A stretch of DNA of 64,000 nucleotides from Erythrobasidium yunnanense (Eukaryota; Basidiomycota; Cystobasidiomycetes; Erythrobasidiales; Erythrobasidiaceae), in assembly GCA_001600175.1 (NCBI GenBank), contig BCJC01000002.1:688318-752317 (forward strand), written 5' to 3'. Shown here piece after piece: positions 1 through 64,000 of this stretch (positions are counted from its first letter, which is position 1; every line of letters begins with the position of its first letter). A program made the translations under genes and the position numbers. The notes beneath the pieces are model-generated. The model was not told where the DNA came from. It worked only from the letters and a program-made list of their open reading frames with translations, and made no database searches.

Positions 1-39
1 CATCTGCTGGATCATTGCTTGAGCTTGAGAGGCGGCCAT
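1..39 (-). CDS. N-terminus of an unidentified protein, cut by the window edge
   Basis: An ATG read on the minus strand at 39-37 opens a frame without stop to base 1, giving 13 residues that begin MAASQAQAMIQQM. Too little is visible to name a family. The start is divergent from the gamma-glutamyltranspeptidase gene, so the roughly 540 bases between them probably hold both promoters. It could also be a chance frame. Confidence 0.4.
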   Translation of the reverse strand, partial: MAASQAQAMIQQM

Positions 40-582
40 AATGGAAGGTCTAGAGAGTGTGTAGGCAGGAGTGAACGATGGCCTTGAGAGAATAGATTGA
101 TTGATTCGTTTGTTGAGCGTTGGCTTCCTTCAAGCTGTGCAGCTCGACGTGTCAAAGCAAAGTAGCTTTTTCATCGCCAACAACTTGAAGTAGAATGGAT
201 ATCACTATTAGACTATTTACGAGTGCATGTCAACGTCAACAAAATCCAGCTCGTATTGCAGAATTCCTGTTGCTGCCGTGTCTTCTCTGTCTGTTGAGAC
301 CTTTGAGGTGTTTAAACGCGCGAGCATATAGTACTGAGACTGTATCTAGATGCTGTGCAATGGTATCTCGGTCCTTCTTCATGCTTGCAAGTCGCGATAT
401 AGCTGCTGCCCTGTGCCTCGTCCACGCTTTGTCAGATTGCGACTTGTCCGGCTTCGTTTGCATTTCGCGCTTCTTCATCTTGATTTAGGATCCTCGTCGT
501 TGCTCTGGTCTATTCTGCGTACTGGATACCCTGTAGCCCTTCCTTACCCTGTTCTAAGCTGGCACTTTCCTAGCCAGCCAAA
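40..582. other. intergenic region between divergent genes
   Basis: About 540 bases between the partial minus-strand gene and the plus-strand transpeptidase. Short frames on both strands show no family resemblance. It probably holds two promoters; I see no repeat or RNA gene. Confidence 0.5.
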
Positions 583-3095
583 ATGCCGTCAAATGATGTC
601 GAAGATCAAGCAAACGAGCGTACCTCGCTGCTGGCCCATTCAAACGACGATGATGCAAGTATTACCTCGTCAAAAAGCTATGTCCGGCGCTTCAAAGCCT
701 TGGTGCTGTCAACAGCCGGGATCGTCATGCTCGTATTATTAGGGATCGCAATCCTCGTCGCTATCATCCTTGGTGTCACCCTAGGAAGACACCATAATAG
801 AGGCAACTCGGACAGAGGGACTGCTCCAGCTCCGAACCCGTTCAAGCTTCCTCCACCAGCACCTGGTCTGAGGAACCCAAGCTACCTCGTCAGAGGAAGA
901 CATGGAGCTGTTGCTACAGAGGCGGAGATATGCTCTACTATTGGCATAGACGTCTTGAAGGAGAATGGAACAGCTACGGATGCTGCCATCGCGAGTGCAC
1001 TATGCGGTAAGTGGATACCACGAGTCTGTAGAAGTAGTACTGAAGCTTCCGTGCTATGCAGTCGGCACCATCAACATGTTCTCATCAGGCATAGGCGGAG
1101 GCGGTTTCCTGGTCATCCGACCACCCAACGACCCTCTCGCCTCCCTTACGAAGAAGCATTCACCACATCCTAAGATTCCCATTCCTCATCCCGATACTCA
1201 TCCCATCTCTATCGACTTTCGCGAGACGTCTCCCTCAGACTCTCATCCCAACATGTATGTCAAACTCGATGCTTCAGCTAGCAAGATCGGTGGACTATCC
1301 GTGGGCGTACCTGGTGAGTTGAGAGGGTTCGAAGAAGCTTATAAGAGATATGGAGGTGGCGTGTCGTGGGAGAGAATCTTTGAACCCAGTATCAAGCTGG
1401 CTGAGAAGGGGTGGCATGTTACCGCTGAGCTGGACAGGCGTCTAAGGGTGCGCATATCCACCACTTACTCTTTCACATAGGGAACGACTAACTTGGATGA
1501 CAGCTCTTCGGTGGCTTCATGACAGAGTTTCCCGAATGGAAAGCGATCTTCGCACCTAAAGGTCAGCTGCTGAAGCAAGGCGACAAGATCTCTCGACCCG
1601 CATATGGCCGTACTCTCCGTTACTTATCCAAACACGGCGCCGATGCTTTCTATACTGGCCGACTGGCGGAATCCAGCATCAAGACGATCCGAAAAGCAGG
1701 CGGTATCATGACATTAGAAGATTTCGCGAATTATAAGGCGAATGTACAACCTGCTGTGAAAGGGACTTATCATGGGAAAAGCATCTATACAACCCATCTA
1801 CCGTCTGGTGGACCTGTGCTTCTCTATCTTCTGAACATCCTGGAGAACTACAATCTGAAAGAACATGGAAGAACGCCTAAGAATATCCATAGATTCGTAG
1901 AAGCTCTGAAATGTGGGTTCACATGCTGAGGGAAACGGAGGCGCAGCTGAGCCGTCTGATGGCAGTCGCTTTTGCTCGCCGAACAAGTTTGGGCGATCCA
2001 GCTTTTGCACCTCAACAGGAAGAGCGATTACATCAGCTGCTAGACAAGCACTTCGCCAAGGAAGTAACGAGGAATCTGACTGATGTGAGTATTTTACCAC
2101 GTCTGCACCTGCGAATGGGTGCGGCCTTAACTGACCTTCGCATCTGCACACGTGTGTCAGGATCGCACTCATTCGATAGAGTACTATGACCCGGAATTTG
2201 CACACCATGACGATCATGGTACTACGCATCTCTCTGTTGTCGACTCCTCTGGCAGTGCCGTTGCCCTCACCACAACCGTAAGCAATAGTGGATCGTGTGA
2301 TGCACAATCAGCTGATGTTTGAATTCAGGTCAATCTGATCTTCGGCTCGAGGGTCATGGACCCGGAAACTGGCATAATATTCAACGATGGTAGGCTCGCA
2401 TGGTTTGCTCATGACCAAATCGCATTCTGATCCATATGATGCCTATAGAGCAAGACGACTTCGCTACACCCGGCTTACCAGATGCTTTCGGGCTCTATCC
2501 GTCGCCCTACAACTTCCCCGACTATAACCGTACGCACAGTTTCGGTAAACGGCCCTTATCAAGTACAAGTGCTGCCATTATCGATGACGAGGAGGGCAAT
2601 TTCCATCTTGCAATTGGGGGAAGCGGTGGATCGAGAATCTTTGGCGCTGTCGCTCAGGTACTGCTGAATCTCGAGTGGGGATACGACCTTTCGCATGCTA
2701 TTGAGGAGCCAAGAGTGCATGACCAATTACTGCCGGCCTATGTGCGTTGGACTTGCTTGGACTCCATGCAGGATACTGATATGCTTTGGGCTATAGGTAT
2801 CTGTCGAGTCTGGCCTGCGACAGGACCTGGTGGAAGGCCTAAAGTCTCGAGGACATAATGTCACCCTCTTCGATATGTGAGTCGCATTCTGAGGTTGGTT
2901 GATGGCTATGTGTCTGATATGCGATTGGTTGCCAGCAATCTCGGGATAGCGGAAGTGCAGGCTGTACAGCAGACGTCTGATGGCTGGTTCTACGGTATTT
3001 CGAAGTTTCCTCGATAGGCTAGTATCGGCAGGCTGATACATCCGCGAATAGGCGCCAGCGATAGCAGGAAGAACGGTGTCGCCAAAGCGTACTGA
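583..3095 (+). CDS. gamma-glutamyltranspeptidase, type II membrane anchored
   Basis: Cleaves the gamma-glutamyl bond of glutathione and transfers the glutamyl group to acceptors. Ten exons joined in phase (583-1006, 1062-1447, 1504-1912, 1966-2084, 2161-2277, 2329-2389, 2449-2741, 2797-2876, 2936-2994, 3052-3095) give 663 residues, normal for fungal enzymes. Residues 1-45 are hydrophilic, then comes one hydrophobic segment (about 46-70, VMLVLLGIAILVAIILGV), so the catalytic part should face the vacuole lumen or the outside. Family motifs seen: HGAVATE near the start of the large subunit, INMFSSGIGGGGFL, GGVSWERIFEP-like block, and GTTHLSVVD, where the Thr after GT begins the small subunit as nucleophile in the self-cleaved precursor. 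The C-terminus LGIAEVQAVQQ then DGWFYGASD also fits. Yeast ECM38 is the nearest named relative I can suggest. Confidence 0.93.
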
Positions 3096-4726
3096 GTGAC
3101 TTCTCGATGTACTCTCAGCATGTCAGAGGATAGCCGTGGTCGTGCAGATAGCTGCGGTCGTGCATGGCTGTCCGCAGTAACATTGCTGGCAGGTCGCAGG
3201 CCGACCCTGCCCATAAGCAAGCCGGCCTGGCTAGCATAGCTGCAAGGGAGGTTGTAGCCCTAGAGATGCGTTGTGCTCTGCTGCAAGGAGTCGCAACATA
3301 GATGCAACAAGCTTTGAGCGCGAGAGAAGTAGAGATGCAGCTTTCCGCCCCTGCTGTGCCAAGACCTGTTGTCGATTCGCGGATGAAGGATCTACAAGAT
3401 GACAGAGCGATCGTCATGCTACGCGTTCCGTTGAGTGCCTGTCAGAACTTACTGAGTTTGCAGCGTGCCTGTTGGGCGATCTCGGCCAAGTGGGTCTGGG
3501 CTAGAACTTTTATCGGGCTGCAGCGAAAGCGAGGGAGCAGCCAGAATCTGGAAAAGCTCGTACGCGTCCGCTCTCGACAAGCAAGCGCGGACGTAAGACT
3601 CTGTCCAGACTTGTCTCTGAGGCCCAGCGAACAAAGCAACAATGGCAGAAACAGGAAGCAGAGTGGGCCAGCACATGCCATGCGCCCGGGCTGCAGCAGC
3701 GAACGCAGTCTGGCCAGACCCACTGACGCTCGTATCTCCATCGAGAAGCTGACCCTCCCAAGCAAGGCTCGCATGCCCAGCCCATCATCGTCAGCCAAAA
3801 CATCCAGACACGGGAGAATCCAGCGGAAGATGAACCGCGTCGCAAGCAACAAGGAAGGAAGATTGTATGCAGCCAGTCAATGGCATGGAGTCCGCCCAAC
3901 TCATCAAATTAATCAAGTTGATTAAATCTGATAACGAGCTGGGATCTCCAAACAAAACACACTCGACACGAGCACGGCAGAAGCTGTCAGCATCAAGCAT
4001 CCGGTCGGACGCTGCAAGGAACCTCGAAAGTTCGGTCTGTCACGGCGCATCACCCAACGGCGGGCATTGAGGAAGAGCCAGACGAGGAAGAAACATCAGC
4101 GTTGCGGGCACTCAAAGCCAGCAAGTCAAGAGGATCACTTTCGCAGTGTCTTGGCTTCTCGTTGAAGTATCAAGACACTGCTAGTCTATACCGTCTGCAA
4201 GAACAGAGCCTCCCACGCCGATCCCAATTCGACATCGGGCACCATCGAAAGCTGGTTACACCGAGCGCACTCAGTTCATCCCGAAACAAATACCAAGGTT
4301 AGTCGACCATCGTGTCTCGCTTCGCGACTTTGTTTGGGCTTTGGCCTGCTCCGGCGTACCTGAGACACGCCTAGAGGGCTCGCGTGTCGATCCAAACGCT
4401 CAGGCCTGCATCTCTGGCCATCGTAACGGTCATTCTGCGGCGTCGCAAGACCCTCTGCCCTGATTCTGCACAGACTTCGTCGTACGACCTTGCGCTTTGG
4501 GCCAAAGCTGACGTTTGGGTTTGTCCCTCTAAATCCTCTTGTTTGGCCTACCCGTATCCCCTGTGCATACTTTTCACGCCATACGTACTCTACCGCGGCT
4601 ATCATCTACCTTGGCTTGGTATCTTCTGGTCTGGTTCGCATCCTCGCTCGATGTACAGCCCTATTCGGCGGCCACCGTACCTACAACCCCACGCAAGATT
4701 TCTACTCTTTCTCCTCTTGATAATAG
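3096..4726. other. long gene-free region upstream of the homeodomain gene
   Basis: About 1.6 kb without a convincing gene. Frames up to 207 codons exist on the plus strand (3302-3925) with rival frames on the minus strand (3442-3852), but none shows a recognisable motif, and the overlap of long frames on both strands looks like a base-composition effect. The region is the natural place for the homeodomain gene promoter and 5' leader; it contains the palindrome listed at 3909-3925. Confidence 0.5.
3909..3925. promoter_or_regulatory. perfect palindrome TTAATCAA-G-TTGATTAA
   Basis: Two 8-base arms, TTAATCAA and its exact reverse complement, are separated by one G. Each arm has the TAAT/ATTA core recognised by many homeodomains. 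It lies about 800 bases upstream of the start codon of a homeodomain gene. A binding site for a dimeric homeodomain protein, possibly the product of that gene, is an inference. Confidence 0.35.
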
Positions 4727-7070
4727 ATGGACCAGAACACCTACAATAGCAACCCGCAAGATACGCAGTCTTCGAGCGATACCATGGCGGTCATGGTAGC
4801 ACCCTCAAGGGATCTGTACACGATCTCCGACCCATTCCAGCAGCATCACATACAGCAATTTCAGCACACATATCAGCCTCACTCTATGCACGCATCTACT
4901 TCGTATGACTATCAGCAGCCTGAAATCGCTGTCGACCATGGCTCCCAAGGTTCGGCTTCTCCATCCGACTACAACACCTTCGACAGCGCTGTAAGCGATG
5001 GCCAAGCAAGCACAACGAACAAGAAAGATACCGTCAAAGCAGGTCGCGGCATACCGAACCAATCTATTCATGAGGCACCACAGTAAGTGCTATTTTCCGT
5101 GTCTCCTTGACAGCAGCCCTGTCGATCCCCAAAGCTCCGAATCGGCCTGGGAAAACAAGTCTCTGACCTGACCTGTCATTACTCCTCGTTCCTGTTAATA
5201 GGTCTAAGAATCGTCGGCGAACAAGTCCTCACCAACTCGAAGTCCTCAGCGCTCATTTCCTCGAGAGCTCCAAGCCTGATATCATCGCTCGCCAAAGGTT
5301 GTCTGCCGAGCTCGGCATGACAGTTCGTGAAGTCCAGGTCTGGGTAAGTCGACCCTATAGCTCTGGCTGCTCTAAGACAATCTACTGTCATCACTAGGAC
5401 TGCTTAGCTAATGCACTGGTCTTGCTCTGTCGTCCCTGCAGTTTCAGAATAGGCGCGCCAAACAGAAGAAGCTGGATGCCAGGGAAGCCGGCCTTGATCC
5501 GTATGCGGGAGGTCAGAGCGACAGGCCATCATACAACACTCAGATACCTTACCCACACACTGTGTCAGCTGCTTCTGGCGCCTATGATGGAGCGTACTAT
5601 GCTCAGCAGAGGCAGGTACCGCAAGAAGGTCGGCCGCATCAGCGGTACAACTCTGCGGCAGAAGGTCCGTATCCTCAAGAGCTGATCAACGCTCTTCAAC
5701 ATCGCGTGGCGGTTCCAAGACCAGATATACATGCTTTACAGCCATCGCATCACCAAAATTCCGGGATCTACGACTCGTCTCATCTCTACCCTACGCCTTC
5801 TGGCACACGACCGACGTCCACAGACTCTTCGAGTGTACCATCTTTATCTAGTGTGCCATCGCTCTCGCCGGACGACCTCTCTACCGTCTCATCCTCCTAT
5901 AACAGCGGACATCATGTCCGATCTCCTCCTGCTCTGCCCACAAGGAATTCTGGTCATTCGTCTCGGACATCGTCCTCAGAGAGTGTGCCGCACCAGTACC
6001 CGCAAAGTCGCCATGGGGCCCACCATATCACTGCTTCTCAGCCCCTCTATGCGAACAACAGTGAAGACGATCTAGCCGCTCCCTATACTCCAATCACTCC
6101 TATATCTCCGGTACCTATCTTCCCTCAGTCACTTCCAGCGGACACCTCCCACTCTGGTACATCTGGCTACGCGAAAGACTATGGGGCAGATGCAGCGGAG
6201 ATGGCAAGGCGCCTAAGCTGTCCTGACGGCATCAACGAACATTTCCAGAGTCTACAGCCGTACATATCAAGTGCTCCGATAGCGAATGCATCCAATAGTC
6301 TGCAGCAACAGCAGGATAACGCTCGAGCGGGCTTGAGCATCCGCCCATCTAGCTCGGGTGTTTTACAGCATGGAGAATATGCGCAGAGTCAGGCTATGTA
6401 CACTCGTCGGCACAGTGTAGATGTCTCGCCTATGGGGCAGCACAACTTGGCAGACCGGCGCAGTCACAATCTCGTCAAGCTTCAGAACATGCAGAGATCG
6501 ACGCCTCTGTACCCTCTACGGGAGCACGCTCAATCAGCATCGGCAGAGGGACACACTCCTTCGCTGGAAGTAACGGCTGCCTGGAACTCGCTCGATACCG
6601 GATCTGTGGCGCCATACTCGCTACCGCCTTCTTTCCCTCAACAGCCGAGTCAGCAGCACACACAGACAATCAGTGGTGCAGCATTCGCATATACGCCTGA
6701 CTCGGCAGTGGAATGGTTGCCGCCCTCCTTGTCCGCCGCGAACCCTTCTTCGGGTCAACGAGAATCTATGTCATTCCTGGATACTATTCAGGAATCTTCA
6801 CCTCAACCAGGTGTTGCGCTTGGCTTGCCTATGTCAGACCATACAGCTTTCGCTTATCCTCCTTCATGGACGCAAAGTCAGATCTCTGACGATCCGACGG
6901 CTTCGCTGGAATTGGGCGCGGTGGATGAAAGCACCTCTCCTATCATTACTTCGCCTGGGTCAATTGGCTCACGGAGGAATAGCACCGCAGCAATTCGAAA
7001 GATGCGCAGCGCAAGCACCTTTTATCAGCCCTATCCTACCATGCATAGTCGCGATGCTTCGTTCTCGTGA
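4727..7070 (+). CDS. homeodomain transcription factor
   Basis: Three exons (4727-5082, 5202-5343, 5442-7070) give 708 residues. The homeodomain spans about residues 118-178: it begins KNRRRTSPHQLEVL, has a typical loop and second helix (ARQRLSAELGM), and the recognition helix reads VREVQVWFQNRRAKQKK with Trp48, Phe49, Gln50, Asn51 and Arg53 of the family pattern. The intron at 5344-5441 cuts between VQVW and FQNRR. The rest is low complexity: Gln/His/Ser-rich before the domain and a long Ser/Pro-rich tail with many SP and TP sites, as in fungal regulators. No second DNA-binding domain is visible. It acts in the nucleus; the targets cannot be read from the sequence. It is not a mating-type HD1/HD2 pair, since no partner gene or receptor lies nearby. 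Confidence 0.88.
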
Positions 7071-7332
7071 GACTAGCCACTATGCTCTCTCAGCATAGTA
7101 TGATAGACGCAGTACCGGTAGAACCGCTCTCCGAAGTTATCCCTGTTTACTTGTTAGCCTGTAAAGACAGCTCTTATCGGATGTGTTAAGTGAATTAGTG
7201 GAAGAATATATCCCACAGTACTGTAACATAGCTATCAGTTTAGTATACAAGTCTTAGCCCGTTATCGCTTAGCCATTCACCATGCCCAAAATGTGACAAC
7301 AACAGCACTACCTATGCAATGCAGAAACACGC

Positions 7333-8045
7333 TCATAACAATTTCACCATGTGGTAAGCACTCGTTCCACCTTGACTCGCTCCTCGATAGTGCTTCTCTG
7401 TCCGCCCTACTATCCGGAAGCCGAGACGTCTATAGAGACTAATGGCTGCATTATTCGTCACTTGGACATCGAGCGTGACCCGACTGGGCTCTCGATGCGG
7501 AGGGATATATTCTGCGAGTTTCTGAAGCAGCTGCGTTGCCAGCCCTGCAGGTATTCGTCAGCTGACCCGCGCAGCTGCTAATTATCAAGATGGCTCACCT
7601 TGTCTGCGTGCGCAGGGGAGTATGCACAGAGTCAGTATCTGAAGTGTTGATGTCTGGGCGTCCAGGTAGGCCGTCAGGCACCCTGTCATACCGAGCTTAG
7701 AAACGGCAACGAGACAGATGAAAGCTGAGTCGAGGAGGATGGGGAGGAAGAAGGCAGGGGCGTAATGAAGAGGAAGGCACTGCGACTGTATCGCCTAGTC
7801 AGCGCTGCCAAAGGCCTTCAAGCTCTGTTAGCTTGGCTCACGTGTAGATTTGTCATGGCAGACACGTCGCGTGTATTTGCCAGTCTGAGAGTGCATTGCG
7901 GCTGGCTGATAGATTCAAATGGCTGGAAGGCTTCTCGCAGAGCTTCTATGGAGCAGGCTGAAGCTGGTAAAGGTGATCCGCCGTACGTAGCCGGTCCTGG
8001 AAGAGGTTGGAGAGGCAGCCAAGGGGAAGAGGATGGTAGAAGCAT
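7333..8045 (-). CDS. GNAT-family N-acetyltransferase (Naa50/Naa60-like)
   Basis: Transfers acetyl from acetyl-CoA, probably to protein N-termini. Three exons on the minus strand (8045-7842, 7779-7599, 7544-7333) give 198 residues. After a Pro/Ser-rich leader, the fold starts at TLRLANTRDVSAMTNLH, followed by LPLHYAPAFFLPILLDSAF and ICLVAVSKL. The acetyl-CoA loop reads CARRQGLATQLLQKL, matching the R/Q-x-x-G-x-A/G signature, preceded by TLQILTLCILP where the family has Y-I-x-x-L-G-V-x-P. Then comes LDVQVTNNAAISLYRRLGFRIVGR, the usual N-x-x-A-x-x-L-Y-x-x-x-G-F block. The C-terminus keeps Tyr (AYHMVKLL). The exact subfamily is uncertain. It is divergent from the next gene, with about 375 bases between starts. 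Confidence 0.85.
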
Positions 8046-8421
8046 ATCTTGGTTATAGTAGCAGATTCATGGTACAGAAAGAGAAGGGTAAGGACACTTT
8101 GACGGGATCTGCCATCAGCTGAGAGGTCAGTCCGGCGAGCGGGTTGGTCCGAGCATTGAGTACCGCGCTTCCGAGTCTGACCGGCACGCCTTTGTGCTTG
8201 TGAGACGCACACAGGCGATATTCCTGCCTTGATTGCACATAATGGGCTTTGGTTGGCAGGTATAGAAGAATCTGAGCAAGTCTTTCAGGCCGGCCCTGAT
8301 GTAGCTGCAGAAGCGTGACTTTGGAATGACGTAGTCGCACAAGCTCAGCATGAAACACGAAACTTTGGAAATCGCCCTGCATTCACTCCAATAACAACAA
8401 GAGTCAAGAAAGTCTACAAGA
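8046..8421. promoter_or_regulatory. shared upstream region of two divergent genes
   Basis: 376 bases between the start codons of the acetyltransferase (minus) and the Ala/Ser-rich protein (plus). Minus-strand frames cross it (for example 8053-8382) but carry no recognisable motif. Most likely a bidirectional promoter with both 5' leaders. Confidence 0.4.
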
Positions 8422-9232
8422 ATGTCAAGTCAAAGCAGTACGAATCAGCCAATTCTAGATGGAGGCCTTGGAAGGGAGGAGCCAGCAGTTACAGCTGGAG
8501 ATAAGCAAACAACCTCTGTAGAGAGCGTCATCAACAATATCGGAGGCGCACTTGCGTAGGTAGCTTGTATTGTATGTGCAAATGAAGCCAGCTAACGAGT
8601 GTGCTTGCCTAGAACTGCCCCAGCAGCAGCCCTCGAAGCTGTGAAGAACGCCCTCCCATCAGCGGACACAGTCAACTCGACAACATCCTCTGCGACTTCC
8701 AGTTTACCCTCAATGCAGCAAGTACAGGACCAAGCCTCGAAGACAGCTGCGTCAGCGAATGCGACCGCTCAATCCGTCGTAGCTCAAGCTACAAACCTTG
8801 CTCAACAAGCAATCAGCCAGCTACCTGCTTCTGTCACTTCTGTTCTTCCTGCTAGTTTGACGAGCCCGACGGCTTCAGCTACGCATCAATCAGCGGCGCC
8901 CGTTACATCAGAAAGCAGAGAAACGACGTCTGCTCCCATTGCCGAGTCAAGGAACGACAGACCAGAGGGTGTCCTCAAGCCTCTTGTCCCCGATACCGCA
9001 TCGGGCGCGAACGCAGCAGATGCCCCGCTTGGACAAGCAGGTGGTGATGCCTTCACACAGCCGCACACAACAGGAAACTTCGCAGCATCAGGTGCGTCTT
9101 CAGCTTGTGTACTTGATTGCGCTACTGATCATTTGCACCTCACCCTCAGGAATGCTACAAGCGACGCACAATCCTGACATTGTCGATGCCCAAAGCGATT
9201 TGGCTACCAAGGCTGAGTCTGGCGATTTGTAA
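8422..9232 (+). CDS. Ala/Ser/Thr-rich protein of unknown function
   Basis: Three exons (8422-8555, 8613-9091, 9150-9232) give 231 residues. The middle is rich in Ala, Ser, Thr and Gln (QATNLAQQAISQLP, SVTSVLPASLTSP), with helix-forming stretches such as ALEAVKNALP and QDQASKTAASANATAQ, which loosely resemble the repeats of hydrophilic stress (LEA-like) proteins. The C-terminal part (GVLKPLVPDTASGANAADA, then HNPDIVDAQSDLATKAESGDL) is acidic. There is no signal peptide, membrane segment or Cys. The three introns-exon joins keep phase, which argues that it is a real gene. Function is not assigned. Confidence 0.65.
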
Positions 9233-9603
9233 TCGGAAGATGCAGTACGTCTAGCTTGTCGAAGTAAAGTGTAGTGCAAATTAGATGAAGTGCAGAAGAA
9301 TAAGCTACGCGCAGCTCAAGTCTCTTCCTGACAGGCATATTGAGACTTATCCACAGGCATTCGTGCTCACGTAACAATCGCGACGATCATGATCCTAAAA
9401 GAGCATCTATCTCCTCGATGTGGCATCGTGAACGCATTCTGAGGCAGTAGTGAGGCTGTACAGACCGTTCTACAGCTGAGCCGAGTCTCGCCCAAGACCA
9501 GCAGGAGGCCATTCTTCCTTGCCAACTCTCCGACACTCCTGACCGATCACTTCCATCCACTTCCTGTAATCCACATTCTTTTCCCCTTCCATAAGCTGTT
9601 ACG
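9233..9603. other. intergenic region
   Basis: 371 bases between two plus-strand genes. It should hold the 3' end of the Ala-rich gene and the promoter of the membrane protein gene. No gene or repeat was seen. Confidence 0.4.
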
Positions 9604-11260
9604 ATGGCATGGCAGCCGGGCCAGGAAGAGATGCAGCGAGAGCTCGCGAGAATGGCGAGCAACAAGAGCAATCTGATGAAGTCGGAGCTTATAATCCCCT
9701 ATGCACGGAAGGTGAGACCCCTTGTGGAATTCGCTACACCGGCTTGGAGCTGAGCTGTATAATAAGGTCACGCTTGCAGCCCTGTCGATAGCATCTCTGG
9801 TCAATATGATCCTCGTAATATGTGGCATTATCTATCCTGTCCCTCAATGGAATGGAAGTGGCGGTCTCTTCGAAATCCGAGCGGAGCTTAACGCATCTCT
9901 GTCAAGACGCTCCAACACCATATACCAGCAATACGAGCCAGGAGATACGTACTTGTATCCGAGAGGAAGGCAAAATGTACTCACCTCTGTAGCGCAAATC
10001 GTACAGCAATGGGACGAAGACTGCGGCTGCTTCCAATCGTTCACAAGCACCGTGGTCGTGACCCAACACGCCACCAAGACAGTTAGACCCACAGTCACGC
10101 TGACAAGCTCACAGTCCAACCCTACATCGATCGTCGAGCCACAATCGAATACGACTGTTCCCGTTGCCTCTGGCTTGAATACGACAGCGCGGGTGGTATC
10201 TGGATCTTTTGCTGGTCTGTGGCTAGGCGTACTAGGCGGCTGCCTGCAGAAGCGCTCCGGACTACTTGTCTGCACTTCATCCTCTTTGTGAGTCAGTGTT
10301 CGGATTAAGCGTCTGCCAGGGCTGATCGGGCGAATCAAGTGCTCCGGACTATGGCAAACTATACGCTGAAGCCAGTCTGAATAGCAACGTAACTCAGCAG
10401 CTGCCAGGAGGAGCAGGAGGAACCGCCATCGGCCTTCTAGTATCCGTAAGCCTCCACGTTTCCGCTCCCCTACTTCATCCTTCAAAATCGATGATAACTT
10501 CTTCATATAACAGATCATCTCTTTCGTCCTGACGGCCGCCTTCTTCCTCTTCGCTGTGAGTCCTGCTTTCTTGGCTTTTGGACCGCAGAACTATGCAGGA
10601 CATGTCGATATGCGGCATACATACTTCATCACTTTCGCTACAGGCATGGGCACAGTAGCATGCTTTTCGGTGCTAGGTTAGCTGGTCGCTGTTCCCTCTC
10701 ATGGATAGAACAGTGCTAATCTAGCTGCTTATAGGATCCACTGTCTCGCTACGTAACGCGTTCGGCGGGTCAGGCGAAGCTGTGGAAGCTTGGGATACTA
10801 CTGAGACACTCCATGCCAAGTATGGCAGTGCTTTCAACCTGCTCGTAGGCTCATTTAAGGCCGCCTCGGAATGGTTCGGACTGACTCTCCAATTCGTCAT
10901 AGTATGCTGCGCTTGTCATTTCTGGTGCAGTCCTCATAACAGGCTTGAGCTTGATTGCGTATGTCTTCCTATGATCTGGAAGTGTGAGATTGGAGCTTAT
11001 GCTTTCACAGCATGGATTTCCGCAAGCCATGGTGGTTCAGGCAGAGTGAGTATGATTGCATGAATCCGTCATGTAATTCTGACTGAGATGAACTCTTCTT
11101 GCGATTTGCAGTCCAGCAAGGCGAACTCTGGGCAGCGCAGAATGCAGATATAGCGCCTCTGCCAGGTCCAGCAATGATGCCTATCCCAGCTACACCAGCT
11201 ACAACGCACTGGACAGCATCTCAATTCGGTACACCTTCCGCTATCGGTGGCTTCCGATAA
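9604..11260 (+). CDS. four-span membrane protein, Sur7/PalI-like
   Basis: Eight exons (9604-9711, 9767-10287, 10340-10445, 10514-10676, 10735-10844, 10903-10958, 11011-11045, 11112-11260) give 415 residues. Hydrophobic spans: LAALSIASLVNMILVICGII (about 40-58), then a long extracellular-type Ser/Thr/Asn-rich loop with many N-x-T/S sites, then ISFVLTAAFFLFAVSPAFLAF, FITFATGMGTVACFSVLG and YAALVISGAVLITGLSLIA, and a hydrophilic tail MDFRKPWWFRQ. Small N-tail, big first loop, a GLW-x-G motif with Cys before the second span, and four spans in all match the Sur7/PalI (claudin-like) membrane proteins of eisosomes and pH sensing. That assignment rests on architecture, not on strong motifs, so other four-span families remain possible. 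The first intron ends at AATAAG rather than at the later TTGCAG, because only that choice stays open. Confidence 0.62.
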
Positions 11261-11468
11261 TGGTCGAGTACTTCATGTACCCTGAACAGGCTGACAACCA
11301 TTCTTGGCGGAAAGGTTCGACCGGACTGAAAAAGCGTACGAGGTGTCAGCAGCTAGCCCAAGACAATAGTGCCACGCTCTCTATCATGCAAAGCATCGTT
11401 CCATCCCAATTATTGGCTTTATTCTACTTGCTACATTTCATTCCGCTCGGCATGTGCACGAATGTGAC

Positions 11469-12091
11469 CTATACTCTTGAATTCCCATGCTCTGGATGTT
11501 TGCTAAGCCATTCCTGATCCTGTAATATCGTATTAGCCGATGCTCTGCTGAAAGGAGGCGATTCTACGCCTACCTGCTCATACGCCTTCTCCAGCTTCTG
11601 CGCTGCAGCTTCGAATTTCTCAGCACCTTCTTCAGTAGTAGCATCCTGCGCTTGGCTCGCGATGCTGTCTATAAGATCAGGTTCGTTCTTCAGAGATGTC
11701 GGCTGTCCTTGGATCGAAGAAGGTATCGCGTTCGTCATGTCGGATCGTAGACTTGCGCCAGTCTCATCTTCAGCTTGCAGAGCTTGAGTATAGTCCGCTA
11801 GGGCTGTAGGAGATGTGAAGGAAAGGATGTTGTGAGGTCATATGCGAGAAAGTCAGGCTTTTCCTGCTGGAAACGAGAACTTCGAGGTGTGCTACGAACC
11901 AGAGCTTGTCTTTGCGGCTGCACTACGCTTGCCAACTTTGCCCTCAGGGATCTCTGGATGCGAGTCTGAATCGCGTTGTTGCCGTTCTCCAGCAATGGCC
12001 TGGAACGTCTTCTTAGCTTGACAGCAGTTGCATCTACCTTGTCAGTATCTACCTTGAGCTTTGCGAGATCTTCTACCGTGTCTGTATTCAT
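11469..12091 (-). CDS. small acidic helical protein, function unknown
   Basis: Proposed exons on the minus strand: 12091-12053, 12011-11900 and 11803-11469, giving 161 residues, starting MNTDTVEDLAKLK then KTFQAIAGERQQ. Downstream come ALADYTQALQAEDETG, IDSIASQAQDATTEEG and AEKFEAAAQKLEKAYEQ, which are amphipathic helices. A further in-frame 54-base stretch in the last exon (GTAGGC to TTACAG, about 11565-11512) has good splice signals and may be removed, giving 143 residues. The first intron would be only 41 bases. No family was recognised; the ALADYTQAL helix recalls a TPR but no full repeat is present. Confidence 0.55.
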
Positions 12092-12215
12092 CTTTGAACA
12101 AAAAATTGAGTCAGACTGGATACAACCTCGAAAATGACAGCTTGACGTTCTGGTCATTGCTTCTTAATACTTTCTTGACCTACTCCCATAATCTGATATA
12201 CAACGACACACAACT

Positions 12216-13321
12216 ATGCCCTCTGACAGTGAAAGACCTAGCCGCGAACGCAGTAGAAGCAGAAGTCGAAGTCGCGAGCGAGAAGTCGCAAGATCAAGAC
12301 AAGATGACCGGGACGACGAGCCACGCAGGAGCCGACACGACGACAATGATGATAGCCGCTCAAGCAGGAAGAGGCGAGTGAGTCCTGAAGGCCGAGAGAG
12401 GGATCCTGAACGAGAGAGACCTTCGTCAGACTCGCGCAGGGACGGCGAGAGAAGCCAGCGCAGAGACAGGGATAGAGACTATAGGAGGACTGATTCTGGA
12501 AACGAACGGGAACGCAAGAGGAGCAGAAGTCCTAGCAGTCAAAACCGGTCAAGAGACAGCTATAGAGACAATAGGGATAGCAGGGATAGCCGGCGAGACT
12601 ACGATAGATCAGACAGACGAGATAGAAGAGATGACAGAGATGGAGACCGCAGGCGGACAGGTAGGTACACTCTGGCTTTACCAAATTACCAGTACTGACA
12701 CTTTCACTAGATGACCGCTCGTCTCGCAATAATGACAACCACGGTCTACCACCTTTACAGACTGAGCCTGCACCTCAAGAACAGGAAGTCGCGCAGTTCG
12801 TGCCGCCTACACGGGAATCCATCCTTGCGGATAGAGCAAGAGCGGCTGCTTCTGGAGCAGCACCAAGGAGGAGAGTCGTTCCTCTCATCGAGGTGATAGC
12901 GAACGATAGATTGGGTGGGAAAGGTAGGGTTGTACTCAGCTTGAGGATAGATCGATACTGATTTACCTGATCTCTGACAGTACGAGTCAAGTGCAGGTTA
13001 GTCGCAGTCGCTGTAAGTGTTTCATCAACTTTAACCCAATATCCTACAGTCCAAAAGACACGGTCGGCGATTTAAAGAAGCTCATCGCCGCGCAGAAGGG
13101 TACCAAGCCTGAGAAGGTAAGATGCCTAACCAACAGCCTTCAGGCCACTCTGGCTAACGTCTTGCGTATCAGATCGTGCTCAAGAAATGGTATACTATCT
13201 ACAAAGACCATGTCACGCTGGAAGATTATGGTCAGTCCGGCTATCTTCCCACTCGAGATTCAGGCTGATGGATGTTTGAATGGCAGAGATCAACGATGGA
13301 ATGAGTTTAGAGATGAATTAG
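12216..13321 (+). CDS. Arg/Ser-rich domain fused to the ubiquitin-like splicing modifier Hub1/UBL5
   Basis: Six exons (12216-12660, 12711-12923, 12981-12996, 13050-13116, 13173-13230, 13287-13321) give 277 residues. Residues 1-150 are an RS/RD/RE-rich domain ([15 protein letters not shown]). After a linker with [19 protein letters not shown], the last 70 residues are a complete Hub1 fold: [52 protein letters not shown] and [14 protein letters not shown]. Hub1/UBL5 is normally a free protein of about 73 residues that binds HIND elements of Snu66 and tunes 5' splice-site choice. Here PL stands where the initiator Met would be, and no Met occurs between residue 1 and the domain, so the fusion is not an artefact of start choice. 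The usual C-terminal Tyr-Tyr is absent; the protein ends Leu-Glu-Met-Asn. The third exon is 16 bases. Expected in the nucleus with the spliceosome. Confidence 0.88.
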
Positions 13322-13439
13322 CGGGTGTATGAAGAGGAAGAAAGCATTGTTGACAGGTTTATTACCATAATTGGTACACATTTTTATCGTAATTTGCTTC
13401 TGCCCTTCGGGAATATCTCCTCCCTAGCTCAAGATATCC

Positions 13440-13793
13440 CTAATTACCACCTCTTGCCTTCCTCTCGCCGCTTGGAGTTCTGTTGTCCATCGCCTGTTCC
13501 GGCGTAGCTGACCTCGTATCTTTGACTGCATCCTGGAAGGCTGCTTTTCCTTTACTAGCCGTATTATCTCCCGCCGTCTTTGATGTGCTTGTTCCAGCAG
13601 TGACTGCGTTCTTTGAATGCTGTCCACTCGACTCTCCTTGCTCTGGAGGTGAGTTCTTCATGCGCGATGGAGTGGGAGGATTGCCGGCTGCTGGGACGTC
13701 TTTACTCAAGCCAGCGGGTGATTTGGAGCCATACAGGAAGACTCCTCCAGCGAGCTGACAATCAATTCTCGTCAGACAACCTCTTTGAGACAT
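13440..13793 (-). CDS. small basic, low-complexity protein, function unknown
   Basis: Reading from ATG at 13793 gives 117 residues: a short hydrophobic stretch (CQLAGGVFLYGS), then a Ser/Thr/Pro/Gly-rich polar tail (PPEQGESSGQHSKN, GTSTSKTAGDNTASKG). An alternative start at about 13882 (MSNMPRHRLTAPLAGIILVRRA) joined through a short intron would extend the hydrophobic segment into a possible membrane span, but that intron would be only about 37 bases. The start is therefore unsure. No family was recognised; small mitochondrial inner-membrane assembly proteins have this shape, which is only a guess. Confidence 0.42.
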   Translation of the reverse strand: MSQRGCLTRIDCQLAGGVFLYGSKSPAGLSKDVPAAGNPPTPSRMKNSPPEQGESSGQHSKNAVTAGTSTSKTAGDNTASKGKAAFQDAVKDTRSATPEQAMDNRTPSGERKARGGN

Positions 13794-14091
13794 CTTTCTT
13801 TCACGCTCTCCGCACCAGGATTATGCCGGCTAGAGGCGCAGTGAGACGGTGTCGGGGCATGTTGGACATGGTGAATAATGTAGACAGAAGTTGACTGCCG
13901 TAGGTGTCCCTTGGGTAAGTTCAAGAAGCTGCAAAAGGAGTGAGCAGCTGCGATCTCCTCGATGCCAGCGGCTCAAATGACGTAATAAATAGTCACGTCT
14001 CTCAGGAACAGCAGACAAAGTGATTCTCTAATGCTACATGAAGCGTCTCTGTCCACGCAGGTTCTTTGTTTGAAGTCTGTATTGCCAGCGC

Positions 14092-14432
14092 CTACTTGCT
14101 TTGCGGCAGATTTAGCTTGACTGCGCCCTTCCCGCTGTCGTTATCCCGTTCTCCTAGCAAGCGTTCCCTAGCTTCCTGCCTCTGATCTATGTGCTTTTGT
14201 ATTGGCTTATCATTTGTGCTGTGGACTTTGTGCGAGTGCGCTTCTCGTCGAAACTCTGCTTCTTCCTGCCTGGACCGCGATGATGAGATGTAGAGAGCAA
14301 GTGCTCCGGCCTGCGAGAGAAGCATGTATCAGCATATAACACACATTCCAAGCCCAAAGACCAACGCACCGCTGCCAGTGCTCCCAAAGGCGCTATGTAT
14401 CGCCTGTTTACGCCTGTCACGACTCCCGACAT
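14092..14432 (-). CDS. small single-span membrane protein, function unknown
   Basis: Two exons on the minus strand (14432-14370 and 14310-14092) with a 59-base intron give 93 residues. It begins MSGVVTGVNRRYIAPLGALAA and continues AGALALYISSSRSRQEEAEF, so one hydrophobic span (about residues 13-32) is followed by a highly charged tail (RREAHSHKVHS, HIDQRQEARERLLGERD). Size, N-terminal anchor with Arg pair and charged tail resemble small mitochondrial inner-membrane proteins, but no family was recognised. Confidence 0.6.
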
Positions 14433-14772
14433 GTTTCGACTTGTGCTTGTGCAGTCGCTGTGAGGTTGACTCTGCAATCTACGCGACAGCTCATCATCCC
14501 TTCAGATTGCATGCCGCCACAAGCACCTGAGGATTGCCGATCCCTTCTTTGCGGGTACATGTTCAACTTTGTTTTGAATTTCTTGTTTGGCACGCGACAG
14601 CCTGCGGGCAAAGAGCTCGTTACCGGAATTATGCGTGTTTGGCTTCTTCTTCTTCTTCATCATCATCATACAGCTTCAATCAGTCTTCAGTCTATGCCAT
14701 ACAAGCAGTAGTTCAGCCTATACACCCACAAGCTTCTTCAAGCAACCACATTCTTTTGACAACCACATCGCC
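14433..14772. promoter_or_regulatory. divergent promoter region with pyrimidine-rich tract
   Basis: 340 bases between the small membrane protein (minus) and the secreted protein (plus). It contains a CTTCTTCTTCTTC-type tract followed by ATCATCATCAT near 14641-14668, typical of fungal promoters close to the transcription start. A frame from 14587 runs into the secreted protein in phase, but the signal peptide fits the start at 14773 better. Confidence 0.4.
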
Positions 14773-15472
14773 ATGCTGCGCTCCACACTCATTTACACCA
14801 CTGTCTTTACTGCTTTCTTCATCACCCTATCATCCTCTCCCGTTCTCGCTGCCCCTAGTCCCAACGCAGCAGACCGCCAACCACCCTCCCGGAACATCGA
14901 CATTGACTTCCTTGACCGAATCAACAGAGACGGGACAGACGACCAATACAAACCCAGATACAATGAAAAGATATACCAGCTAGCTCAGCAGCAGAGAGCA
15001 GCGACTTCAGATCAGGATACTACCGACACGTCCTTCCTCAATGATACAGAAGAGGAGGAAAGATTAGATGAGCAGGAGGATGTCAATATCTTTGCAGCTC
15101 AGAAGGGAAATAGTAGGATACGCCGCCCGTTGAACACGAAAGCAGAAGAAGGAGAAGAAGCTTTCGAGAAGCTAGAGAAGGAGAAATGGGAAACGCCATC
15201 GGACTCTACTGAGGATATCAACGACAACGAGGAAGATTCTCGTGGTGTGTCTAGGCTCTATCCGAATGCCAGTCAAAGCTGACTTCGTTATCCTCGCAGT
15301 CTCGTCTAAACGCCCAGGCAGAGGCAAGGCCCGCCTATCCTCTGATGTAGACGTAACACAAGCACAAGACTTGCCATATCTAGTCAGCGACCCAGACGAG
15401 TGGGAGGACATACCCGATGATCTTGAGGGTGCAGTTCCTATCAGACGATCAGCCAAAAGCACTCGCGATTGA
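14773..15472 (+). CDS. secreted acidic protein with dibasic sites, function unknown
   Basis: Two exons (14773-15244, 15300-15472) give 214 residues. The N-terminus MLRSTLIYTTVFTAFFITLSS with PVLAAPSP after it is a clean signal peptide with an A-x-A cleavage site near residue 27. The rest is hydrophilic, acidic (EEEERLDEQEDVN, TEDINDNEED) and without Cys. Dibasic sites (SRIRR, SSKR, PIRR) could be cut by a Kex2-type protease in the secretory path. No domain was recognised. Secreted, fast-evolving proteins like this are sometimes candidate effectors, but it is Cys-free and nothing in the context supports that. I chose the ATG at 14773 because an upstream in-frame ATG (14587) would bury the signal peptide. 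Confidence 0.68.
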
Positions 15473-16225
15473 GAGTAGCGATGGGCGTAACTTTGTCTTT
15501 TGTACATGGGAAGCTTTGTATATAGCGGGTTGTGGGAAAGAGGAGGGAAGGAAGGACCGGCTTTGGGGTGCAATGTATCATTGATCGAAGATCGAAGAAG
15601 TCGTCAGATCAGCTTACTTTCTAGGCAGTGAGGGTTGAGAGTGAAAAGATTAAATAGTGTTTGGGTATTATATCCTAATCCCACGCGTACAGGTTGTTAC
15701 TCTTAGCAAGAGAGAACGCCTTCTCGTCTTTCTAACAATGACAAGCAAATACGCTAATGGGAGTAAGATGATGAGGATCGTTACATTCTTATCGCCCCTG
15801 CCATAGGACAGTGAAGGACAGCTTCGCCGTACCGGAGGCAGGATCAATAGGACAGTATCGATAGGACAGTATCGGCTTAGATAGATAGATAGATAGATTG
15901 TATTAGATCGGAGAGTGAGTGAGAATTATATCGAGTTGGGAGAATATGGGAATATCTGTTGTAGGAAGAGATTGCGGATAGAGAGGAAGTAGTATTGAAT
16001 AGCTGGATAAGGTCGATAGATCAGGAAGTTGAGTTGAGCGAGGCGTGACGGAAGTGTAGCAAATAGTGTTAAATAGCAGCTGTTGATGCTGTTCGTTTTT
16101 GAGTTGTCGATCGATTCATTGATAGTTGCGACAATGTCTGTCGTTTTGGGTTTGATATAGATTTGTGTGCCTTCGAGATCGGCAGGAATGGATTAGGAAC
16201 CTATCGAGGAGTGAATTTGTTGCGA
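15473..16225. other. convergent intergenic region with short tandem repeats
   Basis: About 750 bases between the stop codons of two convergent genes. It holds a 14-base unit repeated twice (15847-15874) and a TAGA microsatellite (about 15878-15898). No coding signal was seen. It probably carries two 3' untranslated regions. Confidence 0.5.
15847..15898. repeat. tandem 14-mer x2 followed by (TAGA)5 microsatellite
   Basis: The unit ATAGGACAGTATCG occurs twice head to tail at 15847-15874; a partial copy (ATAGGACAGTG) stands just upstream near 15805. Directly after come about five TAGA units. Likely replication slippage in non-coding DNA. Confidence 0.8.
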
Positions 16226-18584
16226 TCACTCGGTAGCAGAAGGGATAGCATCGAGCTTGCGAGCAACGATTCTTGTCTTGTCGGCAGCGCTCGTTTGGAA
16301 GCGATACTCCTCCATGTCCTTCTCTTCCTCAGGTAGATCGGCGTCTACTTCACGGAACTTCCGAGATAGGCTTCCGAGCATCAAAGAATCTGAAGCTTCC
16401 TCGATGCTTCTGTAGCCACATGCTTCTTCGTAATCGCCAGCTAGAGCTTGCACCACTTCCCATTCTTGTCCGTTGTCAAAATTGATCAGAATCTGGAAAG
16501 AGGGCCCTAGGTTGCGACGCTCGACGAAGAAGCACTGGGCGGCACCAACAGCCTGCTCTTCGGGTGTAAAAAATAGGAAAGGTACGACTGCTGTAAGTCG
16601 GGAGACAAGGGGAGCCTTCACAGAAGTCAGCAACCTGCTAATATATACCTGAAAGTTATGACCTACCCCCCAGACATGCAGAAGAGCTTTTCGGACCTTT
16701 GTGCGCGCGAAGTGGTCGTAGTCGGCTGTAGGGAAATTTCGCGGTCAGCCAATCGACCTATTAAAACCGTTCGACAGATCATATTCACCTTGTGACAGTT
16801 TTCGAGCTGCAACATTGGCCTTGTTGCGACGCCAAAAGGTTTCGATCTCTTTCAGCCCAGCATTGGTACAAATGATGAAGATAGTCTTCGAACAGTCGAC
16901 TGGGGTGTTGTCGCGGCGATCCATATAGACACCTGTACGAATCCAGGTCAGTACCGTTCATCATATTCAACGCTAAGCTCTCTAACATACCTCGGTCCCA
17001 CATTGCCAGAAAGCAATCGCGTATGCTTTGTTCGGTCTTGTCGAACTCGTCCAACACCACTACTGAACGCTTGCGGGAGTGTTCTGCTAAATGGTTGTTC
17101 AAGGGCGAACCTTTCTCGGATCCCTCGTAGCCAAGGGGTGAACCGAATAGAACAAAGTTCTCGCTGAACTCGTTGCAGTTTACGCCTAGAACCTCGCAAC
17201 CTGTAAATTCGCCCATAGCAAGCGCAAGATTGGTCTTGCCGTGCCCCGAAGGGCCTAGACAACCCTTCGTCAGGGTCTTCAAGTAGGAGTGAGTACGATG
17301 AAGGCTTTACCTGCGAAGGCAAAAACCAAGGGCCTTGCCGTTTTCAGATCTTTCATAGATCGCATTATGAGGGTTTCATGGATCCGGCGTGTAGCATGCT
17401 CTTGACCTATCTCGAAGAAATCTGCCCTTCTGATCTCCTCCAAGTCGTACTTCTGAACCCAGGCAATCTCGCGCCTTGGGACTTGGCCGAGGCGTTGAGC
17501 TTTCAGGATGAAGTACTTGACCACTGTGTTGAGGCGTGAGTTCATATGTTTGAGGAAATAGGACGGGTAGGGCGATCGGATGTGCAGGAGGTCTTCACTC
17601 GACAGCGCCTCGTATTGTAGCAGCTCAGCAGGAATGACGTGAGGGTCAGCCCCGTAAGCAAGTAGTATACCGACAATTTTGATGCAGTCTTCGTAAGGCT
17701 TGTATCCGTGATGAACGATAGCCAAGGTCAAGGGATCCATCCGAACAGTCGTGCATTCATCTATCTGGACGGTCCAGGATCTTGTGGGATCTGCTCCCGA
17801 TCTGAGGAACAGTGTCAAGACATCCATTTGCTTGCGTTGGCCGGGAACAGCAACGACTGGATGCTCGCGCCGAATTGTGTGGAAGCGCTCTATAGCATAG
17901 AAGAGTAGGGGAACGTTGTCCACTTTGAAGATAGCCTTCTTGGCATAAGGTGGCAGCACATTCAGGGCTTCCAAGAGCTTGCGAGGTGAAGAATGCGAAG
18001 GCGTGTGCAGCATCGCGGCGATCATGAGGTACGCGTCCTTTACGGACTCATTGATGGGCGGCATCTGCACAGCCAGAAGGGCCATGCTACCAGCGCGGAT
18101 GTTGAAGGACTTGCAAGAATGTCAGCAGGGGGAACCACCAGGCGGGAAGCAAGCACGAACCGAGGGGACTTCTACACCTTCCGAAGAGTTCGTAGAGATC
18201 TGCTTTACGTCGTCTTCGGTGCTTTCAGCCTTTGAAGAAGTATCGCTGGTGTCCGCAACTAGGGCAAGTACGAGACGAGTGAGTCGAGTAATGTTCGTTG
18301 CCCTTGGAATATGAACACTCTACCTGGTCGGACTCGCGCGATGTTACCATGATGGCTGACTTCGTTGTCAATGCTTAATCGGGCCCGCCAGTCTAGATGA
18401 AGTCAGTATCCAGGTTGATAACATTTCTTTGATGAGACTTACCAGAGTCAGCCATCGTCGATGATTGAGCTTTCGCGATAACGGCTTGCTCGTCGTGCGA
18501 GAAGGTGCACCTGTTGCCGTATTTGCAGAACTTGGTTGAGCCGAAATGATTACGGCAGGGTTGTGTCTTATACGGGATAAGCAT
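16226..18584 (-). CDS. CCCH zinc finger + ankyrin-like repeats + ClpB-type AAA+ ATPase
   Basis: Eight minus-strand exons can be joined in phase. Domains in order: a CCCH finger at about residues 10-30 (PCRNHFGSTKFC, KYGNRCTFSH; spacing C-x9-C-x5-C-x3-H); a polar linker; ankyrin-like repeats at about 190-260 (LFLRSGADPT, ILLAYGADPHV); then one AAA+ module with Walker A GPSGHGKT, a Walker B block VVVLDEFDKT, the TNAG sensor-type stretch IICTNAGL, and a C-terminal part APLVSRL then VVPFLFFTPEEQ as in ClpB second domains. Ankyrin plus one ClpB-type module recalls mitochondrial CLPB/SKD3 disaggregases; the CCCH finger is not part of that family. An upstream ATG (18716) would add a hydrophobic leader (FLFSFFLILQIPLLLPAF); I prefer 18584 because the finger starts right after it. 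RNA or protein targets are unknown. Confidence 0.78.
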
Positions 18585-19270
18585 AAAGGCCGGAAGCAGC
18601 AAAGGAATTTGCAGGATGAGGAAGAAAGAGAAGAGAAAGCGAAGGATTCGGCTGGCTTTTATATCCTGAATTGCAGTCAGAGCAGAAGTGATACGATTGA
18701 GAAGTGAGGCCATCACATCACAATCGCATCACATCGGATCCCAGCCTTCATAGTTTGCCCCGCACTCCCCTGTTGAACGAAGTCGCCACTGGAGGATGTA
18801 GATTTGATACAGGAGGCAGCGAGCGGAGTTGAAGGCTTGTGCATAGATTGTGAGACAGAGACCTGGTCGAAAATAGAAGCGCTCGATTGGAGTCAGCAGC
18901 GTGAGCCTTTTGTCAGCAACAATGCTATTAGCGAGTAAGCAGCAATGTGGTGTTGTTTGCATGTTGAAGCAGTGGAAGAAGAGTGAGGTGATGATAGATG
19001 ACTAGCCGAAGACGTGTCCCCTCCCGAAGCTAGTCCCAACTCTTCAAGACCGAAGGTCGCCCTTCTCTTTCAACATGACCAACCGTTCCTAATGCTCTCA
19101 GAAGTCGTTCCCATCCTGATTATAGCGAGCGTGCACTCGGATATAATGGATCTGATCGTCTTGCCAGAGTCGTAGAAGTTCGGTTGGTCGTGGTGAAGGA
19201 GAAGGAATGACCTGCGGTCTTGGAGATGGGAGACGCTATGCCGGATGTTATCGTGTCTCGATCAAAGTTT
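18585..19270. other. intergenic region upstream of the AAA+ gene
   Basis: About 690 bases between the AAA+ gene start and the stop of the next minus-strand gene. Small frames (18729-18962, 19120-19377 on the minus strand) show no motif. No RNA gene or repeat was seen. Confidence 0.4.
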
Positions 19271-19801
19271 CTATGTCTCTCCTGTGGTCTTATCCTGCTG
19301 TTGAGTTGCAGCCGGTTCAGCGACTTGAGGCGACTGTACCGCCTGATGACTTTGAGGGTTGTGGGTGTTCCAAGCATTAGCCACTGTAGTGGCCTGTAGA
19401 ATCAGGCGCTGTCTGTCAGCTTCGTACGTAGAGAAAATATGGACGACAGCTGCTTACCAGGTTGGGAACAAATGCCTGAGCTTCCTGAGGACGGCTCCAG
19501 TCATGGGAGTAGCCGGAAGCACCTCCTTGAGTGCAATATCAGCGGGGACAATCATAGAGCTCGGCAATAGCCTCTCACCTGCTCTGTGTGCTGCCGAACG
19601 ATCGTGGTCTCGAACACGGCTGCCTGGAACAGCCAGTAATTCTGAAAATCAAATTGAATTGAGAAAGATATTCACCAATTTACAGAGCATTCGCTTACCG
19701 CCTATCGTATAGTAGTCAGTTAATCCGCTTGAAGTCGTTGTGCCATTTGGCTTCTGCGAGTCGGGCGAGTTGGCCTTGCTGCAGTAGGCGGGTGCTCCCA
19801 T
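19271..19801 (-). CDS. small polar protein of unknown function
   Basis: Four exons on the minus strand (19801-19699, 19641-19579, 19525-19458, 19393-19271) with introns of 57, 53 and 64 bases give 118 residues. It starts MGAPAYCSKANSPDSQK, continues DYYTIGELLAVPGSRVRDHDRS and SGYSHDWSRPQEAQAFVP, and ends with a Gln/Thr-rich tail. All four exons keep one phase and splice signals are good, which supports the model. No hydrophobic span, and no family was recognised. It is divergent from SRP72. Confidence 0.5.
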
Positions 19802-20195
19802 ATTGTTTATATTGCTTTTATGGTCTGTCGACTTGGTTAAAATGCCTCGAGATGCGAGATGGAGCGATATGCCAGAGTATCAGCCATACTGGCACAGCGG
19901 CATCAAAAGTTGACAGGATGAGGTCGTGAAGCCCTTAGTAGAATGTCGCGAAGACTGGGTCACTGCCGGTAAGCCTATCGAGCATGTTCGACCGAGTCGA
20001 TCGTCCATCGACATCTTCGTGAGAGAGCCCGTGCGAACCAAGGCAGCGTCGAAGGACGTAGTAGCGAGAGCACACCGAGCCAGGCATACCGAAGATGTTG
20101 CTTGCGAGATTGTTGTATTGTAATCAGGCTATCTTCAAGGCTATTGCGTCGCGGCTTTCAAGCACATCCAGGCATTCGTTTCGCCAACCCCCGCG
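19802..20195. promoter_or_regulatory. bidirectional promoter region before SRP72
   Basis: 394 bases between the start codons of two divergent genes, without a convincing coding frame. Confidence 0.4.
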
Positions 20196-21486
20196 ATGTC
20201 GAGCAAAGCTGGAAAGGCTGCTGCTGCCAGTAGTAGTGTCAGTACGAACAAGCACAAGAAACCGGCGAAAAAGGTCAAGCCAGAATTAAGCGTCGACGAG
20301 CAAGTCCGCAAGAAGTGGAAGAGCCTCAAGGACCAAGTCAAAGAGGGATATCACGAAAATGGCCTGAGGACTTGCACAAGAAGTGAAGCACCTAATCAGA
20401 GATGTGTTGCGATATGCTTACATTCGCCGTTCGCAGTCCTCCAGCTACAGCCTGCGAACGACTTGGCCCAGCGAACCTACATTCAGCTACTCTTGAATCT
20501 GGACAGATACAAGGAAGCGCTTGCATGGATCACAGAAGATGCTGAGAGGCTCGGGAAATGGAATATCGAGCAATGCTACGCCCTCTACAAACTTGGCCGC
20601 GAGCGCGAAGCAGACGAAGTTCTGCAGAAGAGCAGAGATTCAGCTATGGACGAGGACACCACGAGGACATTGGACGTGCTGGATGCTCAGATTGTATGTG
20701 CGCTTGTCACCAAATCCTCAAGCAACAGCTGACATCTGCGACTTTCTAGAAATACCGGCTAGAGCAATTCTCAGAGTCGCAGCAGCTGTACGAGGACCTA
20801 GTATCCACAGTAGAGACGGTGAATGGGTTTTATGCGACCGAAGAATGCACAAGCTGACTTTAGTATCGCAGGACTCGCCTGAGTACGATGATTTGTCGAC
20901 CAATCTGTCCGCTTGCAATACGCATCTCGAATTCCTTTCCTCCATTCCTACACGTCTAGGCGACCTCTCCTCCTCTTCCTCAACATACAAGCTGCCGTCC
21001 GTCGATGTTCTCGAATCCACACCTATCGCGCCTCTCATTGCTGCTCATCCGGCATACAAAGCGCGCCCTTCAGCTTCTTCAGCTGCCGCAAATGGTATCA
21101 GCTCGACTGCTGCAGGCGCAACAGCCTCTTCTTCCGCAACGCCAGCATCCGCAAGCTCAGGCAAACCAGCCAAGAAGAACGCCGCCAAGAAGCTGCCTAC
21201 CAAACTTCCACCTTCGATAGCTGCTCTACCAGAAGACAAGCGACCTGCACCAGATCCCGAGAGATGGCTGCCCAAGCGAGAGAGAAAGGGATATGCAGAC
21301 GTGATGGCTGCCAAACAGAGAGAAAAGGAGAAGAAGCGTCTGAAAGCCAGGAAGAAGATAGAAGCGACTATGACGCAGGGTAGTAGCAGTAGTGCGCCTG
21401 CAGAGGCAAGCAAGCAGCAGCAAGGCGGTAATCGTCCAAGCAATCAGCAGCAAAACAAGAAGAAAAAGAAGAAGGGTGGAAAGTGA
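20196..21486 (+). CDS. SRP72: signal recognition particle subunit SRP72 (short form)
   Basis: Part of the cytoplasmic ribonucleoprotein that brings ribosomes with secretory nascent chains to the ER; SRP72 pairs with SRP68 and binds SRP RNA. Four exons (20196-20382, 20437-20693, 20750-20818, 20872-21486) give 375 residues. The C-terminal RNA-binding segment is diagnostic: APDPERWLPKRERKGYADV, followed by a Lys-rich tail (KKRLKARKKIEA, NKKKKKKGGK). The N-terminal half has TPR-type helices (ILQLQPANDLAQRTYIQLL, LDRYKEALAWI, YALYKLGREREADEVL). Yeast and animal SRP72 are around 640-670 residues, so much of the TPR region is missing here. The reading is continuous over four in-phase exons, with no sign of a break. 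Confidence 0.85.
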
Positions 21487-21787
21487 ATTAGGTTGTATTT
21501 TATTATGCAATGATTACTATGCTACTGAATGAAATAGGTTGCTATCTGAATGGGGATGCACTAACGAAACAGAGCCGAACAATGATGATGTTGGTCGGTC
21601 TAATGCTATAAGACTATTACTCGATTAATACAGAAGATGATGATTACTATGATACTACTAAGACATAATTGGTGCTAATGCGGAATGATTGCTAGAAAGA
21701 TGTTGGATGGCTAATGATGTGGTATGTCTGGCCTTGCTATGGCATAAGTGATGAACGATGCTTCGACTGATGATGAAGGTAGAGCCC
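21487..21787. other. AT-rich convergent intergenic region
   Basis: 301 bases between two convergent genes, more AT-rich than its surroundings. The 17-base string ATGATTACTATG(C/A)TACT occurs twice, at 21510-21526 and 21640-21656. No coding signal. Confidence 0.45.
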
Positions 21788-22423
21788 TTATGCGTCTTCC
21801 TCCGACTCTGACTCGCTCTCGACGACGCAGTCTAAGGTGGGCTTCTTGCTCATCTTGCGGTATCTGGCACGAGCTTCTCTTCGGGCTTGCTCACGAGCCT
21901 CTTCGAGACCCTTCTGGTAACCTCGCTGGAACTGCATGACAATGTAGGTAAGCATTTTGTCCCCAAAGGTAGCACTTCGGAAGCGTAGCGAACTCACGTT
22001 ATCGAGGGAGATACAGATGATGCATCGGATATCTATGCCACCCTGGCATCTGCAAATTGCACCAGGTCCACCGACATATGCAGGAGGAGGGAGAGGCAAG
22101 CTCTCTGTTGACGATGACGGGGTCGAGGAGCCAGATGAAGACGATGAAGAGGATGAGGATGAAGGGAGAATTGGAAGGGTGGATCGTGTCGACTTGCTGG
22201 ACCTGCTAGAGGTCGACGATGAAGAGGCACTTGCACGTGCAAAAGCTGGTGCCTGCCGAGTGTTTGCATTGAGAGTGCCTGACAGGCCGACAGCGCGTTG
22301 TTTCCCTTTGATTCTGGACAACATCAATCATCAGCTCATGTCATACTACTTCAAAGCTGACGCAACTCACTGTCTGGTCTGCGCAGTGGCATCCTTGATA
22401 GAGGCACCTCCTAATGTGAACAT
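21788..22423 (-). CDS. Ser-rich protein with a Cys cluster, function unknown
   Basis: Three exons on the minus strand (22423-22371, 22313-21998, 21931-21788) give 170 residues, starting MFTLGGASIKDATAQTRQ. A poly-Ser stretch (SSSSTSSRSSKSTRS, then SSSSSSSSSSGSS) leads to the core LPPPAYVGGPGAICRCQGG and DIRCIICISLDN, which holds four Cys in C-x-C and C-x2-C arrangement, a possible metal site. Then comes a helix (FQRGYQKGLEEAREQARREARARY) and an acidic end (SESESEEDA). Exon phases agree. No known domain was recognised; the Cys core and following helix are probably the conserved part. Confidence 0.6.
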
Positions 22424-22458
22424 GGCGTCTGATGATGTTGGGTCTGATAAGTGATTGC

Positions 22459-22484
22459 AGTGCAGTGAAGTGAAGTGAAGTGAT
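22459..22484. repeat. (GTGAA)n microsatellite
   Basis: Reads GTGCAGTGAAGTGAAGTGAAGTGA just upstream of the Ser-rich gene start. Short slippage repeat in the presumed promoter. Confidence 0.6.
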
Positions 22485-22659
22485 GAGAACAGAGACAAGA
22501 TACGACGTCTGACTATCGAACCAATTTCATGTCCAAGAATGTTCGATGCACTAATCTAGTGCGCCCTAGCTACGGAATGAGCACACCTACCCGTCCTGAC
22601 GCACTGGCAGTTGCGCGCAGCGGCCCCCTCAGCTCGCAGTGTTTGTTTGTATTGCTCCA

Positions 22660-23040
22660 TCAGCTTTCCGTACGCTGATTAAGCTCCTCGTACCATCCAT
22701 CGTACTCCTCGATACCGACATCCCTGGTCTTTGAAGTTTCTGGACCTTCGAAGTCCGTGGCAATCTTACAAAGAGTAAGACCTCCATACCACCGCGGGCG
22801 TCTCAGATATCGTCCTCCTTATTGTCCGTCTCCTCCGCTGCACCCTCCTCAGAGATTTTGTAATCGCAGCATAGCGAGCTCTTCCGCGCTTAGCCGCGGC
22901 AGGCGAGCGCGCTTAGCAGACCACTGCAGCAGCAGCAAATCTTCAGATCCATTCTCCAAGATCAGCACAACAAGGAAGGAGTCCTCCTCTCCGTCGTCTT
23001 CCGTTCTCCTTCCTCTGCCTCCCGAACGTACGGCCCCCAC
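22660..23040 (-). CDS. probable small minus-strand gene, exon structure unresolved
   Basis: The last exon is fairly clear: minus strand 22781 to 22660, reading LTLCKIATDFEG then VGIEEYDGWYEELNQRTES and stop, preceded by a 62-base intron ending GGTATGGAG. Upstream the frame continues DYKISEEG, but earlier exons could not be joined with confidence; a neighbouring frame (EENGSEDLLLLQW, ARLPRLSAEELAML) is a candidate. On the opposite strand a frame ending at 23315 (MATADFAILRHAIVLEP, then LDLCRAVEISHSLQARLK) also looks protein-like. Only one may be real. No family was recognised. The remaining parts of 22424-23418 show nothing clear. Confidence 0.3.
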
Positions 23041-23418
23041 ACTGTTTCTTGCGCAGCGAGGCTACCCTGGTATAAAGCATGGAATGGGATAGAAGTGCCT
23101 CACACACTCACCAATAACAGGAGCGCGATCCCTTGAGCGAGTCACTCGAGTCACCGCGCTGCCCTTCTCTGGTGGAAATTTGCGAGATGGCCACCGCAGA
23201 TTTCGCCATCCTTCGACACGCGATTGTGCTCGAACCTAGCTTGGACTTGTGCAGAGCAGTAGAAATCTCGCATTCGCTTCAGGCTCGTCTGAAAGCACTC
23301 GATCGAGCCGCATAGAAGAGGTTCACAGATAACACTGGAAAATCTGCTGTCAGCCAATGCCAATTCCAATACTTCGGAGGGATGCATGCTGATATACGTA
23401 CTGTACATGTACTCGTTA

Positions 23419-25808
23419 TCATCCGTCCAAGATGCGGAAGAAGCGTAATTCTTTCCCGCCGTGGGGAAGTACGATGGCCGCTCGACCTTTGTCTAGCAAC
23501 GCGATGTCGTTACTGTCTGAGTTTGTAGGGGCATCCCACGTCCCTTGTTCTTGCCAGAAGACGACATCCAGCGGCGGAGCTAGCGGAGAGGCCTGTCCAT
23601 CTCGCAAGAATAGGCCAAGCTTGCTTGCTTGGACACCATACTTTCCGTCGGATGTATATACTAGAGGTCGGGATCTCCCGTACCTGTCAGGTCGGCAGCC
23701 GTACAGAGGTGCCTGACAAGCAGCCATATCTGAAGACGTGATCGATGAGATGAGTGCGCCTGTGTGAGAGTCGTAGAGCTGGAAGGAAGTGGAGCCCGAA
23801 GGTTTGCCCCGCGGCAGGAACAGGAGTTTGGTGCCTCCTGCTACGCAAACAATATGCTGAAGCGATGGTATACGGTCCCGTAGCTGGATTGGCGATCTGC
23901 CAGGGATTGTGAGGAAGTTGCCGGTACCGGATATCACGTAACGCAGACCATCGCCGATAGTAGGCTCATCAGTATCAGCGCAATTGACCGTATATCTACT
24001 CGTCTTGTCCTCCTCGAGATTTGTTTCCATGCTCCAGAAACCGGCCGTCTTCCACCAATATCGATGAAATAGCAGAATCTTTCGACCAGGCGGATGTGTT
24101 GCTATCGTGATGGCTCCTTTCTCGAGAGACGAAGTGCCGGGTATGGCCACGGCTGCGACCTCCGTGTCGAAGACTAGTCTGTTGACTCGCCTTAGTTCGG
24201 CTTTACTAGCCAATGAGCCGTCTGCGGTAGCTCTCAAACCTCGAGGTCTATATATTTCTATGGCGGATACTTCAGTGCCGCACACTATGATCTGACTGTC
24301 CGAGGACCAGGCCAAGCATAGTATTGCCTGGTCCGTAGCCAGCCATGCCAACTTCTTGAGCTGATCGCCCTGAATACAGAAAATGGCGAGGAAGCCGCTC
24401 CTTTTGCCTTGTTTGTCATGCCTTGCGCCGCCCACAGCCAAATGATGACCGTCTGCAGACGCTTGTATGCATGTGAATATACTAGAGTCTCCGTCGATCG
24501 GGAACGGTATTTGTTGTTCCAGATGAGGTGCTAATTCGGCTATTGCATAGCTTCGAGCTGCTGCAACTGGCGCAGAAGGTGCTGAAGATGCGGATGAGGC
24601 TTGTAGCTGGCGCAGGCGAGCTTGTCTCTCGTTCTGCTTGTTCTGCAGACGCTCCTTGGCGATAGCAGGTCTCGCCGGAGAAAGCATCGGACTTGACAGC
24701 CGGGGAGCCGGCGTATCGAAAGCGGGAGATAGAGGCATCTGAGGAAATGTGTTGGACCGTACTGGACGCATGGTAGAGAGCGATGAGGCGGAAGATGGCC
24801 GACGAGTGATACTAGGCATGACCTGCAGAGCCTCTTTCTCCCGCCTTACAGCTGCCATCCCCTCTTCCAGCGATCTGAGCGGATCAGAGATGCCCGTCTT
24901 CAGCTTGATGGTCGCCGCATCATCGTCCAGCGAGTCTGAGAGAACATGAGGAGCGGAGATTCCCAGTCTTTCAAGATCGTTGGCTAGTCGAGCGTCTACA
25001 TCTTCTGCAGCTTCATCGGCCACAGACAGTATCGATGCTGGCGGAGAGACTGGACGCGACATTTGGCTGCTTTCCGATCTGGTGGAGAAGCGCCGAAAGA
25101 GAGACTTCCGACTACTGCTACTGCTCGCTTCGATTGGCGGTGTAGGCGGACTCGCCGCTATTGCTGGTGTGTTCAAAGCCACTGGTGCATGACTTTTGAG
25201 CAGCCTATGGACTTCTCGAAGCTCGTTCTCAAGTGCGTGTGTTCTCAAAAGGATCTCTTGAGTGTTTGATTGCATCTCGACCTGCCCCACTTGAAGCGTG
25301 CCAAGCATCCTATGGACAGACCTTCAGCATTCGACCCTGCAGGTGTACTGGGGATTGCATACTGCTGCTGCACGCGATGCTGGTTGGTGGTCTGCTGGAA
25401 GCGCAATTCATGTATCACGTTATCGGCTTCTACAAGCAGGCGCTTGAAGTCGGTGTTCTGCCATACTTTGCGAGCGATGTTCGCGTCCTTCGTCTTCTTG
25501 ACTTGCTTCTCTACCTTGCGAAGCTGCCTAGATAGATCAACGGAGGGCCGGGAGTGTCAGTTTACCGGCTGATGATGCTGCGTGTCTTGTGCCCGCTCGA
25601 CTAACACCTGGATTTCGTCAAAGATGGCAGCATATTCTGGAGGCAGCATAACGCCATTCTGTTCGCGCAAGAGCTCGTTGACCAGTTCTTGATGTCGTTC
25701 CAGCCTCCGCAGCGTATGGTTGGCATCTTCCCCATTGAACTGGATGGTCCTGCAGAGCTCATACGATCCCTTCGCGAGCGCGACTCCGACTCCAATTACG
25801 GCCGACAT
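23419..25808 (-). CDS. helical N-domain + coiled region + WD40-like propeller protein
   Basis: Three exons on the minus strand (25808-25566, 25523-25363, 25309-23419) with introns of 42 and 53 bases give 764 residues. Residues 1-150 are all-helical: a hydrophobic start (MSAVIGVGVALAKGSYELC), LRRLERHQELVNELLREQ, YAAIFDEIQVLVERAQDT, KDANIARKVWQNTDFKRLL, then long helices (LENELREVHRLLKSH). A Ser/Pro-rich linker follows (about 180-390). The last 370 residues look like a beta-propeller (FTCIQASADGHHLAVGGAR, ILCLAWSSDSQIIVCGTE), weakly WD40-like. The order four-helix-type N-domain then brace helix recalls MLKL/HeLo-like adaptor domains found in fungi, but that is structural guesswork. Function and location are unknown. 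Confidence 0.62.
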
Positions 25809-26348
25809 GAGGTGTGCAGAGGCGTCGATACACCTCGTTCAGAAGCTGCATTCGGGGTGGATCAAAGCCAGGTTGGCGTTTCTGTCGGTGTTATCGGTGG
25901 ACGTCCGAGCTCAACTACTACAGACTCGTTATCGGGAAGGACAAAGGAGAGCTCTAGTCTATCCTTCTTACCTGCCTAGCCCGCGACCTCTTCTCTCAAA
26001 AGCCGGTCTATCGTGCATTCACCCATCACATACCACCAAGCTGCTGCAACTTGTTCACGATGAAGAGCTTCTCTGTGACCAGTATTGATGGGTCATGTCT
26101 CCCGTCATTCAACCGAGCTTCTGCCCTCTGGAAACGGGCGACTTTACAAACCCAAGGCTGTAATGTGATCATAAGAGACCTCACGATGGCGGCATTCACA
26201 TGGACAAGCTGTATACAACATGCTAAACTGAACGATACTCCACTCAACTGACTACGATACAAGCCACAACGAAATAGCTGTCTGAATACTGCGGATGAAG
26301 CTGGTGCGTTAGGGAATGTCACGCATTCTACACGATCTGTTCTATCAC
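25809..26348. other. intergenic region
   Basis: 540 bases between two minus-strand genes. Plus-strand frames (for example 25720-26088) overlap the first exon of the propeller gene and carry no motif. Promoter of the propeller gene and 3' end of the carrier gene are expected here. Confidence 0.4.
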
Positions 26349-28030
26349 CTACGATTGCCCAATAATAAGAAATGCATACTGTGCACCCATAAAAGCTGCC
26401 AGAGTATCTGGATTGCCCCCGTCGGGTATGAACAGGCTGGTCGCGACCATCTGACTGACTGAACTCGGAGTACCAGAGAGGAGGTATGCTGTGAAGGACA
26501 GCACTGCGCATATAATCGACCTACATAAGCGCATGATGAAAGCTATATTGGCAATTTCACACCCACTCTTGTCTTCAACCGGGAAGAGCTTGGTACTCCG
26601 CTTCATACCTTGCACCATAAAGATACCGATGACTGGTCGAACAGCATATTTGGCGATGACGGTCAGCTGCAAGAACGCTCGATTAGCTCCTTCAGATAAG
26701 TCCGATAAACAGCATTGGCCGCTTACCGCCAGGGCTGCTATGGGTAGCTGTGTGAAGGGCCGGCGAATCTTCAGCCGCGAGAAACTTCCACCAAGGATGA
26801 AGAGACCAGCTGGTATAGCCATGGGACCAACGAAAGCTGCGAACTGTGACGAATGAATCCTCAGCTGAGCGACTGCCGCCATTGTGTGTCGTCACGTACA
26901 TCATACACAAAGGCCAACGGAGGTGAGTCATCAGGCGCGTAACGGACCCGATTGCCCGACCAGCCGGGCACGTCTACGAAAAGTGCCTTCAACGGATTGA
27001 CGAGTGCGACAATCAGAGCTACAGGTATAATGATGGTTACGGGGGAGATAGCCCCGAGTAGAAAGACCTTGAGTGCCTTCAATAACTTTGCAGTGATGGG
27101 CACCTGTAAAGACGCAGGAATGGCGTGCGCCGGCTGTTCATGCATGCTCGCGGGTTGAGTCTGCATCTCGATGACATCGTCTTCCTTAGCGATATTTGGG
27201 GTTCCTATCTCTGCGGAGTTCTGATACTTGTGCTTGCTCCGCTTCCCGATTTGGTGGAAGACGCTTCTGCTGCTCTTTCTCTGAGGTCCTTCCGCCGCCA
27301 GATCCGTACGCTCAGCTATAGCCTCGGGCGTCCAGTCCCATCCGCAGATCTTGAAGATACCCAGCCCGTAGAAACTGACTTGTATCATCAAAATAAAGAC
27401 GGCCGAGTCTAGGTGTAACGGTGTCAACACCGCATTGAAGATCGAGATTCGATCGCTTCCGGCGATTGTGAGAGTACGACTTACATGCAATGCCGACATT
27501 TCTGTCACTGGTTCCGTTGAATGGTCGATGCTGGGCAACAGTTTCGACTATACTGTTCGACAGATTGCCAAAATTTGATGTCCACCCCATGACCAGGAAG
27601 CCATACCTGAAATCGTGAGGAATATAGCAGAATTGTGATGTTATCAGAGCGCAAGCCAGTCCAATGAAGGAGTAGACGATCGCTAGCATGAGCAGAGTCC
27701 CGAAATTGGAGATGTTGGTGGAGTCGAAAGCGACAACCATAGAGGAGAAGAGAAGGCAGGGAAGGGCGACGTAGATGGACAGCTGGGACAGGCCTTTCGA
27801 TGCAGAAGGTGTGAACTTTCCGGCCTTAGCCAGAGCATATCCGGCGCCTGTGAAAGGAAGGGTCATAAACAGTCATAGGTGCATTGATTCCTTGAGGTAG
27901 TCTAACGACTCTGACCTATGACCATGATCATCTAAATCAAAGTCAGGTCCGGCTCTCTTTTGGTAGATATCTTGCAACCCACCTTCAAGCATGGCCTCAC
28001 GCCTGCCCAAACGAAGTACCCTGCGGACAT
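26349..28030 (-). CDS. auxin-efflux-carrier family membrane protein (Ecm3-like)
   Basis: A PIN-like transporter, about ten spans, probably in the ER or plasma membrane; the substrate in fungi is not settled. Six exons on the minus strand (28030-27983, 27931-27916, 27847-27485, 27408-26900, 26843-26727, 26666-26349) give 456 residues. It starts MSAGYFVWAGVRPCLK, then MIMVIGAGYALAKAGKF, as in fungal members, and continues LSIYVALPCLLFSSMV (the L-x-x-P kink helix), GFLVMGWTSNFGNLSNSIV (N-x-x-N/G block), a long polar central loop, FVGPMAIPAGLFILGGSF, and the end helices NIAFIMRLC and SGTPSSVSQM, where TP-x-S/A matches the family. The second exon is only 16 bases. A 36-base in-frame stretch near the end (starting GTAGGTCG) has splice-like ends and could be an intron. 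Confidence 0.85.
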
Positions 28031-28211
28031 GTCTAGAGCAGTTGTACGAACGCATCTGAGAAGCTTTTGCGACGGTTGGCCGAAATATCAGTCGGCGAAA
28101 TCCTTTCCCACGGTGTGCTGTGCTCGAAATCTCTTCCGCTGTTCAACAGTCATACTGGTGCTTGGATAACGCTGGTTCTGATCCATCTGCGATAACCCTA
28201 GCGTGCGCAAG

Positions 28212-28470
28212 TTATAACACTTCAAAGTCGACGTTTGAAACGAGAGCCAAAGCAAGCTGCTCGCGATAGCATCGGTGAAGGCCCGAGATACCCTGCATAA
28301 GGCTGCCCATCGTGAAAGTGAAAGGATCGCACCTGCTGCTGCATCCTGCTCGACTCGCTAGAACTCGACCTCTCGTCAAACCGCTTTACGTACCGCGAAT
28401 CATAGGTCAAATACGAGCCAGCAGCTCGGGATTCATAGCTCTCTTCTGTACCATCCAACGCTTCGGACAT
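28212..28470 (-). CDS. small polar protein, function unknown
   Basis: Two proposed exons on the minus strand (28470-28333, 28292-28212) with a 40-base intron give 72 residues. It starts MSEALDGTEESYESRAAG, has a Ser-rich middle (DERSSSSESSRMQQQ) and ends GISGLHRCYREQLALALV then SNVDFEVL. Without splicing the frame also ends close by (stop at 28222). Its ATG overlaps the ATG of the SRR1-like gene on the other strand (shared CATG). One of the two starts may be wrong. No family was recognised. Confidence 0.4.
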
Positions 28471-29433
28471 GCCGACCTGGTCAAGCCATGACGCTCCTAC
28501 ACCTCGACAGCTCTATGAAGAACAGGCTCACAGACTCGAGGTTCTCGGTTACTCCCAAGCATTGAAAGGTGATTGTGGTCATTGAGCCTATTCGATACTT
28601 GTCTCAACGACCATGCCGTCAGATCGAATTCAGGAGATTATGCAAACGCGACAGAGCGACTTCACGATGCCGACCAGAGCGCTTTGCTTGGCTTTGGGGA
28701 GCTTGACACATCATCACGATCTAGGCTTCACTTCCAACTCTTCTGCACAGCTGGCAGCATTTGTGACCTTGCTGGAAGCCTTCGGCATCGAGAGGAGCGA
28801 TGCACGCATTCATGATCCTGCCTTTTCTGACTGGGACAAGATCTTCCTGAAGGAGATGGGCCTTCATACGCCCGACAGCCCGCAAGAAGCGAGAGAACAG
28901 CTGAAGTGCAACGAGCCAACTATCGTCTTTATTCCCTACTTGCCCTATCCCGTCATTGAGCTGCTGTACGCTTCCAACTGGGATCGCATCAGACTCAAGA
29001 ACGTGCTGATCATCAACTGTCAGATCGGAGGATGGCTTGATGACGAGTGAGCCCACCTCGAAGAAGATAGGTGTCAACGGCGCTGATTGTTTTCGGTAGC
29101 AACTGGATGCAAGGTCAAGATGGACGTGCTTGGATCCCTTGTGTTCGAAGGAGTAGTAAGACCCTGTTCTCAATCGCTTAAGCTGAGCTAATGTTCATTT
29201 GCGATCAACCAGTTCCCCTTTTCGAGATTGCAGAACTGCCATCTCTCACGGAGCTCAAAGATAAGCTTGTCATCAAGAATAGACCGACCGAAGACCATCA
29301 CAGAGAGGATTTCGGCCTAGACAGAATGCGACTACAATGGATCCCTGCGGCTCGCTTGACAGCAATGGGTGACGAGTTTTGGAGACTCAGAAGGAAGGAA
29401 GACAGCGAATGGAGCCGTGTTTCCAAGTTGTAG
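28469..29433 (+). CDS. SRR1-like domain protein
   Basis: Four exons (28469-28568, 28623-29046, 29100-29155, 29213-29433) give 266 residues. The SRR1 pattern is visible: ALCLALGSLTHHHDLGFTSN, QLAAFVTLLEAFGIE, then DPAFSDWDKIFLKEMG, EPTIVFIPYLPYPVIELLY, ASNWDRIRLKNVLIINCQIGGW. SRR1 proteins (plant light-signalling SRR1, yeast Ber1) are linked to clock output, heme and microtubule stability, with no defined biochemical activity. The first exon ends AAA-G and joins at GATCGAATTCAG; a tempting later acceptor would break phase. The C-terminus LQWIPAARLTAMGDEFW is polar. Confidence 0.8.
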
Positions 29434-29577
29434 AACCAAGATGTTTGAATTAAGAGTGCCTAATTAGACTACTTGTGACAACAACATATACCTTTTGTAG
29501 ACTGCTGAAATCCCTCTGCCATTTCATGCGAGCTCGCCTCAATCAGGAGGCAGTCCGACATCGAATAGATGGATCTA

Positions 29578-30734
29578 CTATTGCTCATCATGTCGCCTCT
29601 TTTTTGACTTTTTGGCAGGCTTTTCTGTAGTAGCTGCGCCCACCTGGGGCGCTTCATCAGGCAGAAACTTGCTATTCATTTTCTTCTTCTCTGCTTTCTT
29701 GCGTGCCTTGTCAGATATATTGTTGGCGGCAACGGTGCTGGTCTCGACTGCAACGATGGGAGGGGGTAGAGGGCTCGCTTCTTTCGAAGGCGCAACAGAG
29801 GAAGACAAGGAAAGGGTCGCTGGATAAGGAGATTCAAGAACAGGAGTAGAAGCGCCCGAGGGCGGAGTAGGTGCGTTGCCAAGGATTTCTGCTAGAGCGT
29901 TTGCATTTGCGTGCAGCATACGTTTCGAAGCGAGATTTCTAGCTCGAGATCTTGTTGAATAGGTCAGACCTTTGCATCTAGCGCTATGAGGAAGACATAT
30001 ACGTACGCATTGCGAGGGTTGTGTATAGCTGGTCTGGCAGCGACCTCAGTCAGAGCTGCCTGGATGACTTCGATCTGCTCTTGCTTCAGCGACTCAGGCT
30101 GCCCAAGTCCAGCCTCAGCAGCAGTAGCACTGGCTTCCTTCCTGGCTCTCTTTGCTTCTCGTTTCGCTTCCTTCTCGAGCTTCCGTTTCCTCTTCTGCTC
30201 TTTTCGTTCGGCTTTCTCGCTTGCTTGTACTGGCTGATTCTCCCTGTCTTCCTCATCCTCCTGTTCAGTATCTGTAGCAGCAGGTGTAGCACTAGATGAT
30301 GCATTGAGCCGGGAGAGCAGACTCGCAAATTCTCCTCCTTCAGTTTTTGCACGGTTGATCACTTCATTGCTCGCTCCTGCGCTGACGAACTGCAAGGCTG
30401 CCTTGCTGCCCAGCTTGGAGAACATATTCGAAGCTGCAGAGGCCATGCTGCCTGAAGTCGATGAAGGCAGAGCGCCCGTCGCAGAAGCAGCACCAGGCCC
30501 ATTTTGCCTGAATCCTATGCCCTCCATTCCAGTCTTAGGTATGGGTATCGCACGAAGTCGCTTTGTTCCATTGAAAGCCATCAAGCCAGTCTTGGGAGCA
30601 TCGCTATCGCTGTCTGGGGTCCAGCCCATCGACCGTAAAAGTCGCTGACCAGGCGATCTTTCATCGTTGATCCATTTTGTATTGCGAGGATCATCTGTAA
30701 TGCGCTGTCGTTCGCGCCGTCCGCCCAGCCCCAT
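29578..30734 (-). CDS. PinX1/Pxr1-like nucleolar G-patch-type protein
   Basis: PinX1/Pxr1 proteins act in rRNA maturation and inhibit telomerase in the nucleolus. Two exons on the minus strand (30734-30007, 29950-29578) give 366 residues. The start MGLGGRRERQRITDDPRNT then WINDERSPGQRLLRSMGWTP closely follows the family opening MGLA-x-x-R-x-R...DPRN-x-x-W. The G-patch that usually follows (MGW-x-x-G-x-G-L-G) is degenerate here: after MGWTP comes DSDSDAPKTGLM with few Gly. The middle has a Lys/Arg-rich helix (RKEQKRKRKLEKEAKREAKR region) and the end is KKSKKRRHDEQ, both typical. The family call rests on the N-terminal 35 residues and on the basic tail; other G-patch proteins remain possible. 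Confidence 0.68.
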
Positions 30735-30852
30735 CTTTGATATAAAAGTGTCTGAAGTGAGGTCAAGCCGAAAGAGCAGGATTTTCTGTCTGAAGCAGGC
30801 ACGGCATAAAGCACGTTTGACAACAACAGTACCCTATGGATCTCCCAACGTA

Positions 30853-32749
30853 CTACAATAACATTTCATCTTCCGTTTTCTCCCTGTGTAGAAAGCTTGT
30901 GATTGACTTTTGCTCCTCGTCTAGACTTCCTGCCTCGCTCCCGCTACCCAGAGAAGCAAACGTAGCAGGTACAGATGTAGCTCTCCCATCGTGTGAGCCA
31001 TCCGAATCATTTTCGTGCGATGTTTGCTGTATGAGCGGCTTGGACAGGAAGAGGCGGTCTGGCGGAATGTAGAACTGGAGGTTTACCCAGCTACTTTGCG
31101 GAGGATCTTCTTCCAGAGCACGCAGGCGCAGTCGCTCCTTCTCTACTTGCAGAGCTCGAGCTGCAAAGCGAGCCTGCATCGCTGGGGTAAAGCTGAGTTG
31201 CAGGACATCTGGCTCCGCATCCGCAGACGGTAATTTTAGCCTCTTCACTTCGCGAGACATTTCCAGTCCTTCTGCGTTGTCTTCTTCTGCTTGAAGCGCA
31301 ATGTCGAGTTGTGGAGATGTCGATAAGAGTAGGTCCGTATGAAGTCGCACCTCGTCGGACGGGTTAGACGAATGCAGTGGAGGAAGATCTAGTTCGCGAT
31401 CCCGCTTCGATGAGACGGGATGCGACTCCCTTGATGACACAGGAGGATCAACGTGTCTGTAGGTCGGTACTGGCTTGCGGTTCTGGCCAGGAGCAGGCGA
31501 AGTCGGCCGAGAAGGGAGGGAATCAGGGGAGTATAGATGGCCTTCGGAGCGGAAGGAAGCGGCTTGAGTGCTGGTGGTAGAAGTTGTATTCTGGGTTGAC
31601 GAAGCTTGCGTATCTTGCACGATCTCTCCGGTTGCTGGACGAGGCAGTGTTGGGCTTGGAGATCGCTTCTCAGGGAGTCTAAGGGGAGAAGTACCTCGAT
31701 CCGTAGTTTTACGGCGTGACGAGCCTTTGATGTGAGGAACGTGTGGCTCGTCCGGACCAACGGCTTGGTCTTGCCCGGAAGATGCTTTATCTGCGAGTAC
31801 GCTCTTGTCTGGTGATGCCGTCGGTATAGCCAGAGAACTGGGCAGAGCCGTGAATGTGTTTATAGCGGTCTGGACGGCTTGCACCATTGGGGCAGACGGA
31901 TGAGCTTCGGTAGGCTTAGGCACGCTGGACGGCTTGTTCCTTGCCAGCTCTGCGCTTCGCACAGCTTCCTTCACCACATTGACCCTGCAAATGAATGCAT
32001 CCAACCACTCCTTGGTATATTCGACCAAGTCTTGTAGCGTCCTTGTTGGCTCGATTTCCTGCAGTACCTCCTTGAAGTGGGTAGCTTCGGCAAGCACGAG
32101 CTCATCGTTCTCAGCATCATCGTCCACTCTCTTGCCTTTGCCTTTCCTGCCTTTCAGAATACGCCTTGCCGAGGGGTGATCTTCCAGCCAGTTGCGCAGG
32201 GCGTCCAAGCGAGCTTTCACGGTAGCAGAGGAGCGTTCAAGGCCCTGAAGCTCTTCAGCTTCTAGCTTCTTGAATATTGCATTGTCGTCTATACTATGGC
32301 GCTTGTCGGGCGTGGAAAAGTAACGCTCGTGGAGATGGAGTGCTTCCTGGATGTCGGCAGGATAGGCGTGTAGATGCCGCCAGATGGCCTTGATACAAAG
32401 GATACACATCAATCATCATATCTGCCTGCTGGAAAATCCCGCCTACATGTCTTCTCCAAGCGAGAGCCAGCGTGAAGTGGTATGCCCTTGTCTGCGCATG
32501 ACTTTCGACAACAAGGGCGACATCTGCCTTCTGAGGCGCCGAAAGTGCTTCTTGCTGCTTCAACAAGGCTGAACACTCCTCCGCTAGTTTGTCCTGGCTA
32601 GTCTTGACCAGCTCGAAGACCAGAAGAAGTTTCCAGAGGCCAGTCCACGGCACAGCGCGGTCCTCGTTACATAGGTGGTTCTTGACGGCGTATGCATACT
32701 TGAGCGCAGAGTCAAAGGCTGACGCGCTGGCCGACGTCGACGCCTTCAT
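30853..32749 (-). CDS. helical protein with long disordered tail, function unknown
   Basis: Two exons on the minus strand (32749-32447, 32388-30853) with a 58-base intron give 612 residues. The first 260 residues are helical and look folded: SALKYAYAVKNHLCNEDRAVP, WTGLWKLLLVFELVKTSQDKL, AWRRHAIWRHLHAYPADIQEA, WLDAFICRVNVVKEAVRSAEL. The second half is Ser/Pro-rich and disordered, ending with EDPPQSSWVNLQFYIPPDRLF and DEEQKSITSFLHREKTEDEML, which may be conserved binding motifs. No known domain was recognised. Confidence 0.62.
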
Positions 32750-33026
32750 GCCATGCTCTCAAGATGGGTCCTAACGAAAGAGGTTCTGCAAGACACGCGC
32801 GCTGTGGTGGCAGATAGAAGACTGATATTGTTGCATCAACACAGATTCGCTATAAACTGCTGATTTCACCTTAACGCTACAAGCTGTTCCCTTATGCTTA
32901 TAACTAGAACGACTTTTCCAACATTCTGCTACTAGACCATACCGCTACCTTCCGAACATACCTCCCATATGTCATACAAGATTGTCCAATGTCCAATACC
33001 CGCTCAGCAGCCCCCGTCTCTCCCTC

Positions 33027-33983
33027 CTACTCTTCTAATGCAGCCAACAAAGCTCGAAGGCCTTCGCTCTGCCAAGCAGCTTCTCTGCCTCCAATTATCA
33101 CCTGTCTGTTTTGATGAAAGCGAGCAAAGTCGAGAGCACGCTGCAGCGTCTCATCGGCTTCCTGGTGCGATTTCGGCGGAGTGCCAGGCCTGCTGAGAGA
33201 GGCGTGACTCGGCACTTCCTCCGCCAAACCCATAGCAATGACAGTCTCCAGTTTGCGTGATAGTACAGCGGGCGAGAAGGGTAGATAGGCGTAGTACGCT
33301 GGGGAGGGAGGGATGCTAGTGCATTCGGGAAGAGGTGAGTCGGAGAAGTTTCGCGATCGATGAGACGCAGGACCAGCGTATTTGATGTCCAGTCTCTGCT
33401 GCTGTATGTCTGGTTGAGTGCGTGGATCGCTACCACTGCCTAGCTTGCTTGGCTCGACATCTATGCCGTGCTCGCCAACAACGATGGAAGGGAAGGGACG
33501 CGTGGAAGTAGCTTGAGAGCTACTTGACAGTAGTAGAGTCAGTCTACTTCGTATAAGTGTCTCTCTTACGCGATAAGCTTACTTGTCCACTGATGAACCT
33601 GAAATCAGGTCGGTTTGTGACTCCAGCTCTTCAAAGACGAAACTCCCTTCAGAGCTTGTGCTGACACTGCTACCTCTGCTGCTGCAGCCACTGTCGTTGT
33701 CATTGTCTTCATTGATGCTGATAGTCGAGTAGCTCAGCGGAGACCACGTCGCGCTCTCGAGAGTCGGGCTGGCTGGGCCGCTGTTGGTGTCGTGCGTTGC
33801 CCTTTCTTTGCCCTTGCTGGATGGGGGTCGCGATAGGATGCAAGCTGATGTCGAGCACTGCATGTAAGGAGTAGTTTTTGTATCTAGGTAGATTGCAGGA
33901 AGCAAGAAGGAGCGAGCAGTGAGACGAGTCTTGCAGATGAGCTGAATGCTATCTCTGGATTCATGACTAAAATGGCGTTTCAC
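33027..33983 (-). CDS. disordered regulatory-type protein, function unknown
   Basis: Two exons on the minus strand (33983-33583, 33522-33027) give 298 residues if the first ATG is used; a start at 33863 (MQCSTSACILSRPPSSKGK) would give 258 and looks more natural because the leader before it is unlike the rest. Features: Ser-rich acidic stretch (NEDNDNDSGCSSRGSSVSTSS), ECTSIPPSPAYYAYLPFSP, and a C-terminal helix pair (HQEADETLQRALDFARFH, NRQVIIGGREAAWQSEGLRALL). No domain was recognised. Confidence 0.5.
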
Positions 33984-34795
33984 GCTACTGAAGTTGCAAT
34001 CAGCTGATTGGTCGGGGATCGGTGCCCCGCGGCGGGGAACTTACAGCGTGAAAGATGAAAGAAGGAAGGAACAAGAAGCAGTCATGTCAGAGTCACAAGA
34101 TGACTAGGAAACGCTGCCTCGAATTGAACTTTGACAACGTTTTGTGAATCCAGCTAACTATGCCACAACGCATGGCTTCGCCCAAGGTAGGCGGAAGTGT
34201 CTCAAGTCAGCTCTATTCGAGCAGCATAAGGATCGTCAGAGGACGATCTACAGCTCTGATGCATAGTAATGCGATTCGCATGTCGCAGTAGTCTTACACA
34301 AAACAGTCAAAGGCTGCTGTAACAAATCAGACCGTGCAGAAGCAGTAAGTAGGATCCTTTACAGCCTATACCTGTATACATTGCATAGATGTTGCAGACC
34401 CTGTGTAAACCCATCAAGGAACTCAGACCTGTACAGATCCATCCCCGAGTAGATGGGGCCTTTCCTTGAAGTCCTGGGCCGGGTACGCGCTGTACAGGTA
34501 AAGTCCAGCGAAGCTGGGATGTCAGAACGAGACAGTATGCTGTACGTGCCAAGTCCGCGATGCATTATGCCATTGCAATATCCTCAGCGCATGTTCAACG
34601 CGGACCCAGACGCGGTAAAGCTGGCAGAGACTCTTCAATTCCTGAAAGAGGTAGGGATCAATGAGGAGCGAAGCAGCAGGTGATGCATAGGAAGTGGAAG
34701 CCAAGGGGTCTTGCAGGAAGCCGGTAGGAAGGACTCGCAGATCAGCATTCTACCAACGTGAAGAAAGCTTGACGATTCTTCAGCCAGCATGATCT
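33984..34795. other. gene-free region with short inverted repeats
   Basis: 812 bases between divergent genes. ACCTGTACAG (34428-34437) is repeated inverted as CTGTACAGGT (34490-34499), with a related ACCTGTATAC near 34370. Between them lies CCATCCCCGAGTAGATGGGG-like sequence able to fold. Short frames have no motif. A shared promoter is most likely; a structured RNA is possible but unsupported. Confidence 0.4.
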
Positions 34796-35441
34796 ATGGA
34801 CTGGAACGAGCTTGAAGCTCCAGAGGAGAAAGGAAGCTCTGCTGTAGCCAGATCTGGACAGAACATGTCGAATCTCCCAGGTCCATTCAAGATCCGCCAG
34901 CTGTATCGCACGACACTGCGACATGCGGCAGCAGCCGTCATCTACTCCAGACCTGCTTCTCAGAACTTGAGAGCCATGTATCGTGCAGAGTTCGACATTT
35001 GGATGAAACGGGCCAAAGATACCTCGTCGAGCATAGCGAAAGAGCAACTTGATTGGGAGGAGTTCGCAAGACGACGTATGCACAATATCTCAATAGCAAG
35101 TGAATCATCTGACGTTCCTAGCAGTCCAAAACACCCTCGAAATGTTTCATCGCTCTTCCTCAACTATGGACATCACAGACAAGCTCACGGCAAACCTTGC
35201 AGATTTGCGATATCACATGGATCCACCTGCGTTCATAGAAGCTAAAACACCTTTGAAGAGCCGCATGGGATTATCATACGCACGGCCTGAGTTCCTGCAA
35301 GCCAAGAAAGGCAAACTCGCAGGCGAAGTGCAGAAGCTGTACGCGTGGGATTCTATGGCAATAGTCGCTGGCATGGCAGAAGGCTCTGCCGGCGTCCTCC
35401 TAGGCAAAGCGAGACCCCGGAAAACGCTTGAAGAGCGTTGA
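34796..35441 (+). CDS. LYR-type mitochondrial protein
   Basis: Two exons (34796-35075, 35125-35441) with a 49-base intron give 198 residues. The core reads IRQLYRTTLRHAAAAV, an LYR motif with the following Arg/His pattern, then RAMYRAEFDIWMKRA and EQLDWEEFARRR, LQNTLEMFHRS. LYR proteins bind the mitochondrial acyl carrier protein and serve as assembly factors or respiratory subunits. The C-terminal half (LRYHMDPPAFIEAKTP, SMAIVAGMAEGSAGVLLG) is less typical and may form a small membrane or targeting element. The intron start was placed at GTATGC because a nearer GTGAAT would leave an intron of only about 25 bases. The subfamily is not determined. Confidence 0.65.
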
Positions 35442-35547
35442 TAAAGAATGCAAGATGCACGGCTCGTCTGAATATACTACTGTAGGCCTGAAGGAGGCTC
35501 TACATCTACTTTGCTGGTGGTCTCGTGCCTTCAGCGAAGCCGTGCGC

Positions 35548-38500
35548 TTACACGACGGCAACGCCAGCTACAGCAGTCAGAAGCACTGCGACATCGAGCG
35601 AGGTCAGTCTCCTAAGCTATCACAAGCATATACTAGTCCGCTTACTTGAATCTGTCCATTCAGGCAGCGCGCGGTCAAGACTTTCGACAAATTCCATGCC
35701 GACACGCTTCGAACCACCGCCAGAATGCCACATGCGATTGACGTCCAGGCCGGAATAGTCGATCCTGACTCCAGCTATCGCAAGATCCGCTGCTTCCTCT
35801 TCAGCGATTCTCGGCCTTTGACCTTTCGCTCTCTGCGATTGACGCAGAGCTGCTTCGAACTGCGAATCTGTCAGCTGCACGGTCATAGTCAATCTCCACG
35901 TCGATATTTGGTAGCCAGATGCTTCCTGTGGGCGAAATAAGACGAGAGTCAAGAAGGTACTACAACTAGATCATTGTAACCCACCTTGACGTGATGCCGT
36001 ACCATTCCGCGCTCAGGCGGTTCAGGCAGGTCCCAGCTGATGACATCAGCGTTAAATGCAATGACTGCGAGAAGGCTTAGCTGGTAACGGATTTCATGTT
36101 AGTCTCGCGACTCACCGGTCCATATGATATCCGGATGGTTGACCGCGATCGTCAGCGTCCTTGTTTGCTTCACCGCATTCAGACGCGTCTCTATCACTTC
36201 GATACCGAATGACGATTTGAATGGTGATATATACGAAGGGTCGAGGGGAGGCAGAGGGATCTTGTAGGACTCCAAGAACTGGCTAATAGGATAGATCTGT
36301 AAACAAGTCGATCAGCCGGAAGTTCGCAGGCTAGAATAGACATGCTTACAACATCCCAATCCGGAATGTCTTCGCCTATGTTGGTGATGATCGGCTTGTT
36401 CTCCAAGCCAAGCTTCGTAGCCGTATCTTCGAGCATATTTCTGAACAATGTCCTTGTGCCATCAATGTTCGCTACGTGTAGAGTGAGGTCGTTGCTAGTC
36501 GTATTCTCCATATATAGGCACAAAACTCGCTTCGGATGCTCATGGTCGAAAGGCTGCCAGGATGGGGCGGCAAAGATCGATACGACGATGCCAGTCAGGA
36601 AGAGGAAGAAGATGACCATACGAAGGAGGAAGGCTGAGCCCCAACGATGACACAAAGCAGGGAAGGTGATGACCACCAGGAATAATACCGCGCTGACTAG
36701 AAGGGCAAGTAAAAATATCAGCAGAGCGGTTAGGTCCTCTATGTATCATACTCACCAAGAGTAGCAGTAATGATATCGGAGGGAGCTTCAACACCCATTC
36801 TTCCGGTCAACGGAACGATAACATCGAGAAAACCGATGATGCCCTCTACTCCAGTCAGCAAAGGCATCGTCTGACCCACCAAATAGCTGAGCGTGGAGAT
36901 GCCACGCTTGTTCGAGGAAGAAGCGCCTCGTACGAGGATGTAATCGTTAATAGCGAGGGTCAGAAGCAATGATGTGGCTGCCGTTCCAAAGCAGTATGAT
37001 GACCTGTCATGTGTATCAGCTCATGCTCTCTACCCAAGGAGTCTGGCATACATCATGCCTAATGTATGACCAAGCAAGGCGGAGGAAGACATGAAGAGCA
37101 AAGTGCCCATCAAGACAGCATGTTGAAGCAGGCCATCGCCAGGATGCAAGTATGAGCGACTTTCCGCCAATACAGCGAAGAGATACTGTGCGCCAGAGAT
37201 TCCTGAAGTTTACGGATTTTAGCAGACACTCCAGTAGCACTCCAATGACCAGGCTGACCTAGCAAAGCTGGTGTACCATAGAGAGCTATACACCACCACT
37301 CCTTCCTGAAGTAGGTAAGCGGACGATCCAGGACTCGAGCCATAACGAATGCTGTTAGATCCGCTGCTATTATGCCAGAGACTAGCGTAACGGGGACGCT
37401 AAAGAAAGCCAATACATAGCCTCCGATACGATCTCTTCGAATTCTGCGCAAGGCCAGCGCGACAGATGCCGTGAAGATCGCTAGGTAGTACAGGGCAGCC
37501 TGACCCTTAGTTACGAGTATAAGCAGCTTTCCACCCAGCGCCGTGAAGAAGAGGTATTCTTTCGACTTCTTGATGTTCCGCAATTCTGCAGCTGATACAT
37601 TGCTGACCAAATGAGACAGGATAGCCAGCGTATTCTCGCCTAGATGCTGTAGAGCACCGGACTCTAGGTACTTCAAGCTGTCCAAGCGCGTGTGGTACTT
37701 GTAGGAGTCCTTAACAAGAGCCATGTCCAGGCCTGTCAGCCCACCGTATTGCTCGAACTGCCGAAAGTCGGTGTCCGATAGTATGAGACCTGTCTGTTTG
37801 CAATGAGGGTCAGCAGATGGCACATCTTGCTTGAAGTAGAAACTCACTGCAAACAACTCCGTTGCTAAGATGGTGCCCATCGGACGCGGCGATTTCGACC
37901 ATGCTCGAATCATCTGGTAAAGACAACGCAGAATCAGCCCACACATTAGGCCAATGTTCTGGCTCAAATGCATACCTCAGGGCTCGTAGCCTGGAAAAGC
38001 ATAGCTGCTCCGGCTGTTCCACATGCTTCAAGGTTGACAACAGCGCGTATCCTGCACAAATCCATCAGCAATATTCAGATTAGAGGCGGTGTCGACACTG
38101 ACGTATTGCGCCACGGATGCTGAGTGATGAAGAGATGACTAGCATCTTGAAACGTCTCTTCTGCTCCGTTGAAAAGGAAGACGATGGAATGATCTAGCTT
38201 GATATTCGGCGTCTGAGACATGACGCGCAACGTCTCGAGCATGACAGCAACGCCAGCTGCATCGTCTGCTGCGCCTGTAGTCATGAATCGCATATTCAAA
38301 TCGGAGGTATGATCCAGAGTATACAGCAGCGCTTACCTGGCGAAGGCAGCGTGCTGTCCAAATGTGCGTTGATCAGGATGGCATCGTCTCGGCTTGCCTG
38401 TGTGCCATTCGAGAGACGAACGGCTATGTTGGATATCCCGAAGTACTTCTTCCAGACTTTCTGTGCGTAGTAAATCAGCGAAAACTGTCAGAACGATGCT

Positions 38501-39084
38501 ATTCCCGATAATTGCGCACTTTGCCTATGATTTCGAAGAGATGATTACCGTCTCCTTGCTGATGCGAGACCTCTATCTCGATGTTTGCGCCTGCTGGAAT
38601 CTGATTCTTGAGGTCCTCTATAACTTGCAGGGTGTACTTCAGAGATTCGTCCATTTCGGGCGTTCCTACTATCCTGTACCCTATATCTTCGGAGTAATGC
38701 TTGACATATCTGAGTGCTTGAGCTTCACTAAAGTGCGGTAGCCCGGTTCCCTCGTCCTGGAGAGTTTGGACCGGCACAGGGAGCTCATCTATCAGAACAT
38801 GTCAGCGGTGTCGAGCAGAGATCATGGCCAGCAGAAGGAGGTATCGGCTTGCAGTGTAGGCTAGCAGAATAGCGGATGAGGACAGCGCAGAAAGGTAGAA
38901 AAAGTGCAAAGAATGACGCCGGACGAGCCCATCGAGTTGCGCGCGCAGACCAGCGCTGAGTGGTGTCAGAAATAGGAGCAGATCCAGACGGTGTAGAAGC
39001 AGAAGCAGCGCCGTTCTGGCGACTCTGCGGAACCATCCAAAACGTGACCGAAGTCGAAAAGCAGGCTCTTTCGCGTCTTCGCAT
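35548..39084 (-). CDS. M28-family metallopeptidase with membrane spans (ERMP1/Fxna, yeast Pff1 type)
   Basis: A zinc aminopeptidase-like domain followed by about nine spans, in the ER or vacuole membrane. Many short exons. After an N-terminal span (ASFFALFLPFCAVLI) comes HYELPVPVQTLQDEGTGLP, then the peptidase: INAHLDST (zinc His-x-Asp), GAADDAAGVAVMLE (bridging Asp), LFNGAEETFQDASH (Glu-Glu), VVNLEACGTAG, and KYHTRLDSL (zinc His). All expected metal ligands are visible. The membrane part includes LYYLAIFTASVALALRRI, GGYVLAFFSVPVTLVSGI and FFLFLTGIVVSIFAA; the lumenal end finishes LPEWTDS then MLLTAVAGVAVV. The first intron has a GC donor (GCAAGC to GATAG, 64 bases); only it restores the conserved HYELP reading. 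The start could also be the ATG at 39036. It is head to head with PEX1. Confidence 0.87.
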
Positions 39085-39107
39085 GACAAGATAGCTACAA
39101 AGTATCG

Positions 39108-42100
39108 ATGCCCAAGCGCGCTGTCGTTCGGTTCCAACCGCTACAGACCTGTCTCGTCAATCTGCCCTTGTCCATCCATGGCCAGCTCGTTTCCAAAGCT
39201 ATCCGGCCTCAGTCACTCGTCGTTTGCCTGACCTGGATATCCAAAGATGCGCAAAACCATACGGCCTATGTTGGATGGACTGGAATGCCCGCAAGAACTA
39301 TAGGTCCTCCTACACCTGCTGCAAGCAAGAACAACGTCGAAGCGGTAGAGCTCGACCCGGTTGCTGCAAAAGAGCTCGGCATACAGGAGGGAGTCGAAGT
39401 GAGAAGGCTCGGCTGGAGACTCGTATTCATATACTGGTACTGACAGTTTTACAAGGTATCCATTGATCTCCTGCGAAACCTACCGGCTGCGAAAACGGTT
39501 CAGGTCGAGCCGGTTACTGCAGACGACTGGGAGATTGTCGTGAGTTGGCTCCCGCTTGTGTAGAACAGTATTCATGCTCACCAGACATACAGGAACTCCA
39601 TGCCGAATACGTAGAGCAGAATCTACTTTCTCAAGTCAGGGCTGCTTCGCCAAATCAAACACTCTGCGTCTGGGTTGGTAAAGCTCGGACGTTGGTGCGC
39701 TTTCGCATAGGTGAGCAACTTATCAGCTGTCTTCTAGCTCGACTGATCTTTTTGCTGTTCTCAGATAGTGTCGAGCCAGCGGACGATATTGCTGTTCGGC
39801 TTACTATCGATACGGAAGTAATAGTAGCACCTAAGACTCGATATACTGCCTCTCAAGCGCTCGCAAAAGAGCGTCACAATATCGGCTCATTGAACTGTGC
39901 TGGATTATCCACGGTCACAAAAGCCAGCCTGCCAGCAGACGTCGAGCGCGCGAAGAGGAGGCTGCTACGACTACTGCCAATCGACGTTGATATTCCTGAA
40001 CTGTCACGTAAGAAAGACGAAGAAGTCGGCACCGCTCAGGCTTGGGTGTCACCTCGTCTTTTCCGCCTGCTCACCCAAGCCTACCCATCTACCAAAGTCT
40101 CGCTGGCGATCAAGGAATGTCCAGCTTGCAAGCGAAGCAAGCCGCAAGCAGAAGAGTCGAATCCATCCTCGGACACTGTTGCGAAGGGTAAAGGCAAATC
40201 TGTCGCTTCGGAAAATACAGAGACAAACGAAGATGGGTCAGCGAGTACAGTCAACGTACACCTACAAGCGGATGCGAACGTTCCAGAAGGCTGTATATGG
40301 CTATCACAACCGGGACGGGCGAAACTGGGTAGCGAAGGAAGCGGCGATTTCCCTCTGATCAGACTGGCAAAACCGAAGAAGGATGTCAATGAGGCGACTT
40401 CAGAAGTGCAGCAAAACGGTACAGCGCCAGAAACAGAGTCGTCAGCTAGACTGCCCGTTCTAGCTGGAGTGCAGAAACATCTGGACCGCTGTCTGGCTCA
40501 CATCCGCAATACCTTGTTTGCAAGTCAAGGCCTATCAATCATTAGAACCCATCGACCAACACTCGGCGTACTGCTCTGCGGTGCGTCTGGTGCCGGCAAG
40601 ACATCGCTAGTCGAGCGTATTGCCTCGCTGGCCAAGAGGAACGTCAATACACTCTGTCATATCGAGCGCGTAAGCTGCACGCAGCTTGTCAATTTACGGA
40701 CTCCGCAGATACAGGCCAAACTAGACGAAGTCTTCACTCTGGCACTTTGGCATGCACCTTCGCTCGTTATTCTCGATGACTTAGATAGGCTTCTTCCAGC
40801 AGAAGTCGAACACATCGACTCTTTCCACGCACAGCATCTCTCGCACCTTTTCTTGAACATAGCGAACAAAGCCATCAAAGAGAGACCAGTCGTCGTTCTT
40901 GCTACTGCGAAAGGTCCGGAAACTCTTCACGCATGCTTGAGCCAATCACACTTCTTCGGCGAACGCATTACGCTGAGAGCACCTGATAAGACTGCAAGGC
41001 GGGAGGTAGGTTCTCTACTAAGTTTGGGCGTTGGAGGTAGGCTAATGATTGACCCTCCGTTTACAGATCTTCGAGTTTCTCATCCAGGAAAAGCTGGCAT
41101 CTGGAAGCGGCTTGACCTTGAGTCCCGATCTCAACTTTGTAGCAGCAGCTACGCAAACAGAAGGCTATCTCCCAGTCGACCTACAAGATCTATTGACACG
41201 GTCCCTGCACCAAGCATCTATCAGGAGCAACCGCCTTTCTCTTGCGACACTCGAGCTGACAAGCCAAGACATAGTAAAAGCACAAGAAGACTTCACGCCG
41301 CTGTCGCTGCGGGACGTCAAACTGCAGAAGTCTGATGTGCGGTGGGAAGACATCGGAGGATTGAGCGAGACAAAGAGAGTGTTGAGAGAAACGCTCGAGT
41401 GGCCAACAAAATATGCAGCTATCTTCGCAGCGAGTCCTTTACGGCTCAGATCTGGGTATGTAGCCTTTGTAAGCACCTAACGAGCTTGCACTGATGCTTC
41501 TTCCTGTAGACTGCTCCTTTATGGCTTCCCAGGTTGCGGCAAGACTCTACTGGCCTCAGCTGTCGCCAAAGAATGTGGTCTCAACTTCATCAGCGTCAAA
41601 GGACCCGAAATTCTCAACAAATACATCGGAGCGAGCGAAAAGTCTGTTCGAGACCTGTTCGAGCGGGCATCTTCAGCAAAGCCATGTGTTCTTTTCTTCG
41701 ATGAGTTCGATTCGATAGCTCCTAAAAGAGGTCATGACTCTACCGGAGTCACCGACAGGGTCGTCAATCAGATGCTTACCCAGATGGACGGTGCTGAAGG
41801 CTTGGAGGGCGTCTACGTCCTTGCAGCGACAAGGTTAGTCCATTCATAGGATCGTTTTGGTTAAGCTGACTCATCTACTGTAGCCGGCCCGATCTCATTG
41901 ACCCTGCTCTACTGCGACCTGGCCGTCTGGATCGCTCATTGCTGTGCGAGATGCCAAATGCACAAGATCGGCTCGACATTATGCGCGCTTGCGCTCGCAA
42001 AGTCGCATTGTCCGATGACATAGATCTAGCTGCATACGTAGAAGCGACAGAAGGCTATTCCGGAGCAGATCTGCAAGCAGTCATCTACAACGCCAATTTG

Positions 42101-42691
42101 GAAGCTATACATGCGACTATATCGGCGAACAAGACTGACAAGGAGAGCTTGGATGATCTGACGGAAAGCCAACACGAAAAGAGCATACGATTCCTGTCTT
42201 TCGGAGGCAAAGAAGGTCAAGACCGAACTGTAAAGTCGAAGGCTGAGCGTGCCAAGATGGAGAAGAGGGTAAGCTAGATATAGCACACGGACTGGGCATT
42301 GCTGATCGGCAATATGCAGATCGAGCAGATGATGGCGTCGCTCAATCCAGAGGTTCCTGACTCTACCGCTCTGACTGCGAATGCTGGTGGCAAGCCAGTC
42401 GTGAGTGACAGAGAGCTACACTCAAACTGCGAAGCGTACTGACTTTTGTACCTGCTAGACTCGTGTACAGCCGCATCACCTGGAGAATTCCCTCCGAACA
42501 ACGCGACCTTCTCTACCCAGAGACGAGGTACGTCGTCTGCAGAGAATGTGAGCATATATCTAGCATCGGGAAGCTGCTCTTGCTGACTTTGCCTCATCAG
42601 CTACAACGACTTTGTATCGGAGCGAGCCAAAGGCGGGCTTCCGAATGGGCAGCCAAGCGACGAGATAGGCGGGCGTTCTTCGTTGATGTAG
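39108..42691 (+). CDS. PEX1: peroxisomal AAA+ ATPase PEX1
   Basis: With PEX6 it forms the hexamer that pulls ubiquitinated PEX5 receptor from the peroxisome membrane. Ten exons, nine introns of about 47-75 bases. N-domain: [29 protein letters not shown], then [12 protein letters not shown]. First AAA module (D1): [14 protein letters not shown] (Walker A) and [13 protein letters not shown] (Walker B). Second (D2), much more conserved: [93 protein letters not shown] and [19 protein letters not shown]. The tail [19 protein letters not shown] then [12 protein letters not shown], ending EIGGRSSLM, is the PEX1 signature end; reading it needs the last donor at GTGAGCATA rather than at GTACGTCG. Confidence 0.95.
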
Positions 42692-42829
42692 TCTAGGCGC
42701 TGGACATTCACAAAGCGTCGCCAGTACAGACCTCATTTACAACTGGTCACGTGTTGTTTACTTTCCGGCTGCCAGACGTGTTTCCTTCTTGGTTCTGTAA
42801 CGATTCGAGCTGTCTTCGCAGAGCCAGGG

Positions 42830-45800
42830 ATGGCGAGAGACACGCTGAGGCTACCCGTGGCGGTCAAGCGCTTCGCGACGTCAACGCCTGCGAAGTTGTC
42901 TGGTTCTGAGGGCGTGACGCTGCCTGAACCTGCTCCGACACCTCGACTTGGCGATGCCGACCAGAATGATGCTACCACTATGTTCGGACTTCCTGCTGGC
43001 TACGACGACGATACGCAGCTGCTTGGAATGGAGTTGCAAACGAACGAGGACGATACCATGATTCTCCAACAAAAGGCATTTGGCGCCAATCAAGCACATC
43101 TACCTGGTATAGGCTTGGGAGAAAGACTGTTCGAGATGCTCATCCAACCTCAGCAGCAGCAGGCGCCAGCTGCGAGTAATGCCTTGGAGGTCTCGAAAGC
43201 TTTGGACCTCGGTAGCAGCTTGGTCGGAAGGACTCCGCAGAGAGCGCAGAGCAGGAAGATGAGGGCAGGCAGTCTATCTTCAGCACAGAAGAGGAATCTC
43301 CGAACGTCGATTGGAGCCGGAGGCCAGACCTACGTCGACTGCGAGCTGGACGTCAGGTTCGGCGACGATATCATCATAGAAGAGGCGGAAGCGACAATGC
43401 ATCAGGAGCAAGCGGAGGCCACACAGCCATTGAATAAGCCTACTGCCCGAAAGATAGATTGGATCAGCCAAATCAAGTCGTTCGATAAGAAGTCGCTATC
43501 TGTGGTGAAGCCTTCAGACGGTGAGCTTAGAGTGTTCAGCTTTCATGTAAGGTTGCTGATTTTGACGTTTCAGCTCCACACGGTAAGGCGAGTACACCTG
43601 CCCTTGCGGCGTCTCATGCGACCTTGGAAACAGCAGAAGATGTCTTTCAGGTCGCCTTCTCGGAGCCATACAGAGATACACACTCTACATCTGGGTCATC
43701 ATCGCCTCCTCCTCCTGCTGCTCCCTCTTCGAATCGTAAGACTCCTTCAAAGGAGCTGCGCAAACGCAGGCAATCTATCATGTCTTCCTCTCCTGCTCAC
43801 TTCCAGCAACATGCCGCACAGGTAGTAGATAACGCGCATATCCAAGCGGTCCTCCGCAGAAGCCCGAGGAAAAGCCACCAGGGTCCCCAGGCCAGCGGCA
43901 TGGCAGCGCAAACAGCACCTGAAACGTCTGCGACCGAAGTAGTCAGGGTATCACCCATTCCTACCGCAGATGAGGAAGGAGAAGAACCTGCAGCCGTATT
44001 AGATGCACAAGGTCCGCCTGAACAGGTTTCAGAAGCACCGGCTTTGCGCAGAAGTCCTAGAAAGAGCATCGGTGCCAGAGGATCCCTCGGTGCGGCTCAG
44101 GAAGCGGCATTAAGACAGAGCTTGCCCGCACCTAAGGCCTCGACATCGCGGCTGCCGCAACAAGCGAGAAAGAGCTTACCTGCAACTCAATCTGTCGCAG
44201 TCGTAACAGATACTCAGCCAAAGATGAATCTGCAAGGAGACAAAGGCACAAGGGAGTCTATCAGCAAGAGAAGGGAGATTCGGAAAGCGAAGAGAGCACA
44301 AGCCCTGCCCACTGCCTCCACATCTACTATTGCGGCGCCCGTAGCTCCTTCTCTGGACCTACAGACTGTTCGCACCTCCCCGAAGGGCTTACAGACCTCC
44401 GACCATGATGCCGATGTCTTCGCTGAAGTGAATGTTCCGCCGACTGGGGCGACAGACAAGCCAGACGAAGATAGCATACCTTCACCACCCGCAAGAGAGC
44501 CGCTCTCAGATGAGGAAGAGCAGGAATCTGTACCTATTGTCCCGACTAAGTCGCCCTTCCCTGTGTTCAGGCGGCTAGACCCTTTGTCGCCGGTTATAGA
44601 AGACTGCGAGAGGGAGAGAGAAAAGGAGATGTCGATGGAGCGATCTTTGTTGATGCAACGAGCTTTAACAATGCAAGCACACCGACAATCAGAGCCTCAA
44701 GTTCCGGAACCCTGCTTGGTCGACGAAGATGATGGAGCCGATGGCGAGGTTGAGGTACAGCAACAAGAAGAACAAGTTGCCTTGCTACCAGGCATCTTCG
44801 GCACCATTGAAGAGCGTACTAGGGCCTCAGAAGCTAGACTTTCGTCTGCCCTTGAGACCGAGGGACACGATCGCGGCATGAGCAAGCACTCAATCGAGGT
44901 TGAGCGACCAGCCGTACACATATACACGCTAGTTGTTCCATTTCCGACTGCCGCAAATACCTCCGATTTTCAATTCCCTGACGTGGATCCAGAGCGGCCG
45001 GCTGCGGCACCCCAGGCTCAAATAGTGTCACAAGCACCATCAACTCAGCCGTCAAATAGTCTGGTACCTGTCGCAGCTCCTGTACAGGCCAGCAGACCTG
45101 TCTCCAGGCAAGCCGAGCGACCCAGGTCAAGACAATCAACCGCTTCCTCGCAGGCAAGGGCGAAAACCAAGGTCAAGCCTTATGAGCGACCAAAGCCATT
45201 GCGGACTCAGTCTGCTCACCAGCAACCAGCTGCTGTGTCGCGCTCTGTTCAGCCAGTAGCTTCGACATCCAGATTGCCCGCTAAGGCTATGGCTCTCGAG
45301 CCCCCGCTTGCAAGACATACACAATTGCATACAGAACAGCCAAGAGGAAGAAGCCGAAACATCTCCGTTCCCGTCAACTTCTCGCCTGGGCAGAAGAAGC
45401 GGCCAAAACCAAGTGTTTCCCGGCAGGCATCAGTCGATGACATGTTCTCTCGAAGGCAGCGGGATGGATCTCGTGGAAGATCTCTCGAGACAGCCTCTCA
45501 AGCAGGCTCTACAACTAGTTCTCGTAGAGCTCGAAGTGAGACTGCAAGATCTACTACTGCCAGCAATTTGGTAGGGCCTGCACCCTCGCAAGCACACCTC
45601 TCTGTCCAAGATAAACAGAAAAGAGGCCTGCTCACGGAGCCGAAGTCGTTCACCTTCAGCTCAACATCGGCTTCGACCAAACGGAAGAGAGGCGCCGACA
45701 TGCAGACAGCTTCCTCGAGCCACCAGAGCATTGGAGTGGTAGCGGCGGTTCAGCCCAGGAAGGCAATTCGCTCCGTTGTACCCGTGAAGGCGAGTCGATC

Positions 45801-47097
45801 TCGGAAAAGACTGTCCGAAGTATGCTAACTTTGCTATAGTCGCAGCAGGCCAACGCTATGGCAATCCGCTGCCAAGCAGAAGCCGACGCTCAAGAGGATG
45901 AACGCGTCGTACCGCTGACTATGCAAGCCCTGCAAGCACATGACATCCTGGAAAAATCCATCGAGGAAGTGCGATTGCCTGATCAAAGTTTCAGTGCGGC
46001 TGAGCATAACAAGACGACCAAATCACAGACTGTATTGCGATATCTCAAGCAGCTGGAGGATAATCGTTCCGAGGCGGATCAGGGTGCAGAGTAAGGCCAT
46101 AAAATCCTCTCAACGCATACATTAGCTGATGTGCAGTTTTATCAGCGGATCTGAGCATTCTGGTCACAGCGCCGCAGAAATTGACGATGCAGAGCACTTA
46201 TCGGTGGCAGCGATTGAACAGCAGGTGCGAGAGCAGCCCCTACAGGCACCGCACATGCAGTCACATCCTATAATCGTGCAGGAGGAGGTCAAAGCAGCAG
46301 ACGCCACGGAACCTGAAACATTGCCTACAAAAGCCAAACGAGCCCGACTGAGCGGATCGCACAACTCAGCTAAGCAGCCTAAGGCCGCTCAGGGCGATGC
46401 GACTTCGGCAATCAAGCATACTGTCGATGTCCAAGTCCTGCGGCCCTCCAGACAACCTGTCCAGCTACCCAAAGAGCGTTCTCAGCAGCAGCGGGAGCGG
46501 ACACGAAGATCGCCACGAAAGGGACAAGCCAAAGTTGCGGAAACGACAAAGCAGCATCAGCCTGTACTCCCTGCCGCAAAAGCGCAACCTACACAACCAC
46601 AGCCTTTCACTTTTATGTCAGTAGGCAAGGAACAAGCTTCTTTCCAGGAACGGTTGCGTACCTGGCAAGAGCGCGAAGAGACGGCTTCGAAGAACGGGAG
46701 AAGAGCACTGCAGCCACTTGCGCCGGCCTCTGGCTTGCAGAACACACAGGGGAGCCAGGCTTCCAGGAAGAACGCAAGTCGGCAGCAAAAGCAACCGCTC
46801 GAAGTTAGGCCTTTCGCATTTCCGTCTGACAAGCGCATGGAAGAGAGGAGAGAATGGGAAGAACGTCTGCGAGCGAAGGAGCGGGTAAGTACTTCAGTCT
46901 GCTGTGCATCAGCCACCTTCTCACGCTTGCCTGACGCATACGCTTGCTTTCCGCAGATCAAGGCAGAGCTAGCAGCCATCGAGCGAGCAGAAGCAGAAGC
47001 TCGAGAAGCCGCTGAAATCAAAGAGATGCGGCGCAACCAGATCATACGAGCTAACCCTCTACCGGCCTATATCACCGAGAAAAGAACTGTCCACTAA
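42830..47097 (+). CDS. TPX2-domain microtubule-associated protein
   Basis: Five exons (42830-43520, 43574-45783, 45840-46090, 46137-46884, 46957-47097) give 1346 residues, mostly disord­ered. The C-terminal domain reads RPFAFPSDKRMEERREWEE then RLRAKERIKAELAAIERAEA, AAEIKEMRRNQIIRANPLP, following the TPX2 pattern F-x-F-x-S-D-x-R...E-I-K-x-x-R...A-x-P-x-P. A second shorter element, PFTFMSVGKEQASFQERLRTW, stands before it and looks like a partial copy. TPX2 proteins bind microtubules and activate Aurora kinase on spindles. The middle carries RRSPRK-type motifs three times (near 43855, 44047, 46505), each a full CDK consensus in an Arg-rich setting. The intron near 45784-45839 was placed at 56 bases; a 20-base alternative is implausible. 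Confidence 0.75.
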
Positions 47098-47199
47098 GCC
47101 GCATCGTCTACAACTTCATTTTCGTTCTTTGCAACTCAGTGGACTTCGTCGTTGTACTTTTCAGATAATCTTGCACTTCTTTTCTGTCTAATCTGTAAT

Positions 47200-48667
47200 T
47201 TATACGGTTCTGACTGGACCGAAGTCACGTCCGAAAGTCGCCGGCTGTTCAGGCTTTGTCTGAACAATCTCCTCGACTGCAAATAATATGCGCGTCAGCA
47301 TTACCCTCTTCTTGCACCTCATTGGCTTACTTTCTGCCATGACTTCGGGAGTCAACTTGGGAATAAGCTCTACGGCCTTGATATTCTCTTGTAGCTGCTC
47401 AACCTTGGTAGCACCTAGAATGACACTTGAAACACCTTCGTGTTTGGTAGCCCATGCTAGAGAGAGCTGGCTGACGCTGCCTCCGAGTCGCTCGGCCCTG
47501 TATGACAGGCACCGGGCGTCAGCAAGTGATAGCGAAGATGCAAAAGAGTACGCACAGCTTGGTAAGCTTCTTGACCTTTTCGATTTTAGCTTTGCCAGCA
47601 TCCGTCTGGAGCTCTTTGGCGGCACCCGACAAGAAGTCTTTGTGGTTGTCGAGACGCGAGCCTTGAGGCACGCCGTCATTATACTTTCCAGTCAACAATC
47701 CAAGAGCGAGTGGAGAGAAGATAGTATTGCCTAGGCCATATTGCTTTTGCAAGTATCGAAACTCGACCTCGACCTTCTCGCGGTGGAAGAGGTTGTATTG
47801 GGATTGCTGGAGGATAGCACGCTTAATGTTGTTTCAGAGGACAGTTAGCGTCAACATACCTCTGTAGCAGGCCCTATCAAGTTGAGCTTCTCGGCAATCA
47901 GGTAAGCTTCCTGGATTTGCTGCGCCGACCATTCCGAGACTCCCCAATAGAAGGCATAGCCGTGCTCAATGACCCAGTTAAACGCACGAACGACCTCCTC
48001 CATCGGCACCCCGACATCAGGTCTGTGTGCATAAACGATATCCACATAGTCGAGGCCGAATCGCTTGCAGCTTGCTTTTGTGCCTTCAATGATGTGCTTG
48101 CGAGACAGCCACTTCTCATTAGGATCTTTACGATTCGTACCAAAGAAGATCTCTGTATACAGCTTGAGTCATTTTATACTCAAAGGACGAGAGGGCGGAG
48201 CTTACTTGTGGTCACGACGAGTTCCTCTCGCTTGATCTTCAGATCTCTGAATGCTTGGCCCATCTCAATCTCAGATTGGCCATATTCGTAGCCTTCTGCA
48301 TTGTCGAACAGGTTGATGCCCGACTCGAATGCCTGGAGATTACAGGAACGACACATTAGCCAAATGTCGGAGGAAAGGAATTTGAGCATAGACATACTGT
48401 CTTGATGAGATCTGTCACGATCCCTCCCTTTTGCGTGCCTCCTTCAAGACCCCAGTACTTTAGCTTTCTACCCTTTCGCTATCCGGCTTCCTGTTACTTA
48501 CCGACTGTGAGCCAACCGCCATAGGAGAAGACAGAGACTTTCAGACCAGTGTTACCCAAGTTCTTGAACTGTTAGAGAAGGTCAGCTGTCTGTCCAAGTC
48601 AGGCGAATCTATCCAGATCTACAAGCATGTTCTTTGGGTCAAACGAAGCTGGATTGTCGTAACTCAT
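47200..48667 (-). CDS. aldo-keto reductase, Kv-channel beta-subunit type (copy 1)
   Basis: NADPH-dependent reductase of the AKR6-like group. Minus strand, about nine exons, roughly 340 residues. Start MSYDNPASFDPKNML, then [132 protein letters not shown] and [17 protein letters not shown]. The catalytic tetrad Asp (LFDNAE), Tyr (YEYG), Lys (TTK) and His (YAHRPD) is complete and the NADP-binding end is present. It is followed 343 bases upstream by a close paralog in the same orientation, so the pair arose by tandem duplication. Substrate unknown. Confidence 0.92.
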
Positions 48668-49010
48668 GGCTGGGCGAGTATCTTATGATAGATGAAGAGG
48701 ATAGAAGATTCAGATTTGCAGAAGAGAAGAGCATCCTTACGAAAGCTCAGAAGGACGTCTCCGGTCACATCGGCACAGAGTCGGCAGATAGAGAAGCGAA
48801 TTGAAATAGGTGTCCGTCAACGTCTGATACGATTAGTAATGTATCCGTTTGTTGGGCTTGCTGCAAGTTTTGAATTGCCAATATGTAGGTGCAAGGAAGA
48901 ACAAGGAAAGTCGATGCAAGCTGAATGCCCGTATCGACGCACGTCTGTACAGTTATAGCATTTTAGGTAACATCCTCATCATCTACATCTTACTTTATTT
49001 TATGGTTGCC
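48668..49010. promoter_or_regulatory. spacer between tandem aldo-keto reductase genes
   Basis: 343 bases that must hold the 3' end of copy 2 and the promoter of copy 1. No gene or long repeat was seen. Confidence 0.4.
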
Positions 49011-50487
49011 TTAGACAGTTCGGACGGGTCCAAATTCACGGCCGTACGAAGCAGGCTGCTCCGGAGCAGTCTGGACGATCTCATCGACTGCAACAAAGCA
49101 AATTGATCAGTATCCTGCCCCGGAGAAGCCTTGTGAAACGTAGCTCACTCTCAGCCATCACTTCAGGCGTGAGTTTTGGAATGAGCTCGACAGCCTTGAT
49201 GTTTTCTTGCAGCTGCTCGACCTTTGTAGCACCGAGAATGACGCTCGATACACCTTCGTGCTTAGTGGCCCAGGCGAGTGAGAGCTGGCCAACGCTTCCT
49301 CCAAGTCGCTCAGCGCTGTATGAGTAGAAACATCAGCGAAAGTCGCGTAGTACATTGTACACTAGAGCAGCTTACAGCTTGGTAAGCTTCTTGACCTTCT
49401 CGATCTTGGCTTTACCGGCTTCGGATTGCAGCTCTTTGGCGGTGCTGTCGAAGAAATCCTTGTGGTTTGCGAATCGGGAACCCTCTGGGATACCATCATT
49501 GTACTTTCCAGTCAGCAGACCGGAAGCGAGAGGGGACCTGCAGAAAAACATCGAATAAGCAAATACTCGAAGGCTTTAGGCACGACAACATACCAGATGG
49601 TGTTTCCGAGACCGTACTGTTTCTGCAGGTAGCGGAACTCCTTCTCCACCTTCTCTCTGTGGAACAGATTGTATTGCGATTGCTGCAAGGGCATTAGCTT
49701 GTGCCCAGGGAGGTCCGGACGGCACAGTACGCACCTCGGTAGCAGGGCCGATCAAGTGTAGCTTTTCAGCAATGACGTATGCTTCCTGTAGCTGCTGAGC
49801 AGTCCATTCTGAGGTACCCCAGTAGAACTGCGGGTTCGCACGGGTCACCATCTAGCATTTGGGCACGACGCCGGGACTGCTACTTACAGCCCATCCCTGT
49901 TCAATCACAAAATTGAAAGATCTCACCACTTCCTCCATAGGGGTATTCACATCTGGTCTGTGAGCATAGATGATATCGACGTAGTCCAAGCCGAGGCGCT
50001 TCAAGCTTGCTTTTGTGCCTTCGACGATGTGTTTGCGGGAGAGACCCTTCTGGTTAGGGTCTTTGCGACCGGTTCCGAAGAAGACCTTTGTAGTAACGAC
50101 AAGTTCCTCTCGCTTGAGGTTGAGATCCTTGAAAGCCTGGCCCATCTCGATCTCGGACTGTCCAGTCGCATACACCTCTGCGTTGTCGAAGAGGTTGATA
50201 CCGGCATCCCAAGCCTGCGTGAAGATGTATTAGCAGACATTTGATGAGGATGAGGAAACAGAAAGTCCCATACCGTTTTGATAAGATCTTTGACAATCTC
50301 TCCCTTTTGAGTTCCTCCGACTGTAAGCCAACCTCCGTATGAGAATACAGAGACCTTGAGACCGGTGTTTCCCAAGTTCTTGAACTGTTGCGAACTGAAT
50401 CAGCTTCTCTGGAAATAGGTAATGATGACGGAGATGCCGAACCAGCATGTTCTTTGGGTCAAATGTAGGCTGAGCGTCGACGGACAT
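49011..50487 (-). CDS. aldo-keto reductase, Kv-channel beta-subunit type (copy 2)
   Basis: Same family and gene plan as copy 1. Start [15 protein letters not shown], then [94 protein letters not shown] and end [15 protein letters not shown]. The tetrad Asp, Tyr, Lys, His is complete. It has at least one more intron than copy 1 (before [15 protein letters not shown]). In the last third the two proteins differ by single residues while the DNA differs at many third positions, so both copies are under constraint. An in-frame ATG at 50601 would add an Arg/Ser/Phe-rich leader (RCFSSSSFKTFHLLIQRRY) resembling a mitochondrial presequence; I prefer 50487 by comparison with copy 1. Confidence 0.92.
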
Positions 50488-50808
50488 GGTGGTATATCGT
50501 CTTTGTATTAGTAGATGGAAAGTCTTGAACGAAGAAGAAGAGAAGCAGCGAAGTTGGAGCATGATGATGAGGAGAGAATAGCGCCACAAAGGCTCCGTCA
50601 TATCGGCAGGGCAGGCAGGCTTTTTGTAAGCAGGAACATGGTAGGAAATGCTTGCTTTAATGCCTTGGATTTGATGCCGCAGACGTAATCGATGTCTTCA
50701 GATACCGGGCTTGTTTTCACGTTTCGCGGCTTGGTTTTGGCCCACTTCGAGCACACCTGACCTGGCTACCATCCCGCTGACTATAACGTATGGTCCTTCC
50801 TATTCATC
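50488..50808. promoter_or_regulatory. bidirectional promoter region
   Basis: 321 bases between the start codons of aldo-keto reductase copy 2 (minus) and F-box protein 1 (plus). The part nearest the reductase could be coding if its upstream ATG (50601) is used. Confidence 0.4.
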
Positions 50809-52200
50809 ATGGCCTCCCTTCTCAGCTTGCCAGTCGAGCTCATCACGCAAATCGCTTTGGAAACATGCGCGACGTCTGAACGCGACCTCTTGATGGCAGA
50901 CTCAACGTTTAGCCAGGGATCAACGACCTCATTAGCGCTCGTAAATAAACGTCTATACTCAATCGTGCGACACCTTCGCTTTCGAGTTCTTCGGATCAAA
51001 CTTGGTCACTGGATCGTCGACCCGGAAGCTCACTGTGAAAGGCAGCGACGCCGCGTGGATTACGTCTACAGAAGAGTCCCTGCTGCAGTCGTCAGAACTG
51101 TACAAATCAGCGGTCCTTGGAAGGCAGCGATCTGCACAAAGTGCTTGCAAAGCTTCCGCAAGCTATTCGCCAGTCCAGCCCTTCAGCACATTGTTACCCT
51201 AGTTCTCACGAACATCCACGACTACCTCCCAACTTTGCGCTGGATAGTACGAGACAGTATCTCCGAGCTCTTCCTAAATTATTACGAAGGGCTGGACACA
51301 TTTACCTTCACGCCCACCATGTGCAGATACCTCGCTTCCTTTCCGTCTCTTGTGGGCACTCATCTCAGCTACCAAGGACCCGTACCAATTCCCAATGGAT
51401 CTATACTGGAAACTCTGAAGCTCAGGACTCTAAAGGTGTCTCCACTGCCTGTCGCGCTCAGTGCTTCGTCCTGGTCACACCTGCGTATGCTGGAGATAGA
51501 ACTGTCGGACGTTGTTGGTCTTGTCGAATTACTGGAGGATCACGCTTGCGAGTTGAGGCATCTGCAAGTGCTAGTTCTCGAGGACTACGAGTATACCTTC
51601 CAGGCAGAAGACATCTTCTCAGTCTACCTGAGTGATCTGCTCAAGCTTTGTCCCAAGCTGACTGAGCTGTACTGCGCTCGCTTCGATGGAGTGGATATAT
51701 ATGCCTTACTCGACACTCTATCTCCGACTTTGGCCTCACTCTCTGGCTGTATCAGTACTGTCGATACCTTCCTTGGTCTCCTCAACGCCATCAACGCATA
51801 TGCGGTCTGCGGGAAGAAGGTGGGACTCCTAGCTATAGCTATCGACCTCGACGCCTTTGTCGAGGATCTCGCCGATCATCTCGATGCAGGCTTAAGCTAT
51901 CACTGGCTGCCCTTCAATCGCTGGCAAGACGTCTGCGAGGACAGTCTGCACGATGACGAAGCTTGCCAAGTATTCGAGGACGATTTGGACGCCACGATCG
52001 ACTGTCTGGGCGTAGTGTTCCAGAAGACTATCGAATATCACAAGATACGCTACGAGTCTCACAGCTGGCCTTCTCGATTATCATGGCACTTCGGACAACA
52101 TCCCAACCGCAAAATGTACATACAGTATCGGTTAAGATGTCAGCTCAAATGCAGCTTCTTTCTGACGATGCCTCTTTTGCTGAAGAACCGAATACTTTGA
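50809..52200 (+). CDS. F-box/LRR-type protein (tandem copy 1)
   Basis: Likely substrate adaptor of an SCF ubiquitin ligase. One exon, 463 residues. The N-terminus LLSLPVELITQIALETCATSE then SLALVNKRLYSIVRHLRFRV matches an F-box (LP-x-E-L-x-x-x-I ... C/A-L-V-x-x-x-L). The rest has irregular leucine-rich stretches (LQHIVTLVLTNIHDYLPTLR, LKLRTLKVSPLPVALS, LRHLQVLVLEDYEY, LCPKLTELYCARFDG). Near the end NRKM is followed by a GTAC just as in copy 2, where an intron starts; a 39-base in-frame intron is possible here, or the gene simply runs to the stop at 52200. No copy-specific function can be read. Confidence 0.78.
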   Translation: MASLLSLPVELITQIALETCATSERDLLMADSTFSQGSTTSLALVNKRLYSIVRHLRFRVLRIKLGHWIVDPEAHCERQRRRVDYVYRRVPAAVVRTVQISGPWKAAICTKCLQSFRKLFASPALQHIVTLVLTNIHDYLPTLRWIVRDSISELFLNYYEGLDTFTFTPTMCRYLASFPSLVGTHLSYQGPVPIPNGSILETLKLRTLKVSPLPVALSASSWSHLRMLEIELSDVVGLVELLEDHACELRHLQVLVLEDYEYTFQAEDIFSVYLSDLLKLCPKLTELYCARFDGVDIYALLDTLSPTLASLSGCISTVDTFLGLLNAINAYAVCGKKVGLLAIAIDLDAFVEDLADHLDAGLSYHWLPFNRWQDVCEDSLHDDEACQVFEDDLDATIDCLGVVFQKTIEYHKIRYESHSWPSRLSWHFGQHPNRKMYIQYRLRCQLKCSFFLTMPLLLKNRIL

Positions 52201-52597
52201 TCTCAAGCCAAGCCGCTACCTGCCAATGGTGCCAAAACTGTCCCGCGCCAGCGGCTTCAGGCAATTAAAGCTGTACGGCTTCCTTATTCAACGAAAGGGC
52301 GCACCTGACTCGTCCCTTCTCAGGTCCCACTTCTGGGAATTCTAGTCTGGCGTGATCGTTTCTCAGCTGGTGTTCAGATGGCCAGATACTCTGCTTTTCA
52401 GATTGAGCGCATACCCTTTTCTCGTGTGCTGTAGTCTGCATCGTGTAGATTGCCTTTCCTGTACTTGCTATGCCTTTACCAAATGAGACGTCCCTTTGCA
52501 TACAAGTTGCATTGCTGGAGGTCATTCTCGTTGTATTGAGAAAACTGCTTTTCCCGACTGCATTGGTAGCCAAACTTTGCTTTTTCCTCGAATCATC
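52201..52597. other. spacer between tandem F-box genes
   Basis: 397 bases. A frame continuing past the end of copy 1 (LLSDDASFAEEPNTLISSQ, then CQWCQNCPAPAASGN, stop near 52268) looks protein-like and may be an alternative 3' end of copy 1. The rest is probably the promoter of copy 2. Confidence 0.4.
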
Positions 52598-54129
52598 ATG
52601 CCCACACTTCTTGATCTCCCGTCAGAGCTGCTCAGGCAGATAGCCCTCAAGGCCAACGAAACATCGGACCGCGACGACTTCCTGGGACGGGACGATTATA
52701 GAGAAAGAGAGATTGGCGTATCTGCGCTATGTCTGGTTTCTCGCGACCTCTACAGCAATCTGAAGGATTTACGCTTTCGCAAAGTACGCATCTGCTTCTT
52801 CAGTAAATATCAAGAGAGAGCACTTCTACGATGGGCCAAATTCGCACTGCGCCTAAGTCACTTTCAAGATCTTCCTGCGGGAACAGTACACTATCTATCC
52901 ATATATGCCGACTCATGGGATGTGACCTCGAACCGGATGCACCTACTCTTTCGCGAAATGTGCTCTTTCCCAGCTTTCGAACGTATCAGGACACTCAAGC
53001 TTCGGAACGTGCATTCAGTTAATGTAGATGTACTACTTGCGATGAACAGATCAAAGATCCATTCGCTTCACTATGTGCATGTCCCTCAGGATGGGTACAA
53101 GTTTTCGGGATACATCTCGTCTTTCCCGGCATTACAACATCTCTTCCTATCCTGCAATGGAGACGAAGCCATGTTGATATACCAGAGCCTGAAGGAAGTT
53201 GGAAAGCAAGCCATCCTGGAGGGTCTCCGGACGTTTGAAGGTCCGCCCGAGCCATATCCAGTCGATCTCCTCGAAGGACTCCACCTGCTAGCTGTCACTC
53301 ACCTTCAAGCCGAAGAGATCAATGAGACTCTGGGAAACGGCTACTGGACTCTTCCTCGCATGCGCGCCTTGTCTATATACAGCAATTACGACGCATACTG
53401 CTTTGAAGGGGACTTCGACGTGGATGTGCACAGCATTGTCAGACGGCTGCCGAACCTGCAAGAGGTACGATGTGAACGCTTCGATAAATTGTGGTCGGGC
53501 AGCTGGGCATTGGTATTCTTCAGAGATCTGTCCCACAGTGTCGACATTGTTAGAATCGAAGTTAGCACCGTATACGGAGTCTTTGACTGTCTGCGTGCGC
53601 TCTCGCGCTACGTCAAATCGAAGGACTCTGTGGACAGGTTCCTCGATCTGACGGTCGATGATTACTATCTGGCAGACGATGCTTTCGACACCTTGATGGC
53701 ACTCAATGGCGCACCTTGTCACTGGCTGTCCTCGGAGACGGCAAAGCAGCATGAGGACGACATACAGGAAACGACCGAGGAGGCTGTTGCCGAAACCGTG
53801 CAGTACTGCAGATACTTGGTGACGAACACCCTGAAGGCTTTAAGAATCCGCTATCGCTGCGATTTCGAACTCCCGCCGGTGAGCTGCCCATCCGAGCAAC
53901 GAAAAATGTACGTAAAGGGTCTCTCTAGTGTGAGCCACCATCATGTCTGACGGCGATGTTCCCTAGAACCGAGTTCTTCGAACTTAAACAACCGCGTCGC
54001 GTTGTGCCCAACATCCCACTCCCTCCGGAAGGAGAAGATTTGCTACAGACAGTCTTAAATGATCCGTATCAAACAACGTCTGAGGAGTCTGAGCTCAGCG
54101 ACGAGGAGAATATCGATGAGGACGGTTAG
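52598..54129 (+). CDS. F-box/LRR-type protein (tandem copy 2)
   Basis: Two exons (52598-53907, 53967-54129) give 490 residues. F-box: LLDLPSELLRQIALKANETSD then ALCLVSRDLYSNLKDLRFRKV. LRR-like stretches follow (IRTLKLRNVHSVNVDVLL, FPALQHLFLSCNGDEAM, LPRMRALSIYSNYDAY, RLPNLQEVRCERFDKLW). The intron after QRKM was inferred from GTACGT to CCCTAG; it replaces a short tail with TEFFELKQPRRVVPNIPLPP and an acidic end (EESELSDEENIDEDG). Sequence similarity to copy 1 is modest but covers the whole length, including the position of RKM, so this is an old tandem duplication. Confidence 0.78.
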
Positions 54130-54544
54130 TACATAAGAAGGACGAGGACCTCGCTGCGTATGGTCAATACCATAGAATGTGTGTGTCCCGCCATTATTGT
54201 GCAGCCGACTATAGCAGCCGAGCCATCGCCGGTCATCGTCCAAACACTCAGGAACTGCCCTTACGCGTCCACAACATGCTTCAGCTATCTCAACATAGGT
54301 CAACGAAGTCTCGAGTCCAGCTTATACATGATGTATATATACGTTCTCATCGTACCTGACGAATCAGAAGAGGCGAGGTGATAAGGCTCAGGCACAAGAC
54401 TATGATAAGGCAAATCTCGATCATCCCGGCAGGACATGTCTTCATGATAACCTTTCAAACCAAGACTATCCCAACCCTCTTTCCCTTCATTCAGCTTTCC
54501 TCTGCTCATTCGTCATCTAGTACCAAATCTCAAAGACAGGCGAA
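54130..54544. other. intergenic region
   Basis: 415 bases between F-box copy 2 and the permease, same strand. No coding signal; permease promoter expected. Confidence 0.4.
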
Positions 54545-56827
54545 ATGAGTGATATCGGGTTTGACGAGCAGGAGGACTTGCGCCAATCTGTGACAAAGCT
54601 TCCTACGGCCGCGGGAATGTGAGAGGTAGTCCGCCTTAATGATTTCGTATTAGGACTGACATTCGCTGTAGAAAACGCAAGTTTACGACTCGGGAAGGAT
54701 GGATTGGCGACTTTGACTTTGCGAATCTCTGCATGCCGTGAGCGTTACACTCACGGAAGTTTGGGAAGCACATCTGACTTGGCCTTATACAGCACCCTTA
54801 ATCCATGGAGCACTAAGCGAAGCGCTAGATCCCGCGAAGCGCCTTTCTACGGCCTGAACGACAATCTTCCTATAGTACTGGCTCTAGTCTGCGGTTTCCA
54901 GCATTCTCTGTCCATGCTGGCAGGTGTCATTACACCTCCTATCATCTTCGCAAGCTCCCTCAATCTGCCTACCGAAACTCAAGTCTGTAAGTATGCGATC
55001 TTGCGCTTGCCGAGTCACAACCTCACATGCTATCCTTCAGATATGGTCGCAGCTTCCTTGATCTGCTCTGGCCTTCTATCGGCTTTACAAATGACTAGAT
55101 TCAAGATTCCGTTCACAAGGAACATCTACTTCGGGACCGGTCTCATCACCGTTGTTGGTACTTCTTTCGCTTCTCTTTCAACTGCTTCATCAATCTTCAA
55201 CGCCTTGTATGCGGATGGCACTTGTCCTATGGTGCGAGCGGCAGATGGGACCATGATCAAGGCCGCCTGTCCAGAAGCTTTCGGCTATCTACTCGGTACA
55301 TCAGCTCTGTGCTCTCTTCTCGAAATGGGTATGGCCTTCGTTCCACCACGAGTCCTAAAGAAGATCTTCCCTCCGATTATCACTGGAACAGTCATCATGC
55401 TTATTGGAGCCAAGCTGATCAAGGACAGCGGATTCGTCAACTGGGCAGGAGGATCCAACGCATGCCGAAGTCGACCAACAAGTGGCATATTTGCCTTGTG
55501 TCCTACAATCTATGCTCCAAATCCACTTCCCTGGGGTTCTGCGGAGTTCCTTGGTCTCGGCTTCCTCTCTTTCGTGACTATCCTTATTGTAGAGCTCTTC
55601 GGGTCGCCTTTCATGAAGAATGCTTCAATCATGTAGGTATTTGTCATTACCGACCAGGTCTATCAGCTAAGAGGGGTCATGCAGTATGGGTCTCATCGTT
55701 GGCATGATTGTAGCTGGCCCAACCGGCTACGTTGACGGTGCAAGCATCAAGTCGGCACCGGCCATCACCTTCCTTTGGGTCAGCACTTTGTCTCTCGGGG
55801 CACTCTGATCAATACTGATCTTCAGCGGCAGACCACGACATTCCCTCTCAAGATCTACGCTCCAGCTATTCTGCCTATGTTGACGGTCTACATTGTCCTG
55901 GCTATGGAAGCGATGGGTGATATCAGTACGTGGCGCGAGCGAATCGTGGTCTTCGAGTGCTAATTGTCTGGTCGGTGCAGCTGCAAGTTCTGAAGCGTCG
56001 AGACAGCCTGTCAAAGGCTTGCTCTATGATTCGCGAGTGCAGGGTGGCATTCTTGCGGATGGCTTCAATTGTCTGCTATCGACTCTTATGACCAACACGC
56101 CTATGTCCATCTTCGCTCAAGTAAGTCTATCGACAATTGGGTAGTAATTATGCTTACACTCCCGCCAGAATAACGGTGTCATTTCCATCACCCGGTGCGC
56201 GAACAAGACGGCAGGATACGTATGTGCAGCACTGCTCGTCATCTATGGAGTTTTGGCCAAGATCTCAGGTGTCTTCCTGGCCATTCCGAACTCTGTGTTG
56301 GGAGGTGTGACTACCTGTAAGCGACCTCGACCCTTGCTGCAAAGCCTATCCGCCTGACTCGGATCATTTCAGTCCTCTTCGCAACTGTCTTCGTTTCTGG
56401 TCTGAAAGTGATCAGCTTCGCCGAGATGACGCGCCGGAACCGTATTGTCCTTGCATCCTCACTCTCCCTTGGTCTAGGCTCTCTGCTAGTCCCCGATTAT
56501 GCCAACTACATGTTCACCTACTCTGGCAGCAATGCTGCACTCAAGGGATTCTTCAATTCCATCGTGATCATCTTGTCAACGCCATTCTTAAGTAAGTGAC
56601 TCTCGCTAGCTAATCACCTGGGAATTACGACTGATTGCCTTCTGCCGCCAGTCTCCACGCTAGTGGGAGTTGTCATGAATCTGATACTACCTGCTGAGCC
56701 TGGTAGCGAGAACGATGCGGATGCGAGCGGCGAATTGCTTGAACAACATACTTTACCGAGACGTGCGGACTGCGAGGCCGAGGAAGGATATGCCAAAGAG
56801 GACAAGCGAGATCCCATGGCTGTATAG
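54545..56827 (+). CDS. uric acid/xanthine permease (NCS2/NAT family, UapA-like)
   Basis: Proton-coupled purine uptake across the plasma membrane. About ten exons. The N-terminus is cytosolic (MSDIGFDEQEDLRQSVTK), then GWIGDFDFANLCMP, NPWSTKRSARSREAPFYGL, followed by the first core span LALVCGFQHSLSMLAG with the conserved QH motif. Further: SALCSLLEMGMAFVPPRVLKK, GGSNACRSRPTSGIFALCP, LAMEAMGDITASSEAS, and the NAT signature QNNGVISITRCANKTAG, identical in pattern to UapA/UapC (Q-N-N-G-x-x-x-x-T-R). Then GVLAKISGVFLAIPNSVLGG and the last spans. The charged tail ends KRDPMAV. The complete signature and QH motif suggest a working transporter. Confidence 0.93.
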
Positions 56828-56933
56828 AGAGCGTCTCTTAAGCTGCAAGTGGAAATAGTATGAAGTAGAGTCTGTATGTGATTGTGTAGGTAAGGGGTAG
56901 TCTATGAACCGTCAGTACTTCAGTGCGTGCTGT

Positions 56934-57530
56934 CTAATGCTTCGCAACAACGACGGGGTAGTATTGCGCGTTCGACATATCCCAAGCACCGCCTATATGC
57001 GAAGTCAGCGTTCTTGGCGTTTGGTCAATGCATAAGAAGATCGCACACCTGTTGCGTATATGTCCTTCTCCATCCTCTCGCGCGCTTCTTCTAGGCTGGA
57101 AGCATTCACGAGCATGAAGCTGCCCGTCATTTTCGGAGGACCGTTCTGTTTCGCCAGGTCTTCAGCAAGAAGGGCACCTCCTTGTACTGTGCAGAGATCT
57201 TATGATCAGCTGGAGAAGCAAGCAAAGCTCCGGTGCAGGTCGACTTGCTCAAGGAGCCATCTTTGTGCGCTTCGACAGCGTTAGCAAGATGGATAGGTCG
57301 TACATCCATACGTTTCGAGCCTGTTCGTCACATATCATCCAGCATAAGCTTGCTATCTTGTATGCAAGAACGCATGAGGCTGCCGGACCTTCGGTAAAGT
57401 CGGGCAAAATGCATAGGTAGGAGTATTGCTGTGGTGTGTCTGCAGACATGATTCGAGGTGTTGATGAGAAAGGACGATGAAGCGAAGGGGTTGAAAGTCG
57501 TAGAGGTCGTAAACTGGCAGTTCGGAGCAT
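56934..57530 (-). CDS. YciI-like (YCII domain) protein, mitochondrial leader
   Basis: Four exons on the minus strand (57530-57389, 57320-57249, 57186-57049, 56992-56934) give 136 residues. The leader MLRTASLRPLRLSTPSLHR with PFSSTPR has the Arg/Ser pattern of a mitochondrial presequence. The domain then reads QYSYLCILPDFTEGS, KRMDVRPIHLANAVEAHKDG, LIQGGALLAE, KMTGSFMLVNASSLEEARERM, YATGGAWDMSNAQYYPVV, matching YCII proteins (R-P-x-H-L, G-G-A-L-L, the D-x-Y near the end), including the His often proposed as catalytic. The second intron uses a GC donor (GCAAGT to GCACAG, 62 bases); no GT donor keeps the reading. Substrate unknown. Confidence 0.8.
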
Positions 57531-57628
57531 GCAAAGAAGCCGAAACTCGTCAGGAACCGGTCAAGACTGTAAGAGTTCGAAGTGTAATACAACAGTATTC
57601 ATGAATTGTGTAGCTGATTCAGCCTCAT

Positions 57629-58015
57629 TCAGGCCGCTACGGACATAGGACGGGCCTTTCCAGTCGGCTTAGCGGCAGCTTTGACGAGTTGAGGTCGCGC
57701 AGCAGGAGTCCCCCGCTTGAAGAGTCGCTTGAGCCCTACTTCCATGCAGAGTAGAGGCTTTCGTTGGCGCTCATCTAAGAAAGTATAGCTATCCAGAGCC
57801 TCTTCCACGTTCTTTGCTAGCTTTCCCACTGGTACATAGAAAGTATGTCCATTGGATGTGACGTTGTAGCCAAGTACGATAAGCTGCATGCTAAGGACAC
57901 CCTTCCTTTGATACTCTACGCGCCTGTGTACTTCGTCGACTGCCTGTAGGGTCATTAGTACCAGGCAAAACAAGCCAGGCATCGTAGTAGACCAACTCAC
58001 TTTCCAGGTGAACAT
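57629..58015 (-). CDS. small protein of unknown function
   Basis: Two exons on the minus strand with a 57-base intron give about 109 residues from the ATG at 58015 (MFTWK, then AVDEVHRRVEYQRKGVLSM). It continues QLIVLGYNVTSNGHTFYVPV, KLAKNVEEALDSYTFLDERQ and a basic end (LKRLFKRGTPAARPQ). An upstream exon may exist, since IRSIVRN in the same frame precedes the ATG. No family was recognised. It might be a small mitochondrial or ribosome-linked protein, judged only from its size and basic tail. Confidence 0.5.
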   Translation of the reverse strand: MFTWKVSWSTTMPGLFCLVLMTLQAVDEVHRRVEYQRKGVLSMQLIVLGYNVTSNGHTFYVPVGKLAKNVEEALDSYTFLDERQRKPLLCMEVGLKRLFKRGTPAARPQLVKAAAKPTGKARPMSVAA

Positions 58016-58024
58016 GTTTCGCAC

Positions 58025-58649
58025 GATGCTTCGGATATGCTGTAGTATACTTTGTCTCGACTTGTACCTGCTACGTGCCGAATGTAGGGGACGAGCTCAG
58101 CTCGATCGTGTGGGGTAGGCAGAAAGCAAAGAGCGTGCAGCCTCGTAATACTTGTTGGAGTAAGCTGTCAATCGGAGCATCTCCATGCATGCTGACAGAA
58201 GACATCGTCCTGCACCAGTTCCGGTCCACATCGGGAAGTCCGCTACTGATCCGCTACCTCTTGGGGCCCGCCCAGTAGCCAGTAAGTTGACAATGAAGTG
58301 CCACGCTACTTATCCTCCAGGCTAGCTGTGACCGCACTATTTCCGAGCACCTAGGCCAACTTAGCGTAGGGTCTGGTCCATGTTGTAGCATCAGTGAGGA
58401 GAGAGGGCCCAGGAACTAACAGTAGAAGTGCACAGTCGTGATGGAGATCTGCTGCAGAGATATTATGGTAGGGCCGAGGGTGTCCTTATGTAAGGACGGC
58501 CGTTTACGGCAAGCTCCATTGAACAATGCGCGATGCAGTGGGTCCAGACTCCAGAGGACTGCACACAGACCACGTAGAGTTGGGAGGACATGGTGGGCGT
58601 CGCTCGGATGCTGTGTGTATATCCGTAAAGCGGCGATTGGGTTTGCGCA
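58025..58649. other. gene-free region
   Basis: About 620 bases upstream of the small gene. Frames on the plus strand (58075-58278, 58438-58740) have no motif. It should include the promoter of the small gene and the 3' end of the methyltransferase gene. Confidence 0.4.
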
Positions 58650-59396
58650 TTATCGCACACTATCAAGGGATGAAGCATCCCGCAAATCTGGTTCCCGCAA
58701 GTTTGTAATACTTTGCTTTCTTCCTGAGCAGACAAGGTAGCCTTCCCTACTTTCCTTCCTGCTCGAGTCTGGCTTTGCCCATTTGACTTTGTCATAGGCA
58801 GCTTCGAGGATGTTCTTCCTCCATTCTGCTGCTTCCTGACTCTGTAGGATCTTCATGACTAGCATACTGCTCTTGTATCGGTCTGCCAAGCTGTATACGA
58901 GCTGGCATAGATCCAGGCTGGCCTGAGCATCTCGCAAGCTGTTGCCGCTAGTATTTGCGAGCATATCGCTGACGACGACGTCGACTGGAGATGATTTGAG
59001 GACTGCATCGATGTGATCCAATGTCTTGCTATCGCGCAAGTCTCCTTGGAAAGCATGAAAGTTGATACCAGACTTTCGCCCGGCTTCAGCAACCGAGTTG
59101 TCCAGAGGCAGCAAGTCAACAGCGACGATGACTCCCTTCCCACGCAGTTTCTCGATGCAGACTTGAGTCCATCCACCAGGCGCAGCACCTAGCTCGAGAA
59201 CGGTACAGCCAGGTCGTAGAAGCTTTGTTCCTTTTGGCATGGATGCGTCAAGCTCGAGTAGCTTGTGTGCGCTTCTTGCTACATATCTCCCGTCATTGTT
59301 GTTGCTGCTGCTTGCTACGCGAAATGGATCTCGCTTGTTTCTTGCGATCCACTGGCTGCTCGACGCTGACTTGTACCGCGTAAGACTGTTTAACAT
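58650..59396 (-). CDS. FtsJ-type 2'-O-ribose rRNA methyltransferase (Mrm2-like, mitochondrial)
   Basis: Methylates a uridine ribose in the large rRNA A-loop, using S-adenosylmethionine. One exon, 248 residues, typical length. Opening SSSQWIARNKRDPF then YVARSAHKLLELD (catalytic Lys of the K-D-K-E set), SAM motif TVLELGAAPGGWTQV, VDLLPLDNSV, GDLRDSKTL, then VDVVVSDMLANTSG (catalytic Asp), SSMLVMKILQ (catalytic Lys) and SRKESREGYLVCSGRK (catalytic Glu). The N-terminus MLNSLTRYKSASSSQW is short and basic, compatible with mitochondrial import and with Mrm2 rather than the nucleolar Spb1 or cytosolic Trm7, which have longer or different ends. A short extra tail follows the domain. Confidence 0.9.
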   Translation of the reverse strand: MLNSLTRYKSASSSQWIARNKRDPFRVASSSNNNDGRYVARSAHKLLELDASMPKGTKLLRPGCTVLELGAAPGGWTQVCIEKLRGKGVIVAVDLLPLDNSVAEAGRKSGINFHAFQGDLRDSKTLDHIDAVLKSSPVDVVVSDMLANTSGNSLRDAQASLDLCQLVYSLADRYKSSMLVMKILQSQEAAEWRKNILEAAYDKVKWAKPDSSRKESREGYLVCSGRKQSITNLREPDLRDASSLDSVR

Positions 59397-59562
59397 AGGC
59401 CGGCCTGTTCAGTCACGGATTACCTAATGACTGACTGACTTAGGTGACGTCGTAGGTGACTTATTCCGCAGGCGCAGGGTATAAAAGCGAGAAACACTTC
59501 TTGCTTTCGTTTCCTTTCTTTCGTCCGGTCGAGCTGGCCGCCCATGGAATAAGACCTTGTTC

Positions 59563-62500
59563 ATGAACGTCAATCAAGGCGCAACCTACCAACAACAACG
59601 TCCATATGCCCCTCCTAATGACAGGATTCCTCGCCGTCCAGAAGGTACCGTAGGACACGCTCCGCTGTCAACTCTGGCTTCAACCGAAAGAGCTCGCAAT
59701 CCTCAGCCTCCTCAGAGACCAGTGCAACAGCAGCATCCTAATGATACGCGACAGAGGGTTCCCATTTCTGCCTTGCCCCGAAGCAATCCTGGGCTAGAAA
59801 GCAATAGAACTGGAGCAGCTTCTGGCAGTCGACCTGCCGTTCCTCAGGTTCGCAATGACCTGAATAGGAGTGTAGGAAGTAGCAATAGCGAGAGGAACAC
59901 AGCGCAAGGTCGAGAAGCAGGAAGACAGACAACTGCGAACGGTCAACAGGGTGCCAGACCATCTTCGTTCGCAACTAGCTCGAATGCAGGGGGGCAGCAG
60001 CACGAGTCAAGGCAGCAAGCTTCGCATCAGCGGCGACCATCGTTAGGCGCAAACACGAGTCAAACCCCAAGAACCGATCAAAGGGTACCTCAAACTGCAG
60101 TCGCAAGCAATGCTACGCGGTCGCAGGATGTCGCAGCTATCAATAGACAGTACAACAGTACAAACGCTATCAATCAACCTGGTCCAAGCAGCCGGATGCG
60201 GACCTCGACTTCGGAGCAGCGGACAGAGGATAGGTTAGCTGGGCAAAAGATCAAGCGAAATAACAGGGAAGAGCCTATCAGAGCCTACTGGAAGACGAAG
60301 GACGCCCTTCTGGACGGCAAACCTGAAGAAGCTTTTGCACCGTACTCGAAAGAAGCTTCGGATCACATCGATACCACAGATCCAGTTGCAGAAGCAGCAG
60401 CTCGCAATGCTACCACGCGCACCTACCTCGAGGTATACTTTCCATGGAGGACTGCCAAGCGCGATAGGCACAAAGCGATAGACTGCAAATACCTCTGTGA
60501 TGGAGCACCCCACCCAAACAAGCAGATAGTCTGTCGCTTCTGCAAGAAAGGTCTAGAGCCAAACTATGTTGATCATGTAAGGCAGTTTACCCTTGCTTAA
60601 GCTATCTCGAAGTCCGGTCACTGAAGTTTCGTTCATGTATCTAGGAAAGATACGATCATACGAAAGCGATACGCCACCTTCAACATCCGAGTACCAACTG
60701 TACACTTCCTGAATCAGAGAGAAAACTCCTCTATGAGGCTTTCCTCAAGGTAGACGCTGCCGCTTTCGAGCGACTCGAGCTCGTGTTTAAACAGCCGACA
60801 TGGGGACTTGACTTTAAGCACACTCGTCCTACTCCTAGTATACCACGTCCGCGGGGTCCGGCATCTGCAACAGCCAGCACAGCCAGCACCTCATTTGCGA
60901 CTGCTGCCAGAAGACTGTCCATCGATGCACAGCGACAGCGGCCGCAACAGCAAAGGCTACAGGCAGTACAGCCTATCGCTGCTAGAGAAGCAGTCAGACA
61001 ACTAGGAGCACTGCATATTAGTCCCACGAGAGGTGAAGCCCCCAATCCGCAGAGATCAGCAGATAGGCGAGTTGCGTCTAGCGAAGCTCGTTCGCAAGCA
61101 GCCTCTGGCTCCGGTTCTTCGGCTGTAGCAGTTCAGACTGCTTCGGTAGCAGATCAAAGCATGGACAGCATCCAAGAGGAAGAGGAGGACAAACATGATC
61201 ATTACGATGATGATAACGCAGTTCCTGAAACCTGGGGTGTGAGAACTGCGGGCGACGATAGCGGCAGGGAAGCCATGAGCGATGCGGAGGAAGACGAGCT
61301 AGCAGAGGAAGACGCTTTCATCTATGAGCCCCTACCCCCACAAGAGCCGGGTACTCCGCCTTTGCGGCCAACGGACTTCCAGCACCTACAGCCAGTCGCC
61401 CAAGTGACTAGTAAGCCAGCATGGCAGAAAGTAGAGAAGGACGTACTAGACGGACAGACAGTATCAATAGCTGGCTTTGAGCGACCCATACGACCCTATG
61501 GAGACACACTCGAGCTCATTCGGCAGGGCAGTACCACCGCACCTTTCGAAGTCTACGAAGCTACAGATTACAGTACAAAACATAGCTTGATACTTCGGAA
61601 GAAAAAGCAGAGAACATACCTCGAGGTATACTTTCCCTGGCGGCCTGCTATGAAGGAAGAACATGATGCTTCCCTCTGTGGTAATGCCTGTTCTGGACAA
61701 ACTCACTTCTGGGACGGCCCTATCTGTCGGTTCTGCAAGAAGGGTATAAGGCGACAAGGTGAAGCCAAAGTAAGTCTGACACACTCATTCTTCGCCGGAC
61801 TCGAGCTCAATCGCACCTTGCAGCAGAGTCAGCTGGACCTGTCGGTCGCGCTTAACCATCTTCGACTGCCCGGAAAGTGCTCACTTCCAGAGAACGATAA
61901 GGCGTTGCTCGTTCAAGCCTTCGAGAAATGGGATGCAGACATACTGAATGCCAAGAAAGAACAGCAGAAGCGGAACCGCGAGAGAGTCGCTAGGCTCCGC
62001 GAATCTTCAGCTCACGCGGCAGCTTCTGCCGATCATCAACGCAGCATCGCTACGCAGACGGACGACAAAGCCGTTGATCCCGACCTCACTGAAGAGGAAG
62101 ACCTCGCTCAACCTACACGGGCCAGCCATCCTTCCATGCTTCCGACTCCAGAACCTTCTGATTCTTCCCCGCATTCACCCCGAGTCATCAGAGACCAACG
62201 GCACGCGCAGTTGGGAGAACCGTTCCAACCTCCCGCCGTTCCGCCTATCGAACCGCCGAGGGAAAGAAAGTCATCAGCATGGAATCTCGATGCTCAGGGT
62301 CTCCTTAACTCTGTACGCAATGCCAGCATCCCAGCTAGGACAGCTTCGCCAGTTGCCCGGGAGCCAGTGAAGCCAGTGCAGCAAGCGCCTACGGAGCTTT
62401 CGATGGAAGAGGTGACCTCACAAGCTGCAGCTAGGGTGAGAGAGATGATGATGGCAGAAGCGGCGAAGCGAGCTGCTGCTGAGGCTGCCAGCTCTGCGCA

Positions 62501-64000
62501 GGACTTCGTGGAGGAGACGGATGATGAACAGCAGCCAGAGGCGCGGGAATGGCCCACTTTTACAGACACCGCTATCGTATCTCGTCCACCTACGAACGCT
62601 GGCAGTACTGGCAAAGTTTCCGCAGGAATCTCGCAGAAACCTACATCTCAACTAGGAGGTCCTGCGTCAAAGCTGTTCAAGAGCTCCTCTCCGCCAGAAC
62701 CTGATGTCACAGTCAAAGTTGAGGAAGTCAACGACACAAGCGAAACAATGGGTCAAGCTCCCGCGAAATCACACGTGCCGCTACATATGCCATCAATTCA
62801 TGAAGAGATTGCTAGAGCAATCAATGCCAGGCAGCTTGACGACTTCGAAGGAGGGATGGGTGCACCTCCGAATGATGGCTATATGTCAAGCGACTCGGAA
62901 GGTACAGAAGCACTAATTGAACAACGATTAGTGGGCACCAGCCCTGCAGGCGATGACTCTCAGGTCAAGCAGACAAACAAGCGCGACTCAGTTAAGGACA
63001 AAGCGGCAATAGACAAGCTGCTAAAGAGCAAAGGGTCGAAGAGCGGGAAGAAGTCTAGGACGACAAAGCACGTTGAGCTTTCGGCAACTCTATTTCCCGA
63101 AGTAGTGATTGATAAGCCAAAAAGCGAGGACAGTAGCAAGAGCAAGGGCAGGAAAGCAAAGAAGGCAGCGAAGAAGGCAGCCAAGAAGGAGAACGAAGAG
63201 ATTGAGGCAAGGCCAGCCAAAAGGGCGAAGAAGGACAAGCTCAGTTCGAAGGGCAAGGGCAAAGCGAAAGCTGTCTCTCCCTCTACACTTCCGCCCGCTC
63301 CTGCTAGCAAGTCTAGCGATGCAGAGGAGGAGGAAGAGCGAAAGCAGAACGGTGGAAACACGACCGACGACCCTCGCTATGGGACTGGAAGCGATAGTGA
63401 TAGCAGTACAGTCTATGTCACTGCTGTCGCTGCTCCCAAGAGCAAGATTATCCGGTCGAGGCCGAGTACAGGTCATCGTCATTCCAGCAAGCCCGATAGC
63501 AAGCCGAGGAAAATGTCAAACAAGAGCAAGGGTTCGACTATACCTACTCGTCTTTCGCATGATATAGAGAGCGATTCTTCTTCCTCTCCACCGCCGCCAT
63601 CACGAAGTCAGGGCAGAAAAAGTGGTCTTTCCTTCATCAAGTTTGGCGGAGACCAGTTATCCAGTCGCCCAAAGAGCCTAAAGCGGAAGATAGATGATTA
63701 TGTCTCGAGCGGTTCCTCAAGCGAATCTTCTTTCATCGTCGAGGACAACGAAGAGAAGAAGATGCATGGAACGTACAGATTAGGCAAATTTGAAAATGAA
63801 GAGGAAGGCTCGTCGGCCAGCGAAGAAGAACAGTTGATTGTACCACCAAAGAAGGCCCCTCCTGTCACGCGGGCAGGATCCACAAGCGTCAAGAGCTCGC
63901 CAAAGCCTGCTTTTACCCGGAGTGTCATCAATGCTCCCAGCGGCTCATTGCTCGGCAGATACTCCAAGAAGCGTGATGTGCCGGATTCAGGATCCGACAG
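59563..64000 (+). CDS. large nuclear-type protein with a duplicated Cys-rich module, 3' end outside the window
   Basis: At least three exons (59563-60576 or so, then 60645-61770, then 61824 on), open to the right edge, over 1400 residues. After a Gln/Ser/Arg-rich start there are two copies of a module, at about 60413-60780 and 61609-61945. Each has RTYLEVYFPWR, a C-x3-C pair, CRFCKKG (C-x2-C), then after the intron a helix block ending CTLPESERKLLYEAFLK or CSLPENDKALLVQAFEK. The four Cys suggest a zinc site. The tail is disordered with many Lys-rich stretches (KKAAKKAAKKENEE, RPAKRAKKDKL) and acidic patches, and looks nuclear. No known family was recognised; BED/C2H2 fingers have similar CxxC starts but lack this layout. 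Confidence 0.72.

Follow-up and report, generated by a model that had tools for sequence, protein, structure and literature searches.

A Hub1/UBL5 domain joined to an RS arm in Erythrobasidium yunnanense

In Erythrobasidium yunnanense, a complete Hub1/UBL5 domain forms the C-terminal part of a 277-residue protein whose N-terminal arm is an RS domain, a departure from the free form of about 73 residues that is usual, if not invariant, for Hub1/UBL5. The gene lies at positions 12216-13321 of the stretch analysed here (the window; 64,000 nucleotides of contig BCJC01000002.1, assembly GCA_001600175.1). It consists of six exons and five short introns, which leave an unbroken frame of 277 codons followed by TAG. 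We infer that arm and Hub1 are translated as one protein. This protein probably docks in the ordinary Hub1 manner, at HIND and MFAP1 beside the 5' exon, with the RS arm added in cis.

One frame for an RS arm and Hub1

The features of the gene, in window coordinates, are as follows.

12216..12660, plus strand: exon 1, opening with the start ATG and covering the RS/RD/RE-rich arm for the most part, from residue 1 to residue 148 plus the first base of codon 149
12661..12710, plus strand: intron 1, 50 nt, GT-AG
12711..12923, plus strand: exon 2, with the end of the arm, the linker and the beginning of Hub1
12794..12838, plus strand: linker motif with an FVPPT core, the core being common to P0001, P0103, P0109 and P0121
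12884..13318, plus strand: Hub1/UBL5 domain, residues 207-277, in exons 2-6, without a Met of its own
12981..12996, plus strand: exon 3, a 16-nt microexon within the Hub1 domain, coding for part of VRVKC
13050..13116, plus strand: exon 4, holding Hub1 Asp22 (HIND/MFAP1 contact in human UBL5)
13173..13230, plus strand: exon 5 of the gene model
13287..13321, plus strand: exon 6 of the gene model, coding for the protein C-terminus

The gene model and the matches to solved structures agree with the initial annotation, which had described a six-exon frame joining an Arg/Ser domain to a complete Hub1. All five introns measure 50-57 nt, have GT-AG ends and contain CTRAY or TTAAC starting 14-23 nt before the intron end. 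Methionine occurs in the protein at residues 1, 272 and 276 only. Hub1 position 1 is Leu207 (CTC), with RRRVVP just upstream, which bears out the earlier reading of VVPL without Met ahead of IEVIANDR and of the gene start as the next Met upstream. With no Met between residues 1 and 272, a free Hub1 is not obtainable from this gene through an AUG start. An open stretch on the minus strand at 11798-12163, which has ATGs near 12157 and 12091, runs in the opposite direction from the Hub1 gene (start at 12216); a short divergent promoter may serve both.

The arm spans residues 1 to about 155 and is rich in Arg, Asp and Ser. An RS domain has at least 50 residues with more than 40% R+S and consecutive RS/SR repeats. 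Here the R+S content reaches 58% in the best 50-residue segment and 52% over residues 1-150, RSRSRSRSR stands near the protein start, and the first 160 residues hold 28 RS/SR, 23 RD/DR and 15 RE/ER dipeptides. SR proteins combine such a domain with an RRM, and this protein is not among them: at E<=0.01, Pfam matched the ubiquitin fold only, with no RRM.

Alternatively, the model could wrongly join two overlapping genes, one for an RS protein and one for Hub1, the latter having a transcript of its own and a start other than AUG. Retention of intron 1 gives an arm-only product of 160 aa, and when the bases of exon 1 were shuffled 1000 times, 7 shuffles had a stop-free run of at least 147 aa, so the open frame alone is modest evidence. 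Set against this, there is no AUG ahead of the Hub1 domain, and a scan for CTG, GTG, TTG, ACG, ATT, ATC and ATA from residue 151 to the domain found only GTG179 and ATC186 in frame. The fusion is also unlikely to be an accident of the gene model because four database proteins (P0001, P0103, P0109 and P0121) have the same linker motif ahead of Hub1, and one of them, P0109, holds RS arm, linker and the first Hub1 residues in a single frame. We consider a mis-joined model very improbable.

The linker motif, QFVPPT[RK]ESI, is constant across this protein and these four relatives, while their visible arms vary. P0109 (R+S up to 54% per 50 aa in the arm) is the only one of the four with an in-frame RS arm. 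The models of P0103 and P0109 include only the first Hub1 residues, as both enter an intron where the present gene has its intron 2. Where the arm would be expected, P0103 (from 'Cystobasidiomycetes sp. EMM_F5') shows a stretch low in RS. Long N-terminal stretches occur in the database models of both P0103 and P0003 (Schizopora paradoxa Hub1), and they look like RS regions read in the wrong frame. In another protein, P0002 (234 aa on a 940-base contig), arm and Hub1 follow each other without interruption; it too ends in SLEMN, the linker motif is absent, and Hub1 position 1 is Met. Five introns of the present size would hardly fit on its contig, so P0002 may derive from spliced RNA. P0109 has Met two residues ahead of Hub1, and an internal start is thus possible in both P0109 and P0002. 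The Mixia osmundae Hub1 entry (P0130) is marked partial and begins without Met, so Mixia Hub1 may also be fused.

We considered whether the linker might be a built-in HIND mimic that folds on Hub1. This idea was unsupported: the AlphaFold2 model of P0121 has no confident linker-Hub1 contact, and the linker is of low confidence in it, with pLDDT of 49-61 over the first 30 residues, compared with about 90 for Hub1.

The Hub1 domain and its docking partners

PDB chains of UBL5/Hub1 match the C-terminal part of the protein at 3.4e-31 to 2.6e-22, and the homologous beta-grasp domain is present and complete; the Pfam ubiquitin score of 25.9 bits is barely over the cut-off of 25.4. Like human UBL5 and yeast Hub1, the domain retains Asn7, Lys13 and Asp22 and has no C-terminal di-glycine. 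Unlike them, it follows an N-terminal RS arm and linker rather than forming a free protein of about 73 aa, and it has Leu for Met at position 1, Asn for His63 and the C-terminus EMN. The HIND-surface residues here are Asp22, V16, K17, C18, S19, K29, L30, A33 and Leu at position 1; besides Asp22, six of the eight HIND-contact positions are as in human UBL5, and positions 1 and 19 differ. In the human protein, Asp22 pairs with HIND R127, and Met at position 1, where Leu stands here, contributes to the interface (PMC4141198).

Two of the differences fall within family variation in a search for short Hub1 proteins (visible lengths of about 40-124 aa). The His63 surface of yeast Hub1 binds Prp5 (PMC8790634); among the best 120 of 832 matches, position 63 is H in 79 and N in 27, so His63 is not a defining Hub1/UBL5 trait. 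The initial annotation was correct that the protein ends in EMN instead of Tyr-Tyr. As a special feature this does not hold up: among the same best 120 of 832, 50 proteins have Tyr-Tyr and a single residue after LE[ML]/FE[ML] ends 63, two of them with SLEMN as here.

A separate Hub1 gene and HIND motifs on Snu66 and Prp38 had been named as points to check. A Hub1 search of the 20.9-Mb genome at E<=10 found this locus alone, with two matches that are both exons of the present gene; small exons limit the sensitivity of this search, and 20 ubiquitin-family matches of another search stand outside the single-locus count. The closest named relatives of this genome's Snu66 are from Rhodotorula, which together with the named P0103 places the organism in Pucciniomycotina, probably among the Cystobasidiomycetes. 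This Snu66 begins MAADESLSLEETNKVRISLGLAPL. Its N-terminus is a HIND over the Pfam cut-off (PF19252, E 1.4e-9), and no second match occurred in the genome at E<=10. Of 14 control genomes put through this search, three gave matches, none over the cut-off, and a DNA pattern search for HIND-like sequence found three places, one of them Snu66. At its C-terminus Prp38 carries an RS tail; no HIND was matched on this protein, either genome-wide with PF19252 or in the two Prp38 pieces scanned.

MFAP1 retains the C-terminal region on which human UBL5 docks; the column of human MFAP1 Arg358 is Tyr here, with Arg one residue before. As a separate observation, the MFAP1 frame (G000:C3:1653862-1654513; loci L014 and L015) continues before its stop into a zinc-knuckle-like CX2CX3HX4C, recognised by eye (Pfam gave nothing for it at E<=0.01), and into an RS domain. 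Given this RS domain, the counterparts of both human 5'-exon channel proteins, UBL5/Hub1 and MFAP1, may carry RS here.

The initial annotation had gone on to propose that the tether could replace HIND-based recruitment. Its reading of a Hub1 joined to an RS domain, with no AUG-started free Hub1, stands; its proposal about recruitment is unsupported in this species, where Snu66 HIND, Hub1 Asp22 and the MFAP1 dock are all present, and the parts for ordinary docking are therefore in place. With HIND and Asp22 intact, we reject replacement in this species and consider the idea improbable; the observations that speak for it come from Cryptococcus. Snu66 of C. neoformans and of C. deuterogattii (P0258 and P0259) lacks a Pfam HIND match at E<=1, Snu66 of C. 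wingfieldii and C. amylolentus falls below the HIND cut-off at 21.9 bits, and the Hub1 of C. neoformans carries a long extension rich in R. With no recognisable HIND in their Snu66, C. neoformans and C. deuterogattii are species that replacement may fit. Their Snu66 still read SLTDEEAIQLRLQLGL, by eye a possible degenerate HIND remnant. Against the idea, HIND is over the cut-off in 8 of 12 named Tremellomycete Snu66 proteins, five of which belong to species with an extended Hub1.

A possible role for the arm beside the 5' exon

In the human B complex, UBL5 adjoins the 5' exon together with MFAP1; its N7 and K13 touch the exon, and D22 touches MFAP1 R358 (PMC10943123). An earlier structure placed a Snu66 HIND contact near the 5' exon (PMC6274647), and the newer work reassigns a Snu66 helix of that model to MFAP1 (PMC10943123), which makes the HIND contact less certain in the B complex than in the crystal structure. 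By analogy with these structures, the Hub1 part of the fusion would bind HIND at the Snu66 N-terminus, its usual job, and within the spliceosomal B complex it would lie next to the 5' exon together with MFAP1. The arm would leave Hub1 close to that exon, adding an RS domain in cis whose contacts there could include RNA, SR proteins or SR kinases and which could favour weak 5' splice sites. In C. elegans, UBL-5 co-purifies with SR proteins (PMC7615767).

Several observations speak against this ordinary-docking reading, namely Asn63, the Tyr at the MFAP1 Arg358 column and the internal Met in P0109 and P0002. The human D22A mutant localises to speckles largely normally and complements splicing defects, perhaps less well (PMC4141198), so HIND binding is not strictly essential in human cells. 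Nor is an RS arm needed at this site, given that free Hub1 is common among the fungal matches listed and that named fungal Snu66 proteins are arm-less.

Instead of acting locally at the 5' exon, the arm could be an appendage that is passive or regulatory, serving as a phosphorylatable tag for nuclear localisation or for condensates. It differs between lineages and mixes RS, RD and RE dipeptides, arm-less fungi manage without it, and RS domains commonly serve as nuclear and speckle signals. The linker argues the other way, being kept in the four relatives while the visible arms vary; so does homology with human UBL5, from which the arm would be expected to begin close to the 5' exon. We regard a purely passive arm as possible but unlikely, and retain ordinary docking with an RS arm in cis as the probable arrangement.

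Fused Hub1 in other fungi and RS arms on Snu66

Related fusions are already in databases under UBL5/HUB1 names. We compared this protein with the results of a search for long Hub1 proteins (visible lengths of about 150-485 aa, 120 matches listed). Since the long and short searches apply a length rule and the short one lists 120 of 832 matches, the counts of fused and free Hub1 are not frequencies.

Tremellomycete UBL5 proteins, such as those of C. neoformans (P0016) and Kwoniella (P0006), resemble the present protein in having an R-rich N-terminal extension and a C-terminal Hub1. Their database labels are ubiquitin-like protein 5, HUB1 or hypothetical. Among the 120 matches listed, an N-terminal extension of at least 160 aa is found in 26 of 27 named Tremellomycete proteins, 25 of 27 reach 40% R+S in 50 aa, and the motifs [KR]EL[SP]FYK[KR] and GVRN, both absent from the E. 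yunnanense protein, occur in 26 and 25 of the 27. The one protein without such an extension is Naganishia friedmannii P0064, with a model that begins at Hub1. The 26 named matches are of 231-314 aa, with one of 465 aa among them, and most end SLEMY. Compared with solved proteins at E<=1, the P0016 sequence was matched in its Hub1/ubiquitin part alone, and its extension gave no match. Of the 26 extended proteins, 20 have a Met at position 1 of Hub1 or between two and five residues upstream of that position, so that in these the fusion may be less obligate than in E. yunnanense. Mrakia frigida, also a tremellomycete, has a free Hub1 in the database (P0173).

In Mucoromycota, Rhizomucor P0033 and Chlamydoabsidia P0057 likewise have an RS arm fused to a Met-less Hub1, in which R+S peaks at 76% and 58% of a 50-aa segment, respectively. 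They differ in their diverged Hub1 ending in ELYYR, which forms a separate starred branch of the tree. In this tree of 40 Hub1 domains (71 columns), five changes are needed for the 17 rows labelled fused; well-supported branches force at least two of them, and a single change suffices in 0% of 200 bootstrap trees. Among the 17, the available pieces of P0121 and P0122 contain no RS arm, Spiromyces (R+S 32% per 50 aa) and Papiliotrema (30%) are weak, and P0013 is without an R+S figure. On these counts a single origin for all fused Hub1 appears unlikely, from a tree of only 71 columns with many open forks.

Among the papers listed, mostly without subscription papers, none describes an RS-Hub1 fusion in its title or abstract opening; the lists concerned fused, RS-linked and fungal Hub1/UBL5, Hub1/Prp5/Snu66 and the Cryptococcus spliceosome. 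A word search of a UBL5/Hub1 review found none of fusion, fused, N-terminal, RS domain, D22 or H63 (PMC8431670).

Animals present an arrangement that is alike in one respect: their Snu66/SART1 also has an RS domain attached at the meeting point of Hub1 and HIND, but the arm is on Snu66 rather than on Hub1. In human Snu66, an RS domain (41-108) lies directly ahead of HIND (PMC4141198). More than 60 residues precede HIND in 27 of 29 named animal Snu66 proteins, and 25 of 29 have at least 10 R[SDE] dipeptides there. HIND was recognised by regular expression in 58 of 62 named fungal Snu66 proteins, within 20 residues of the start in 52, and at least 10 R[SDE] dipeptides before HIND were found in 0 of the 58. 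The four without a regex HIND include the truncated Somion model P0343 and P0260, which is over the Pfam HIND cut-off. These are counts of proteins rather than species, some species being repeated, and the fungal set consists of basidiomycetes, Lipomyces and Orbilia-type ascomycetes, with Mucoromycota absent.

These sequences suggest that an RS arm can sit on either partner, Snu66 or Hub1. Many fungi have the arm on neither, and for this reason its relocation is only suggested. More tentatively still, and with doubt on our part, the RS arm at the Hub1-HIND junction could be a movable part, carried by Snu66 in animals and by Hub1 in several fungal lineages with arm-less Snu66, gained at least twice, so that RS would again lie beside the 5' exon; in core Cryptococcus, HIND would have decayed. 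If the arm truly moved from Snu66 to Hub1, RS domains would be selected by their place in the machine and not by the protein that carries them.

Hub1 has been studied as a small free protein, in which recruitment and effects on splice-site choice are hard to separate. The Cryptococcus Snu66 proteins without a recognisable HIND make the dispensability of HIND directly testable, and RS-fused Hub1, alongside free-Hub1 relatives with the same HIND-bearing Snu66, provides natural experiments on the role of RS domains at the 5' exon.
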